DNA of 64,000 bases from Brachybacterium paraconglomeratum (GTDB lineage: Bacteria > Actinomycetota > Actinomycetes > Actinomycetales > Dermabacteraceae): NCBI RefSeq assembly GCF_003994255.1, contig NZ_ML133851.1, positions 62,001 to 126,000 of the forward strand, read 5' to 3'. The notes beneath the pieces are model-generated. The model did no database searches. It was given only the letters and a program-made list of their open reading frames with translations, and was not told the DNA's origin. Below are positions 1-64,000 of the stretch, one piece after another; position 1 is the first letter of the stretch; every line of letters starts with the position of its first letter. A program made the translations under genes and the position numbers.

Positions 1-603
1 GCCGAGCCGGGCCAGCGCCCTGCGGGACTGGTCCACGAGGACCACGAGATGGTTCGCGGCGTGGGCGAGGGAGGCGTGGTAGAGCGGGCGGTCGCCCTCG
101 GCGATGACGACGGCCTCGCCGCCCATCTCCACCACGAGCGCGGCGGCGACGGGCAGGAACTCCTCGGTGGCGGTGATCCCCATCGGGCATCCGACGAGCC
201 GGCGCAGGTCCGTGCGGGTGCCGGTGAAGGTCATCGCCGGGTGGATCGCGAGGGTCGCGGCGCCGGCGCGGGCGAGCGGGGCGAGCACCTCGGTGCCGTA
301 GCGGCCGGAGGTGTGGACGACGAGCTGCCCGCCGGGGGCGAGGCCGGTCGCGGCGATCCCGCTCGCGAGCGGTCCGAGCTGGTCGTCGGGCACGGCCAGG
401 AGCAGCATCTCGCTGCGCTCGACGAGGGCGGGGACGTCCAGCAGCGGCACACCGGGCAGGAGCTCGGCGGCCCGCTCACGGGAGGCGTCGGAGACGGCGT
501 AGGCGCCGGTGAGCGCGTGCCCCTCGGCGCGCAGCGCGGCGCCGAGGACGGCGCCGACGCGTCCGGCGCCGATCACACCGATGCCGAGGCGGGGCGGGGT
601 CAT
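1..603 (-). CDS. Rossmann-like / DUF2520 domain protein, 3' end outside the window
   Basis: The N-terminal 201 residues are present; the C-terminus runs off the left edge. A Rossmann nucleotide-binding start (IGVIGAGRVGAVLG, a GxGxxG loop) is followed by a second conserved block (HTSGRYG and the IHPAMTFTG segment), as in the F420/NADP-oxidoreductase-like proteins that carry a C-terminal DUF2520. In actinobacteria this family commonly lies just before panC, so panC may follow outside the window; that is inference. The ATG overlaps the stop of the preceding PH-domain gene as ATGA, so translation is probably coupled. Substrate unknown. Confidence 0.85.
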   Translation of the reverse strand, partial: MTPPRLGIGVIGAGRVGAVLGAALRAEGHALTGAYAVSDASRERAAELLPGVPLLDVPALVERSEMLLLAVPDDQLGPLASGIAATGLAPGGQLVVHTSGRYGTEVLAPLARAGAATLAIHPAMTFTGTRTDLRRLVGCPMGITATEEFLPVAAALVVEMGGEAVVIAEGDRPLYHASLAHAANHLVVLVDQSRRALARLG

Positions 604-2291
604 CGGGTCTCCCGCCCGTCGGGGCGCGGGCCGGGGGCGGATGCGGCGGGCCGCTCCTGCTCGGGGGCGTTCCCGGGGGCGGCGCCGGCTGCGATGCCGG
701 TCGACCGCGCGGCGGTGCCGACCGGCGCGAGCGCGGGGCGGGGCCAGCTCTCCCGGTCCCGGTAGCGGCGCAGGGTGCGGGCATCGGCGGCGAGCACGGC
801 GTGCACGGCGAGGGCGTCATCGCGGCGCAGGTTCTCCAGCAGGAGCGAGTCCCCGGCCCCTTCGACGTGGAGGTCCAGCACGCCGAGACGGCGGGCGAGC
901 GGGCCGTCCTCGAGCCTCAGCTCCTGGATCCTCTCGCGGGGGACGATGCTGAGCTTGCGGGACACGAGGCCGCTGCGGTGCACGAGCGCACCCGACAGCA
1001 GGATGCTCACCTCGGTGCGGCGGGCGATCCAGTACCAGCGCACCGGGGTGCGCAGCCCGGGCAGGTCGCGGGCGCGGGCGGTCAGCAGGTGCTCGAGGGT
1101 CGCGAGATCGTCGTCGGTGCCCAGCGGCGCGCTGAGCCGGCCGAGGGTCTGCCGCAGCTCCTCGCGGGTGCCGACCGGGAGCACGCTGGTCGCGCCGTTC
1201 TCGTCGTCGTCATCGATCCCGGCCACGGTCGCGGAGACGGCGGTCCAGCCGGGGCCGCGCCACAGGAAGGGTCGGCGCAGGTCGAAGCGCTGGATGCGAC
1301 CGGCGGCGATGTTGTCGGTGCGCGTGTTGGCCAGGCCCCGCCGCATCCGCAGCCCACGCTCGCTGAAGCGGGAGACGAAGCCCCAGCCGGAGTCGATCCG
1401 GCCGAAGACGTACTTCGGCACCGCGATCGCGGTGGGTGCCAGGGCGACCAGGATCGCGATCGAGAAGCCCTCCTGCCACAGGGCGAGGAGCACCGCGACG
1501 ACCACGCCGACGACGCTCATGACGATCCCGGTGAGGAATCCGAGGTCCCGCACGAGGGAGCGGACGAGCCGCTCGGTGGGGATCCTCGCGATGAGCTCGC
1601 CGTCGGTCACCCCGTCGTACAGGACCTCCTCGAGACGACCGCCGCGCTCGCGCGCGACGTCGCCGGAGTCCTGATGGCCCGCCGCGGCGGAGGAGCCCGC
1701 GGTCGGGCCGCCGGCGAGGGCTGCGCGGGCCTCCGCGCCCGTCTCGTCGGCCGGAGCGCCCTCGACGGAAACGGCGGAGGAGCTCGCGGCCGACGTCCCG
1801 GCCGCGACCTCGAGGATGCCCAGGCGCAGCTCCTCGGCGCGGGCGGAGGAGACGTACTCGATGTCGAGATACGACTCGCCGCCGCCGGCGACCTCGACGC
1901 GCACCTTCGCCAGCCCCAGCAGTCGGGCCAGCAGCGGGCGCTCGATCGAGACGGACTCGATGCGTGCCCGCGGCGCGTACTCGCGGGAGCGGCTGATCAT
2001 GCCGCTGTGGACGGAGACGCCGTCCTCGTCCACCGCATAGGTGGTGAACCACCAGCTGAGGGCCGACAGGATGATCGCCACGAGGACGACGACGAGCAGG
2101 ATGCCCAGTCCGATCAGCGCGCGACGGATCGTGAACTCGTTCGCCAGCTGGGCGATGTTCTGGGCGGTGAGCACCGCGATGATGCCCACGACGACCTTCC
2201 AGCCGGTCACCAGCGGCGTGATCGGATGCGTGCGGTGGCGGGGCGCTCCCGGGACGGGATCGGGATCGGGATCGGGGCCGGGGGCGGTCAC
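600..2291 (-). CDS. PH domain-containing membrane protein, YdbT-like
   Basis: A 563-residue protein with three bacterial PH (bPH_2) modules separated by hydrophobic pairs. Module 1 follows SWWFTTYAVDEDGVSVHSG, module 2 lies around ERGLRMRRGLANTR, and module 3 around VHRSGLVSRKLSIVPRERI. Membrane segments lie near residues 30-75 and 240-280. The family pairs with YdbS-type small PH proteins, and the smaller partner is directly upstream with a 4-base ATGA overlap. The C-terminal 45 residues are Pro/Ala/Gly-rich and probably disordered. Function of YdbS/YdbT pairs is poorly defined (membrane or envelope stress is suggested in Bacillus relatives). The family call is firm; the role is not. Confidence 0.85.
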   Translation of the reverse strand: MTAPGPDPDPDPVPGAPRHRTHPITPLVTGWKVVVGIIAVLTAQNIAQLANEFTIRRALIGLGILLVVVLVAIILSALSWWFTTYAVDEDGVSVHSGMISRSREYAPRARIESVSIERPLLARLLGLAKVRVEVAGGGESYLDIEYVSSARAEELRLGILEVAAGTSAASSSAVSVEGAPADETGAEARAALAGGPTAGSSAAAGHQDSGDVARERGGRLEEVLYDGVTDGELIARIPTERLVRSLVRDLGFLTGIVMSVVGVVVAVLLALWQEGFSIAILVALAPTAIAVPKYVFGRIDSGWGFVSRFSERGLRMRRGLANTRTDNIAAGRIQRFDLRRPFLWRGPGWTAVSATVAGIDDDDENGATSVLPVGTREELRQTLGRLSAPLGTDDDLATLEHLLTARARDLPGLRTPVRWYWIARRTEVSILLSGALVHRSGLVSRKLSIVPRERIQELRLEDGPLARRLGVLDLHVEGAGDSLLLENLRRDDALAVHAVLAADARTLRRYRDRESWPRPALAPVGTAARSTGIAAGAAPGNAPEQERPAASAPGPRPDGRETR

Positions 2292-2860
2292 AGCGCCGCC
2301 ATCAGCTCGACGCCGCGCGCGGTGAGCAGGGCGCGCAGGCGCTCGGCCTCGTCCTTCGGCAGGCCGGGCAGGGTGACGCCGGCGCCGTCATGGGCGGTGC
2401 TGAGCGTGAGCTTCGCGAGGCCGTAGCGGCGGTCCACCGGCCCCTCGTCGATCTTCACCGACTGCACGCGGCCGTAGGGGATCGTGTGCACGGAGCGGAA
2501 CATGATCCCGAGGGCGACGGTGAGGTCCTCCGCCCCCTCGCGATAGCCGATCGCCCGCACCCGTCGCGGGGTGAGCGCGAGGCCCTGCACCACCAGCACC
2601 AGCGGCACGATGGCCGTCAGCCCCAGCCACCACCACCCGGTCAGGACCGCCGCGACGATCGCGCCGATGGTCAGCAGCACCCCGATCAGGTAGCCGGGGA
2701 TCCCTGCGAGATAGCGGGCCGGGACGAGCTTCGGCGAGACCGGCTGCAGACCCTGCTCGCCGAGTCGCGCCCCGGCGGCGTCCGAGACCTCGGTCGGCGG
2801 GGCGTCGTGGGGCATCGCCGTGGGGAGCGGCGGTCGGGCATCGTGCGCGGAGGAGGTCAT
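2288..2860 (-). CDS. PH domain-containing membrane protein, YdbS-like
   Basis: 190 residues: a Pro/Ala-rich cytoplasmic head, two hydrophobic segments around residues 53-95 (YLIGVLLTIGAIVAAVLTGW and the LTAIVPLVLVVQGLAL stretch), then one bPH_2 module in which REGAEDLTVALGIMFRS leads to VQSVKIDEGPVDRRYGL. This is the usual YdbS layout. It overlaps the YdbT-like gene by 4 bases. It lies 151 bases downstream of the DUF3180 stop, so it may have its own promoter or be read through from the folate operon; I see no convincing -10 box in that gap. No Shine-Dalgarno decides the start, but the ATG fits the family. Confidence 0.85.
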   Translation of the reverse strand: MTSSAHDARPPLPTAMPHDAPPTEVSDAAGARLGEQGLQPVSPKLVPARYLAGIPGYLIGVLLTIGAIVAAVLTGWWWLGLTAIVPLVLVVQGLALTPRRVRAIGYREGAEDLTVALGIMFRSVHTIPYGRVQSVKIDEGPVDRRYGLAKLTLSTAHDGAGVTLPGLPKDEAERLRALLTARGVELMAAL

Positions 2861-3011
2861 GGGGACATCGTGTCATCCCGGACCGGAGGCGCTGTGCGAC
2901 GCTCGGCGCTGTCCGCCCCACCGAAGGTCGGTCCTCGCCCGTGCCCCGCTCCGCCGACCGACAGGTCGCAGGCCCGTCTCCCGGCGGAGTCGGAGGGCGC
3001 GGGGCGAACGG

Positions 3012-3518
3012 TCAGGACCCGGCTTCCGCGCCTTCGGCGGAGCCGTCGCCGTCGGGTGGGAGCTTTCCCCATCGCTCCACGATCACCCCGAGCACACCCA
3101 GCACGATGCCGGAGACCGCGGCGGCGGCGGTCGGAAAGATCGCGCCGAGCAGGTCGCCGGTGCCGGTGATCAGCAGGAAGAGCGCCTGGCCGGCGAAGAA
3201 CCCGCCCATGATCGCGCCGGTGTAGGCGCAGGCCCGGGCCAGCAGGACCGTGCGATAGGCGGTGGGCAGGTCGATCTGGTGACGGCGCGGTGCGTAGGAG
3301 GGCTTGTCGCGACGCTCCTCGCTCTCCTGGAGGTAGCGGCGCATCGGGAGGCCGTAGGCGAGCAGCACCGCGGCCAGGGCCAGCAGCACCAGGGTGGTCA
3401 GCCAGCCCGCGATCGGGAGGGAGTGGCCTCGGGCGGCGAGGGTCTCGAGCATCTGGGCCCCGAAGCCCGCACCGATCACGAGGATCAGCACGAGCACCGG
3501 GATGTTCAGGGGCCTCAC
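3012..3518 (-). CDS. DUF3180 family membrane protein
   Basis: 168 residues with four predicted membrane segments: residues 4-24 (IPVLVLILVIGAGFGAQML), 34-58, 85-110 and 120-145. The middle loop carries PMRRYLQESEERRDKP and ends in an acidic tail. DUF3180 proteins are actinobacterial and commonly sit after folK, as here. The start is GTG at 3518, giving a GTGA overlap with the folBK stop. This pins the start and argues for co-translation with the folate genes. Molecular function is unknown; it is the last clear member of the folate block. Confidence 0.88.
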   Translation of the reverse strand: MRPLNIPVLVLILVIGAGFGAQMLETLAARGHSLPIAGWLTTLVLLALAAVLLAYGLPMRRYLQESEERRDKPSYAPRRHQIDLPTAYRTVLLARACAYTGAIMGGFFAGQALFLLITGTGDLLGAIFPTAAAAVSGIVLGVLGVIVERWGKLPPDGDGSAEGAEAGS

Positions 3519-4480
3519 GACTCCGCCGCTCCCTCCCCCGTCCGGGAGGGCGGGTCGTCGAAGCCCTCGAGGGCCGGGCCCGGGCGCAGGTCCTCGCGGT
3601 CCGCGGCGCGGGCGAGGAGCGCCTGGACCGGTCCGTGGCCGGGCAGCTCGGCGGCGGGGTCCGCGGCATGCCAGGGGCCGAGCACGAAGGCGCGCTCGTG
3701 GGCGCGGGGGTGGGGCACGGTGAGGTCGGGGTCCTCGCTGCGCCAGTCGCCGTAGGCGATCACGTCGACGTCGAGGGTCCGCTCGCCCCAGCGCACCAGT
3801 CGCTGCCGTCCGGCGGCCCGCTCGGCGCGGTGGGCCAGGGCAAGGAGGTCGTGGGGACCGAGCTCGGTGGTCACGCCGACCACGGCGTTGAGATAGGCGC
3901 CCTGGCCGTCCGGCCCGCCGACGGGGGAGGTCTCGAGCACGGGCGAGGTCCAGGCGATCTCGGTGCCCGGGTGGGAGCCGAGCACATCGAGCGCCCCGCG
4001 CAGATACGTCTCGCGGTCGCCGAGGTTGCTGCCGAGCGCGAGCACGGCGAGGACGGGGCGCGCGTCGCGCTCGATCGCGACGGCCACCCCGCCGACGGGC
4101 AGTCCGACCGGGGCGGCGGGCTTGTGCACGCGCACGCCGACGCGGCGCACCAGCGGGTGGCCGGTCTCCTCGAGGATCCTCTCGGCGATCCGCTCGGCGA
4201 GGGTCTCGACGAGGTCGTGGGGGCCGGCGCCGATCTCCTCGTGCACGGCCGTGACGACCTCGGCGTAGTTCACGGTGCGGGAGAGGACGTCGGTGCGGCC
4301 GGCCGCGGCGGTCGAGAGGTGCAGGACGACGTCGACCGCGAACTCCTGGCCGATCTCCTTCTCCGCGGCGAGGACGCCGTGATGGCCCCAGGCGCGGATG
4401 CCGGTGACCTCGATGCGGTCCAGGCGTCCGATCGACGCCGGCGCGGAGCCGTGATGCGCGCTGCCATCGTGCGGGTTCAT
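3515..4480 (-). CDS. folBK: bifunctional dihydroneopterin aldolase / HPPK (FolB-FolK fusion)
   Basis: 321 residues, two folate enzymes in one chain. Residues about 10-128 are FolB (DRIEVTGIRAWGHHGVLAAE, with the LVETLAERIAERI helix), which turns dihydroneopterin into 6-hydroxymethyl-dihydropterin. Residues about 132-305 are FolK (LALGSNLGDRETYL, RWGERTLDVDVIAYG, VPHPRAHERAFVL), which pyrophosphorylates that product with ATP. The fusion gives two consecutive cytoplasmic steps. The ATG overlaps the folP stop (ATGA), and the gene's own stop overlaps the DUF3180 start. FolB-FolK fusions are known in several actinobacteria, so this is not a frameshift artefact. Confidence 0.95.
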   Translation of the reverse strand: MNPHDGSAHHGSAPASIGRLDRIEVTGIRAWGHHGVLAAEKEIGQEFAVDVVLHLSTAAAGRTDVLSRTVNYAEVVTAVHEEIGAGPHDLVETLAERIAERILEETGHPLVRRVGVRVHKPAAPVGLPVGGVAVAIERDARPVLAVLALGSNLGDRETYLRGALDVLGSHPGTEIAWTSPVLETSPVGGPDGQGAYLNAVVGVTTELGPHDLLALAHRAERAAGRQRLVRWGERTLDVDVIAYGDWRSEDPDLTVPHPRAHERAFVLGPWHAADPAAELPGHGPVQALLARAADREDLRPGPALEGFDDPPSRTGEGAAES

Positions 4481-5334
4481 CGGTGCCTGCTCCGACGCAG
4501 CCGGTCCCCGACCCGCACCGCGGCGAGGTTGGAGGGGACCTCGTGGACGCGCACCGCCCAGGCGCCGTGCTCGGCGCTGTAGGCGCTGATCGCGGCGGTC
4601 GCCGCGTCGCGGTCCACGCCGAGGGCGCTGACGAAGCGCTTGCGGGAGGCGCCGATGAGGACGGGCAGGCCGTGGGAGGCGATCGCGTCCCAGTCCGCCA
4701 GCAGGTCCCAGTTCTGCTCCCCCGTCTTGGAGAAGCCCAGGCCCGGATCGGCGACGAGGAAGCGGTCCTCGATCCCGGCCTCGCGCAGCGTGCTGAGGCG
4801 GTCGCCGAGCTCGGCGGTGCTGTCGTGGGCGACGTCCTCGTACCGGGCGAGGTCATTCATGACGTCGCTGTGGCCGCGCCAGTGCATCGCGATGAACACC
4901 GGCGGGGTGCCCAGACGCGTGCGCAGCTCGGCGACCTGCGCGCCCATCCGCACGTCGGCCTGGCCGGCGGAGACATCGTTGACGATGAGGGCCCCGCCCG
5001 CGATGCTCGCGGCGGCGACGGAGGCGCGCATGGTGTCCACGCTGAGCACGACGTCCTCGGCGGCGAGGGCCTCGACCACGGGGATCACCCGGCGCAGCTC
5101 CTCCTCCTCGGGGACGCGCGGGGCCCCGGGGCGGGTGGACTCCCCGCCGATGTCGATGATCGCGGCGCCCTCGGCGACCAGGCGGCGGCCGTGGGCGATC
5201 GCGTCGGGGGCGCTGTCGTGCTCCCCGCCGTCGGAGAAGGAGTCGGGGGTGACGTTCAGGACCCCCATGACGAGGGTGTCGTCCCCGCCGAGGCGGTCCG
5301 GCAGTCCCTCGGGTCGGCGCACGGGGATGGTCAC
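4477..5334 (-). CDS. folP: dihydropteroate synthase
   Basis: Joins 6-hydroxymethyl-dihydropterin pyrophosphate to p-aminobenzoate; it is the sulfonamide target. 285 residues, a TIM barrel with the family signatures VMGVLNVTPDSFSDGG, IDIGGESTRPGAP and DPGLGFSKTGEQNWDLL, and SRKRF for pterin/PABA binding. The start is GTG at 5334, four bases after the folE stop. An ATGA overlap couples it to folBK. Length is normal for the family. Confidence 0.96.
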   Translation of the reverse strand: MTIPVRRPEGLPDRLGGDDTLVMGVLNVTPDSFSDGGEHDSAPDAIAHGRRLVAEGAAIIDIGGESTRPGAPRVPEEEELRRVIPVVEALAAEDVVLSVDTMRASVAAASIAGGALIVNDVSAGQADVRMGAQVAELRTRLGTPPVFIAMHWRGHSDVMNDLARYEDVAHDSTAELGDRLSTLREAGIEDRFLVADPGLGFSKTGEQNWDLLADWDAIASHGLPVLIGASRKRFVSALGVDRDAATAAISAYSAEHGAWAVRVHEVPSNLAAVRVGDRLRRSRHR

Positions 5335-5338
5335 GACC

Positions 5339-5905
5339 TCACCGTCCGTTGATCAGGGCCATGGCCTCGCCGCGGGTGCTCGGGTTGTCCCGGAGCATGC
5401 CGCGCACGGCACTGGTGATGGTGCGGGCCCCGGCCGCGCGCACGCCGCGCATCGACATGCACATGTGCTCCGCCTCGATCACGACGATGGCGCCGGCGGC
5501 GCCGAGCTCGTCCATCAGCGCATCGGCGATCTGGAAGGTGAGCCGCTCCTGCACCTGCGGGCGTCGGGCGTAGACGTGGACCAGGCGGGCGAGCTTGCTC
5601 AGCCCCGTGACGGCGCCGCCGCCGGGGATGTACCCCACGTGCGCCATCCCGTGGAAGGGCAGCAGGTGGTGCTCGCACATCGAGTGGAAGGCGATGTCGC
5701 GCACGAGCACCAGCTCCTGGTGCTCGATGTCGAAGGTCGTCGACAGCGGCTCGTGCGCGTCCTGGTCCAGCCCCTCGAAGACCTCGGCGTACATCCGCGC
5801 CACCCGCGCGGGGGTGTCCAGGAGGCCGTCGCGGCCCGGGTCCTCGCCGATCCCGGCGAGGAGCTCCCGCACCGCCGCCTCGACCCGGGGCCGGTCCACC
5901 GCCAT
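5339..5905 (-). CDS. folE: GTP cyclohydrolase I
   Basis: Converts GTP to 7,8-dihydroneopterin triphosphate, the first folate step. 188 residues. The zinc and active-site cluster is visible as [12 protein letters not shown], followed by [19 protein letters not shown] and [14 protein letters not shown], all diagnostic of FolE type IA. The ATG ([12 protein letters not shown]) lies one base after the ftsH stop; in-frame starts further upstream would lie inside ftsH and add residues not expected for the family. It is cotranscribed between ftsH and folP. Confidence 0.96.
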
Positions 5906-5906
5906 C

Positions 5907-8045
<2,139 letters not shown>

Positions 8046-8049
8046 CGGT

Positions 8050-8604
8050 TCAGTCCTCGTAGACCGAGCGTGCGAGGACGCCCACGTAGGGAAGGTTGCG
8101 GTAGTTCTCCGCATGGTCGAGCCCGTACCCGATGACGAACTCGTTGGGGATGTCGAAGCCGACGTACTTCACGTCGATCTCGACGCGCGCGGCCTCGGGC
8201 TTGCGCAGCAGCGTCGCGATCTCCACGGACTTCGGCCCGCGGGAGCGGAGGTTGGCCAGCAGCCACTTCAGGGTCAGGCCCGAGTCGATGATGTCCTCGA
8301 CGATCAGGACGTTGCGCCCGGTGATGTCGCCGGAGAGGTCCTTGAGGATCCGCACCACGCCCGAGGACTTCGTGCCCGAGCCGTAGGAGGAGACCGCCAT
8401 CCAGTCCATCTCGACCTTGAGGTCGATGGAACGGGCGAGGTCCGCCATCACCATCACCGCCCCCTTGAGGACGCCCACCAGGATCGGGGGCTCCTCGGCG
8501 TAGTCCGCGGCGATCTGCGCGCCGATCTCGGCGAGCCGGTCACGGATCTGCTGTTCGTCCAGCAGCACGCGGTCGACATCGGGGTGGGGGTGCGTCTGGG
8601 GCAC
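8050..8604 (-). CDS. hpt: hypoxanthine phosphoribosyltransferase
   Basis: Purine salvage: hypoxanthine or guanine plus PRPP to IMP or GMP. 184 residues, with the PRPP-binding motif [14 protein letters not shown], the early [17 protein letters not shown] loop and the C-terminal [14 protein letters not shown] region. The GTG start at 8604 is preceded by a strong GGAGGAG at a spacing of about 6 bases. This fixes the N-terminus, since longer in-frame extensions have no family similarity. It sits between tilS and ftsH, the conserved order. Confidence 0.95.
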
Positions 8605-8647
8605 GCGGATCTCCTCCAGGTGATGTGGTGGGTGCGTCCGCCGCGGC

Positions 8648-9742
8648 TCACGGAGCGGGACGGCGCCACACCAACAGGCCGTCACGGCGAGCGACCTCGA
8701 TCCTACCCGGAACGGGCACCGCTGCCTGACCGTGCCATGAGACGACCAGCGCATCCAGCGCGAGCACCTGCCTGCGCAGCAGCGATTTCGTGGATCCACC
8801 TGCGTCACCTGCATCGATTGCGCGCTGAGCGGAACGGGAGGCGTCGCGCAGCACGCGGGTGCGCACGGGGGCGGGGACGGCGGCGAGGGCGTGGACGTCG
8901 AGGTGCAGCAGGTCGCCCTCCTCGGCGAGCTCCCCGGCGTCGCGGCGCAGGGCGGGCAGCAGCGCCCGCGCCTCCTCGTCGAGATGGTCCACATCAGGGC
9001 GGACCAGGTCGGCGCTGCGGGCGAGGTTCTCGTCGATCTGCTCCCCGAGGATCTCGCGCAGCAGCGGCAGGGCCCGGTGGCGCACCCGCGAGCGCAGCAG
9101 CTCGGGATCCGCGTTCATCGGATCCTCCCACCACTCGAGGTCGTGGAGGGTGCAGATCTCCTCGGTGTCGGCGCGTCGCAGGGCCGTGGTCTCGTCCCGG
9201 CCGGTGCCGAGGAAGGGGCGCAGCAGGTGGCCGCGGCTGCGGCGGATCCCGGCGAGCGCCCGGGGCCCCGCGCCGCGGGCGAGGGCCATCAGGACCTGCT
9301 CCGCCTGGTCGTCGAGGGTGTGGCCCAGCAGCACGGCGAGCGCACCGCGCTCCCGGGCGAGGTGCTCGAGGGCGTCGTGTCGGGCGGTGCGGGCGGCGTT
9401 CTCGAGACCGCCGGGCGTGGCGAGGTCGACGGACGGCGTGAGCACGTGCGCCTCGGCGCCCAGCCGCTCGGCCTGCGCGGCGGCGCGCGCGGCGACGGAG
9501 GCGGAGCCGTCCTGGAGCCCGTGGTCGACGATCGCGGCCTCGGTCGCGAGCCCCATCCGCTCCCCCACCCAGCAGGTGGTCGCCAGCAGCGCGAGCGAGT
9601 CGGCGCCCCCGGAGACGCCGACCAGCAGGCGCGGGGAGAGGTGGCCGGAGCCGGTGTCGTCGGCGAGCTGCTCGAGCCGCTCGGCGAGGGCGGCGCGCAC
9701 GGCGCGGCGGGCACGGGCGACCACGGGAGGAGGGCCGGCCAT
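8648..9742 (-). CDS. tilS: tRNA(Ile)-lysidine synthetase
   Basis: Modifies C34 of the CAU-anticodon tRNA-Ile to lysidine, so that it reads AUA; essential in most bacteria. 364 residues. The N-terminal N-type ATP-pyrophosphatase domain carries the PP-loop SGGADS at 44-49, then [10 protein letters not shown] and [20 protein letters not shown], and [11 protein letters not shown]. The C-terminal part is short and ends in a [16 protein letters not shown] substrate-binding-like strand, so it is a compact actinobacterial form. The ATG shares one base with the dacB stop (TGATG). Confidence 0.93.
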
Positions 9743-11151
9743 CAGTCGACCTGCACCATCTCGGCGGCGACGTCGTCGACCGCGGCGCGGGCGGCGTCCG
9801 CGTCGGCTCCGTCGAAGCCGTGGACCACGATCGAGTAGCCGACGGTGCGACCGTCGGGGAGCACGGTCACGCCGGCGAGGGTCGCGGCACCGCCGAGATA
9901 GCCGGTCTTGCCGCGCACCTGCCCGGCGGCGGCCGGGTCGTCGCCGTGGCCGAAGCGGTCCGCGAGCGTGCCCGAGAGCGCCGCGACGGGCACGTCGTAG
10001 AGGATCTGCTCGAGGGCGGGCACCTCGCCGGAGGCGACCTGGGCGAGCACCGCGGCGAGCAGCGCCGGCGGGACCCGGTTCTCCCGCGAGAGGCCGGAGC
10101 CGTCGCGGAGGTCGAGCCCGGCGAGGTCCTCCTCGGGCAGTCCCATCTCGGCGCCGAGCTCGCGGATCTCCGCCTCGACGGCGGCGGCGGCGCCGGCGGG
10201 GGTGGTCTCCTCGCCGCGGGAGAGCGCCACCAGGTGCGCGAGGAGCTCGGCGGTGGTGTTGTCGGAGATGAGCAGGGTGTGGCGCACGATCTCCGAGAGC
10301 GGCTCGGAGGAGATCTCCGCGGCGGGCGCGCCCTCCGGGGCGGCGGCCGCGGTGATCCCGCCGGTCACCTCGAGGCCCTCCTCGCCGAGCAGCTCGGCGA
10401 AGCGCCGGGCCGCGTCGCCGGCGGGATCGGTGGACTTCGGGCCGTACTGCTCCCCGTCGAGCCATCCCTCCTCGAGCGCGAGGGAGGCGGTGGGCGTGAC
10501 CCAGCCGCCCGCCGTGCCGTTGTCGCCCCAGGCCGGGTTCGCCCCGCCCACGAGATACGAGTCGTCCAGGGCGAGGGAGACGGCGGTGGTCCCCTGCTCG
10601 GCCGCCAGCGCCGCCGTCTGCGCGGCGAGCTCGCGCAGATCCTCCTCGGTGAGGGTCATGTCACCCTCTCCCGCCAGGGTCACCACGCCGTCCTGGACGG
10701 TCGCGCGGGTGACCAGCACCTCATCCCCCGTGTACTGCCGCAGCACGGCCGCGGCGGTGAGCAGCTTGAGGGTCGAGGCGGGCACGAGGGCGCTGGACGA
10801 GTCCCGCTCGGCGAGCACCTGGCCGTCCTCGGCCGCGACGACGCTGAAGGCCAGGCCGCCGCCCACGACGGGCAGCTCCGCCTTCGCGGCCATGCGCTGC
10901 TGCAGGTCGGCAGGGTCGACCGGGGAGGGCGAGGAGCCGACGGGGGCCACGGCCCCGGCCGGATCGACCCGCTCCCAGTCCTCCGCGACGGCGCGGGGGC
11001 CGGAGCCGGGGTCCTCCTCGGCGCTGCGCACGGTGAGCACGCCGGGGAAGGCGTCCATCAGGTCGCCGAGGACGTAGAAGCTCACGGGCAGTGCCGCGCA
11101 CATCACGACGGCGACGGTGCGCCACATGCGCTCGGTTGCTCGAAGGGCCAT
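9742..11151 (-). CDS. dacB: D-alanyl-D-alanine carboxypeptidase/endopeptidase, PBP4 (S13) family
   Basis: Exported penicillin-binding protein that trims peptidoglycan cross-links. 469 residues. A single signal-anchor lies at about 11-33 (VAVVMCAALPVSFYVLGDLM), followed by an acidic linker and then the three active-site motifs: STLK (in VPASTLKLLT), SDN (in LLISDNTTAELL) and KTG (in VRGKTGYLGG). It is the first gene of the tilS-hpt-ftsH-fol unit. A TATCGT -10 box lies 6 bases before the ATG with no Shine-Dalgarno, so the mRNA is probably leaderless. Confidence 0.93.
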   Translation of the reverse strand: MALRATERMWRTVAVVMCAALPVSFYVLGDLMDAFPGVLTVRSAEEDPGSGPRAVAEDWERVDPAGAVAPVGSSPSPVDPADLQQRMAAKAELPVVGGGLAFSVVAAEDGQVLAERDSSSALVPASTLKLLTAAAVLRQYTGDEVLVTRATVQDGVVTLAGEGDMTLTEEDLRELAAQTAALAAEQGTTAVSLALDDSYLVGGANPAWGDNGTAGGWVTPTASLALEEGWLDGEQYGPKSTDPAGDAARRFAELLGEEGLEVTGGITAAAAPEGAPAAEISSEPLSEIVRHTLLISDNTTAELLAHLVALSRGEETTPAGAAAAVEAEIRELGAEMGLPEEDLAGLDLRDGSGLSRENRVPPALLAAVLAQVASGEVPALEQILYDVPVAALSGTLADRFGHGDDPAAAGQVRGKTGYLGGAATLAGVTVLPDGRTVGYSIVVHGFDGADADAARAAVDDVAAEMVQVD

Positions 11152-11157
11152 GCCACC

Positions 11158-11167
11158 ACGATATGGT
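11158..11167. promoter_or_regulatory. overlapping divergent -10 boxes of dacB and ppa
   Basis: The minus strand reads TATCGT (11163-11158), 6 bases before the dacB ATG. The plus strand reads TATGGT (11162-11167), about 78 bases before the ppa start. The two hexamers share the central TA step, so the two polymerases should compete for the site. No good -35 hexamer is visible on either side. Confidence 0.5.
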
Positions 11168-11244
11168 GTCCCGGTCATCGGAAGCGGCCCCTGGGGCCGG
11201 AGGAATGAAGTGGCCCACGGGGCCGGAGCAATGGAGCGGCTGTC

Positions 11245-11757
11245 GTGGAATTCGACGTGACCATCGAGATCCCTCGCGGGAACCGGAACAAGTACGAGGT
11301 GGACCACCACAACGGGCGGATCCGCCTGGACCGGATGCTCTTCACCGCGACGCGCTATCCGGACGACTACGGCTTCATCGAGGGGACCCTCGGCGAGGAC
11401 GGCGACCCGCTGGACTGCCTGGTCCTGCTCGAGGAGCCGACCTTCCCGGGCTGCCTGATCCGCTGCCGCGCGCTGGGCATGTTCCGCATGCGCGACGAGG
11501 CCGGCGGCGACGACAAGATCGTCGCGGTGCCCGTGGGCGATCGCCGTCAGGTGCGCCGCCAGGAGCTGACCGATGTCTCGGAGTTCCACCGTCTGGAGAT
11601 CCAGCACTTCTTCGAGGTCTACAAGGATCTCGAGCCGGGCAAGAGCGTCGAGGGCGCGCACTGGGAGGGCCGCAGCGACGCGGAGGCGGAGATCCGCCGC
11701 TCCTACCAGCGTGCGGTCGGCACCGAGCACGCCAACGAGTTCACGCAGGAGGTCTGA
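11245..11757 (+). CDS. ppa: inorganic pyrophosphatase
   Basis: Hydrolyses PPi and pulls biosynthetic reactions forward; cytoplasmic, Mg-dependent. 170 residues, family [20 protein letters not shown] at the start, [20 protein letters not shown], and the acidic metal-binding signature [10 protein letters not shown], followed by [21 protein letters not shown]. The start is GTG with GGAG about 8 bases upstream. It is a single-gene unit, closed by a strong hairpin 27 bases after the stop. Confidence 0.97.
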
Positions 11758-11783
11758 GCGCGGTCCGTCCGCGCAGGACGCAC

Positions 11784-11821
11784 GACGACGGGGCCGGTCC
11801 TGAGGGACCGGCCCCGTCGTC
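11784..11821. terminator. bidirectional terminator between ppa and the EcsC-family gene
   Basis: Perfect inverted repeat of 17 bp (arms 11784-11800 and 11805-11821) with a TGAG loop, between two convergent genes. No T-run follows, as is common in high-GC actinobacteria. Confidence 0.75.
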
Positions 11822-11863
11822 ATGTGCGGGCGGGGCCGCGGGCGCGACGCCCGGGCCTCCCGC

Positions 11864-12628
11864 TCAGCGCCGGGTGAGCTCGCCCTCGAGGCCCTGCGTC
11901 CCCTGGCCGAAGATCTCGAGCATCGCCTCGACCACGGAGCGGGCCACGACGCGGGCGCCGAGGCCGCCGAGGACCGCGCCGATCCCGAAGGGCACCAGGC
12001 GTGCGAGCCACAGACCGCCGGTGCGCGCGACGACCCGACGCCGCACGTACTTGTTGACCTGCTTGGTGACGAAGCCGGGCAGGAGGCCCCCGCCGCCGAG
12101 GACCGAGTTCCAGCGCATGCCCTGCCGGCCGAGCGCCTTGCCGATGATCTCGGCGCCGCGCTCGCCGCCGAGCACGCCCAGCAGCACGAGACGTCGGGTC
12201 TCGCGGTCGGTCATGTCGACGCCGTGGATGTCGGCGGCGGCGAGGGTGAGGAAGGCGCAGGACTCCGCGAAGGAGAGGCCCTCCCCCACGGTGAGGCCGA
12301 TCGCGGCGGCGGTGCCGAGGCCCGGCAGCGCCGCGACGCCGCCGATGCCGGCGCCGGTCGCGGTGGTCAGCGCGGTGAAGCGCGTGGTGACCTTCTCCAG
12401 CAGCTGACGGTCGCTCGCCTCCGGGTGCTTGGCGCGCAGGTGCTCGACGTAGGTGCGGGCCAGCGGCGCCTGGACCTTGAGCGCGGCGTCGATCAGCGAG
12501 AGCCAGCGCTCGTCGAGCTGCTCGTCGAGGGTGCCCTCCTCGAGGGGGAGGTCGTCGGGTCGCGTCGCGGCGGCGCCGTGGTCGCGCGGGACGGGCTGCG
12601 GGGAGTTCGTGGCCACCTGGGCCTCCAT
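11864..12628 (-). CDS. EcsC family protein
   Basis: 254 residues. After an acidic head (LPLEEGTLDEQLDERW), the core has helix-rich EcsC features: glycine-rich hydrophobic stretches GAGIGGVAALPGLGTAAAIGL and FGIGAVLGGLGARVVARSVV that could insert in or lie on a membrane, and LAAADIHGVDMTDRETRRLVLLGVL. EcsC was named in the Bacillus ecs operon; the function of stand-alone copies is unknown. The start is ambiguous: the ATG at 12628 is used here, but an in-frame GTG at 12616 has a better GGAGG at 5 bases. A TACCGT -10-like box lies about 20 bases upstream of the ATG. Confidence 0.82.
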   Translation of the reverse strand: MEAQVATNSPQPVPRDHGAAATRPDDLPLEEGTLDEQLDERWLSLIDAALKVQAPLARTYVEHLRAKHPEASDRQLLEKVTTRFTALTTATGAGIGGVAALPGLGTAAAIGLTVGEGLSFAESCAFLTLAAADIHGVDMTDRETRRLVLLGVLGGERGAEIIGKALGRQGMRWNSVLGGGGLLPGFVTKQVNKYVRRRVVARTGGLWLARLVPFGIGAVLGGLGARVVARSVVEAMLEIFGQGTQGLEGELTRR

Positions 12629-12789
12629 TCGTCGGGGTCCTGAACAGGGCAACGGTATCGCGCACGGGGCCGCGCTCCTGGACGGCGGGTGCGCACGGTG
12701 GGCGCCCGGCCCCCGGTCGGCTCCCCGCCCGACGGGGACGGGGCGACACCGCGAGCGCCGGACACCCCCGGCGCGGACCGGGCAGTGCG

Positions 12790-12835
12790 GAAGGGGCGGC
12801 GCGGACGGGGCGGCGCGGACGGGGCGGCGCGGCGC
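12790..12835. repeat. short tandem repeat, 15-base unit
   Basis: About three copies of a 15-base G/C unit (CGGCGCGGACGGGGC) lie immediately before the def stop codon in the def-EcsC intergenic region. The rest of 12629-12789 holds nothing I recognise beyond the EcsC promoter region. Confidence 0.6.
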
Positions 12836-12836
12836 C

Positions 12837-13526
12837 TCAGCGGCGCAGCACGACCTCTCCCTCGCCGAGCTCGGTGATGTCGCCGCTCAGGCCCAGGCGG
12901 CGCACGGCCTCGCCGAGGTCGGCGTAGTGGTGGACGTAGCCGGCCTCCACGAAGGAGCGCGCCACCATCCGGTCGTGGCAGAGGGTCCCGCCCAGGTGGT
13001 CCGTCTCGTGCTGGAGGATCCGCGCGGTCCAGCCCACGTGCTCCTCGTCGACCTCGCGCAGGGAGCCACCGGGCAGCAGCTCCAGGGCGCGCAGGCGCAC
13101 CCGGCGCGAGCGGGGCACGATCGACTGCCAGCCGTCGACCGAGAGGCAGCCCTCGAAGGCGAAGACGGTCTCGTCCCCGACCGGCTCGACGACGGGGTCC
13201 AGCAGGGCGCGCAGCGCGAGCGGGCGGCGCTCGAGCAGCTCGTCCTCGGGATCCTCCCCGTCCTCGGCGGCGAAGGGGTCCTCGACGACGTAGAAGCTCA
13301 TCGGCAGCCCGATCTGCGGGGCGGCGAGACCGACGCCGGGGGCGTCTCTCATCGTCACGGTCATGGCGTCCGCGAGCTCTGCCAGGAGCGCGGGCTCGAG
13401 GCGGTCGCGGGCGGCGACGGCGGTGCGGCGGAGGGCGGGATGCCCTGCCTGCACGATGCGCAGCGGGGCGCCCTCGCGGGGGCGCCGGTCCAGGATCTTC
13501 CGGGTCAGCTCAGCAGTGTCCACCAC
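12837..13526 (-). CDS. def: peptide deformylase
   Basis: Removes the formyl group from nascent N-formyl-Met proteins. 229 residues, with all three active-site motifs: GVGLAAPQIG (motif 1), EGCLSV (motif 2, with the metal-binding Cys) and QHETDHLGG (motif 3, HExxH-type metal ligands). The long head and an acidic insert around EDGEDPEDELLE make it longer than the E. coli enzyme, as in other actinobacteria. The start is either GTG 13526 or GTG 13523. A GATACT box lies 6 bases before 13523, which would make that one leaderless. Confidence 0.94.
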   Translation of the reverse strand: MVDTAELTRKILDRRPREGAPLRIVQAGHPALRRTAVAARDRLEPALLAELADAMTVTMRDAPGVGLAAPQIGLPMSFYVVEDPFAAEDGEDPEDELLERRPLALRALLDPVVEPVGDETVFAFEGCLSVDGWQSIVPRSRRVRLRALELLPGGSLREVDEEHVGWTARILQHETDHLGGTLCHDRMVARSFVEAGYVHHYADLGEAVRRLGLSGDITELGEGEVVLRR

Positions 13527-13679
13527 CCCAGTATCCCGTGCCCGGCGCTGTGCACGGGAGTGCGCCGGGCCGGGTCCTGCCGAGCAGCGGACGCGGCGGA
13601 GGGACGGTCCGGTCGAGGCGCGGCCGGGACGACGGCGCGCCGCTGGCGGCAGGGCGGACCGGGAGGGTGAGACGTGCGA

Positions 13680-13685
13680 TACACT
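13680..13685 (+). promoter_or_regulatory. putative -10 box of the msiK-like gene
   Basis: TACACT matches the TANNNT pattern used across this window. It would give a 5' leader of about 100 bases before the ATG at 13794, which has its own AAGGAG site. No clear -35 is visible. Confidence 0.4.
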
Positions 13686-13793
13686 CTGCCGTGCCGGTGC
13701 GATGGAGCACCCCCGAGGAGCTCCCCGAACCGGTGTCACAGTCACTTCACAACGGATCGTCCGGCACGTACCTGCCGGTGAAGGAGAACCACC

Positions 13794-14879
<1,086 letters not shown>

Positions 14880-14894
14880 GCACCCCCGCTCCGC

Positions 14895-14930
14895 ACGACG
14901 GGCGTCCGGCTCCGGCCGGGCGCCCGTCGT
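14895..14930 (+). terminator. terminator after the msiK-like gene
   Basis: Arms ACGACGGGCG (14895-14904) and CGCCCGTCGT (14921-14930) form a 10-bp perfect stem with a further inner CCGG pairing, 15 bases after the stop. No T-run. Confidence 0.6.
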
Positions 14931-15141
14931 CCGTCCCGGGCGGCTCCGTCATCCGTCCACGGCGGGCTCGTCGTCCGTCCCCGGCGGGCTCGGCGCCGCC
15001 GCCCCCGTCGGCCCCAGGACGGTTCCCGGCGACCTCGGGGCCGCGACGACACGAAGTCCCGAGCCGTGATCTTCCCGTCGGACCGACGTGAAATGTGGAA
15101 GCGTATGGGCCTGGCCCTCGCGCTCGGGAGAGAATGGACCC

Positions 15142-16383
15142 ATGGCACCCCTGGAGATCACCGCGTCCCGTGCAGACCCTGCACTGCTGGATCTGCCCTG
15201 GGAGACGCCGCTGGAGCAGTGGCCCGACGAGATCCTGGCCGCGCTCCCCCGCGGCATCTCCCGCCATGTGGTCCGCTTCGTCCGGGTCTCGGGGCGGGTG
15301 CTCGCGCTCAAGGAGATCAACCACCACCTCGCCCAGCGCGAGTACGACACGCTCAAGGTGCTCGGCCGGATCGGCATCCCCTCGGTCGAGCCCTTCGCCG
15401 TGGTCTCCGGTCGCACGGGCCGCTCCGGCGAGGCGCTGGACGCCGTGCTGATCACCCGCCATCTGCAGTTCTCCCTCCCCTATCGGGCCGTGTTCAGCCA
15501 GGTCTCGCGCCAGGACACCGCCCAGCGCCTGCTCGACGCGCTCGCCGTGCTGCTGGTGCGGCTGCATCTGGAGGGCTTCTACTGGGGCGATGTGTCGCTG
15601 TCGAACACGCTGTTCCGCCGTGACGCGGGGGCCTTCGCCGCCTACATCGTCGACGTCGAGACCGGTTCCCTGCACGAGACGCTCACGACCGGGCAGCGCC
15701 ACTACGACCTCGACCTCGCCCGCACCAACATCATCGGCGAGCTGATGGACCTGCAGGCCGGCGACATGATCGACCCCGAGGTCGACCCTGTCGAGATCGG
15801 CGACGACCTCGTGGCCCGCTACGAGGAGCTGTGGGAGGCGCTGACCTCCTCGGAGCGCTTCTCCGCCGACGAGCGCTGGCGGGTCTCCGCCCGGATCGAG
15901 CGGCTGAACAAGCTCGGCTTCGACGTGGGCGAGCTCGAGATCACCACCGACCTCGACGGCACGACCCTCTCGATCCGCCCGAAGGTCGTCGACGCCGGCC
16001 ACCACTCGAGGCGCCTGATGCGCCTGACCGGCATCGACGCCCAGGAGAACCAGGCGCGTCGACTCCTGAACGATCTCGACCAGTTCCGCGCGGACACGGA
16101 GCAGCAGGCCGAGGAGGAGGAGTTCGTCGCCCACGAGTGGCTCAAGGACCAGTACGAGCCCGTGGTCCGGGCGATCCCCCGGTCGATGCGCTCGAAGCTC
16201 GAGCCGCCGGAGTTCTTCCACGAGGTGCTCGAGCACAAGTGGTTCCTCTCCGAGCAGGCCGGCGTCGACGTGAGCCTCGACGACACCGTGCGGCACTACA
16301 TCCTCAACGTGCTCATCCACCGGCCCGACGAGAAGTCGCTCGTGACCACGGAGACCTCGGCCCTGCCGATCGTCGAGGCCTGA
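15142..16383 (+). CDS. DUF4032 protein with a kinase-like (WaaP/RIO-type) N-terminal fold
   Basis: 413 residues. The first about 170 resemble a degenerate small-molecule or LPS kinase: ALKEINHHLAQREYDTL supplies a Lys/Glu pair, LEGFYWGDVSLSNTLF stands where the HxDxxxxN catalytic loop is expected, and AAYIVDVETG stands for the metal-binding Asp. The remainder is the DUF4032 region (EERWRVSARIERLNKLGFDV-type, MRLTGIDAQENQARRLLNDL). Function is unknown; such proteins occur across actinobacteria. The ATG at 15142 has GGGAGAGA upstream; a longer N-terminus is possible but unlike the family. A YczE-type gene follows after 28 bases. Confidence 0.82.
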   Translation: MAPLEITASRADPALLDLPWETPLEQWPDEILAALPRGISRHVVRFVRVSGRVLALKEINHHLAQREYDTLKVLGRIGIPSVEPFAVVSGRTGRSGEALDAVLITRHLQFSLPYRAVFSQVSRQDTAQRLLDALAVLLVRLHLEGFYWGDVSLSNTLFRRDAGAFAAYIVDVETGSLHETLTTGQRHYDLDLARTNIIGELMDLQAGDMIDPEVDPVEIGDDLVARYEELWEALTSSERFSADERWRVSARIERLNKLGFDVGELEITTDLDGTTLSIRPKVVDAGHHSRRLMRLTGIDAQENQARRLLNDLDQFRADTEQQAEEEEFVAHEWLKDQYEPVVRAIPRSMRSKLEPPEFFHEVLEHKWFLSEQAGVDVSLDDTVRHYILNVLIHRPDEKSLVTTETSALPIVEA

Positions 16384-16411
16384 GCGGGCCGGGAGGAGAC
16401 CGAGACGAGAC

Positions 16412-17098
16412 GTGGCTGCGTCGGAGCGGCGCCGGCATCCCCGGCTCGACAACCTGTCCCTGCGCGATCAGTTGGGCGTGGACCGGCTGGGGCGCCGGCT
16501 CGTCCAGATGATGATCGGGCTGACCGGCTTCGGGCTGTCGCTGGCGATGCTGCTGCGCTCGGGGCTGGGCGGCGCGCCCTGGGACGTCTTCCACGCGGCG
16601 CTCGCCGAGCGGCTCGGCGCGACCGTGGGGTCGATGAGCATCGCGGTGAGCTTCGTGCTGCTCCTGCTGTGGATCCCGCTGCGCGAGCGGCTCGGGATCG
16701 GCACGATCGCGAACGCGATCTGGGTGGGGGTCAGCATCGACCTCGGGATGCTGATCCTGCCGGAGGCGAGCTCGCTGCCCATCGCGATCGCCCTCATGCT
16801 GCTCGGCGTGGTGGTCAACGGGATCAGCGGCGCCGTCTACATCGGCGCGCAGCTCGGTGCGGGCGCCCGCGACGGGCTGATGACGGCGCTCAGCCGGGTG
16901 CTCTCCCGGCCCGTCGGGCCGGTGCGGATCGTGCTCGAGGTGATCGTGCTGGTGACCGGATGGCTGCTGGGCGGACCGCTCGGGCTCGGCACCGTCGTCT
17001 ACGCGATCGCGCTCGGCCCCGTCATCCAGCTGGTGCTGCCCCACATGCTGATCCCGGTCCGCTCGGTGCGGGGCAGGGAGCCCGGCGCCGCGCTCTGA
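16412..17098 (+). CDS. YczE/YitT-like integral membrane protein
   Basis: 228 residues with five or six hydrophobic segments, beginning LVQMMIGLTGFGLSLAMLL at about 30-50, and the family's GLGGAPWDVFHAALA loop. Next come SIAVSFVLLLLWIPLRERLG, ANAIWVGVSIDLGML and LMLLGVVVNGISGAVYIGA, and GARDGLMTAL, where small residues line the helices. YczE was described in Bacillus as affecting a post-translational step in antibiotic production; its transport role is unknown. The start is GTG at 16412. GGAGGAG lies 13 bases upstream, so spacing is long and the start is not certain. Confidence 0.8.
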   Translation: MAASERRRHPRLDNLSLRDQLGVDRLGRRLVQMMIGLTGFGLSLAMLLRSGLGGAPWDVFHAALAERLGATVGSMSIAVSFVLLLLWIPLRERLGIGTIANAIWVGVSIDLGMLILPEASSLPIAIALMLLGVVVNGISGAVYIGAQLGAGARDGLMTALSRVLSRPVGPVRIVLEVIVLVTGWLLGGPLGLGTVVYAIALGPVIQLVLPHMLIPVRSVRGREPGAAL

Positions 17099-17155
17099 GG
17101 CGCGCGGGCCGGGGCTCTCGGGCCAGGCCGGGACTCTCGGGCCGGGCCGGAAGGG

Positions 17156-18118
17156 TCAGGCCAGCCCGTGCTGGTCCCGGACCCCGGAGATCTCGTAGAG
17201 CGCGATCGCGGCGGCGACCGAGGCGTTCAGCGACTCGGAGCGCCCCGCCATCGGGATCGAGACCACCTGGTCGCTGGTCTCCCGCGCGAGGCGGGAGAGG
17301 CCCTTGCCCTCGGCGCCGACGACGAGCACGGTCGGCTGGGTGCCGAGCTCGAGCTCGCGCGAGGTGACGTCGCCGTCCGCGTCGAGGCCGAGCACGAACA
17401 CGTCCTGCTCCTTGAGCGCGGCGAGGGTGCGGTTGAGGTTCGTGACCTGGGCGACGCGGACGCGGCCGGCGGCGCCCGCCGCGACCTTCCACACGCTCGC
17501 GGTCATCGACACGCTGCGCCGCTCCGGCAGGATCACGCCGTGCGCGCCGAAGGCGTCGGCCGAGCGGAGGATCGCGCCGAGGTTGCGGGGATCGGTGATG
17601 CCGTCGAGCGCGACCAGCAGCGGCGGCTCGAAGCGGTCCGCGGCGATCTCGAGCAGCTCGTCGACCTCGGCGTACTCGTAAGGCGGGATCGTCAGCGCCA
17701 CACCCTGGTGCACCGAGTGGTCGGTCATGCGGTCGAGGTCGGTGCGGGTCGCCTCGACGACCGGCAGCGCCCGCGCCGCGGCCAGGCGCATGATCTCCCG
17801 CACCCGCTCGTCGGCGTCGATCCGCACCATGAGGGTCAGCTGGGTGGCGGGGATTTCCTCCCGCAGCGCCTCCAGCACCGCATTGCGCCCGGCGACCTGG
17901 TCGCTGCCGGGCGCCTTGCCCTTGGCCTTGGGCCCGCCGCGTCGTCCCGCGGCGCCGGAACCCGAGCCGCCGGAGTACTTCTTGTGGTTCGGGCGCTCCT
18001 CGGCCTTCGGGGTCGGGCCCTTGCCCTCCAGCCCCCGTCGGCGCACACCGCCGGAGCCGACGGTCGCGCCCTTCTTGCCCTTGCGCACCGCGCCGCGGCG
18101 CGAGCTGTTGCCTGCCAT
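17156..18118 (-). CDS. rlmB: 23S rRNA (guanosine-2251-2'-O)-methyltransferase RlmB / TrmH family
   Basis: SpoU-class 2'-O-ribose methyltransferase for the ribosomal peptidyl-transferase loop. 320 residues. A long basic, Gly-rich head (residues 1-75) may bind RNA; then the substrate-binding domain starts at VAGRNAVLEALREEIPATQL. The knotted SAM domain carries ALDGITDPRNLGAILRSADAFG, VGAEGKGLSRLARETSD and the SIPMAGRSESLNASVAAAI signature. The ATG has GGAG upstream and lies 21 bases after the cysS stop, so the two are probably cotranscribed, as in many actinobacteria. Confidence 0.93.
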   Translation of the reverse strand: MAGNSSRRGAVRKGKKGATVGSGGVRRRGLEGKGPTPKAEERPNHKKYSGGSGSGAAGRRGGPKAKGKAPGSDQVAGRNAVLEALREEIPATQLTLMVRIDADERVREIMRLAAARALPVVEATRTDLDRMTDHSVHQGVALTIPPYEYAEVDELLEIAADRFEPPLLVALDGITDPRNLGAILRSADAFGAHGVILPERRSVSMTASVWKVAAGAAGRVRVAQVTNLNRTLAALKEQDVFVLGLDADGDVTSRELELGTQPTVLVVGAEGKGLSRLARETSDQVVSIPMAGRSESLNASVAAAIALYEISGVRDQHGLA

Positions 18119-18139
18119 GGATCGTCTCCTCAGTCCTGC

Positions 18140-19585
18140 TCAGTCTCGGGTCTCGAGGGTCCAGCGGGCGCCGCCCTGGCCGTCCTCGATGCGGATCCCG
18201 GCGGCGGTCAGCGCATCACGCAGCGCATCGGCCCGGGCCCAGTCCTTCTCGGCGCGCGCCGCCTCGCGGGCGGTGAGCTGCGCGGAGATCAGTGCATCGA
18301 GCGCTGCATGCTCCGCCCCGGCGGCGCCTGCCTCCCCGCCCCACTGCTCCCCCAGCGGGTCCAGCCCCAGCACGTCGAGCATGGCCCGCAGACGGCCAAG
18401 GCCCTCGGCGACCTGGGCGCCGTCCGCCCCGCCGCGCGCGGCCAGGAGCGTGTTCAGCGCCGCCTGCTCGCGATGGATCACCGCGAGCGCCTCGGGGACG
18501 GAGAGGTCGTCGTCCATCGCCGCGACGAACTCCTGCGGCAGCTCGACGGCGCGCAGCTCGGCGTCGGCCGCGGCGATCGGGTCCTCCTGGAGCTGCTCGG
18601 CGGCGCGGCGGGCGGTCGCGGAGAACCGCTCCCACACCGTCTCCGCCTCCCGCATCGCGGTGGTGTTGTACTCGATCGTCGCGCGGTAGTGGCCGCCGAC
18701 GAGGGCGAGGCGCACCGCCGCGGCGGGGTGCTCGCCGAGCGCATCGGCGGCGGTGACGAAGTTGTCCAGGCTCTTGCCCATCTTCAGCCCGTCGACCGTG
18801 ACCATGCCGGAGTGCATCCAGCGCTGGGCGAAGCCGTAGCCGGCGGCGTGGGACTGCGCCTGCTCGTTCTCGTGGTGCGGGAAGCGCAGGTCGAGCCCGC
18901 CGGCGTGGATGTCGAAGGTCTCGCCGAGGTACTTGCGGCTCATGGCGGAGCACTCGAGGTGCCAGCCCGGGCGGCCGCGGCCGAAGGGCGTGTCCCAGGA
19001 GGCGGTCTCCGGCTCGGTCGCCTTCGCCGCCTTCCACAGGGCGAAGTCGCGGCGGTCGCGCTTGCCGGGCTCCATCTCCTCGCCCGCGTCCTGCATGTCC
19101 TCGAGGGACTGGCGGGTCAGCGCGCCGTAGGCGGGCAGGGAGGCGACGTCGAAGTAGACCGAGCCGGCGCCGTCGGCGTAGGCGTGGCCCCGCTCGATCA
19201 GGCGCTGCATGAGCTCGATCATCTCGGGCACGTGCCCGGTGGCGCGCGGCTCGTAGGTGGGGCGGCGGTTCCCGATCCGGTCCAGCACGTCCTGGAACTC
19301 GCGCTCGAAGCGCAGCGACCAGGCGAACCACTCGGCGCCCGCCTCGGCGGACTTCACGAGGATCTTGTCGTCGATGTCGGTGACGTTGCGGACGTGCGCG
19401 ACCTGGTAGCCGCTGCGCTCGAGCCAGCGCACCAGCACGTCGAAGGAGAGGAAGGTGCGCAGGTGCCCGAGGTGGGGCGCGCCCTGCGTGGTGGGACCGC
19501 AGACGTACAGCGACACCGCCCCCTCGCGCACCGGGGTGAACGGTGCAGTGGTGCGGGTGGCGGTGTCGTGCAGGTGGAGAGTCAC
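18140..19585 (-). CDS. cysS: cysteinyl-tRNA synthetase
   Basis: Class I aminoacyl-tRNA synthetase. 481 residues. Zinc-site and HIGH-equivalent region [19 protein letters not shown] (HLGH), then VTDIDDKI, the GWHLECSAM zinc ligand, [17 protein letters not shown], and the KMSKS-equivalent KMGKS in [13 protein letters not shown]. The C-terminal DALR-like helical part ends [20 protein letters not shown]. The full-length tail, rather than an MshC-like chain, supports CysS over mycothiol ligase. The GTG start has TACCCT 6 bases upstream and no Shine-Dalgarno, so it is probably leaderless. Confidence 0.95.
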
Positions 19586-19670
19586 GTCCCCAGGGTACTG
19601 CCTGGTGGCGCCGTCTCCGCTCAGCCGGTTCGACCGGCGCGCGCGGTAGGGCCGATCGGACCCCGGGCGG

Positions 19671-20153
19671 TCACTCGGTGCGGGCGCTGACCTGCTTGCC
19701 GTAGAGCTCCTCGAAGGTGTCGTCGTAGGAGACGGCGTTGCTGCGGCGCTTGCCCTGGACGGCCTGGACCGCGGACTGGGCGGTCTCGATCGTGGTCTCG
19801 GGGGCCTTCAGCTTCCTGGAGACCAGGAAGGCGACGAGACCGGCGATCGCGCCGAGGAGGATGAACACGCCGGCGACGATGAGGAACGAGCCCCAGGCCG
19901 GCAGCCCGAGCGCCTGCAGGCCGGTCGCGGCCGCGAACAGCAGCATGACCCAGGCCGACAGGAGGAGGAACAGCAGCACGGCGGCCATCGCGGCGATGAT
20001 GCCGACCTTGATGCCGAGGGCCGTGATCTCCTTCTTGGCGATGTCGATCTCGTGATGGACGACGCCCAGGAGCTCATCGCGGATGGACTGGACGAGCTCG
20101 CCGATGGACCGCTGGGTGGGCGGCGTGCTCGGGTCGTTCGTGGTGTTGATCAT
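19671..20153 (-). CDS. phage-holin-like (Phage_holin_3_6 family) small membrane protein
   Basis: 160 residues. An amphipathic start (SIGELVQSIRDELLGVVHHEI) precedes two long hydrophobic hairpin helices, GIIAAMAAVLLFLLLSAWVMLL (about 50-72) and FLIVAGVFILLGAIAGLVAFLV (about 88-110), then a charged tail. This is the actinobacterial superfamily III holin-like family, usually chromosomal and not part of a prophage; no phage gene is nearby. It may shape membranes or act in envelope stress; unproven. TAGGCT lies 6 bases before the ATG, so the transcript is likely leaderless. Confidence 0.82.
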   Translation of the reverse strand: MINTTNDPSTPPTQRSIGELVQSIRDELLGVVHHEIDIAKKEITALGIKVGIIAAMAAVLLFLLLSAWVMLLFAAATGLQALGLPAWGSFLIVAGVFILLGAIAGLVAFLVSRKLKAPETTIETAQSAVQAVQGKRRSNAVSYDDTFEELYGKQVSARTE

Positions 20154-20225
20154 GATCGGAGCCTATCGCAGGGTGTGGGCGTTTCTGTGTCGGATCGAGC
20201 CGGATCGAGGGAGCGGGCCGAGGGC

Positions 20226-21422
20226 TCAGTCCACCGAGATCCGCTTGCGGCGGGTGGTCTCGGGGCGGGGGCCGGCGGCGGTGGTGCGGCGCGCCACCAG
20301 GGAGGGGGCGACCGCGACGTCCCGGAAGGGTCCCTCGTGGCCGGAGACGCGGTCCACCAGCATCTGGGCCGCCAGGGCGCCGAGCCGCTCCGAGTTCGGG
20401 TCCACGCTGGTCAGCTCCGCGACGCCGGAGGAGGCGAGCGAGGTGTTGCCGTAGCCGGCGACCGCGAAGGCCTCCGGCACGTCGTAGCCGGCCTCGCGGG
20501 CCGCGGAGAGCACGCCGACGGCGGTGACGTCGTTGGCGCAGGTGACCGCGGTGGGGACCTGGCTCCCGCGCAGCAGCATCGACCCGGCGGTCTGGCCGAC
20601 CTGCTCGGTGAAGTCGCCCGGCTCGACCCGGGCCGAGTCCGCCAGGCCGTGGCGCGCCATCGCGGCGCGGAAGGCATCGGCGCGCTCGCGGGCGACGGCC
20701 GCGCCGACCCCGCCGACGTGAGCGATCTCGCGGTGGCCGAGGCTCACCAGGTGGTCGACCAGGAGGCCCTGCCCGACCTCGTCGTCGATGCGGACCGTGT
20801 CGATCCGGCCGACGAGCTCCTTCGAGCAGCCGATCCCGACCAGGGGTCGGTTGCCGGTGGCCTCGAGGACCTCGTCCATGTCGGCGAGGTCGGAGACCAT
20901 CAGGAAGCCGTCCACGCCGAGGTGGACGAGGTTCTCGATCGCGTCGGTGTCCACGGCGACCGGGTACTCCGGCAGACGCCGACGGGTGGGCACGACGACG
21001 GCGGTGCGGCCGGTCGCGGCGAGCTCGATGCGGATCGAGCGGACGAGGTCGGAGATCCAGGTGTTGCGCATGGTGTTCACGAGCACGGCGACGACGCCGC
21101 GGTGCTCCGTCTCCCCGCTGAGCTCCTCGAGCGGGAAGTGCAGGCGCTCGGCGGCTTCGCGCACGCGCTCCACCATCCGGGGCTTGATCTCGTCGGCGCC
21201 GCGCAGGGCGCGCAGCGCGACCGCGCTGGAGATCCCCAGCGAGTTCGCGACGTCGCGGAGGGTGCCGCGGGAGGCGCCGTCGGCGTCGAGCTCGGCGGCG
21301 GTCGACTCCACGTCCTCGACCATCTGGCCGGTCGAGCCGTCGTCGGCCTGGGCGGCGGCCGCGTCGTTGTGGGGGTCCAGGGAGCTGTCGGAGGAGGTGG
21401 CGTCACTGCTCATGGCCTCCAT
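20226..21422 (-). CDS. LacI family transcriptional regulator
   Basis: 398 residues. An acidic, low-complexity head of about 48 residues precedes the LacI helix-turn-helix (TLRDVANSLGISSAVALRAL, with EIKPRMVERVREAAERL as the hinge). The periplasmic-binding-like effector domain follows (GVVAVLVNTMRNTWISDLVR, AVTCANDVTAVGVLSAAREA, ELTSVDPNSERLGALAAQML). The ligand is probably a sugar, but the target is unknown; no sugar operon is adjacent, though the MsiK-like ATPase lies 5 kb away. The first ATG (21422) is used; an ATG at 21413 is possible. The long head before the HTH is unusual for LacI proteins. Confidence 0.88.
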   Translation of the reverse strand: MEAMSSDATSSDSSLDPHNDAAAAQADDGSTGQMVEDVESTAAELDADGASRGTLRDVANSLGISSAVALRALRGADEIKPRMVERVREAAERLHFPLEELSGETEHRGVVAVLVNTMRNTWISDLVRSIRIELAATGRTAVVVPTRRRLPEYPVAVDTDAIENLVHLGVDGFLMVSDLADMDEVLEATGNRPLVGIGCSKELVGRIDTVRIDDEVGQGLLVDHLVSLGHREIAHVGGVGAAVARERADAFRAAMARHGLADSARVEPGDFTEQVGQTAGSMLLRGSQVPTAVTCANDVTAVGVLSAAREAGYDVPEAFAVAGYGNTSLASSGVAELTSVDPNSERLGALAAQMLVDRVSGHEGPFRDVAVAPSLVARRTTAAGPRPETTRRKRISVD

Positions 21423-21575
21423 TGAACCGCATCGGCGGCGGCCGCGGCGGCAGGTCCGCGGCAGCAGTCGGTGCGGTATGGCTCACCCGGCGCGGGCGGC
21501 GCGGGGGATATCCCCCGCGCACGCGGACGGCGGGCCCGGTGGGACCGGTCGCGAGGGCCCGTCTAGGGTCGAGCC

Positions 21576-22961
21576 ATGGACGAGACGAGCGAGAGGACCG
21601 GGGCGCCCGCCCGGTCCCGGATCTCCCCCGCCGCGCTGGCCTCTGTGGTCGTCGGCGGGGTGCTGAGCCTCACCTGGTGCGTGGCGAGCATCGTCATGCT
21701 CGTGACCGGGCTGGGCGCCCTTCCCGCCCTGGGCAGCGGGCTGCTGCTGCTGGTCCCGTGGCTGCTGCTGATGCAGGTCGCGGTGCGGATCGAGCGGCAC
21801 CGCGCGGTCGCGGTGCACGGCATCGGGGTGAACATCCCCGCCCGGCGCCGCTCGCTGCGCCGCGGTGCGGCCGGCTGGCTGCAGGACCGCTGGTTCGAGC
21901 TCGGCACCGGCGGGTTCTGGCGCGGGGTCCTCCACCACCACCTCGCGATGATCGTGGCCGGGGCGTTCCTGCTCGTCGCCCTCGCGATGCTGTGGCTGGG
22001 CTGGTCCGGCTGGGAGCTCGCGCTGCTGCACGGCCCCGTCCGGATCGGGAGCCTGGAGATGTCCCGCTGGGTCCTCGCCGTGCTCGGCACCGCGGCACTG
22101 GCTCTCTGCGCGGTGCTGCTCGCCCTCGGCGCGCTCGCCGACCGTGGTCTCGCCCGCGGCCTGATCTCCGGCTCCGAGGAGGAGCTGCGCGAGCAGGTGG
22201 CGGACCTCGCCGAACGGCGTCAGGGCGCGGTCGACGCCGCCGCCCAGGAGCGGCTGCGCATCGAGCGGGACCTGCACGACGGGGTGCAGCCGCGCCTGGT
22301 GAACCTCGCCATGACCCTGGGCCTCGCCCGCACCGCGATCCGCACCGACCCTGACCGGGCCGAGCGGCTCGTCGGCGAGGCGCATGCGGAGGCGAAGGCC
22401 GTGATGACCGACCTGCGCCAGCTCGCCCGCGGGATCCACCCGGCGGTGCTCACCGACCGGGGCCTGGATGCGGCGCTCTCCGCCCTCGCCGCCCGCTCCC
22501 GCATCCCCGTCGACCTCGACGTCTCCCTGCTGGGGCCGGCGCACGCCGGGCTGGACCGGGAGCGGGAGGGCGTGGCCTACTTCGTGGTCGCCGAGGCGCT
22601 GACCAACATCGCCAAGCACGCGGAGGCCGAGCAGGTCTCCGTGAGCGTGCGCCAGGACCCGCACGCGCTGCGGGTGCGGATCGAGGACGACGGGCGCGGC
22701 GGCGCGCGGGTGCGCCGCGACGGGCTCTCCACCGGCCTCGCCGGGCTCACCGACCGGGTCCGCGCGACCGGCGGCGTGCTCGGGATCAGCAGCCCCGTCG
22801 GCGGCGGCACCGTGCTCGAGGCCGTCCTGCCCACCGGCGCGCCGTCCTCCGGCGCCGCTCCCCTGCGACCGGCCCTGTCCGCCGACCTGACCGCCGTCCC
22901 CCTTCCGCGCCCGACCGACGGGACCGGGACCCGAGACCAGACCCTGGAGGTCCCCCGATGA
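21576..22961 (+). CDS. sensor histidine kinase, NarL/LiaS (HPK7) type
   Basis: 461 residues. Four hydrophobic segments lie in residues 20-205, in two pairs separated by a basic loop (ARRRSLRRGAAGWLQDRWF). A HisKA_3 dimerisation domain carries the phospho-acceptor His234 in RLRIERDLHDGVQPRLVNLA, then an HATPase_c domain has an N box (AEALTNIAKHA), a G1 box (IEDDGRGG), and GLAGLTDRVRATGG. There is no large extracytoplasmic sensor, so it probably senses the membrane. TAGGGT 6 bases before the ATG suggests a leaderless mRNA. It overlaps the response regulator by 4 bases (ATGA). Confidence 0.92.
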   Translation: MDETSERTGAPARSRISPAALASVVVGGVLSLTWCVASIVMLVTGLGALPALGSGLLLLVPWLLLMQVAVRIERHRAVAVHGIGVNIPARRRSLRRGAAGWLQDRWFELGTGGFWRGVLHHHLAMIVAGAFLLVALAMLWLGWSGWELALLHGPVRIGSLEMSRWVLAVLGTAALALCAVLLALGALADRGLARGLISGSEEELREQVADLAERRQGAVDAAAQERLRIERDLHDGVQPRLVNLAMTLGLARTAIRTDPDRAERLVGEAHAEAKAVMTDLRQLARGIHPAVLTDRGLDAALSALAARSRIPVDLDVSLLGPAHAGLDREREGVAYFVVAEALTNIAKHAEAEQVSVSVRQDPHALRVRIEDDGRGGARVRRDGLSTGLAGLTDRVRATGGVLGISSPVGGGTVLEAVLPTGAPSSGAAPLRPALSADLTAVPLPRPTDGTGTRDQTLEVPR

Positions 22962-23614
22962 GGATCGTGATCGCCGACGACGCCGTGCTGCTGCGCGCCG
23001 GGCTCGAGAGGCTCCTGACCGACGCCGGCCACGAGGTGGTCGCCGCGGTGGGCGACGCGGCGGGCCTGCTCGCCGCCGTCTCCCACCACCGGCCCGACCT
23101 CGCGGTGATCGACGTGCGGATGCCGCCGACGTTCACCGACGAGGGCGTGCGGGCCGCGGTGCTGATCCGGCAGCAGGATCCCGAGGTGGCGCTGCTGGTG
23201 CTCTCCCAGTACGTCGAGGAGCGCTACGCCTCCGATCTCATCGCCGACTCCTCGCACGGCCTGGGCTACGTGCTCAAGGACCGGGTCGCGGACGTGGAGG
23301 AGTTCCTCGGGGTGGTGGCCGACGTCGGCGAGGGCGGGACCTGGCTGGACCCCGAGGTGGTCCAGCAGATCTTCGTCCGCTCCCGCCGGCGCCGCACCCT
23401 CGAGGCGCTCACCCCGCGGGAGCGCGAGGTGCTCTCCCTGATGGCGCAGGGCCGCTCGAACCAGGCGATCGCCGATGCGCTGTTCGTCTCCGCCGGAAGC
23501 GTCGAGAAGCACATCTCCTCCCTGCTCACGAAGCTGGACCTGCCGCCCGTGGACGGCGAGAACCGACGGGTCATGGCGGTGCTGCGCTATCTGGAGTCGG
23601 AGGACCGGACGTGA
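22958..23614 (+). CDS. NarL/LuxR-family response regulator
   Basis: 218 residues. The receiver domain has the acidic pair at the N-terminus (IVIADDAVLL), phospho-acceptor Asp52 in LAVIDVRMPP, and the conserved Lys in GYVLKDRV. The C-terminal LuxR helix-turn-helix reads LTPREREVLSLMAQGRSNQA, then IADALFVSAGSVEKHISSLL. It is the cognate partner of the upstream kinase (ATGA overlap) and overlaps the next gene as GTGA, so all three are probably translated as a unit. Targets are unknown; autoregulation is likely for this class. Confidence 0.93.
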   Translation: MRIVIADDAVLLRAGLERLLTDAGHEVVAAVGDAAGLLAAVSHHRPDLAVIDVRMPPTFTDEGVRAAVLIRQQDPEVALLVLSQYVEERYASDLIADSSHGLGYVLKDRVADVEEFLGVVADVGEGGTWLDPEVVQQIFVRSRRRRTLEALTPREREVLSLMAQGRSNQAIADALFVSAGSVEKHISSLLTKLDLPPVDGENRRVMAVLRYLESEDRT

Positions 23615-24621
23615 GCACCGTGGACCGCGGGCCCGCCGCGCGCAGCGATGCCGCGTCGGACGGCGGCGCGCTGCGGGAGGTGGACGCCGCCGTGGTGGGC
23701 GACGGCGCCTCGGGGGCGGGGCGCGGCCTGCCCCCGGAGCGTCGGTACGACCCGCCGCGCCGGCTCACGCCCTCCCGCGAGCGCGACCGCCCCTGGCGGC
23801 GGGGCGTCGTCCTCGCCGGCGGCGCCGTGATGCTGGTGGTGATCCTGTTCCTGGCCGCCTCGACGGCCTTCACCTGGTGGAACGGCCGCGCCTACCAGGA
23901 CGTCCCCGCGACCGCGGGTCTCGGGACCCCCTCCTCGCTGCAGCTGACCAGCACCCTCGGCGATGTGCGGGTGCTGCCCTCCGAGGAGGTCGACGAGGTG
24001 ACGCTCTCGCTCGTCACCCCGGGCACCACGGTCCCGTCGCCGGCCGGGGAGCAGGTCCGCGCCCGTCTCGAGCGCGGCGGCACGGGCTCCGCCGTGGCCA
24101 TCGCCGTGAGCCAGCCCGAGAGCTACTCCACCTGGCCCGGCCTCGACGACACCCGCGACGTGCTCGTGCTGGTCCCGGTCGGGCACGAGCTGGACCTCGA
24201 CCTCCGCACCGATGTGGGGGACGTGGTCGCCGAGGGCGACTTCGGCTCCCTCGCGGTGCGCTCCGACGTGGGCGACGTGCACCTGGGCACCACGAGCATC
24301 GCGGAGGACGTCACCGTCTCGACCGAGGTCGGGGGGATCGAGGCCGACCTCGCCGCCCCCGGCCCTACGGCCGTGGACCTCTCCTCGACCCTCGGGGACA
24401 TCTCCCTGCAGCTCCCCGCGGAGGCGAGCGGAGCGGTCGGGGCGGTGACCGAGCTCGGCGACGTGCGGATCGCGGTCGGGGGCACCTCGACGTGGCAGGT
24501 CGAGACGCGCAGCTCGCTGGGCGAGGTCACCGTGGACCCCGCGCTCCGCGGCTCCGAGGCGGAGTCCGCGGGCACGCTGACCGCCGTCACCGAGACCGGG
24601 GACGTCACGCTCACGCGCTGA
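23611..24621 (+). CDS. membrane-anchored DUF4097/adhesin-like protein linked to a two-component system
   Basis: 336 residues. A cytoplasmic low-complexity head of about 65 residues is followed by one membrane anchor at about 66-88 (GVVLAGGAVMLVVILFLAAS). An extracytoplasmic domain of repeated short beta strands follows, each turn carrying a Gly-Asp-Val step (TLGDVRVL, DVGDVVAEG, SDVGDVHLG, TLGDISL, ELGDVRIA, SLGEVTV, TGDVTL). This is the right-handed beta-solenoid pattern of DUF4097 and the LiaF C-terminus. With the kinase and regulator it resembles LiaFSR envelope-stress modules. GTGA overlap with the regulator gene sets the start. Confidence 0.78.
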   Translation: MSTVDRGPAARSDAASDGGALREVDAAVVGDGASGAGRGLPPERRYDPPRRLTPSRERDRPWRRGVVLAGGAVMLVVILFLAASTAFTWWNGRAYQDVPATAGLGTPSSLQLTSTLGDVRVLPSEEVDEVTLSLVTPGTTVPSPAGEQVRARLERGGTGSAVAIAVSQPESYSTWPGLDDTRDVLVLVPVGHELDLDLRTDVGDVVAEGDFGSLAVRSDVGDVHLGTTSIAEDVTVSTEVGGIEADLAAPGPTAVDLSSTLGDISLQLPAEASGAVGAVTELGDVRIAVGGTSTWQVETRSSLGEVTVDPALRGSEAESAGTLTAVTETGDVTLTR

Positions 24622-24643
24622 CCGTCCCCGGGCCCGGCGTCCC

Positions 24644-26623
<1,980 letters not shown>

Positions 26624-26675
26624 GAACACTCCTGCTTCACGGGCCCCGGGGCGACCGGGGCGGATGGACGCGAAC

Positions 26676-26681
26676 ACCGTA
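26676..26681 (-). promoter_or_regulatory. putative -10 box of acs
   Basis: TACGGT on the minus strand, about 53 bases upstream of the acs ATG, fits the TANNNT pattern and leaves room for the AGGAG site. The flavin oxidoreductase gene has its own TACCGT at 26749-26754 on the plus strand, 8 bases before its ATG. Confidence 0.45.
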
Positions 26682-26762
26682 TCGCAGGAGATGCACGTCA
26701 CGCTCACGACGGTCATGGGCGGACCGACGCCCTCCCGGCCGGGCCGACTACCGTGGGGGACC

Positions 26763-27866
26763 ATGGCCCCAGACCCCTCCGTCGCCCCCGCCCTGCTCGC
26801 CCCGGCGCAGCTGCGTCGTCTCGAGATGCGCAACCGCATCTGGCTCGCCCCGATGTGCCAGTACATGGTCGAGGAGCGGGACGGCGTGCCCACCGACTGG
26901 CACCTGGTGCACCTCGGCGCGCGGGCCGCGGGCGGCTTCGGGATGATCGTCACGGAGGCGACGGCGATCTCCCCCGAGGGACGCATCAGCCCCCAGGACA
27001 CAGGGCTGTGGAACCGCGAGCAGACCGAGGCGTGGCAGCGGATCACCTCGTTCTGCCAGGCGCAGGGCGCCCGCATCGCCGTGCAGCTCGCCCATGCCGG
27101 CCGCAAGGCCTCCACCTGGCCGGCCCTGCCCCGCTACCGCGCGCGGCGCGGCACGGTGCCGGAGTTCGCCGCGGGCTGGCGCACCGTCGGCCCCACCCCG
27201 GAGCCCTTCCCGGGGCTGGACGCGCCCGATGCGCTGGGGAAGGAGGAGATCGCCGGGGTGGTCGCCGACTTCGTCGCCGCGACCTGCCGGGCCGAGGAGG
27301 CGGGCTTCGATGCGGTCGAGCTGCACTTCGCCCACGGCTATCTCGTCCACGAGTTCCTCTCGCCGCTGGTGAACACGCGCACCGACGAGTACGGGGGCGA
27401 CGGGCCGGGACGGCGCCGCCTGGCCCGGGAGATCGCCGCGGCGGTGCGCGAGGCCTGGCCGGCCGACCGTCCGCTGATCGTGCGCATCAGCGCGACCGAC
27501 TGGATCGACGGGGGCTGGGACATCACCCAGTCCGTCGAGCTCGCCCGCGAGCTCGAGGAGGTCGGCGTCGACGCGCTGCACGTCTCCACCGGCGGTGCCG
27601 TCATCGCGGACATCGCGGTGGGCCCCGAGTACCAGGTCGGCTTCGCCCGGACGCTGCGCGATGCCGTCTCGATGCCGGTCGCGGCCGTCGGCCTGATCAC
27701 CGATCCGCACGGCGCCCAGGAGGTGCTCGAGCGCGGGGACGCCGACTTCGTGGCCGTGGGCCGGGCGGCCCTGCGCGAGCCGGGCTGGCCCCAGCGCGCC
27801 GCGCACGAGCTGGGGGTGCGCGATCCCGCGCTCTACCCCGGCGCCTACCACCGCGGCTCCTGGTGA
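26763..27866 (+). CDS. NADH:flavin oxidoreductase, Old Yellow Enzyme (YqjM-like) family
   Basis: FMN-dependent ene-reductase that reduces activated C=C bonds with NAD(P)H. 367 residues. YqjM-class Cys in [30 protein letters not shown], the substrate-binding His pair and signature [15 protein letters not shown] followed by [17 protein letters not shown], and the FMN-phosphate loop [10 protein letters not shown]. The start is the ATG at 26763 behind TACCGT (8-base gap), perhaps leaderless. A SDR gene follows after 19 bases and then an AMP ligase. Natural substrate unknown. Confidence 0.92.
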
Positions 27867-27885
27867 GCGGCACGGCAGGTCGACG

Positions 27886-28734
27886 ATGATCCTCGTGACC
27901 GGGGCGAGCGGCGGCGTCGGCACCGCGCTGTGCCTGGAGCTGGCCGCGCGCGGCGAGGACCTCGCGCTCACCGCCCGGGATCGGGGCAGGCTCGAGGCGC
28001 TGGCCGAGCGGGTGCGCGCGGCGGGCGGCACCGCCACGGTCCACCCCTGCGATCTGCGGGACCAGGAGGCGGTCGCGGAGCTCGCCGCGGAGGTGCTCGC
28101 GCTGCACGGGGCACCCTCCGCCGTCGTCTCCCTCGCTGGCCACTCGCTGCGCCGCTCCCTCGCCGACACGATCGGGCGCCCGCACGACCTCGTGCGTCTC
28201 ACGGGTACGAACATGCTCGGCCCGGCCGCGCTGCTGCTCGCCCTGCTCGCGCCGATGAGCCGCGCCGGCGGGGGACGGCTCCTCGTGGCCACCAGCGCCT
28301 CCGCCCGGATCCCGACCCCGGGCTGGGCCGCCTACGGCGCCTCGAAGGCGGGGATGGACGCCTGGCTGCGGGCGATCCGGCCCGAGGCGGAGCAGGCCGG
28401 GGTGCGGATCACCGTGGTCGAGCTGCCGCTGGTGGCGACCGCGATGGCCGCCCCGACCTACGGCGACCGGCCCCGGGGAGCGCTCACGCCCGCGCAGGCC
28501 GCCGCCCGGGTGCTGCGGGGGCTGGACCGCGCCCCGGCGATGGTCTCCCCGCCCTGGGCACGGCTCGCCGCGGTGCTCTCGCAGGCCGCACCCGCCCTCG
28601 CGGCCCGTGGTGCGGGCACCGGGGCGGAGGTCGCACGGAGGCTCGCCGCCCGCACCTCCGCTCCGTGCGGCCGCGAGGGGCAGGGCCGGGGACCCGGCGG
28701 GCAGGGCCGCGCCGACCAGGAGCGACGGCGATGA
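27886..28734 (+). CDS. short-chain dehydrogenase/reductase
   Basis: 282 residues, classical SDR. NAD(P) loop TGASGGVGTAL, Asp-containing HPCDLRDQEA, NAG-equivalent SLAGHS, active-site Ser in VATSASARIPTPG and the YxxxK pair in WAAYGASKAGMDAW. The C-terminal 40 residues are Arg/Gly-rich and outside the fold. It lies 19 bases after the flavin oxidoreductase and overlaps the AMP-ligase-like gene by ATGA. The order suggests one short pathway in which an acyl or carbonyl compound is activated and reduced; the substrate cannot be told. Confidence 0.88.
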   Translation: MILVTGASGGVGTALCLELAARGEDLALTARDRGRLEALAERVRAAGGTATVHPCDLRDQEAVAELAAEVLALHGAPSAVVSLAGHSLRRSLADTIGRPHDLVRLTGTNMLGPAALLLALLAPMSRAGGGRLLVATSASARIPTPGWAAYGASKAGMDAWLRAIRPEAEQAGVRITVVELPLVATAMAAPTYGDRPRGALTPAQAAARVLRGLDRAPAMVSPPWARLAAVLSQAAPALAARGAGTGAEVARRLAARTSAPCGREGQGRGPGGQGRADQERRR

Positions 28735-30038
28735 GGCACCGGACGCCGGCCGGGCTCCGGGGCAGCGGGAGGGCGGCCCGGGCCCGGGCCTCCCTCCCCC
28801 GCGCTCCCCTGGCCCTGCCCGCCCTGGACGTCGGCGCCGCGCTGCGCGCGCGGGTCGGGGCGAGGCCGCGCGCCGTGGTGCTCGTGGACCGTCACGGCAC
28901 GCTCACCGGAGGCGAGCTGCTGGACCTCGTGCGTCTGCACCGCAGCGGCACCGCCACGGCGGACCGCGCCGGACTCGCCGCCCTGCCGGCCGAGGCCTCG
29001 CTGCGCCAGGTGCTCGCCGCGGTGCTCGCCGGCCCCGAGATGCTGGAGCTGCGCTCGAGCGGCTCCACCGGTGCTCCCCGGCCGCAGCGGCGCGGTCCCC
29101 TCTCCCCCGCGCAGCTGCTCTCCCTGGTGGACCTCGCCCGTCGGATCGGGCTGCGGCCGGGCCGGGTCACGGCCTGCGCGGCGCCGGGGGTGCACGGCCA
29201 CGGACTGGTCGCGACGCTGGGCGCCCTCGCCCTCGGCGCCCCGCTCGTGGACCTCACCCATCTGCCCGCCGCGGAGCGCGTCGCCCTGCTGCACCGCACC
29301 TCGCCCGCGCTGCTCACCGGGGTGCCGGTGCACCTCGCGGACCTGCTGCGCGCGGACCGGGAGCTCGGCGGCGGGCGTCCGCTCGCGATCGACCGCGTCG
29401 TCGCGGGCTCCGACGCGCTCTCCCCCGTGCTGCGCGCGGATCTCGCGCGCCACTTCCGAGCCCGGGTCCACGACGTCTACGGCACCACCGAGACCGGCTC
29501 GCTGTGCGTGGACGGTCGCCCTCTGCACGGCGTGCACCTGCGGGAGCTCGACGGGCTGCTGTGCGCCCGCACCCCGTTCACGGGCGGTCGGGAGCTGGTC
29601 ACCGACCGCGGGGAGATCACGGCCGATGGGAGGGTGCGGGTGCTGGGCCGGGCGGACGGCTCGGTCTCCTCCGGCGGGATGCTCCACGACCCCGCCGCGA
29701 CGGTGCGCCTGCTGCGCTCCGCTCCCGGCGTCGCCTCGGCGCGCCTGCAGGTGGTGCCCGATGCGCGCTTCGGCGTGCGGACCCTCGCCGAGGTGGTCCT
29801 CGCCCCGGCCGCGGCGGACGCGGTGCCGCCGAGCGCCGAGGAGCTCCGGACCCTGGTGCGGGACCGGCTGGGCGCCGCGGCGGTGCCCCGCGAGGTGCGG
29901 ATCCTGCCGCCGGGCGCGGCGAGCGCGGCGCCGTCGGGACCCCACGGCGAGGGGCCCGCGCCGTCGGGAGAGGGCCCCTCAGCCCCCTGGGGCCCCGGCG
30001 GGCCGATGGACGTTCCGCTCAGCAGTCCGGGACGCTGA
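28731..30038 (+). CDS. compact AMP-binding (ANL) enzyme, acyl-CoA-synthetase-like
   Basis: 435 residues. ANL motifs: A3-like [14 protein letters not shown] (Ser109-), [17 protein letters not shown]5-like VYGTTETGS (Tyr250), and [18 protein letters not shown] for the A7/A8 hinge. Two oddities: A3 starts 60-80 residues earlier than in standard ligases, so the N-terminal subdomain is short, and the A10 Lys motif (PxxxxGKxxR) is missing. Instead the chain ends in a Pro/Gly/Ser-rich tail. It may adenylate without thioester transfer, or need a partner. ATGA overlap with the SDR gene; its 3' end overlaps convergent sdaA by 20 bases. Confidence 0.75.
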
Positions 30039-31413
30039 CCGGCACCGCGGTGACCGCGAGCCCGCCCATGGCGGTCTCCTTGTAGCGCTCGGACATGTCC
30101 TTGCCCGTCAGCCGCATCGTCTCGATGACGGTGTCGAGGGAGACGAAGTGCTCGCCGGTGCCGCGCAGCGCGAAGCGCGCCGCGGTGATCGCCTTGACCG
30201 CCGCCATCGCATTGCGCTCGATGCAGGGCACCTGCACCAGACCGCCGACGGGGTCGCAGGTCAGGCCCAGGTTGTGCTCCATCGCGATCTCGGCGGCGTT
30301 CTCGACCTGGGCGGGCTTGCCGCCCATCACCTCGCACAGCGCCGCGGCCGCCATCGAGCAGGCCGAGCCCACCTCGCCCTGGCAGCCCACCTCGGCGCCG
30401 GAGATCGAGGCGTGCTCCTTGTAGAGCGAGCCGATCGCCCCGGCGGTCAGCAGGAAGCGCACCGCGATCTCGTCGGGGTCCACGCCCTCGATGTAGTTGG
30501 TCGCGAAGAAGAGCACGGCCGGGATGATCCCGGCGGCCCCGTTGGTCGGCGCGGTGACGACGCGGCCGCCGGCGGCGTTCTCCTCGTTCACGGCGAGCGC
30601 GGCGAGGGAGACCCATTCGAAGGAGTTCATGGGCAGGCGCGCCGGGTCCTCGGCGGAGAGCGAGTCGTACCAGGAGGCGGCGCGGCGCTTGACCTCGAGC
30701 CCGCCGGGGAGGATGCCCGGGGTGCGGATGCCGCGCTGGATGCAGTCGTCCATGGTGCGCCAGATCCTCAGCAGGCCCTCGCGGATCTCCTCGTCGTCCC
30801 GCCACTGCCTCTCGCGCAGCAGCATCGCGTCGGAGATCGAGATGCCCCGGTCCTCGCAGACCCGCAGCAGCTCGGCCCCGGTGGTGAAGATGGTGCGGCC
30901 CTCGTCCTCCGCGGCGACCTCGGCGATCGAGCGGTCCATGTCCGCCTCGTCGACGACGAAGCCTCCGCCGACGGAGAACATCGGGCGGCGCACGAGCTCG
31001 GCGCCGTCCGAGTCCTGGGCGATGAAGGTCATCCCGTTGGAGTGCTGGGGCAGGAAGGTCAGCGGGTGCAGCACGATCGAGGAGGGTCGCAGCGACACCT
31101 CGAGTCGGCCGTCGAGCAGCAGCCCGCCCTCCGCCTCGATCCGCTCGACGCGCTCCCTGCCCGCGACCGGGTCCACGGTCTCCGGATCCGAGCCCTCCAG
31201 GCCCATCACGATCGCGGAGAGGGTGCCGTGCCCCTCGCCGGTCGCGGCGAGCGAGCCGTACAGGTGGACCTCCACCTCGGCGACCTGGGGACCCGTCTCC
31301 GGGTCCGCGAGCACCTCGTGCGCGAACTGCGCCGCCGCCCGCATCGGCCCCACCGTGTGGGAGCTCGACGGGCCGATGCCGATCTTGAACATGTCGAACG
31401 TGCTGATGCTCAC
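30019..31413 (-). CDS. sdaA: L-serine ammonia-lyase (single-chain, 4Fe-4S)
   Basis: Deaminates L-serine to pyruvate. 464 residues: beta domain first ([20 protein letters not shown]), then the alpha domain ([34 protein letters not shown]). Iron-sulfur cysteines appear in [20 protein letters not shown] and [22 protein letters not shown] lies 6 bases before the GTG start. The stop lies 20 bases inside the convergent AMP-ligase-like gene. Serine use links to the gcv genes elsewhere in the window. Confidence 0.95.
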
Positions 31414-31524
31414 CGCAGTCCTCCTCGACGTCCTCGTCGTGTCGGTCGTGCCCGCCGCGCATGCGGGCGGGCACTGCGTGCCGTGACCGGGAGTGCTCTC
31501 CCCCGACGCGTCACGGTACGACGA

Positions 31525-33165
31525 TCATCGTCCCCCGTGCCGTCGCGGGCCGCGGCTCGGCGCGCCGGAGCGGCCGCGGCCGCCCGCGCGTCCGGTGCCC
31601 CGGCCCTGGCCGGAGTCCTGCCCGCGTCCCGTGCCGCCGGAGTCCCTGCCGCCGCGGCCGGTGGCGCCGGAGCCCTTGCCGCCGGACCCCTTGCCGGCTC
31701 CGGAGCCCTTGCCCGCACCGCGCCCGCCGCCGCGAGCACCCTGCGCCCCGCCTCGTCCGGCGCCCGCGCCCTTGCCCCGGCCGGGAGCGACGCCGCGCCG
31801 CGGTCCCCCGCGGCGCTCCTGCGGCGGCTCCTCCTCCCAGGAGGCTCGGCGCTCCTCGTTCGTGCGTCGCGCCTCGGCCTTGCGCTCGTCGGCGCCGCGG
31901 GAGCGGGAGAGGTCGAGCTTGCGGGGCGCGCCCTTGTACTTCACGCGGGCGGGGTCCTCGACGGGCTCCCCGGCCGGGGTGCGGCCGCCCAGCTCCTCGA
32001 GCACGGGGTGCTCGGCGTCCTCGACGTCCTCCGCCCAGCGCGGCTCGACCTCCGCCTCGCCCAGGATCCGACGGGCCTGCCGGGTCTGATGGGGCAGGGC
32101 GAGGGTGACCACGCTGCCGGCGGCGCCGGCGCGGGCCGTGCGGCCGGAGCGGTGGACGTACTCCTTCACGTCGTCCGAGGGGTCCACGTGCACCACCATC
32201 GTGACGTCGTCGATGTGCAGGCCGCGGGCGGCGACGTCGGTCGCGACCAGCACGGGGAAGGCTCCCTGGCGGAAGCCGGCCAGCACGTTCGTGCGCAGCC
32301 CCTGCTGCTTGTTGCCGTGCAGGGCCGCGGCGCCGATCCCCACCTCGACGAGCTCCTGGGCGACGCGCTCGGCGCCGAGCTGGGTGCGGGTGAACATCAG
32401 GGTGCGTCCCTCGCGGGCGCCGAGCTGGGCGGTCACGGCGCGCTTCGCGGCCGGGGCGATCGCCAGGACGGTGTGGTCCATGGTCTTCACCGCCGCGGTG
32501 ACCGGAGTGGTCTCGTGGCTGATGGGGTCGACGAGGAAGGTGTCGACGATGTCCTCGACCTGCCCGTCGAGCGTCGCGGAGAAGAGCATCTTCTGGGTGC
32601 CCATCGGGACGGCGGCGAGGATGTCGCGCACGTCGGGCAGGAACCCGAGGTCGGACATGTGGTCGGCCTCGTCGATCACGGTCGACTCCACCAGGTCCAG
32701 CTGCAGCGCGCCGCGCTCGGCGAGGTCGATCAGGCGTCCCGGGGTCGCCACCACGATGCCGACGCCGCGGGCGACGGCGTCGGCCTGCTTCTCGATGTTC
32801 ATGCCGCCGGAGACCAGCTGGGCGGAGATCCCGACCGCGCGGGCGAAGGGGTGGATCGTGTCGACGACCTGCACCGCGAGCTCGCGGGTGGGCACGAGCA
32901 CCACGCCGAGCGGCCGACGGCGATGCACCTTGCGGCCGCGGAAGCGGGAGGTCATCGCGAGGGTGAAGGCGAGGGTCTTGCCGGAGCCGGTCTCCGCGCG
33001 GGCGAGCACGTCGCGGCCCGCGAGGGCGTCGGGGAGGATCGCGGACTGGATCTCGAAGGCGCGCTCGAGCCCCTGCGAGGCGAGCACGCCGAGCAGCTCG
33101 TCGGGCAGCGCCATGTCCTCGAACCGCTCCGAGAGATGGGCGGAGCGGCGGCGAGCCTTGGGCAT
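31525..33165 (-). CDS. DEAD-box RNA helicase with Arg/Gly-rich tail
   Basis: 546 residues. Q motif ([12 protein letters not shown]), motif [11 protein letters not shown], Ia [24 protein letters not shown] (DEAD), [34 protein letters not shown]. From about residue 460 the chain is an RGG/GKGSG-rich basic tail that should bind RNA nonspecifically, like cold-shock and ribosome-assembly helicases (RhlE/DeaD group). AGGAGG lies 6 bases before the ATG. It is divergent from panD; an 11/12 inverted repeat lies between them and may sit in its leader. Confidence 0.92.
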
Positions 33166-33191
33166 GGTGATCCTCCTGACGACGACGTGCA

Positions 33192-33232
33192 CTCCCATCA
33201 TCCAGCATCTCGCACTCATGGGATAATGGGAG
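33192..33232. promoter_or_regulatory. inverted repeat between the helicase and panD genes
   Basis: CTCCCATCATCC (33192-33203) pairs with GGATAATGGGAG (33221-33232), 11 of 12 positions, with a 17-base spacer. The right arm contains GATAAT (33222-33227), the likely panD -10 box, 7 bases before the panD ATG. It could be an operator for a dimeric regulator or, on the minus strand, a hairpin in the helicase leader. Confidence 0.5.
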
Positions 33233-33234
33233 CG

Positions 33235-33660
33235 ATGTTGCGCACTCTCATGACCTCGAAGATCCACCGGGCCACGGTCACGCAGGCGGACCTGCACTAC
33301 GTGGGCTCGGTGACGATTGACCCCGTCCTCACCGAGGCCGCGGGTCTCGTCGAGCACGAGCAGGTCACGATCGTGGACATCGCCAACGGCCACCGCCTGA
33401 CCACCTACGTGATCGAGGGCGAGCGCGGCAGCGGCGTGATCGGCATCAACGGGGCGGCGGCGCACCTGGTCTCCCCCGGCGACCTCGTGATCATCATGGC
33501 CTACGGACAGCTGGACGCGGCCGAGGTCGCCTCCCATCACCCGCGCGTGGTCCACGTCGACGAGGACAACCGCATCGTCGCGATCGGCGAGGACGGCGCG
33601 CAGCCCGTCCCCGGCATGCCCGATCAGATCGACGGCCGCACCTCGCACGGCATCCGCTGA
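33235..33660 (+). CDS. panD: aspartate 1-decarboxylase
   Basis: Makes beta-alanine for pantothenate and CoA. 141 residues. A pyruvoyl enzyme: the proenzyme is cut between Gly24 and Ser25 in [10 protein letters not shown], and Ser25 becomes the pyruvoyl group. Other family residues are [12 protein letters not shown] at the start and [17 protein letters not shown]. The start [12 protein letters not shown] matches the family. GATAAT lies 7 bases upstream and GGGAG overlaps the gap, so the mRNA may be leaderless. The tail after about residue 120 is an extra polar segment common in actinobacteria. Confidence 0.95.
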
Positions 33661-33709
33661 GCCCTCGTCTCCGCGGCGTCCGGCCGCACGGTCCCGGAGG
33701 CGGGCACGG

Positions 33710-33749
33710 GTTCGCGCCCTCCCCGTCGGCCGGTGTCCGACCCGCGAAC
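33710..33749 (+). terminator. possible nested hairpin after panD
   Basis: GTTCGCG (33710-33716) pairs with CGCGAAC (33743-33749), with an inner GTCGG/CCGAC stem. It lies 50 bases after panD and before the next promoter. It has no T-run, so it is only a candidate terminator. Confidence 0.35.
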
Positions 33750-33777
33750 GCAGGAAGCCCCTTTCCGCCCCGCCCTA

Positions 33778-33783
33778 TAGGAT
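33778..33783 (+). promoter_or_regulatory. putative -10 box upstream of the AEC transporter
   Basis: TAGGAT, 7 bases before a GTG at 33791 and 37 bases before the transporter start. It sits where a leaderless transcript beginning at the 33791 GTG would be made. Confidence 0.45.
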
Positions 33784-33790
33784 CGGTGCG

Positions 33791-33823
33791 GTGACCTCCT
33801 CCTCGCCCCGTCCTCCCCGGTGA
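33791..33823 (+). CDS. possible 10-codon upstream ORF overlapping the AEC transporter
   Basis: GTG at 33791 opens a 10-codon frame (encoding MTSSSPRPPR) whose TGA (33821-33823) overlaps the transporter GTG (33820-33822) as GTGA. The TAGGAT box 7 bases before its GTG would place it at the 5' end of the mRNA. The transporter start has no Shine-Dalgarno of its own, so a ribosome finishing this ORF may reinitiate on the transporter. Function is inferred; the peptide is Ser/Pro-rich and has no family. Confidence 0.4.
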   Translation: MTSSSPRPPR

Positions 33824-34746
33824 GCGGCGTCCTCGCGGGCTTCTTCATCGTCTGGTCCATGATCGGCGTGGGCTGGGTGGTGGGACGCACCGGCGTGCTC
33901 GGCGCCCACGGCCGCTACGTCCTGAACCGCACCACCTTCTTCGTCGCCTCCCCCGCGCTGGTCCTGGTGGGGCTGCTCGGCTCCGATGTGCGCTCCGTGT
34001 TCTCCCTGCCGATGCTGGTGGCCGGGCTGTCCGGGCTCGGCACGGGCGCGCTGCTCATCGCCGGGGTGGCCCTGTTCACGAAGCGGCGCGGCGCGGATCT
34101 GGTGGTCACCGCGATCAGCGGCTCCGTCGTCAACGGCGCGAACATGGGCTTCCCGATCGCCGCCTACGTGCTCGGGGACATCTCCCACGCCCTGCCGGTG
34201 ATCCTCTTCCAGCAGGCGGTCTACACGCCTCTCTATCTCTTCGTCCTGCACCGGGTCACGGAGAAGGACGCCCAGGGCGCGGCCGGGGTGCTGCGCAGCA
34301 TCGTCGCGAACCCCGTCATCATCGCCTCGGCCATCGGGCTGGTGCTCGTACTGATCGGGGTGAAGGTCCCCGGGGTGGTGCTCGAGCCGGTCCAGTCCCT
34401 GGCCGACATGGCGATCCCGGCGATGCTGCTGGCCTACGGGTTGTCCCTGCACGGCTCGCGCCCGCTCGCGAAGGACGACGGATATCGCGGGCTGATCGCC
34501 GTCGCCTCCGGTGCGAAGCTCCTCGCCATGCCGCTGATCGCGCTCGGGATCGGACTGCTGCTGGGGATGCGGGGCGCCCATCTGTACGAGGTCGTCGTCA
34601 TGGCGGCGCTGCCCACCGCGCAGAACGTGTACGTCGCCGCCGCCCGCTACCGCGCCTCGGAGAACCTCGCCCGGGACACGGTGCTCATCACGACGATCGG
34701 GACGGTGCTCGTGCTGCTGCTCATCTCCGCGGTGCTCGACGTCTGA
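33820..34746 (+). CDS. AEC family transporter (auxin-efflux-carrier-like permease)
   Basis: 308 residues with about ten hydrophobic segments in two five-helix halves. The first is GVLAGFFIVWSMIGVGWVVG; the conserved Asn region is NGANMGFPIAAYVLGDI; the second half begins VANPVIIASAIGLVLVLIGV and has MAIPAMLLAYGLSLHGSRPL and AALPTAQNVYVAAARYR. AEC proteins are secondary transporters of organic acids such as malate or malonate. No adjacent enzyme hints at the substrate. The GTG start overlaps the stop of the small upstream ORF. Confidence 0.87.
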   Translation: MSGVLAGFFIVWSMIGVGWVVGRTGVLGAHGRYVLNRTTFFVASPALVLVGLLGSDVRSVFSLPMLVAGLSGLGTGALLIAGVALFTKRRGADLVVTAISGSVVNGANMGFPIAAYVLGDISHALPVILFQQAVYTPLYLFVLHRVTEKDAQGAAGVLRSIVANPVIIASAIGLVLVLIGVKVPGVVLEPVQSLADMAIPAMLLAYGLSLHGSRPLAKDDGYRGLIAVASGAKLLAMPLIALGIGLLLGMRGAHLYEVVVMAALPTAQNVYVAAARYRASENLARDTVLITTIGTVLVLLLISAVLDV

Positions 34747-34775
34747 TCGGGCGGGTCCCTCCGCGACGGGCGCGC

Positions 34776-34781
34776 TAGGAT
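34776..34781 (+). promoter_or_regulatory. -10 box of the leuS leader transcript
   Basis: TAGGAT, 6 bases before the GTG of the leader peptide, the same spacing as at other leaderless starts here. Transcription should begin at or next to that GTG. No clear -35 hexamer is visible. Confidence 0.55.
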
Positions 34782-34787
34782 GGCACG

Positions 34788-34853
34788 GTGACGGAACGGC
34801 TGCTGCTTATGCAGCCGCGTCGGACAAGGCCCGCGACCGTGTCGCGCTCCTGA
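34788..34853 (+). CDS. leucine-rich leader peptide of leuS
   Basis: A 21-codon frame beginning GTG-ACG-GAA-CGG, followed by three consecutive Leu codons CTG-CTG-CTT at positions 5-7 and ending in TGA. Three Leu codons in a row just upstream of a leucyl-tRNA synthetase gene, followed by a terminator hairpin, are the hallmark of ribosome-mediated attenuation. The peptide itself should have no function. Translation probably starts at the 5' end of the mRNA (leaderless, -10 at 34776); an AGGA lies 7 bases upstream but would be outside such a transcript. Confidence 0.7.
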   Translation: MTERLLLMQPRRTRPATVSRS

Positions 34854-34914
34854 GGGAGCGCCCGGCCACGACGAGGCACCGACGCGGCTCCCCTCGCCTG
34901 CGCGAGGGTTTTTT
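34813..34914 (+). promoter_or_regulatory. leuS transcription attenuator (alternative RNA pairings)
   Basis: Four elements. (a) AGCCGCGTCGG (34813-34823, just after the Leu codons) is exactly complementary to CCGACGCGGCT (34879-34889), 11 bp. (b) A 7-bp hairpin, GCGCTCC (34844-34850) with GGAGCGC (34855-34861), spans the leader stop. (c) GAGGGAGC (34852-34859) can instead pair with GCTCCCCTC (34887-34895) with one bulge; this excludes (a) and the terminator. (d) An intrinsic terminator: CCCTCGC (34891-34897), loop, GCGAGGG (34902-34908), then six T. A ribosome stalled on the Leu codons would mask (a), allow (c) and so prevent (d). Confidence 0.65.
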
Positions 34915-34997
34915 CATGTCATGAGGCCATCACCCCACTGCCTGACCCACTGCCTGGCGGCCCCGGCCGCACTGATCCTTCGGAGGACGATCCACCC

Positions 34998-37955
34998 ATG
35001 AGCGAGGCACCCCACCGGTACACGGCCGCGATGGCGGACGAGATCGAGCTGCGCTGGCAGCAGCGCTGGGACGAGGAGGGCACCTTCCACGCCGACAACC
35101 CCGTCGGCGAGCTGCGCGGCACCGCCCCCTCGCTCGAGGAGGCCACCGCCGCCGCCACCTCCTCGTCCGAGAAGATGTACATCATGGACATGTTCCCCTA
35201 CCCCTCGGGGTCGGGGCTGCACGTCGGCCACCCGCTGGGCTACATCGCGACCGACGTGGTCGCGCGCCACCAGCGCATGCTCGGCAAGAACGTGCTGTAC
35301 ACGATGGGCTACGACGCCTTCGGCCTGCCCGCCGAGCAGTACGCGGTCCAGACCGGCACCCATCCGCGCACCACCACCGAGGCGAACGTCGCGAACATGC
35401 GCCGCCAGCTGCATCGGCTGGGCCTGTCCCATGACGCGCGCCGCTCGCTCGCGACCACGGACCCCGAGTTCGTGAAGTGGACGCAGTGGATCTTTCTGCG
35501 CATCTTCGACTCCTGGTACGACCCGGACGCCCCGAACGCCGACGGCGTGACCGGGCGCGCCCGGCCGATCGCCGAGCTGCGCGAGGAGCTCCGCGCCGGC
35601 ACGATCGATCCCTTCGCCCTCGCCGACCGGCAGGGCCTGGAGATCCCCGCCGCCTGGCAGGGCCGCAGCGCCGCCGACGTCCCCGGCGCCTCCGATGCGG
35701 AGATCGCGCAGCTGGCCGACGGCTTCCGCCTGGCCTACATCTCCGAGACTCCCGTGAACTGGTGCCCCGGACTCGGCACGGTGCTGGCCAACGAGGAGGT
35801 CACCGCCGAGGGCCGCTCCGAGCGCGGCAACTTCCCCGTCTTCACCCGTCGCCTGCGCCAGTGGAACATGCGCATCACCGCCTACGGCGACCGCCTGATC
35901 GACGACCTGGACCGGGTGGACTGGCCCGAGTCGATCCGCTCCATGCAGCGCAACTGGATCGGCCGCAGCCACGGCGCCCAGATCAGCTTCCCCGTCGCCG
36001 GTCTCGCGGACCACGAGGACGCCGGCTTCGACGTCTTCACCACGCGCGCCGACACCCTGTTCGGCGCGACCTTCTGCGTCCTCTCTCCCGAGCACTCCCT
36101 GCTGACGGACGTCTCCGCCCTGCCGGAGGCGTGGCCCGAGGGCACGCACGAGGCCTGGACCGGCGGCGCCGCGAGCCCCCGCGAGGCCGTCGCCGCCTAC
36201 CAGGCGCGCGCCGCCTCGCTGGACGAGGACGAGCGCACCGAGGAGGGCCGCGAGAAGACCGGCGTGTTCACCGGCCTGTTCGCGACCAACCCCATGGACG
36301 GCCGCGAGCTGCCCGTGTTCACCGCCGACTACGTGCTGATGGGATACGGCACCGGCGCGATCATGGCCGTGCCCGCCGAGGACGAGCGCGACTTCGCGTT
36401 CGCGGACCGCTTCGAGCTGCCCGTGATCCGCACTGTCCGCCCGCCGGAGGACTTCACCGGCGGGGCCTGGACCGGCGAGGGCGAGAAGATCAACTCCGCC
36501 TCCGCGGAGCTGGATCTGAACGGCCTGGACAAGGAGGAGGCGAAGGCGCGCGCCACCGCCTACGCCGAGGAGAAGGGCTTCGGTCGGGCCCGCACCACCT
36601 ACCGCCTGCGGGACTGGCTGTTCTCCCGGCAGCGCTACTGGGGCGAGCCCTTCCCGATCGTCTACGACCCCGCGGATCCCGAGACCCCCATCGCGCTGCC
36701 GGAGTCGATGCTGCCGGTGGACCTGCCGGAGGTCGCGGACTTCTCCCCGAAGACCTTCGACCCGATGGACGCCGACACCGAGCCGCAGACCCCGCTCTCG
36801 CGCGCCGAGGACTGGGTCGAGGTGGAGCTGGACCTCGGCGAGGGGCCGAAGACCTACCTGCGCGAGACCAATACGATGCCGCAGTGGGCGGGTTCGTCCT
36901 GGTACCACCTGCGCTACATCGACCCCACCGAGGACGAGGTCCTGGTGCGGCCCGAGAACGAGAAGTACTGGCTGGGCGCCCGTGAGGAGGGCGGCGTCGG
37001 CGGCGTGGACCTCTACGTCGGCGGCGTGGAGCACGCGGTGCTGCACCTGCTGTACGCGCGGTTCTGGCACAAGGTGCTCTTCGACCGCGGCGACGTGACC
37101 AGCCAGGAGCCCTTCCACCGCCTGTTCAACCAGGGCTACATCCAGGCCTACGCCTACACCGACTCCCGCGGCGTGCACGTGCCGGCCGAGGAGGTCGTCG
37201 CGGAGGCAGACGGCACCTTCACCTACCAGGGCGAGCCGGTCACCCAGGAGTACGGGAAGATGGGCAAGTCGCTGAAGAACGCGGTCGCGCCCGACGACAT
37301 GTACGAGGAGTACGGCGCGGACACCCTGCGCGTGTACGAGATGTCGATGGGGCCGCTGGACCTCTCCCGCCCGTGGGAGACCCGCGCCGTGGTCGGCTCG
37401 CAGCGCTTCCTGCAGCGCCTGTGGCGCCTCGTGATCGACGAGGAGACCGGGACGCTGACCGTCTCCGACGAGCCGGCCGACCTGCCCACGAAGCAGGCCG
37501 TGCACCGCGCGATCGACGGCGTGCGCCGCGACATGGACCGGATGCAGTTCAACACTGCGATCGCGAAGCTCATCGAGCTGGTCAACCACCTCACCAAGCA
37601 GCTCACCTCGACCGGAACCGTGCCGCGCGAGGCCGTGGAGCCGCTGGTGCTGATGGTCTCGCCGCTGGCCCCGCACCTGGCCGAGGAGCTGTGGGTGCGC
37701 CTGGGCCGCTCCGGCGGGATCTCCCGCGTGGCGTACCCGGTCGCGGACCCGGAGCTGCTGAAGGCCGAGCAGGTCACCTGCGTCGTCCAGGTCAAGGGCA
37801 AGGTCCGCCACCGGATCGAGGTCGACCCGGAGATCTCCGCCGAGGACCTCGAGGCCGCCGTCATGGCCGAGGACCGGGTCAAGGAGCTGCTCCAGGGGCA
37901 GACGGTGCGCAAGGTGATCGTCCGCGCCCCGAAGATCGTGAACATCGTGGTCTGA
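34998..37955 (+). CDS. leuS: leucyl-tRNA synthetase
   Basis: 985-residue class I synthetase. HIGH-equivalent region [20 protein letters not shown] (HVGH). The CP1 editing domain spans about residues 290-510 ([52 protein letters not shown]). The leucine-binding [14 protein letters not shown] follows, then the KMSKS-equivalent KMGKS in [16 protein letters not shown]. The anticodon-binding and C-terminal domains end [16 protein letters not shown]-like. GGAGGA lies about 10 bases before the ATG. Expression is probably set by the Leu-codon attenuator directly upstream; 34915-34997 is the rest of the leader. Confidence 0.97.
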
Positions 37956-37966
37956 GACCGGGCGAC

Positions 37967-38004
37967 CGACGGCCCCGTCGCTCCCTGGAGCGGCGGGGCC
38001 GTCG
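37967..38004 (+). terminator. terminator after leuS
   Basis: Two 18-base arms (37967-37984 and 37987-38004) pair with a single G-T wobble, starting 12 bases after the leuS stop. No T-run. Confidence 0.75.
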
Positions 38005-38014
38005 CATGTCCGGA

Positions 38015-38079
38015 CGTGGTCGTGGTCGTGGCCGTGGCCGTGGTCGTGTCGGGCTCGGGCTCAGGCTCGGGCTCGGGCC
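38015..38079. repeat. hexanucleotide tandem repeats
   Basis: 38015-38048 is five to six copies of CGTGGT/CGTGGC. 38049-38079 is five copies of TCGGGC (one TCAGGC). No gene is expected here; the frames crossing it encode only monotonous repeats (VVVAVA or SGSGSG). The repeats lie between the leuS terminator and the first WXG100-like gene. Nothing else is recognisable in 37956-38172 besides a TAGCCT -10 box at 38161-38166. Confidence 0.7.
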
Positions 38080-38160
38080 GAGGGCCTGCGACCGTTCCTC
38101 CACATCCGGCCGTCGTCCACATCGAGGCCCGGCCCCGGGCGGCACGGACCGAGCGATCCC

Positions 38161-38166
38161 TAGCCT
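38161..38166 (+). promoter_or_regulatory. putative -10 box of the first WXG100-like gene
   Basis: TAGCCT, 6 bases before the ATG at 38173 with no Shine-Dalgarno between, so the transcript is probably leaderless. Confidence 0.5.
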
Positions 38167-38172
38167 CGCGCC

Positions 38173-39387
38173 ATGGACACCTTCTGCGGATGCAACACCG
38201 AGACCCTGGACGATCTGGCCAAGCGGGTGCGCGAGGGCGCGCTGCGCCTGATCCAGCTGATCGAGCTGCTGCGCGAGGCCGCCGAGTCGGTCGACTGGAC
38301 CGGTCCGGACGCCGACGCCCACCGTCACCGCACCGCGACGATGGCCGAGCACGGCCTCGCCGCCGGCGCCGACCTGCGCGCGAAGGCGCTGGAGCTGAGA
38401 CGCCATGCGTGGGAGCAGGAGCGGGCCTCGGAGCTCGACCCCGGAGCCGCGGTGCGGGCCGAGCTCCCCGGGGACGGGGCCGGTGAGGGGATCTTCGCGG
38501 ATCCCGGCCGCTGGCTCGGCGGTCCGATGGCGCCCTCGGACCCGCTCGACCCGCTGCCCGGTCTCCGCGGGCCGCGCGGCCTGCCGACGCCGCCCGGGGG
38601 ATGGGGCCCGTGGATCGGAGGGCCGATGGCTCCGGCGGACCCGACGACCCCGCTGCCATCGCTGCCGACCCCGTCCGGCGGCTGGGCTCCGTGGATCGGC
38701 GGGCCCTTCATGCCCTCCCCGCCTCCGCCCATGGTGTCGGGGCCGCTGCCCGAGGGTGAGCAGTTCGCACTGGATCCGGAGATCGTCGCCGAGGCGCGTG
38801 GCGACCGTGAGCTCGCCCTCGGCTCCGTCCCGGTCGCCGGTCACATCCAGACCGCGCTCGGCCTGCACGAGGAGGTCGGGCACCTCAACGATCGCCTCGA
38901 CGAGGCGGCCGGCGGCACGGTCTTCGAGCCCCTGGCCCGCGTGGCGCGAGTTCCCCACACCGTGACCGAACCGGTGCTCGGCGAGGGCTCCACCGCCGGT
39001 CAGCTGGCGGAAAACCTCGATCGGAGCTGGGCGAACGTCCTCCAGACCGGTTCCGAGGTGACCGCTGCCGTCGGCGAGGGCGACCTCGCCGCGGCCGCGC
39101 GCGCCGGCGAGCGCGGGCTGTTCCGCAGCGCGGAGAACTCCGCGGATCTGCTCACGATCTCGCCGATCCCGGCCTCTGCGGAGTCGGGCGCGGATTTCCT
39201 CGGCGAGGGGGCCGACGCGGTCCGCGGGATCAGCCCGGAGGCGGCTGCCGGGCTGGAGAGTGCCGAGGCCACGGTCCGGGAGGACGTCGAGGGCCTCACG
39301 GACTTCCGCGAGACTCTCACCGACGGGGAGACCTGGTACGACGCACGCCGTCGCTACGCGCCGATGCCCTGGGACCCTCAGGGCTGA
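38173..39387 (+). CDS. long protein with WXG100-like N-terminal domain, candidate type VII substrate
   Basis: 404 residues of unknown function. Residues 1-90 form two helices joined by VDWTGPDAD (Trp42), the WxG turn of ESX substrates. Residues about 110-190 are a Pro/Gly/Trp linker with three repeats of a W(I/L)GGP(M/F) motif near 114, 147 and 174. From 200 to 404 is a helical Ala/Glu-rich domain without recognised family, ending WYDARRRYAPMPWDPQG. There is no signal peptide or membrane segment. The layout (WXG head, Pro linker, C-terminal domain) is that of large ESX/LXG-type secreted proteins. No secretion ATPase or obvious immunity gene is in the window. The gene is followed by a second WXG-headed one. 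Confidence 0.6.
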   Translation: MDTFCGCNTETLDDLAKRVREGALRLIQLIELLREAAESVDWTGPDADAHRHRTATMAEHGLAAGADLRAKALELRRHAWEQERASELDPGAAVRAELPGDGAGEGIFADPGRWLGGPMAPSDPLDPLPGLRGPRGLPTPPGGWGPWIGGPMAPADPTTPLPSLPTPSGGWAPWIGGPFMPSPPPPMVSGPLPEGEQFALDPEIVAEARGDRELALGSVPVAGHIQTALGLHEEVGHLNDRLDEAAGGTVFEPLARVARVPHTVTEPVLGEGSTAGQLAENLDRSWANVLQTGSEVTAAVGEGDLAAAARAGERGLFRSAENSADLLTISPIPASAESGADFLGEGADAVRGISPEAAAGLESAEATVREDVEGLTDFRETLTDGETWYDARRRYAPMPWDPQG

Positions 39388-39434
39388 CACGCGGGACAGA
39401 GCCGTGCATCTCCGTCGTGACGCCCCGGCTCGGC

Positions 39435-39452
39435 ATGGGGAGCAGTCCCCAT
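39435..39452 (+). terminator. small hairpin between the two WXG100-like genes
   Basis: ATGGGGA (39435-39441) and TCCCCAT (39446-39452) form a 7-bp stem with a GCAG loop. The gap 39388-39488 also has GATATT (39478-39483), 5 bases before the next ATG, a possible -10 for a separate leaderless transcript. Confidence 0.35.
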
Positions 39453-39488
39453 CGACCGCTGCGACGCAGCACGGCATGATATTGCGCC

Positions 39489-40364
39489 ATGACCTTCCAG
39501 GGTGCCGACACCGATCAGTTGCGAGCGACCGCCACCGCCTTCGAGCGCGGCGCCACCTCGCTCGAGACGCTGCTGACCACCCTGTCCGGTGTCGTGAGCG
39601 CGGTCGACTGGCAGGGACCGGACGCCGACCGCTTCCGCTCCGACTTCGAGCGCCTCGTGCAGCAGGCCGACGTGACCGCATCGGACGTCGCCGAGCGTGG
39701 TTCCCGACTCGAGCAGGAGGCCGAGGAGCAGGATGAAGCGTCGTCCGGCGGCGGTGCGGGTGCCGATGCCGGACCGGGCGGCCCGACCCCTCTCGACCGG
39801 ATACGCCGGATCTTCGGTGGCCTGTCCAGCTCCGACGGGACCTCGGATGCCGAGGAGAAGTTCCGGGAGGTCTCGAAGGAGATCTTCAACAAGGTCGCGG
39901 ACAAGGTCGGCGACTCTCGGGAGCTGCCCACCTGGGCGCGGCGACTGACGAAGGGAGTCGCCGCCGGAGTCAACGTGTACCCCGAGATGGAAGAGATGTA
40001 CCAGCACCTCGCCGCGGGCGAGACCGGCCTTGCGATCGGCGATGGCTTCGAGATCGTCTGGGGTGCTGCTCCCCACCCGGTCGCGGCTCTCGGATCCATG
40101 GCGAACGAGGAGTTCACCGGTCCCGGCGAGGACGCCACCTCCCCCTTCGAGAAGTGGGGACAGATCCAGGAGGAGAGCTTCGGCGCGCGCTACGGCGAGA
40201 AGGTCGGGGGCGACATCTCGCACCTGCTGGGTTTCGAGGACGAAGGCACGATGGACAACCTGATCACCTCGGGCGGCGGAGTCGCCGGGTGGACGACGTT
40301 CTCGGCCTTCGGCCCGACAGGTTTCCTGAACCAGGCCAGCGGCGTCTGGAACTCACGGGACTGA
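39489..40364 (+). CDS. second WXG100-headed protein of unknown function
   Basis: 291 residues. Residues 1-90 give a helix-WxG-helix head with VDWQGPDADRF (Trp41), nearly the same motif as the gene before. A Gly/Ala/Ser linker follows (about 88-105), then a C-terminal domain of about 185 residues with EKFREVSKEIFNKVADKVG, LPTWARRLTKGVAAGVNVYP and a hydrophobic end (GGGVAGWTTFSAFGPTGFL). YPEME near 155 fits a YxxxE secretion signal but lies after the WXG domain, so this is weak. The two C-terminal domains do not look alike. I infer a tandem pair of type VII-type proteins; neither a toxin activity nor an immunity role is shown. Confidence 0.6.
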   Translation: MTFQGADTDQLRATATAFERGATSLETLLTTLSGVVSAVDWQGPDADRFRSDFERLVQQADVTASDVAERGSRLEQEAEEQDEASSGGGAGADAGPGGPTPLDRIRRIFGGLSSSDGTSDAEEKFREVSKEIFNKVADKVGDSRELPTWARRLTKGVAAGVNVYPEMEEMYQHLAAGETGLAIGDGFEIVWGAAPHPVAALGSMANEEFTGPGEDATSPFEKWGQIQEESFGARYGEKVGGDISHLLGFEDEGTMDNLITSGGGVAGWTTFSAFGPTGFLNQASGVWNSRD

Positions 40365-40394
40365 CGAAGTCCGAGATCGCTTGACCGAGCACGA

Positions 40395-40434
40395 CGAGGT
40401 CCCGGTGCAGGGCTGAGCCCGCACCGGGACCTCG
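40395..40434. terminator. bidirectional terminator between the WXG pair and clpB
   Basis: 14-bp perfect stem (40395-40408 with 40421-40434) topped by an inner GGGC/GCCC pairing, between two convergent genes. Confidence 0.75.
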
Positions 40435-40456
40435 ATCCCGCAGAGAGGTGCCGAGG

Positions 40457-43099
<2,643 letters not shown>

Positions 43100-43181
43100 G
43101 GTGCTCCTTCTGCTGTGCGGGCCCTTCCGGGCGATGGTCTCGGGATGATCATCCCTGCTCGATGGGGTCAACGTCGACAGG

Positions 43182-43202
43182 GTTGAGTCTATTCCGCTCA
43201 AC
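43182..43202. promoter_or_regulatory. HAIR-like HspR operator over the clpB -10 box
   Basis: GTTGAGT-N7-GCTCAAC compares with the HAIR consensus CTTGAGT-N7-ACTCAAG: 11 of 14 symmetric positions match, with the exact 7-base spacer. The minus-strand -10 TAGACT (43191-43186) lies inside it, so a bound repressor would block polymerase. ClpB is a known member of HspR regulons in Streptomyces and mycobacteria. The hspR gene is not in the window. Confidence 0.65.
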
Positions 43203-43281
43203 CTTGCGGGTGTCGAGCCGCGCGGGTGGCCCGTCCGTCCACAGATGGCCCGGCACCCCGGTGCGGGCCACGCCTCCCCTG

Positions 43282-43343
43282 TAGCATCGACCCGGAGCCG
43301 CGCACCGTCCGTCCAGGGGAACCGACGCCGACGGGGGCGTCGG
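43282..43343 (+). promoter_or_regulatory. prsW-like promoter and leader hairpin
   Basis: TAGCAT at 43282-43287 fits a -10 box, about 100 bases before the PrsW-family ATG. The leader has a hairpin, CCGACGCC (43322-43329) with GGCGTCGG (43336-43343). Apart from these and the clpB operator, 43100-43387 holds nothing I recognise. Confidence 0.35.
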
Positions 43344-43387
43344 CCCCCGCCCGCATCCCCGCACCTCCTCCAGAGACCGAGGCCTCC

Positions 43388-44785
43388 ATGTCCCAGCCCC
43401 CGTACCCGCCGCAGGGCGGCCAGTACATGCCCAACGGTCGCCCGCGGCCGGGAGCGACGCAGTCCGCGCCCGGGGCCCCGTCCTTCCAGCAGCAGCCGCG
43501 CTACATCGACTACGGCAATCCCCGGGCCTACGACACCTCGGTGCGCCCGGCCTCGGGGCTGACCGCCGCGCGCTTCGCGCCGGCGCAGATCCAGCGCCCC
43601 GACCAGGCCCAGCCGCAGTCGGCCTGGTCCACCCAGACCCGACGGATGCAGGAGGTCTCGCAGAACCCCACCCAGCTGCCGACGGTGAGCATCCTGGTGT
43701 GGATCTCGCTGATCGTGCTCGGCTTCGCCCTGCTGCTGGTGCTGGGCTACTTCTTCCTCGAGTTCGTGCTCACCGCGAGCTCGAGCCCGGCCTGGTGGCC
43801 GGTGACCGCCTTCCTCGCCGGGATCTCCCTGGTGGTGATCGGCCTGGTGATGTTCCTGGCCGACCGATGGGACCCGCAGCCCTTCCCGCTGCTGCTCATC
43901 GCGGTGTTCTGGGGCGCGGCGATCGCGGCCTTCGGCAGCTACTGGATCAACTCCCTCAACAGCATGCTGGTCTACATCGTCACCGGCAGCGAGGCGGCCG
44001 TGAACTTCGCGGGCCCGGTGATCAGCGCACCGCTGGTGGAGGAGACCACCAAGGGCGCGGGCCTGCTCGTGCTGATGCTGCTGGCGCGCCGCTACTTCAA
44101 CGGCCCGCTGGACGGACTGATCTACGGCTCCCTGATCGGCGGCGGATTCGCCTTCACCGAGAACATCATCTACTACACCCGGATCCTCGAGGAGGCGGGC
44201 GGCTACGGCGTGCTGTTCCTGTTCCTGATCCGCGGCGTGGGGAACATCTTCGGCCACGCGATCTACACCGCCTGCACCGGCATCATCGTCGGCTTCGTGG
44301 CCCGCAAGTGGGGCACGATCATGGGCTTCCTCGTGTTCATCCCCGCGCTGATCCCCGGCATGCTGCTGCACGCGGCGTGGAACTTCACCGCCGGCCTCGG
44401 CGGCGGCCTCGGGATGACGGTGCTCATGTACGGCGCGAAGTTCCTCCTCTCCTGCTGCTTCCTGGTGTTCATCGTCGTGCTGATCTGGGACGAGTCCCGG
44501 CTGACCCGCGTGCGCCTGGGCGACTACGCGAACCAGGGCTGGCTGACCCACGAGGAGGTCGACATGCTCGCGACCTGGAAGGGACGCCGCGAGGGCAAGC
44601 GCTGGGCCACCCAGATCGGCGCGAAGCCCGTGATGAAGAGGTTCATCCGCGAGAGCGCGGACCTCGCCTCGATCCGCCAGCGCCTCCTGGCCGACGGCGC
44701 GAACCCGAAGGTCGTCCAGATCGAGCGGAACCTCCTGCAGCGCCTGACCAGCAACCGCCAGGAGCTGCTCTCCCACGCCCGCTGA
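43388..44785 (+). CDS. PrsW family intramembrane metalloprotease
   Basis: 465 residues. A cytoplasmic Pro/Gln-rich head of about 95 residues leads to eight or so membrane helices from LVWISLIVLGFALLLVLGYF on. The PrsW motifs are in order: EETTK in APLVEETTKGAG, FxxxEN in GGGFAFTENIIYYT, H in FGHAIYTACTGII, and HAAWNF near the last helices. Bacillus PrsW cuts the anti-sigma factor RsiW; here the substrate is unknown. The cytoplasmic tail of about 90 residues is basic. The start is the ATG before SQPPYPPQGG; longer in-frame starts give no family match. Confidence 0.88.
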   Translation: MSQPPYPPQGGQYMPNGRPRPGATQSAPGAPSFQQQPRYIDYGNPRAYDTSVRPASGLTAARFAPAQIQRPDQAQPQSAWSTQTRRMQEVSQNPTQLPTVSILVWISLIVLGFALLLVLGYFFLEFVLTASSSPAWWPVTAFLAGISLVVIGLVMFLADRWDPQPFPLLLIAVFWGAAIAAFGSYWINSLNSMLVYIVTGSEAAVNFAGPVISAPLVEETTKGAGLLVLMLLARRYFNGPLDGLIYGSLIGGGFAFTENIIYYTRILEEAGGYGVLFLFLIRGVGNIFGHAIYTACTGIIVGFVARKWGTIMGFLVFIPALIPGMLLHAAWNFTAGLGGGLGMTVLMYGAKFLLSCCFLVFIVVLIWDESRLTRVRLGDYANQGWLTHEEVDMLATWKGRREGKRWATQIGAKPVMKRFIRESADLASIRQRLLADGANPKVVQIERNLLQRLTSNRQELLSHAR

Positions 44786-44820
44786 GCAGCGCCGTCACGA
44801 CCAGGGCACAGCCCTCACGC

Positions 44821-44856
44821 CACAGGCCCCCCCCGATCACCGGGGCGGGGCCTGTG
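44821..44856. terminator. terminator between the PrsW-family gene and hslR
   Basis: CACAGGCCCC (44821-44830) pairs with GGGGCCTGTG (44847-44856), 10 bp plus inner C/G pairing, between convergent genes. Confidence 0.7.
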
Positions 44857-44873
44857 CCGTGAAGGACGACGGG

Positions 44874-45314
44874 TCAGCGCTCGTCCTCGCTCCAGGGGTG
44901 CTGGTCGCGGCCGCGCAGGCGCTCGAACTGGCGCCGCTCGCGCTTCGTGGGACGGCCGGTGCCCCGCTCACGGCGGGGCGGCGCCGCGGCGAGCTGCGGG
45001 ACCGGCTCCGGGCTGTGGTCCTCGTAGGCCTCGCGCGCGATGGGGGCGCCGACGCGCTTGGTGAGGATCCTCGTGACGACCACGATCTTCTCCCGGCCCG
45101 GGGAGCGCACCCGAAGCTCGTCGCCGACGGAGATCCGCTGGGCGGCCTTGACCGGCTCGCCGTTGCGGCGCACATGGCCGCCGCGGCAGGCGGCCGTCGC
45201 GGCCGAGCGCGTGGGCATCAGCCGGGCGCTCCACAGCCACACGTCCAGACGCACCGACGTCGGGCCCGACGAGGCCCCGGTCCCGGAGGCCGGGCCCGCT
45301 CCCCCGTCGCTCAT
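44874..45314 (-). CDS. hslR: S4-domain RNA-binding protein, Hsp15/HslR-like
   Basis: 146 residues. The S4 domain at about 20-85 reads VRLDVWLWSARLMPTRSAAT and GGHVRRNGEPVKAAQRISVGDELRV. The C-terminal third is highly basic (RRERGTGRPTKRERRQFERL), as in Hsp15, which rescues 50S subunits carrying stalled peptidyl-tRNA. The ATG overlaps the amidase stop by 4 bases (ATGA), so it is the last gene of a three-gene coupled set. Confidence 0.87.
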   Translation of the reverse strand: MSDGGAGPASGTGASSGPTSVRLDVWLWSARLMPTRSAATAACRGGHVRRNGEPVKAAQRISVGDELRVRSPGREKIVVVTRILTKRVGAPIAREAYEDHSPEPVPQLAAAPPRRERGTGRPTKRERRQFERLRGRDQHPWSEDER

Positions 45315-46855
45315 GCCGCGTGCGGCGTCCGCACGAGCGGCCACGGGTCGTGCGCCTCGAGCTGGGCGGCGAGGGCGAGCAGGAGCGGCTCGTCGCCGGG
45401 CCGCGTGGCGCCGAGCTGGACGCCGAAGGGCAGCTCCACGCCGTCCACCGCTTCGCGGTGCAGCGGCACCGAGAGCGCGGCGGTGCCGAGCATGTTCCAG
45501 GTGCTGGTCCACGGGGTGAAGGCGCACTGGGCGGCGAAGTCGTCGGCGCCGTCGGCGAGCTGGAGCGTCTCCGGGAACGCGGGCGGGGCCGCGAGGGACG
45601 GGGTGAGCACCGCGTCGAAGGAGGCGAAGTCCTCGAGGGTGCCGCGGGCGAGGGCCTGCACCCCGCTGAACGCGGCGGCGAGGTCGACGCCCGTGCATGC
45701 CCTGCCCTGCTCGCGCAGCCAGCGGGTCAGCTCCAGCAGCTGCACTTCCTGCACGGGCTCGAGCGGGATGCTCGCCGCGCCGACGGTCCACAGCGGCATG
45801 AAGGCGGTCCACTGCTCCGGGGTGAACGGGGCGGGGATCTCCTGCGTGCTGTGCCCGAGGTCCTCCAGCAGGCGCACGGCTCGCTCGAGGCCGGCGAGCG
45901 CGGCCGGGTGCACCTCGGTGTCCGCGGCCAGCGGCTCGCGCAGCACGCCGATGCGCAGCCCCTGCGGCGCCGCGCCCTGCTCGAGCCGTGCGAGATAGCT
46001 CCCCTCGTGGGCGGGGGCCGGCATGAAGTCGCCGGGGCGGGGCCCGGCGATCAGGTCGAGGCCCGCCGCGAGATCGCGCACCTCACGGGCGAGGACCCCG
46101 TCGGTGACCAGCCCCATCCCCTCGCCGCCGTACGGTCCGGGCGAGACGAGGCCGCGGGACGGCTTCAGCCCCACGATCCCGCAGCAGGCGGCGGGGATCC
46201 GCACCGAGCCGCCGCCGTCGGAGCCGTGGGCGATCGGCACGATGCCGCTGGCGACCGCGGCGGCGGCGCCGCCGCTGGATCCTCCGGCGGTGCGTCGCAG
46301 GTCCCAGGGGGTGCGGGCCGGCGCGCCGGTCGCGGGCTCGGTGTAGCAGGGCATCCCGAACTCGGGGGTCGTGGTCTTGCCGACGGTGAGGGTGCCGCCG
46401 TCGAGCAGACGCTGCGCGACCCCGTCGGTGCGCGTGGCCATGTTCCCGCGCAGCGCCGCGCTGCCGGCCTCGAAGGGGGCGCCGGCGAGCTGGGTGAGGT
46501 CCTTGATCGGCATCGGCACCCCGAGCAGGGGGTGGCTGCGGGAGAGCTCCTCGAGGGCGCCGTCGGTGCGGGCCGCCTCCAGGTGCTCCCCCGCCTCGCG
46601 GGCCTGGGCGAGGGTGAGCTCCTCGAGGACGTGGGCGAAGGCCCCGACCTCGGCGCCGACGGTGCGGGCGCCGTCGAGCGCCGCCTCGGCGAGGGTGACG
46701 GGGTCGATCTCGCCGGAGCGCAGGGCCGCGGCGGTGGAGAGGGCGCCGAGCGGCGCATCCGTCGGCCCGGAGGCGCCCCGAGGCGCTCCCGCTCCCCCGT
46801 CGGCCCCCTGGACCGCGCCCGCCGGGTCTTCGGGCTGCGGAGTCGCGGCGGTCAC
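45311..46855 (-). CDS. amidase (amidase signature family)
   Basis: 514 residues. Ser-cisSer-Lys triad: Lys in PMPIKDLTQLAG, cis-Ser in RRTAGGSSGGAAAAV, nucleophile Ser in GSDGGGSVRIPAACCGIVGL. Family length and the GatA-like core are normal, but the chain is not GatA, since gatB/gatC are absent. The substrate amide cannot be told. The first about 45 residues are Ala/Gly/Pro-rich. The GTG start overlaps the phosphatase stop (GTGA), and the stop overlaps hslR. Confidence 0.9.
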   Translation of the reverse strand: MTAATPQPEDPAGAVQGADGGAGAPRGASGPTDAPLGALSTAAALRSGEIDPVTLAEAALDGARTVGAEVGAFAHVLEELTLAQAREAGEHLEAARTDGALEELSRSHPLLGVPMPIKDLTQLAGAPFEAGSAALRGNMATRTDGVAQRLLDGGTLTVGKTTTPEFGMPCYTEPATGAPARTPWDLRRTAGGSSGGAAAAVASGIVPIAHGSDGGGSVRIPAACCGIVGLKPSRGLVSPGPYGGEGMGLVTDGVLAREVRDLAAGLDLIAGPRPGDFMPAPAHEGSYLARLEQGAAPQGLRIGVLREPLAADTEVHPAALAGLERAVRLLEDLGHSTQEIPAPFTPEQWTAFMPLWTVGAASIPLEPVQEVQLLELTRWLREQGRACTGVDLAAAFSGVQALARGTLEDFASFDAVLTPSLAAPPAFPETLQLADGADDFAAQCAFTPWTSTWNMLGTAALSVPLHREAVDGVELPFGVQLGATRPGDEPLLLALAAQLEAHDPWPLVRTPHAA

Positions 46856-47367
46856 CGCCTGACCCCGTCCTGGGCGCCCTGCTCGAGACCGGCCCGCACG
46901 TGGTCGAGGATCCCGTCGACGGCCTCGCTGATCTGCTCCCAGGTGAGCTCGAAGTCGCTCTCGTCGCCGTACCAGGGATCGCGGATGCCGGTGTCCGCCA
47001 CGGGCTCGGGGGCGAAGTCGCGGACCATGCGCAGCGTCTCGGCGGCCCGGTCGGCGCCGAGCACCGAACGGATCGGGTCGACGTGGTCGTGGTCCAGGGC
47101 GAGCACGAGATCCGCGCTCCTCAGCTCCTCGGGATCCATCCGTCGGGCCCGGTGGCCGGAGGGGTCGATCCCGTGCTCGCGCAGCAGCGCCCCGGCGCGC
47201 GGATCGATCGGGTTGCCGCTCTCCCAGCCGGTGGTGCCGGCGGAGGCGATCTCCACCTCCCCGGCGAGGCCCTCCGCCTCGACGGCCTCGCACAGCGCGT
47301 ACTCGGCCATGGGCGAGCGGCAGATGTTGCCGGTGCAGACGGTGAGGATGCGGTAGGTCAACGTCAC
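46852..47367 (-). CDS. low-molecular-weight protein tyrosine phosphatase
   Basis: 171 residues. The P-loop VCTGNICRSP holds Cys11 and Arg17 (CX5R-S), SAGTTGWESGNPIDPRA follows, and the general-acid Asp sits in IRDPWYGDESDFE. Such enzymes dephosphorylate tyrosine kinases or arginine-phosphorylated proteins; no kinase is nearby. The GTG start at 47367 has GGAG only 1-2 bases before it; an in-frame TTG at 47361 with AGGAG at 5 bases is an alternative. Confidence 0.92.
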   Translation of the reverse strand: MTLTYRILTVCTGNICRSPMAEYALCEAVEAEGLAGEVEIASAGTTGWESGNPIDPRAGALLREHGIDPSGHRARRMDPEELRSADLVLALDHDHVDPIRSVLGADRAAETLRMVRDFAPEPVADTGIRDPWYGDESDFELTWEQISEAVDGILDHVRAGLEQGAQDGVRR

Positions 47368-47372
47368 TCCTG

Positions 47373-47702
47373 TCAGGTGGTCGAAGGGGTCGTCCCGGGG
47401 TCCTCCAGCAGATCCGCGTACTCGGGATGACGCTCGATGAAGCCGCGGACGAACCAGCAGGTGGGGCGGACCTTCAACCCTCGGGCGCGAGTGTCCTCGA
47501 GGGCGAAGCGGACGATCGCCGAGCCGATCCCGCGCCCCGAGCGATCCGGGGCGACGACGGTCGAGCGCAGGTCGCGCACCTCGTCCTCGTCCTCGAAGGC
47601 GAGGACGGCCACGACGGTCTCGCCCTCGAGGGCGGCGAAGCGGTCGCGATCGTCGTCGTGGACCAGGCGCACCGCGCCCTGGTCGGCGGAGGTCTCATCC
47701 AT
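47373..47702 (-). CDS. small GNAT-like acetyltransferase (COG2388/YjdJ type)
   Basis: 109 residues. The core matches the mini-GNAT family: AALEGETVVAVLAFEDEDEV, STVVAPDRSGRGIGSAIVRF (acetyl-CoA loop RGxGxA) and RPTCWFVRGFIERHPEYADL, where the Cys-x-Phe-Val and HPEY motifs are typical. The substrate is unknown. TACCGT (47715-47710) lies 7 bases before the ATG, so it is probably leaderless; that box overlaps the divergent box of the next gene. Confidence 0.85.
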   Translation of the reverse strand: MDETSADQGAVRLVHDDDRDRFAALEGETVVAVLAFEDEDEVRDLRSTVVAPDRSGRGIGSAIVRFALEDTRARGLKVRPTCWFVRGFIERHPEYADLLEDPGTTPSTT

Positions 47703-47709
47703 GCCGGTC

Positions 47710-47719
47710 ACGGTACACT
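47710..47719. promoter_or_regulatory. overlapping divergent -10 boxes (GNAT / DUF952)
   Basis: The minus strand reads TACCGT (47715-47710), 7 bases before the GNAT ATG. The plus strand reads TACACT (47714-47719), 7 bases before the DUF952 ATG. They share the TA step, as at the dacB/ppa pair. Confidence 0.5.
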
Positions 47720-47726
47720 GCCGCTC

Positions 47727-48092
47727 ATGCCCTCGCCCCTGATCTGGCACATCACCGAGTCGGCCGCCTGGGAGGCGGCGGTCCCGGAGGGCGTCTACAC
47801 CCGCGCGACCCGCGGCAGGGACCTCGCCGAGGAGGGCTTCCTCCACGCCTCCTGGCCCGAGCAGGTCTCGAAGGTCGCCAAGCGCATCTACCCCGACCGC
47901 CCCTCGGACCTCGTGATCCTCGAGATCGACGTGGGCCGGGTCGAGGCGGCCGGCATCGCCGTGGACATCGAGGCCGACGTCGACGGGAAGGGCCGCGGCT
48001 ACCCGCACATCATGGGGCCGCTCCCGGTCAGCGCGGTGGTGCGCCTGCGGCGCACCAAGTGGATCGGCCGGGAGTTCGTGGTCGTCGCCTGA
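47727..48092 (+). CDS. DUF952 domain protein
   Basis: 121 residues. IWHITESAAWEAAVPEGVY, EEGFLHASWPEQVSKVAKRI, LVILEIDVGRVEAAGIAVDI and YPHIMGPLPVSAVVRLRR give the full DUF952 pattern, a small ADP-ribosyltransferase-like or glutathione-transferase-linked fold with no proven activity. TACACT 7 bases before the ATG suggests a leaderless transcript. Confidence 0.88.
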   Translation: MPSPLIWHITESAAWEAAVPEGVYTRATRGRDLAEEGFLHASWPEQVSKVAKRIYPDRPSDLVILEIDVGRVEAAGIAVDIEADVDGKGRGYPHIMGPLPVSAVVRLRRTKWIGREFVVVA

Positions 48093-48183
48093 CCCGGCCC
48101 GTGCCCGCCCCGGCGCCTGCCCCGACGCGCGCCCTGCCCGCGCAGGACTGCCCCGCCCGCTCCGTGCGGGCGTACCATCGGGC

Positions 48184-48819
48184 ATGGCCAGATCACGTCG
48201 CTCCGCGAAGTATCTCGACATCCATCCGGAGGATCCGCAGCCCCGCCTGATCGAGCAGGCGGTCGCCGCGCTCGAGGAGGGCGGCCTGATCGCCTATCCG
48301 ACGGACTCCTGCTACGCGCTGGGCTGCCGTCTCGGGGACGCGGACGGCCTCGAGCGGATCCGTCGCATCCGCCAGGTCGGCAAGGACCACCACTTCACGC
48401 TCGTCTGCGCGGACTTCGCCCAGCTGGGGCAGTACGTGCTGGTCTCCAACCCGACCTTCCGCCTGGTCAAGAACGCGACCCCGGGGCCGTACACCTTCAT
48501 CCTCCCCGCGACCCGGGAGGTGCCGCGCAAGATGGCCCATCCCAAGAAGCACACCGTCGGGGTGCGGATCCCCGATCACCGGGTGGCCCATGCGCTGGTC
48601 GAGGCGCTCGGCGAGCCGATCCTGTCCTCGACGCTGCTGCTGCCCTGGCAGGAGGACCCGCCCTCGGAGGGCTGGGTGGTGCAGGATCTGCTGGGCGAGC
48701 AGGTCGACGTGATCATCGACTCCGGCGAGGTGGGGATCGAGCCGACCACCGTCGTGGACCTCACCGGGTCCGAGCCCGTGATCGCCCGTGAGGGCGCGGG
48801 GAACGTCGACCGGATCTGA
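48184..48819 (+). CDS. Sua5/YciO/YrdC-family L-threonylcarbamoyladenylate synthase-like protein
   Basis: 211 residues. YrdC fold: GGLIAYPTDSCYALGCRLGD, RIRRIRQVGKDHHFTLVCAD, KNATPGPYTFILPATREVP, VGVRIPDHRVAHALVEALG and EPTTVVDLTGSEPVIAREGA. YrdC-type enzymes make the threonylcarbamoyl-AMP used for t6A in tRNA. The long VPRKMAHPKKHTVG insert is the YciO form, whose activity in t6A synthesis is less certain. TACCAT lies 5 bases before the ATG. Confidence 0.88.
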   Translation: MARSRRSAKYLDIHPEDPQPRLIEQAVAALEEGGLIAYPTDSCYALGCRLGDADGLERIRRIRQVGKDHHFTLVCADFAQLGQYVLVSNPTFRLVKNATPGPYTFILPATREVPRKMAHPKKHTVGVRIPDHRVAHALVEALGEPILSSTLLLPWQEDPPSEGWVVQDLLGEQVDVIIDSGEVGIEPTTVVDLTGSEPVIAREGAGNVDRI

Positions 48820-48908
48820 TCGGCGAGCTCCCGCCCCGTCCGTCCGACCCCGCACCGGCCCCTCCTCGCGGCTCCCCGCCGCCTCGCCGCGCCCCGACCC
48901 CGGGATCG

Positions 48909-50219
48909 TCAGCCCTGCGCCGCGGTCCGGCGGGTGGAGAGGACCCCGGAGAACGCGAGGATCCCCAGCGCGTAGATCGGCACCAGCCACAGCGCGTAGC
49001 GCAGCGTCAGCGCGTCCGCGAGCGCGCCGACGAGCGGCGGGGTGAGGAAGAAGCCGAGCCGCGCGAACCAGCCCACCACCGTGATGCCGACGCCGGAGGG
49101 CACGCCCGGGAGGTTGTCGGCCGTGCGGAAGGCCGCCGGGAACAGGGTGGCGATCCCCCAGCCCGCCGCCGCGAAGCCGAGCAGCGCAGTCGCCGGGCTG
49201 GGCAGCAGCAGGGCGATGCTCATCCCGACCAGGGCGATGAGGGCGCCGACGCGGGCGGTGACGCGGTCGCCGAGCCTGTCCACGATCGCGTCGCCGGTGA
49301 AGCGGCCGATCGTCTGGGCGCCCTGGAGAGCGACGAAGGCCATGCCGGCCAGGAACGGGGTCGCCTCGAAGGTGGAGCGCATGAACAGCGCGCCCCAGGT
49401 GTTTCCGGCGTCCTCGGTCGACCCCGCGAACACGAGCACCATGCCCAGCGCCGCCACGAGCCCCAGCGAGCGCAGGCCCATCCCCGCGATGCGCCGCCCC
49501 GCGGGCGCGACCGGCGGCACCTCTGCGGCGGAGGCGGCCGACGGACCCGCCGGGGAGTCGCTCGACGCCCCACCGGCGCCGTCCGTCGCGGCGGCCGGCG
49601 CGCGCTCGGTCGAGTCGTCGCCCGGGAGCAGGAACCGGTAGGAGCCGAGCACGAGCGCGCCGAAGACGATCAGGCCCGCCACGCCCTGCGCCCACAGCGG
49701 CAGTCCGACCTGTGCGGCGGCCGCGCCGAGCAGCCCGCCGAGGACCGCGCCGAGCGACCACCAGCCGTGGTAGCTGTTCATGATGGAGCGCCGGTAGCGG
49801 CGCTCGACCCGCATGCCGTGCGCGTTCATGGAGATGTCGGTGAGCGCGTCGGCGGCCTGGGCCAGCAGCAGCGCGGCCGTCAGCCACAGCCAGGAGCCGG
49901 AGACGTAGATCGCCAGGTGAGAGGTCGAGGCGAGCAGCTGGAAGGCCACGGAGGTGCGGGCCGAGCCGAAGCGGGACATGAGCCGGGCGGCGAACAGCCC
50001 CGCGAGCAGTCCGCCGAGCGGCCCCAGCCCGACCGCGAGGCCGAAGGCGGTGTTGCTCAGCCCGATCGACTCCACCAGCTCGGGATACCGCGGCAGGATC
50101 GCGCAGAAGGAGGCACCGTTGAGGAAGAAGATCAGCGAGACCGCCCGGCGCGCGAGCATCGCGTCACGCGGCACGGCGGGGCGGAGGGCGTCGTCGGCCG
50201 ACGGGGAGTGAGCGTTCAC
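48909..50219 (-). CDS. MFS transporter
   Basis: 436 residues, twelve hydrophobic segments in two six-helix halves separated by a long cytoplasmic loop of about 45 Ala/Ser/Asp-rich residues (near 200-245). The first helix is AVSLIFFLNGASFCAILPRY, and helix 2-3 has the MFS-type LMSRFGSARTSVAF. It resembles the YbjJ/fucose-permease-like group; substrate unknown. GTG start at 50219; no Shine-Dalgarno stands out. Confidence 0.87.
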   Translation of the reverse strand: MNAHSPSADDALRPAVPRDAMLARRAVSLIFFLNGASFCAILPRYPELVESIGLSNTAFGLAVGLGPLGGLLAGLFAARLMSRFGSARTSVAFQLLASTSHLAIYVSGSWLWLTAALLLAQAADALTDISMNAHGMRVERRYRRSIMNSYHGWWSLGAVLGGLLGAAAAQVGLPLWAQGVAGLIVFGALVLGSYRFLLPGDDSTERAPAAATDGAGGASSDSPAGPSAASAAEVPPVAPAGRRIAGMGLRSLGLVAALGMVLVFAGSTEDAGNTWGALFMRSTFEATPFLAGMAFVALQGAQTIGRFTGDAIVDRLGDRVTARVGALIALVGMSIALLLPSPATALLGFAAAGWGIATLFPAAFRTADNLPGVPSGVGITVVGWFARLGFFLTPPLVGALADALTLRYALWLVPIYALGILAFSGVLSTRRTAAQG

Positions 50220-50319
50220 GATGCACCATTGTCCGTCACGACGGGGGCCGCGTCACGTCGGGTCCTCGCAGGGGGTCTCCCGGGCGGTCGGGCCGGGCAG
50301 GAGCGTCCCCGGACACGAC

Positions 50320-50352
50320 CGTGCCCGGCCGCCGCGAGGGCTGCCGGGCACG
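50320..50352 (-). terminator. terminator after the small membrane protein gene
   Basis: CGTGCCCGGC (50320-50329) pairs with GCCGGGCACG (50343-50352), a 10-bp stem, 23 bases past the stop on the minus strand. Confidence 0.65.
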
Positions 50353-50374
50353 GTGGAGAATGAGGAGCGGGGGC

Positions 50375-50614
50375 TCAGGTGAGGAAGCGCGGCACCAGGT
50401 CGAAGGTGACGAACAGCGCCACCAGGCACATGGCCAGGCCCGCGATGAAGGTCGCGGCGGTGAACAGCGCCATCACGTAGAGGCCGGCGACGAACAGGCC
50501 GAACAGCACGAGGAACAGCACCGCCGACAGGACGACGTTGTTGCCCTTCGAGGTCATGTTCTCGTTCTCATGCACTCGCGCGCGGCTCGTGTCCGCGACG
50601 TGCTCGTTGCTCAT
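50375..50614 (-). CDS. small two-helix membrane protein, hypothetical
   Basis: 79 residues, no family recognised. A polar head (MSNEHVADTSRARVHENEN) is followed by VVLSAVLFLVLFGLFVAGLY (about 27-47) and TFIAGLAMCLVALFVTFDLV (about 55-74), with a short loop, giving a hairpin. AAGG lies 6 bases before the ATG. TAGGAT (50705-50700) overlaps the stop codon of the upstream hydrolase and is a plausible -10, leaving a leader of about 80 bases. Confidence 0.75.
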   Translation of the reverse strand: MSNEHVADTSRARVHENENMTSKGNNVVLSAVLFLVLFGLFVAGLYVMALFTAATFIAGLAMCLVALFVTFDLVPRFLT

Positions 50615-50699
50615 GCTGCCTTCTTTCCTGACTCTGCCGGTCCGCGACCGGCGGTGCGGCGTCCACGGCGCCCGTCATCAGGCGCGGGCGACCAGGACC

Positions 50700-50705
50700 A
50701 TCCTA
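50700..50705 (-). promoter_or_regulatory. putative -10 box of the small membrane protein gene
   Basis: TAGGAT on the minus strand covers the TAG stop codon of the PuuD-like gene (50705-50703). Otherwise 50615-50699 is a leader without other features. Confidence 0.4.
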
Positions 50706-51446
50706 GACCAGTGCGCGGCTGCTCGCGGCCACGTCCCGGTGCCGGATCGCGGTGAGCAGGCTCTCGAACACTGCGGCGCCGGCCTCGCCGTCGATCTCGG
50801 GATGCCACTGCACCCCGATCACGCCGGTGCCCGAGGCGGCCTCGACCGCGAGCGGGAGGCCGCTCGCGTGCCGGGCGACGATGCGCAGGTCGCCGCGGAC
50901 CTCGCGCACGCCCTGGTGGTGGAAGGCGGTGACCCGGGCCGAGGTGCCGAGGGCGAGGGCGAGGTCACTGGCCGCGTCGATCTCGACGTCGACCGCAGTG
51001 GGGGCGAGCCCGGTGGTCGGGTGGGCGGGGACGTCCTCGGGCAGGTGGCGGTGCAGCCGGCCGCCCTCGGCGATCGTGATGATCTGCAGGCCGCGGCAGA
51101 TCCCGAGCACGGGCACGCCGACCTCTCGGGCGGTGCGGTAGAGCGCGGTCTCGAAGGCGTCGCGGGCGGGGTCCGGGGTCATGTCGGTCCCGAGCGCGTC
51201 CTCGCCCCAGGCCGCAGGGTCGAGGTCGGTGCCGCCGGTGAGGACGAGGCCGTCGAGCTCGGCGAGCTCCTCCTCGGTCCAGGGGTCCTGCGGGGAGAGG
51301 ATCACGGGCCGGGCGCCGGCCTCGCGCAGTGCGCGGACGTAGTGCTCGTTGACGACGACCGCGTCGTGACCCTCCCAGGCGCCGGACATCATGGTGCGGG
51401 TCCCCGCGGTCACGCCGATGAGCGGGCGACGAGTGCGCTGCGCCAT
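50703..51446 (-). CDS. gamma-glutamyl-gamma-aminobutyrate hydrolase family protein (class I glutamine amidotransferase-like)
   Basis: 247 residues. PuuD-type peptidase C26: IGVTAGTRTMMSGAWEGHDA, DGLVLTGGTDLDPAAWGE, nucleophile Cys in GVPVLGICRGLQIITIAEGG, FHHQGVREV and VIGVQWHPE with the catalytic His-Glu. It probably hydrolyses gamma-glutamyl amides such as those formed in putrescine breakdown, but no other puu gene is present. The start MAQRTRRPLIG has AGGA about 9 bases upstream. Confidence 0.9.
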   Translation of the reverse strand: MAQRTRRPLIGVTAGTRTMMSGAWEGHDAVVVNEHYVRALREAGARPVILSPQDPWTEEELAELDGLVLTGGTDLDPAAWGEDALGTDMTPDPARDAFETALYRTAREVGVPVLGICRGLQIITIAEGGRLHRHLPEDVPAHPTTGLAPTAVDVEIDAASDLALALGTSARVTAFHHQGVREVRGDLRIVARHASGLPLAVEAASGTGVIGVQWHPEIDGEAGAAVFESLLTAIRHRDVAASSRALV

Positions 51447-51560
51447 GATGTTGTCCTTTCCGCAGTGGAGCCGGGTCACGTGCCGCCGATCGGCGACAGG
51501 ACTCAGTCCACCCCGCGGCAGCCCCTCCCCGCGAGCTGTGTGGCGGAATGTGACGGCGGC

Positions 51561-52703
51561 TCAGCGAGCGGGCACTCCGGCGTGCTCCTCGATCGCCCGG
51601 CGGTAGTAGCCGCGCAGCTGCTCGCTGAGCACCGGCCAGGTGCGCTTGCGCACGGACTCCAGCGCCGCCGTGCCGAAGGCCTCGCGCTTCGCGTCGTCGA
51701 AGAGCAGGTCCGCGGCGCGGTCGCGGAGCTCGTCGAGCATCCCCGGGGTGTACAGCCAGCCGGTGCGGCTCGGGGTGACCAGATCCACCGGTCCTCCGCG
51801 GCGCGGTGCGATGACGGGCAGGCCGGAGGCCATGGCCTCCTGGATCGTCTGCCCGAAGGTCTCGAGCTCGCCGGGGTGGACGAAGAGGTCGGCGCTGGCG
51901 AGGTGCGCGGCGAGGTCCGTGCCGGAGCGGAATCCGGCGAAGCGCGCCCGGGGCATGTCGCGACGCAGGGCGTCCCGCTCAGGGCCGTCGCCGACGATCA
52001 GCAGGCGCACCCCGGGCATGTCGTGCAGCACGCGCAGATCGGCGACCTGCTTCTCGGGGGCGAGCCGGCCCACGTAGACCACGAGCTTCTCCTCCGGCTC
52101 GGCGTAGCGGGCCCGGAGCTTCGCGCTGCGCAGCGAGGGGGAGAACAGCGAGGTGTCCACGCCGCGCCGCCACAGGTGGACCCGCTCGATCCCGTGCTCG
52201 AGCATCTGGTCGCGGGTCGCGGTGGACGGGGCGAGGTTGAGGATGGCGCGGTTGTGCACGTCGCGCAGCAGCTGCCAGGAGGCGTTCTCGAGGAAGGGCA
52301 TGCCGTAGCGGGCCGTGTAGCCGGGGATGTCGGTCTGGTACACGGCGACCGTCGGCACCCCGGCCTTCTGCGCCGCGACCACGGCGCGGCCGCCGAGGAT
52401 CATCGGCGAGGCGAGGTGGATGACGTCGGGCGCGAACTCGTCGATGCGACGGCGCAGGGTGGCGGCGCTGGTGGTGGCGATGCGCACCTCGGTGTAGCCC
52501 GGCATGGGGGCGGAGGCGATGCGGCGCACCCGGACCCTGCGTCCGCAGGAGGTGCGCAGGTGCTTGTCGGCCCCGGGCCACTTCGGGGCGATGATCCCGA
52601 GATCATCGCCCGAGGCGGCGAAGTGGTCGACGACGCGGAGCACCGAGTTGGTGACCCCGTTCATGTGCGGCAGGAACGATTCGGCGACGACGAGGATCCT
52701 CAC
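51561..52703 (-). CDS. mgtA: GT4 glycosyltransferase, MgtA (GDP-mannose-dependent alpha-mannosyltransferase)-like
   Basis: 380 residues. VRILVVAESFLPHMNGVTNS at the start and the C-terminal donor site VGRLAPEKQVADL, VGDGPERDALRR, and the ExxFGxxxxEA-type motif in HPGELETFGQTIQEAMASGL closely follow the mycobacterial/corynebacterial MgtA (once called PimB) that adds mannose to a glucuronyl or inositol lipid in lipoglycan synthesis. No other lipoglycan gene is adjacent, so the acceptor is inferred. The GTG start is set by the family N-terminus. Confidence 0.87.
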   Translation of the reverse strand: MRILVVAESFLPHMNGVTNSVLRVVDHFAASGDDLGIIAPKWPGADKHLRTSCGRRVRVRRIASAPMPGYTEVRIATTSAATLRRRIDEFAPDVIHLASPMILGGRAVVAAQKAGVPTVAVYQTDIPGYTARYGMPFLENASWQLLRDVHNRAILNLAPSTATRDQMLEHGIERVHLWRRGVDTSLFSPSLRSAKLRARYAEPEEKLVVYVGRLAPEKQVADLRVLHDMPGVRLLIVGDGPERDALRRDMPRARFAGFRSGTDLAAHLASADLFVHPGELETFGQTIQEAMASGLPVIAPRRGGPVDLVTPSRTGWLYTPGMLDELRDRAADLLFDDAKREAFGTAALESVRKRTWPVLSEQLRGYYRRAIEEHAGVPAR

Positions 52704-52801
52704 GCCCCCGATGTTCCGCCGCCCGGGTCTCCGCGGCGCCACGGGGGCGTGACGTGTCGTCGACCAGGCGGTGAACTCTCGCCCCCGCCCGAGGGCCCGG
52801 A

Positions 52802-52837
52802 CGCGGGGTCCCGACCGGCTCCGATCAGGACCCCGCG
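52802..52837 (-). terminator. terminator after the MetE-family gene
   Basis: CGCGGGGTCC (52802-52811) and GGACCCCGCG (52828-52837) form a 10-bp stem, 22 bases past the stop on the minus strand. Confidence 0.65.
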
Positions 52838-52858
52838 GGGCTCAGCGGCGCGCCGGCC

Positions 52859-54070
52859 TCACAGCCGGGAGGAGGCGAGGGCCGCGCCCTCCACGAGCGA
52901 GGCGAGCTTCGCCCAGGCGATCTGCGGGTGGATGCGCCCGCCGAGTCCGCAGTCGGTCGAGCCGATCACGCGCTCGGGGCCGACGATCCGCGCGAAGCGC
53001 TCCAGTCGCTGGGCGACCAGCTCGGGGTGTTCGACGACGTTGGTGGCGTGGGAGACGATGCCGGGGACGATCACCTTGTCCTCCGGCAGCTGGAGGTCCT
53101 GCCACACGGTCCACTCGTGCTCGTGGCGCACGTTGGCGGCCTCGAAGGAGTAGTACTTCGCGTCGATCTCGAGCAGCAGCGGCGCGATGTGGCGGAACTC
53201 GATGTCGGTGGTGTGCGGGCCGTGCCAGGAGCCCCAGCACAGGTGGAAGCGGGTCTGCTCGGTCGGCACGTTCACCAGCGCCCGGTTGACGGCGTCGACG
53301 CGCTTGCGGGTGAACTCGACGTAGTCGGCGACGGAGGGCTCGGGGTTGATCTGGTCCCAGTTCTCGGCGATCGACGGGTCGTCGATCTGCACGGTAAGAC
53401 CCGCGGCGGCGATCGCCTCGTACTCGGGGCGCATCACCTCGACCCAGGCGTCGAGGAAGGCGTCCTCGTCGCCATAGTGGTCGTCGTTGATGCGGGAGCC
53501 GGAGCCCGGGGACAGCGCGGCGAGGTAGCCGTTCGCGAAGCCGGCGGAGTCGAGCGCGGCGCGGAAGTTCGCCACGTCCTGCGCGACCAGCTCGCGACCG
53601 GTGTCGGAGTAGGCGATCGCGGAGGTCGCGGCGGGGAAGGTGGGCTGGGAGCCGACGGTGACGCCCGAGGTCGGGTCCTGGTACGCCTCCGCGAAGAGCG
53701 TCCAGTCCCGGCGATCGGGGAAGGTGGTCAGGCGCACGTTCCCGGGGGTGGAGCGCACCGGCTCGGAGGAGAAATGGTCGCTGCCCGTGATCTCCAGGCC
53801 GCTGACCCGGTCGAAGATGTAGGACCACCAGGAGCCGTAGTTCACGGCCGAGCCCATCAGGTGCCCGTACTCGCCGTCGTTGGGGATCGAGATCCCGATC
53901 TCGCGCTGCTTCGCGACGACGTCGAGGACGGCCTGGCGCAGCACCTCGCGGAACTCGTCGGTGGGGGCGGGGGTCAGTCCGTCCTCGCCGACGGGGCGGG
54001 CGGCGTTGGCGGCGATGAGCTCCGGGCTGCGGGGCAGGGAGCCGGCGTGGCTGGTGAGGATCTCGGTCAT
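52859..54070 (-). CDS. cobalamin-independent methionine synthase (MetE C-terminal) family protein
   Basis: 403 residues, one MetE-like barrel rather than the two of classical MetE (about 750). Zinc-ligand regions are present: HLCWGSWHGPHT (His, Cys) and GSTDCGLGGRIHPQIAW (Cys); the start is LTSHAGSLPRSPEL. Short members include vitamin-B12-independent methyltransferases of uncertain substrate and epoxyalkane:CoM transferases. It may methylate homocysteine from a non-folate donor or act on another thiol. TAGGCT lies 6 bases before the ATG, so it is probably leaderless. Confidence 0.85.
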   Translation of the reverse strand: MTEILTSHAGSLPRSPELIAANAARPVGEDGLTPAPTDEFREVLRQAVLDVVAKQREIGISIPNDGEYGHLMGSAVNYGSWWSYIFDRVSGLEITGSDHFSSEPVRSTPGNVRLTTFPDRRDWTLFAEAYQDPTSGVTVGSQPTFPAATSAIAYSDTGRELVAQDVANFRAALDSAGFANGYLAALSPGSGSRINDDHYGDEDAFLDAWVEVMRPEYEAIAAAGLTVQIDDPSIAENWDQINPEPSVADYVEFTRKRVDAVNRALVNVPTEQTRFHLCWGSWHGPHTTDIEFRHIAPLLLEIDAKYYSFEAANVRHEHEWTVWQDLQLPEDKVIVPGIVSHATNVVEHPELVAQRLERFARIVGPERVIGSTDCGLGGRIHPQIAWAKLASLVEGAALASSRL

Positions 54071-54134
54071 GGGCCGAGCCTAGGAGCAGGGGCGGCCCGG
54101 ACACGAGCCGGGCCGTCACAGCAGTTCACGAACA

Positions 54135-54170
54135 CGCCCGCCCGGGCCGCGGGAGCGGTCCGGGCGGGCG
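54135..54170 (-). terminator. terminator after gcvP
   Basis: 15-base arms (54135-54149, 54156-54170) pair at 14 of 15 positions, with one G-T wobble, 20 bases past the gcvP stop. No T-run. Confidence 0.7.
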
Positions 54171-54190
54171 AGGGGCGGGATCGGCCGAGG

Positions 54191-57124
<2,934 letters not shown>

Positions 57125-57177
57125 GAAGGCGTGTCCCTGAGGTTCTACGTGGAGGTGCGGGGTCGTGGCCTGGGCGC

Positions 57178-57203
57178 GGGGCGGCCCGGCACCGGGCCGC
57201 CCC
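57178..57203 (-). terminator. intercistronic hairpin between gcvH and gcvP
   Basis: 12-base arms (57178-57189 and 57192-57203) are perfectly complementary with a very tight loop, 8 bases after the gcvH stop and inside the operon. It may lower gcvP expression by partial termination or mark the end of a gcvTH mRNA; no T-run. Confidence 0.55.
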
Positions 57204-57210
57204 TGCATGC

Positions 57211-57582
57211 TCAGGACTGGGTGAGGGCCTTGTACTCCTCAGCGCTCAGCAGGTCGTCGGGCAGCGCCTCGAAGCTGGCCTTGATCAGCCATCCCTCCTC
57301 GAAGGGCGAGGAGTTCACGAGCTCGGGCTCGTCGACGACGGCCTGGTTGGTCTCGGAGACGGTGCCGCTGATCGGCGAGAAGAGATCGGAGACGGACTTG
57401 GTCGACTCGATCTCGCCCATCTCGGTGCCGGAGGTGATCTCGGAGCCGGCCTCGGGCAGGTCGACGTAGACGACGTCGCCGAGCTGCTCGGCGGCGAAGT
57501 CGGTCACGCCGATCACGGCGACGCCGTCGGACTCGACGCGGACCCACTCGTGGTCCTTGCTGTAGAGGAGTTCTGCGGACAT
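57211..57582 (-). CDS. gcvH: glycine cleavage system H protein
   Basis: 123 residues. Small lipoyl carrier shuttling the aminomethyl group between P, T and L proteins. Lipoyl Lys62 in [18 protein letters not shown]. Starts [17 protein letters not shown], and [13 protein letters not shown] and the EGWLIK tail fit the family. GGAAGGA lies about 8 bases before the ATG; 43 bases after the gcvT stop. The L protein (dihydrolipoamide dehydrogenase) is not in the window. Confidence 0.96.
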
Positions 57583-57625
57583 TTCTCTGGTCCTTCCTGG
57601 GGACGGTCGGGGAACTCGGAGCCGC

Positions 57626-58759
57626 TCAGCCGCGGCGGTAGAAGGGCGTCTCGACGACGCGGACCGGCAGGTCCTTGCCGCGCACGTCGACCACCAGCTC
57701 GGTGCCGACCTCTCGGTGGGAGGGGTCGATGTAGGCCAGCGCGATGGGATGGCCGAGGGACGGCGAGAGCACGCCGGAGGTGACGGCGCCGATCTCGTTC
57801 CCCTCCCCGTCGCGGACGGCGGAGCCGGCCCGGGCGGCCCGGCGGCCCTCGGCCGCGAGGCCCACCAGGACGGGCAGTCCCTCGGTCTGCGCCGCCTCGG
57901 TAGCCTCCCGGCCGACGAAGTCGCCCTTGGAGGAGAGCGCGACGATGCGGCCCATGCCCGCCTGGGCGGGCAGCAGGTCCCGGCTCAGCTCGTTGCCGTA
58001 CAGCGGCATGCCGGCCTCGAGGCGGAGGGTGTCGCGGCAGGCGAGGCCGCAGGGCACGATCCGATCCCCGCCGACGGCGGTGAGGGCCTTCCAGAGCTCC
58101 TCGGCGGAGTCGTCGCCGACGTACAGCTCGAAGCCGTCCTCGCCGGTGTAGCCGGTGCGGGCCACGAGCAGGTCGTCGCCGCGCCAGGTGCCCTCGGCGA
58201 AGCGGTAGTACTTCATCGAGGTGATGTCCTCGGCGGTGACGCCCTCGACGCCGGAGTCCTCGGCGGCCAGGAGGTCCAGCAGGATCTGCTCGCTGGCGGG
58301 GCCCTGCACCGCGATCAGGGAGGTGCGGTCCGAGGCATCGTCGACCTCGACGTCGAAGTCCTTGGCGCGGGCGCGGATCTCCTCGGCGTCGACGACGGCG
58401 TTGGAGGCGTTGGCGACGACGAGGAAGTGGTCCTCGGCGAGGCGGTAGACGATCACGTCGTCGATCACCCCGCCCTGCTCGGTCAGGAGCAGGGTGTACT
58501 TCGCCCGGCCGACGGCCACGGCGGAGAGCTTGCCGGCCATGGCATGGTCGAGAGCCTCGCCCGCCTGCGGCCCGCGCAGGTGGATCTCGCCCATGTGGCT
58601 GAGGTCGAAGAGGCCGGCGCTCTCGCGCACCGACCTGTGCTCGGCGAGGTCCGAGTCGTAGCGGACCGGCATCCGCCAGCCCGCGAAGTCCGTGAACGTC
58701 GCTCCGAGCGACTCGTGCACCGCCTCCAGTGCCGTGCTGCGAAGGTCCTGGTCGACCAT
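57626..58759 (-). CDS. gcvT: aminomethyltransferase (glycine cleavage T protein)
   Basis: 377 residues. Transfers the methylene of the H-bound aminomethyl group to tetrahydrofolate and frees ammonia, linking to the folate genes of this window. GATFTDFAGWRMPVRYDSDL, GLFDLSHMGEIHLRG, the Asp-containing VARTGYTGEDGFELYVG and LACRDTLRLEAGMPLYG are typical. AGGAG lies 5 bases before the ATG. First gene of the operon; TATGGT (58876-58871) is the likely -10. Confidence 0.95.
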   Translation of the reverse strand: MVDQDLRSTALEAVHESLGATFTDFAGWRMPVRYDSDLAEHRSVRESAGLFDLSHMGEIHLRGPQAGEALDHAMAGKLSAVAVGRAKYTLLLTEQGGVIDDVIVYRLAEDHFLVVANASNAVVDAEEIRARAKDFDVEVDDASDRTSLIAVQGPASEQILLDLLAAEDSGVEGVTAEDITSMKYYRFAEGTWRGDDLLVARTGYTGEDGFELYVGDDSAEELWKALTAVGGDRIVPCGLACRDTLRLEAGMPLYGNELSRDLLPAQAGMGRIVALSSKGDFVGREATEAAQTEGLPVLVGLAAEGRRAARAGSAVRDGEGNEIGAVTSGVLSPSLGHPIALAYIDPSHREVGTELVVDVRGKDLPVRVVETPFYRRG

Positions 58760-58779
58760 GGTGCTCCTACTCGTCCGGG

Positions 58780-58876
58780 GACTGCGTGAATGTCCGTCCT
58801 GACCGACTCGCGAGGCCCGGTGCGGGACCGGGCACCGACACTCGGCGGCACACCGATGTGCCGCAGGCTCACCATA
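58780..58876 (-). promoter_or_regulatory. gcvTHP promoter and 5' leader
   Basis: TATGGT at 58876-58871 on the minus strand fits a -10 and gives a leader of about 105 bases. The leader has an 8-bp hairpin (GCGGCACA with TGTGCCGC, UCGG loop) near 58866-58847 and a CCCGGT/ACCGGG hairpin. Neither the sequence nor the tandem layout of a glycine riboswitch is visible, so the structures could be simple stabilisers. Confidence 0.4.
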
Positions 58877-58978
58877 CCGAACCCGGACACGCCTCACGGT
58901 CCTCGTCGCACCCCGTTGCCACGGTGACGCGGGATCCCGGCGGGCGCGACGGGCCCTGGTGCTTGTACCGTGGTGGTC

Positions 58979-59551
58979 GTGACGAAGGAAGGCACCGCCG
59001 AGTGGCCCGTCCGGATCCGCAGTCCCCGACTCGTGATCCGGCCGCCGGGCGACGCCGACCGCACTGCGCTGATCCGGCTGATGACCGACCCGGTCACCCG
59101 CGAGTACCTCGGCGGCGCGGTGGACTACGCCTCCCGCCAGGCGCTCGAGCTCTCCCCGCTGGGCATCACCTGGGGGCGCTGGGTGCTCGCCCTGGCCGAG
59201 GACGACACGATGATCGGCTCGATCACGCTGGACTACGACCGCGGGGAGCTGGAGCTGTCCTACGCGCTGCTGCCCGAATGGACCGGTCTGGGCTACGCCG
59301 CGGAGTCCTGCATCGCGCTGCTGGACTGGGCGCGCCGCGAGCTCGAGGACGAGGTCGTCATCGCGATCAGCCAGACCCGCAACAAGCGCAGCGTGGCCCT
59401 GCTTCGCAAGCTGGGGTTCACGGTGCGCAAGGGGCTCGAGGAGTTCGGCACCCAGCAGCTGCTGCTGGAGCGCTCGCTGCGCGAGCCGCTGCCCGCCCAG
59501 GAGGCGCCCCTGCAGACCGCGGAGGACCCGCCGCCCCCGACGCGCCGCTGA
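58979..59551 (+). CDS. GNAT family N-acetyltransferase (RimJ/RimL type)
   Basis: 190 residues. RIRSPRLVIRPPGDADRTAL at the start, then a beta-rich core (IGSITLDYDRGELELSYALL), PEWTGLGYAAESCIALLDWA for the acetyl-CoA loop and TRNKRSVALLRKLGFTV for the C-terminal helix, as in the RimL/ribosomal-protein acetyltransferase group. The tail is Pro-rich. TACCGT ends 7 bases before GTG 58979, so I chose this start over the in-frame GTG 58970, which would lie inside the promoter spacing. Substrate unknown. Confidence 0.85.
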   Translation: MTKEGTAEWPVRIRSPRLVIRPPGDADRTALIRLMTDPVTREYLGGAVDYASRQALELSPLGITWGRWVLALAEDDTMIGSITLDYDRGELELSYALLPEWTGLGYAAESCIALLDWARRELEDEVVIAISQTRNKRSVALLRKLGFTVRKGLEEFGTQQLLLERSLREPLPAQEAPLQTAEDPPPPTRR

Positions 59552-59594
59552 GGGCACCGCGCTCAGCCGCGTCGACGCTCAGGTGCGTCGGCGA

Positions 59595-60857
59595 TCAGCC
59601 GCGTGCGACGGGGCAGCTCATGCAGCGCGGACCTCCCCGACCGCGCCCCAGCTCGTCGCCCGCGAACTCGAGCACCTCCACACCCCGGGCGCGCAGATAG
59701 TCGTTGGTCGCCGCGGCCCGCTCGTAGGCGATGACCCTCCCCGGTGCGAGGGCGAGCACGTTGCACCCGTCGTCCCACTGCTCGCGCGCGGCGGCGTAGG
59801 CGTCCAGCGGCGGGGTGAGCACCCGCAGGGAGGGGACCCCGAGCCCGCGGGCGAGCACGGCGTCCATCTCGTCGGCCGGTCGCGCCCGGGAGACCAGCCG
59901 GTCGCCGAGCCGCTCGATCTCGAAGGTCTCCAGCGCCGGCAGGGGCCCGAAGCGGAGCATCGACTCCTCGTCGACGACGGTCGTGACGGTGTCCAGGTGC
60001 ATCATCGCGCGGCGGTGGGGCAGCGCGATCGCGATCACCCGGTCCACCGCGTCGTCGGCGAGGAGGGCGGCGGCGAGGCGCTCGACGCCGACGGCGCTGG
60101 TGCGCTCCGACATCCCGATCGCGACCGTGCGCGGGGACAGCATCATCACGTCGCCGCCCTCGACGCTCGCCGCCCCGGCGCCGTCGCGGCCGAGCAGGCG
60201 GCGCGGACCGCCGGGCCCGGCGAAGCGCGGATGGTGGCGGTAGACCATCTCCAGGTGGAGGCTCTCCCGCCGCCGGGCCGAGCGTCGCATGGCGCCGACC
60301 GAGACCACGTCGCCGATCCAAACGGAGGTGTCGCGGGTGAACAGGTGGTTGGGCAGCGGGTCGAGCACGAGGTGCTCCTCCCCCACCCGCTGCAGCGCGA
60401 TCGAGCGCGGCTCCGCCCCGAGCGACCTCAGCTCGCCGACGGTGATCCCGCCGATCAGCACGTCCGCGAGCGCCTCGGCCTCGAGGTCGGCGAGCCCTCC
60501 GCGCAGGTCCTGGACGGCGATGTCGCCGAGCACGGCGGGGTCGAGGGCGCGGGCGAGCAGGTGCTCCCGCAGCCCCGCGTCGCGCACGATGTCGACGAGC
60601 AGGTCCCGCAGCTGGAGGACCTCGACCCCCTGGTCGCCCAGGAGGCGGGTGAACTCGTCGTGCTGCGCCTCGGCGCGGTCCCGCCACAGCACCTCGTCGA
60701 AGAGCAGCTCCTCGCGGGTGTCCGGGGTGAGCCGCTCGAGCTCGCGGCCGGGCCGGTGGACGAGGACGGTGCGCAGCGGCGAGATCTCGTCGTGCACCCC
60801 GTGGGCGCCCGCGGCGGGGGCCGCCTCCGGGGTCGGGGCCGTGCCGGTGCTGCTCAT
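59595..60857 (-). CDS. arcA: arginine deiminase
   Basis: Hydrolyses L-arginine to citrulline and ammonia, the first step of the ADI energy and acid-resistance pathway. 420 residues. VLVHRPGRELERLTPDTREE, NHLFTRDTSVWIGD, EGGDVMMLSP, MMHLDTVTTVVDE and the catalytic Cys412 in GPRCMSCPVARG. The carbamoyltransferase, carbamate kinase and antiporter (arcBCD) are not next to it. AGGAG lies about 8 bases before the ATG and TAGCGT (60903-60898) is a plausible -10. Confidence 0.95.
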   Translation of the reverse strand: MSSTGTAPTPEAAPAAGAHGVHDEISPLRTVLVHRPGRELERLTPDTREELLFDEVLWRDRAEAQHDEFTRLLGDQGVEVLQLRDLLVDIVRDAGLREHLLARALDPAVLGDIAVQDLRGGLADLEAEALADVLIGGITVGELRSLGAEPRSIALQRVGEEHLVLDPLPNHLFTRDTSVWIGDVVSVGAMRRSARRRESLHLEMVYRHHPRFAGPGGPRRLLGRDGAGAASVEGGDVMMLSPRTVAIGMSERTSAVGVERLAAALLADDAVDRVIAIALPHRRAMMHLDTVTTVVDEESMLRFGPLPALETFEIERLGDRLVSRARPADEMDAVLARGLGVPSLRVLTPPLDAYAAAREQWDDGCNVLALAPGRVIAYERAAATNDYLRARGVEVLEFAGDELGRGRGGPRCMSCPVARG

Positions 60858-60968
60858 GCTGCGCTCTCCTCGCGGGTCGACGTCCTCGTCGTGCCGGACG
60901 CTAGCAGAGCATCCGGGCGGGAGGATCGATACGCTGGGAGCACCCGTCACCGTCATCCAGGAGGATCC

Positions 60969-61808
60969 GTGTCCGAGCTGTCCATCCCCACCACCGCCCT
61001 CGCCGACGGCACCGTCTTCCCGCTGATCGGCTTCGGCACCTCCGGTATGAAGGGCACGGGCGGCGCCGACGCGGTCGCGGCGGCGCTGCGCGCCGGCTAC
61101 CGGCTCGTCGACACCGCCGCCCAGTACGGCAACGAGGCCGCCGTCGGCCAGGGCCTGCGCGACAGCGGCCTGGACCCCGACGAGGCGCTGATCACCACCA
61201 AGATCGCCGGCGGCGACCAGGGCCGGGAGGAGGCCCGCGAGGGCCTGCTCGGCTCGCTGCGCCGCCTGGGCCTGCCCCGCGTGGCCCTGACCCTCATCCA
61301 CTGGCCGAACCCGTCGCGGGGCCTCGCCCTGGACACCTGGCGCACCCTCGTCGAGCTGAAGGAGGAGGGCCTGACCCAGCACATCGGCGTCTCGAACTTC
61401 CGCCCCGAGCAGCTGCAGCAGCTGATCGACGAGACCGGCGTCGCGCCCGAGGTGAACCAGATCCAGCTCTCCCCCGCCCTGCAGCGGCGGGAAGCCGTCG
61501 CCTTCCATCGCGAGCACGGCATCGTCACCCAGGCCTGGGGCCCGCTCGGCGGCCGCGAGGGCCTCGGCGAGCAGTTCGCGCTGCGCCGCGTCGCCGAGAA
61601 GCACGGCGTGAGCACCTCGCAGATCTCGCTGCGCTGGGCCGTGGACCAGGACATCGTCGTGATCCCGAAGTCGCAGGACCCGACCCGCCAGCGCACCAAC
61701 GCGACGCTCGAGGGGATCTCCCTGGACGACGAGGACCGTGCGCTGCTGGCCTCCCTCGACCTCGGGGAGGACGCCGCCTGGGACTCCCGCGAGCACGAGG
61801 AGTGGTGA
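60969..61808 (+). CDS. aldo/keto reductase
   Basis: 279 residues, TIM-barrel NADPH-dependent reductase. Catalytic tetrad visible: Asp and Tyr in LVDTAAQYGNEAAVG, Lys in ALITTKIAGG, His in LTLIHWPNP. Cofactor site VVIPKSQDPTRQRTNA. It resembles the 2,5-diketo-gluconate reductase group. GGAGGA lies about 5 bases before the GTG, and TACGCT (60930-60935) is the likely -10. Its stop overlaps the sirtuin start. Confidence 0.92.
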   Translation: MSELSIPTTALADGTVFPLIGFGTSGMKGTGGADAVAAALRAGYRLVDTAAQYGNEAAVGQGLRDSGLDPDEALITTKIAGGDQGREEAREGLLGSLRRLGLPRVALTLIHWPNPSRGLALDTWRTLVELKEEGLTQHIGVSNFRPEQLQQLIDETGVAPEVNQIQLSPALQRREAVAFHREHGIVTQAWGPLGGREGLGEQFALRRVAEKHGVSTSQISLRWAVDQDIVVIPKSQDPTRQRTNATLEGISLDDEDRALLASLDLGEDAAWDSREHEEW

Positions 61809-62584
61809 GCACGGCCGCTCCCTTCGTCCCGGGACCGGAGCACCGTGAGGTCGTCTTCCTCACGGGCTCCGGGCTCAGCGCCCGCACGGGACTGGGCACC
61901 TTCCGCGGCCCGGAGGGCCTGTGGGCCCTCGAGCCGGAGACCGAGCAGGCGATGCACGCCTCCCTGCTGCCGACCTCGCTGCCGCAGCTGTGGGCCGTGT
62001 GGGGGCGGATGGCCTCGATCGCGCTCGCGCACGGCCCCACTCCGGGGCACCGGGCGATCGCCCGCCTCGGTGCGCCGGTGATCACCCAGAACGTCGACGG
62101 GCTGCACCAGGCCGCGGGCAGCGAGGTCGTCGCCGAGCTCCACGGCAGCGCCCTGCACGCGGTGTGCCTGGGGCGGCGCTGCGACTGGCGGGCGGTGCTC
62201 GCGCCGGGCGAGGGATCCTCCCCCGAAGGCCACGGCGTGCCCGGTCACTGCCCGCGCTGCGGGGAGCCGACCCGCCCGGACGTTGTCCTCTTCGACGAGC
62301 AGCTGCCCTCCGCGGAGCTCGAGCTCGCCATGCGCCTCGCGCAGCGTGCGGATCTCTTCGTCGTCGTCGGCACCAGCGGTGTCGTCTTCCCCGCGGCGCA
62401 GCTCGCGCCGCTGGCCCGGGAGCACGGGGCGACGACGGTGCTGGTCGACATCGCTCCGCCGCACGGCTCCTCCGAGCTGTTCGACCACGTCCTGGCCGAG
62501 GACGCGCATGAGGTGCTGCCCGCCTGGGAGCGGCGCGTCCACCGCGTCGGCGGGACCTCGTTCCTCGATCCCTTCGGCGCCTGA
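61805..62584 (+). CDS. Sir2-family NAD-dependent protein deacylase
   Basis: 259 residues. NAD fold: FLTGSGLSARTGLGTFRG (a GAGxS-type loop with Ser for Ala), ITQNVDGLHQAAG, catalytic His in AELHGSALHA, zinc cysteines in AVCLGRRCDW and GHCPRCGEPTRPDVVLFDE, and VVVGTSGVVFPA. Sirtuins remove acetyl groups from lysines; acetyl-CoA synthetase is the classical bacterial target and acs is in this window. The GTG at 61805 gives a GTGA overlap with the aldo/keto reductase stop; the GTG at 61802 is also possible. Confidence 0.9.
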   Translation: MSTAAPFVPGPEHREVVFLTGSGLSARTGLGTFRGPEGLWALEPETEQAMHASLLPTSLPQLWAVWGRMASIALAHGPTPGHRAIARLGAPVITQNVDGLHQAAGSEVVAELHGSALHAVCLGRRCDWRAVLAPGEGSSPEGHGVPGHCPRCGEPTRPDVVLFDEQLPSAELELAMRLAQRADLFVVVGTSGVVFPAAQLAPLAREHGATTVLVDIAPPHGSSELFDHVLAEDAHEVLPAWERRVHRVGGTSFLDPFGA

Positions 62585-62609
62585 GCGCAGCGGTCCCGGC
62601 AGGCGCGCG

Positions 62610-62640
62610 CGACCCGCGAGGCCAGGGGCCCCGCGGGTCG
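62610..62640. terminator. terminator between the sirtuin gene and cysE
   Basis: CGACCCGCG (62610-62618) pairs with CGCGGGTCG (62632-62640), 9 bp, between convergent genes. Confidence 0.65.
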
Positions 62641-62651
62641 TCGTCTCCGGA

Positions 62652-63233
62652 TCAGATCCAGATCGCCGGGTCGGTGTGCTCCTCGGGATGCGCCGCACCG
62701 ACGCGGACCGTCGCCGGGATGCCGACGGCGGTCGCCCGGGCCGGGACGTCCTTGACGACCACGGCGTTGGCCCCGACCTGGGCGCCCTCGCCGAGCGTGA
62801 TCGGGCCGAGCACCCGGGCACCGGCCCCGATCACCACGCCGTCGCCGACCGTGGGATGGCGCTTGACCCGCTCCATCGACCGGCCGCCGAGGGTCACCCC
62901 GTGGTAGAGCATCACGTCGTCGCCCACCTCGGCGGTCTCGCCGATCACGACGCCCATGCCGTGGTCGATGAAGAAGCGCCGGCCGATCGTGGCGCCGGGA
63001 TGGATCTCGATGCCGGTCACCGAGCGCGCGCCCTGGGCGAGGACGAGGGCGGGCAGCTTCGCCCCGCGCGCCCAGAGCCGATGCGCCACGCGGTGGGTCC
63101 AGATCGCGTGCAGCCCCGGGGAGGTCAGCAGGATCGCGAGGTCGTCGGTCGCCGCAGGGTCGCGGCGGTGCGCCGCCGCGAGGTCCTCCCGGACGCTCGC
63201 GACGACGCCCATCACCCGGTCCAGGGCGGCCAT
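62652..63233 (-). CDS. cysE: serine O-acetyltransferase
   Basis: 193 residues. Acetylates serine to O-acetylserine for cysteine synthesis. Left-handed beta-helix hexapeptides: [60 protein letters not shown], with the catalytic His-Asp in FIDHG. The short form without a long N-terminal alpha domain is the EpsC-type common in Gram-positives. GGAAGGA lies 4-6 bases before the ATG, and the gene is 11 bases after cysK, so the two form an operon. Confidence 0.95.
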
Positions 63234-63244
63234 GGCGTCCTTCC

Positions 63245-64000
63245 TCAGTCCGCGTACTGCGCGAACAGCGGCGTGGAGAGGTAGCGCTCGCCGAAGGAGG
63301 GCACGATCACCACGATGGTCTTCCCGGCGAACTCCTCGCGGGCGCCGACGCGGGCGGCGGCCTCGATCGCGGCGCCGGAGGAGATGCCCACCAGCAGGCC
63401 CTCGCCGCGTGCCACGGAGCGGGCCCGCTCCATCGCGGTCTCGGCGTCGATGTCGAGCACCTCGTCGTAGACCTCGCGGTCCAGGATCGAGGGCACGAAG
63501 TTCGCGCCGATGCCCTGGATCTTGTGGGGGCCGGGCTGGCCGCCGTTGAGGATCGCGGACTCCTCGGGCTCGACGGCGAAGACCTTCACCTCGCCCTTGC
63601 GCTCCTTGAGCACCTGGCCGATGCCGGAGATGGTGCCGCCGGTGCCGATGCCGGCGACGACCGCGTCGACCTCGCCCTCGGTGTCCGCCCAGATCTCCTC
63701 GGCGGTGGTGCGGCGGTGGATGTCGAGGTTCGCGGGGTTGTCGAACTGCTTGACCTGCACCGCGCCGGTCTCCGCCGCGATCTCCTCGGCCTTCTCGACC
63801 GCGCCCTTCATGCCCTTGGCGGCCTCGGTGAGGACCAGCTCGGCGCCGTAGGCGCGCAGCAGCATCCGCCGCTCCTTGGACATCGACTCGGGCATGGTCA
63901 GGACGACCTTGTAGCCGCGGGAGCCGCCGATCATGGCCAGCGCGATGCCGGTGTTGCCGGAGGTCGCCTCGACGATGGTCCCGCCGGGCTTCAGCTCGCC
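63245..64000 (-). CDS. cysK: cysteine synthase A, 5' end outside the window
   Basis: The C-terminal 251 codons are present; the gene begins beyond the right edge, so the PLP lysine is not seen. PLP-phosphate loop [10 protein letters not shown] (in the first visible residues), [20 protein letters not shown], and [35 protein letters not shown] and a C-terminal [13 protein letters not shown] are typical of CysK rather than cystathionine synthase. The C-terminus of CysK binds CysE, encoded next, to form the cysteine synthase complex. Confidence 0.95.

Follow-up and report, generated by a model that had tools for sequence, protein, structure and literature searches.

A leucine-codon leader and a switch helix flush against a terminator precede leuS in Brachybacterium paraconglomeratum: a probable transcription attenuator on a scaffold shared with other branched-chain genes

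Does Brachybacterium paraconglomeratum read the supply of charged tRNA-Leu ahead of leuS, and if so, by what kind of switch? The question is raised by a locus in a 64,000-nucleotide stretch of contig NZ_ML133851.1, here called the window, in which a short frame with leucine codons, two complementary arms, and an intrinsic terminator precede the gene for leucine--tRNA ligase (Table 1). A first-pass annotation had proposed a ribosome-mediated attenuator reading leucine codons, and this proposal is now supported by conservation beyond the genus and by the exchange of codons at other branched-chain genes. The best reading of our data is an attenuator of a known kind with an unusual, abutting switch helix and a presumed switching step. 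The element is real and looks functional; it is homologous to a known leader, of which it represents a long-leader variant.

Table 1. Features of the leuS leader region (positions in the window)
Feature	Position	Strand	Basis and remarks
-10-like box TAGGAT	34776-34781	+	Sequence; 6 nt 5' of the leader start codon, leaderless-type promoter
Leader peptide frame, MTERLLLMQPRRTRPATVSRS and stop	34788-34853	+	GTG start at 34788, TGA stop at 34851-34853, 21 codons
Leu control codons CTG 34800, CTG 34803, CTT 34806	34800-34808	+	The near-invariant one is the last, CTT 34806-34808
Arm A of the switch helix, AGCCGCGTCGG	34813-34823	+	Sequence, covariation
Local hairpin at the leader stop codon	34844-34861 (34844-34850 with 34855-34861)	+	Fold; long-leader clade, 21 long leaders compared
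Arm B, CCGACGCGGCT	34879-34889	+	Partner of arm A; covariation, duplex test z -3.28 (100 elements)
Intrinsic terminator	34891-34914	+	7-bp stem 34891-34897/34902-34908, loop CTGC, TTTTTT 34909-34914
leuS, leucine--tRNA ligase	34998-37955	+	ATG at 34998; TIGR00396, 864 bits, E 9.2e-260

Within the window, several parts of the first-pass annotation held up. The frame of 21 codons with three consecutive leucine codons is present before leuS, and its leader recurs in all 38 genomes of the genus; the complementarity of the two 11-base arms is exact, giving an 11-bp helix (A:B) that covaries across families; and the 7-bp terminator with its six T is present, with every helix cell paired in the 36 genus sequences aligned. 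This terminator is the sole terminator-like site within positions 34700 to 35000 (terminator scan; mean for shuffles, 0.0). Both a short leucine-run frame directly 5' of leuS and a hairpin with a U-run between leader and gene are arranged as in LeuL2-type leaders. A simple sigma-70 scan detected no promoter ahead of the leuS leader, so that a leader promoter is assigned from the conserved -10 box together with its spacing. The folding energy of the element is ordinary (z -1.75; 12 of 200 shuffles fold equally well or better), and it is by conservation, not by folding energy, that the element exceeds chance. Its minimum-energy fold includes a 5' hairpin linking the leucine codons with the base of arm A. 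At the gathering score, Rfam yields a single match in the window, an msiK RNA (RF01747) at 13734-13792 (60.9 bits).

Across the genus, leuS was matched in 38 of 38 genomes, 37 of which have a readable upstream region (in the other, G029, it is cut at a contig end). The leader is present in all 37, and covariance model R3 finds it in all 38. Its length is 21 residues in 20 of the 37 genomes and 8 residues in 14, with single genomes having 20 (L020), 15 (L028), and 12 (L034). One genus member (L027, genome G011) has kept the leader and both arms and lost the U-run of the terminator; it was left out of the genus alignment of 36 sequences on which model R1 was built. In this alignment, 98.6% of the cells of A:B and the terminator are paired. 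Only three pairs changed on both sides, which is not unusual (66 of 500 shuffles reach 3), because most pairs never vary within the genus.

Covariation became apparent across families. In an alignment of 43 leuS leaders from the genus and other families of the order (the basis of model R2), 94.5% of the cells of A:B and the terminator are paired and 11 of 18 pairs changed on both sides, although the alignment was fitted to the structure, and these pairing counts lean towards it. Compensatory cells numbered 92, compared to 24.9 in shuffles (none of 500 reached 92) and 0 to 6 in slid controls. Furthermore, the variable part of A:B forms 5.11 of 6 pairs, compared to 4.22 with shuffled partners (0 of 2,000). 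The base of the helix, GCCGC with GCGGC (alignment A3, pairs 49-53/146-150), behaves differently: its five pairs are invariant in 43 of 43 sequences while the others covary. These five pairs are approximately the bases that would lie under a ribosome on the control codon.

How far does the element reach? Model R1 matched 57 of 297 genomes of the order (matches checked in part), and 40 places that were fetched comprised 31 before leuS, 3 before leuA, and 6 before neither (L104, L106, L107, L109, L111, and L112). L104 (E 4.5e-6) was rejected as a leader, being by eye the end of a tRNA gene followed by a terminator; E-values near 1e-6 from these briefly calibrated models can thus arise by chance. 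Model R2, with leuS leaders only in its training, matched 141 of 296 class genomes at E ≤ 0.01 (checked in part). Of 88 loci from this search, 57 precede leuS by tblastn, or 56 of 87, since L130 and L192 are the same place. With the mixed model R3, matches at E ≤ 0.001 appeared in 121 of 148 class genomes, frequently at three places per genome. At E ≤ 1e-4, the model matched 27 of 198 phylum genomes, of which 15 lie outside the class (both searches checked in part). Sixteen places outside the class were fetched: 11 lie before ilvB, 2 before leuS, 1 before a leuA-type gene, and 2 have no assignment (tblastn). Loci from one genus are related and not independent counts. A search of the own genome with R1 returned chance-level extra matches only (E 0.7 to 9.8).

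No fitting Rfam family was found in the whole window (gathering score) or in 11 sample loci (E ≤ 1), where three weak, unrelated matches stayed below their gathering scores; hence, such leaders are probably unannotated in many genomes. The same scans, with no T-box match in the window at the gathering score or in the 11 loci at E ≤ 1, make a T-box or another tRNA-binding leader hardly credible here, even though the target is an aminoacyl-tRNA synthetase and ileS T-boxes are reported for Actinobacteria in PMC1262725. What is conserved is the leader frame with its codons, which also argues against a T-box.

To describe the leader itself, 127 leuS loci were parsed, of which 102 passed and 100 are distinct (L088 equals L114, and L130 equals L192). 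Nine of the 25 missed loci were recovered and 16 were not, two of the latter (L092 and L117) being one place. The duplex, offset, invasion, and terminator-probability runs used 100 elements including two repeats, i.e., 98 distinct ones. The parser required CCGC and GCGGC, whose invariance in the parsed set is therefore by construction; the independent count is that of the 43-sequence alignment. Between the -10 box and the leader start lie 6 nt in 84 of the 100 distinct leaders and 7 nt in the other 16.

The most constant part of the coding sequence is a single codon. The last leucine codon is CTT in 107 of 109 distinct leuS leaders (99 of 100 parsed and 8 of 9 recovered), with a parser that preferred CTT where several frames fitted; each of the two exceptions, one per set, is CTC. 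Outside the genus, the final control codon is CTT in 63 cases and CTC in 1. The preceding codon varies (53 CTG, 41 CTC, 7 CTT, and 1 CGC; n = 102), and the leuS gene of the window uses CTT for none of its 80 leucine codons. Some leaders retain this last control codon as their sole leucine codon (MASQQQRLIGPR in L103 and MTRRVLPQPR in L086). The invariant part of arm A starts 8 nt past the first base of the CTT, an offset that was built into the search pattern.

In 70 of 98 distinct leuS elements, the leader ends next to arm A or within it, with the stop codon at offsets from the arm A start of -2 (27 elements), +7 (37), and +10 (6). The clade of the window departs from this, with offsets of +37 in 20 members and +34 in 1: the TAG terminating the 8-residue form is replaced there by CAG or a different sense codon, and the frame therefore runs through arm A. 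Long leaders (28 elements, 21 of them from this clade) have a longer loop between the arms (mean, 63 nt versus 37 nt). In the clade, the hairpin at the stop codon averages 5.95 bp, compared to 3.71 bp with its right side shuffled (0 of 1,000) and 5.48 bp with partners swapped between relatives (8 of 1,000).

Which pairing, then, would oppose the terminator? The first-pass annotation had assigned this role to an antiterminator, 34852-34859 with 34887-34895, that a ribosome reaching the stop at 34851 would block. Indeed, six contiguous pairs exist in the window (GGGAGC 34854-34859 with GCTCCC 34887-34892), and, for the window sequence taken alone, the duplex of the loop with the terminator's left side has an energy of -10.1 kcal/mol. 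This pairing is not conserved in the genus, however: 65.8% of its cells are paired in the 36 sequences, compared to 47 to 69% for slid versions, no change is compensatory, and its columns are gapped in 14 to 22 of the 36 rows. Over 89 elements, duplexes of the loop and the left terminator side are on average no more stable than shuffles (mean z 0.14). In addition, the segment 34852-34859, which a ribosome at the stop was supposed to cover and so free the terminator, lies on the 3' side of the stop-codon hairpin in the clade of the window. With the stop beside or inside arm A in most elements, arm A, and not this segment, seems to carry the logic shared by the family, and we regard a switch built on 34854-34859/34887-34892 as very unlikely.

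A search for other antiterminators pointed in the same direction. In all 98 distinct leuS elements, whose terminators were sought freely, 0 to 3 nt separate the end of arm B from the terminator stem. Measured against dinucleotide shuffles, A:B (z -3.28, 100 elements) is the sole tested pairing with better energies. Pairings of loop or leader with either terminator arm were not enriched (mean z -0.23 to +0.35 in 89 to 100 elements); that of the leader with the right arm had the highest share of elements with z < -1 (25%), at a mean of -0.21. Antiterminators formed from loop or leader with the terminator arms were accordingly rejected as conserved features, their energies being no better than those of shuffles. 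So was an outward extension of A:B as a conserved base-sharing antiterminator, since it invades no terminator base in 99 of 100 elements and one base in the remaining one. The 5' hairpin of leader and arm A base likewise failed as a conserved anti-antiterminator (mean z -0.31 in 98 elements and -0.18 in the clade of 21). In L009 and L014, an arm A-like segment, GCGTCGGTGC, lies directly 5' of arm B and could pair with it in place of arm A.

In sum, about 100 elements yielded no conserved case of the textbook competition between antiterminator and terminator for shared bases. The conserved feature is a helix flush against the terminator, with no detectable conserved base-sharing antiterminator. 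A:B and the terminator have no bases in common and coexist in equilibrium folds. With ribosome coverage assumed to extend 13 nt past the first base of the codon, the mean terminator probability in 100 elements was 0.93 for the RNA without a ribosome, 0.94 when a ribosome occupied the control codon, and 0.89 when it occupied the stop; this probability fell below 0.5 in 5, 3, and 6 of the 100, respectively. An equilibrium switch was therefore discarded: the terminator probability hardly moves with the position of the ribosome, and thermodynamics alone gives no switch, kinetics not being addressed by this calculation.

Sequence comparison shows that promoter spacing, leader, control codon, A:B, and terminator are conserved, as is the spacing between them, and that codons are exchanged with the target gene. 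From these we infer the transcription start, the stalling, the direction of the switch, and the mutual exclusion of the abutting helices. We consider it likely that the leuS leader is a ribosome-mediated transcription attenuator tuned to charged tRNA-Leu, with A:B most likely hindering the terminator. A leaderless transcript would begin at or beside the GTG at 34788. When leucyl-tRNA is scarce, the ribosome would stall at the leucine codons, chiefly at the rare CUU, and its position would set whether arm A pairs with arm B; A:B, abutting the terminator, would in turn set whether transcription terminates. In the most likely course, a stalled ribosome would leave sufficient arm A exposed for pairing with arm B, and the resulting helix would hinder the terminator; a ribosome that completes the leader would mask or block arm A, allowing the terminator to form. 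The position of the stop in 70 of 98 leuS leaders suits this direction, since a terminating ribosome would cover arm A.

A point against this direction is that a ribosome with the CUU in its A site would itself occlude roughly five bases at the start of arm A, assuming a typical footprint. The role of A:B may also be the opposite, in that it stacks on the terminator and helps it, a ribosome on the CUU blocking A:B and thereby allowing read-through into leuS. The distance of only 0 to 3 nt between helix and terminator in every distinct leuS element would suit such stacking, and so would coverage of about the first five helix pairs by a ribosome stalled at the CUU, on the same general footprint. 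It also fits the clade of the window, where a terminating ribosome is past arm A. However, the stops in 70 of 98 elements let a terminating ribosome cover arm A, and a helper helix would then imply read-through during normal growth unless the ribosome is released fast; moreover, the terminator is strong by itself (mean, -12.7 kcal/mol). For these reasons, we hold a helper role to be rather unlikely and prefer a hindering A:B. In the clade of the window, where the stop lies 34 to 37 nt past the arm A start, a terminating ribosome would not cover arm A; it would sit in the loop beyond and could hinder A:B by bulk only.

The strongest argument for a codon-reading ribosome as the sensor is that codon identity follows the pathway gene. 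With genes at class loci assigned by best tblastn match, LL occurs in 99 of 100 distinct leuS leaders and II in none. In a count for the other genes that took the leader frame richest in I, L, and V and so favors such peptides, leaders of citramalate synthase (cimA) have II in 58 of 60 and LLL in none, ilvB leaders have V beside I, L, or V in 20 of 20, with the codon GTA in all 20, and leuA leaders have LLL in 7 of 7. R3, whose training covered Ile leaders, supplied 41 of the 60 citramalate synthase loci; the 19 found by R2, with Leu leaders only in its training, are free of that bias, and all 19 have II. NCBIfam top ranks for ten of the non-leuS genes were citramalate synthase (5), acetolactate synthase (3), and 2-isopropylmalate synthase (2), on genes that were cut short, 8 of the 10 scoring below the curated cut-off of their best family. 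For two further genes after scaffold leaders, the best match was to threonine ammonia-lyase families.

The remaining scaffold is retained at these genes. The stop is placed for ribosome cover of arm A in 49 of 50 cimA and 15 of 16 ilvB elements (60 and 20 were given to the test, and both helices were found in 50 and 16). Arm B lies 0 to 2 nt from the terminator in 50 of 50 cimA elements and 0 to 3 nt in 14 of 16 ilvB elements, small gaps that are partly by construction, since the search for these terminators was confined to a span reaching from 2 nt 5' to 8 nt 3' of the arm B end. The own genome has a second copy, found by R3, before ilvB (L201, G000:C10:154173-154291), with the leader MQTILLVVPERG and stop, whose last branched-chain codons are GTA GTT.

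Some places extend the picture. The scaffold with MPQHLMVIT or MPLFLMVIT, each followed by a stop, stands before a threonine ammonia-lyase-like gene, from position 101 of the reading strand, in L251, L260, and the near-identical L256, the gene assignment resting on scans of L251 and L260. The leuA leaders L105, L110 (two genus members), and L108 have the -10 spacing, the Leu run, and the CCGCG arm of leuS leaders. L185 has the scaffold with MFTPRIII and a stop, and the frame that follows has no Pfam match. L279, from outside the class, has a leader-like end, CTG ATC ACC TAG, with a prephenate dehydratase frame further downstream. The leuS and mixed models found six LEU-type leuA leaders (L105, L108, L110, L182, L187, and L188), in which no terminator was seen by eye; L186 and L249, ahead of another leuA-type gene, have one.

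The hairpins may instead bind a protein or a small molecule without codon sensing, as proposed for the leuA LEU element. According to experiments cited in PMC1262725, regulation was unaffected when the Leu codons in a leuA leader were mutated, and a regulatory protein was suggested; mutation of candidate codons in the ilvB leader of Streptomyces coelicolor had no effect either. The GCCGC/GCGGC pairs, invariant in 43 of 43 sequences, also hint at more than pairing. Against this stand the tracking of the target gene by codons in leuS, cimA, ilvB, and leuA leaders, the fixation of CUU despite its rarity, and the lack of a fitting Rfam family in the window and the 11 loci, so that we consider such a sensor improbable and keep to a ribosome that reads codons.

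The wider findings are the broad occurrence of the scaffold, the exchange of codons, the fixation of a rare CUU, and the failure to detect a base-sharing antiterminator. As a tentative generalization, which may well prove too broad, the scaffold (leaderless promoter, short frame, control codon about 8 nt before arm A, and helix flush on the terminator) might be constant and the codons alone swapped, with Leu for leuS and leuA, Ile for citramalate synthase and one family's threonine ammonia-lyase, and a mixed set for ilvB; the abutting helix, with no antiterminator that shares bases, might rule the terminator purely by its position, sterically or by stacking, and a control codon that is a rare synonym might make the leader a sensor of one isoacceptor.

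If the comparison is right, leuS attenuation would be a common device of the class and not a Streptomyces curiosity, and the codon exchange among leuS, cimA, ilvB, and leuA would constitute a natural test of codon sensing. About 100 elements without a conserved base-sharing antiterminator raise the question of whether a merely touching helix can switch a terminator off or on, and the fixed rare CUU that of whether attenuators sense one isoacceptor. Among the matches listed, no paper on a cimA or citramalate synthase leader or its attenuation was found in the open-licence literature. The work of Lopatovskaya from 2010 is said to be a comparative survey of attenuation and may hold more. The words leuS and citramalate are absent from PMC10272879 and PMC2965389.

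How does the element compare with known systems? As in the classical trp and leu attenuators, the control codons match the amino acid of the target gene; there, however, antiterminator and terminator share bases, whereas no conserved pairing of this kind was found here. The ilvB1 attenuator of Mycobacterium tuberculosis, for which SEnd-seq revealed a short transcript, is likewise described in PMC13236596 as a branched-chain upstream frame with a terminator, although gene and codon set differ. The attenuator of Corynebacterium ilvBNC (the ilvB-II motif; PMC10272879 and PMC11857589) has a short upstream frame located at the 5' end or close to it, control codons for branched-chain amino acids (CUU and GUA among them), and an antiterminator base next to the terminator base; in Corynebacterium glutamicum, mutations support an antiterminator hairpin with its base adjoining that of the terminator (PMC11857589). 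In the three-hairpin model given there, the two hairpins overlap by the trinucleotide GCC, whereas A:B invades the terminator in 1 of 100 elements; the model also has a 5' anti-antiterminator hairpin, and the window fold has a 5' hairpin too, whose pairing is not enriched in 98 elements.

The leuA LEU element of PMC1262725 has a similar Leu-codon run and CCGCG-type arm and was published as a pseudoknot with the Leu codons paired with the ribosome binding site. Published relatives include the leuS leaders of Streptomyces. Attenuators before leuS were predicted by Seliverstov in 2005 in S. coelicolor and S. avermitilis, along with ilvB leaders in several genera (PMC1262725). RNA-seq of Streptomyces lividans TK24, as described in PMC8079986, revealed LeuL2 (MRAVRLLLSEPR), a leaderless leader with a terminator. 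Like the element in the window, these have a Leu-codon leader before leuS followed by hairpins and a terminator, and the promoter spacing in the window fits a leaderless transcript with a presumed start. The exact LeuL2 peptide occurs in 7 of the 100 distinct parsed leaders, so that the element belongs to this group by homology, beyond mere likeness. Compared to LeuL2, the leader in the window is longer (21 residues), has lost the stop beside arm A, and has a longer loop and a stop-codon hairpin. The two reports describe Streptomyces, whereas the element described here is widespread in the class.
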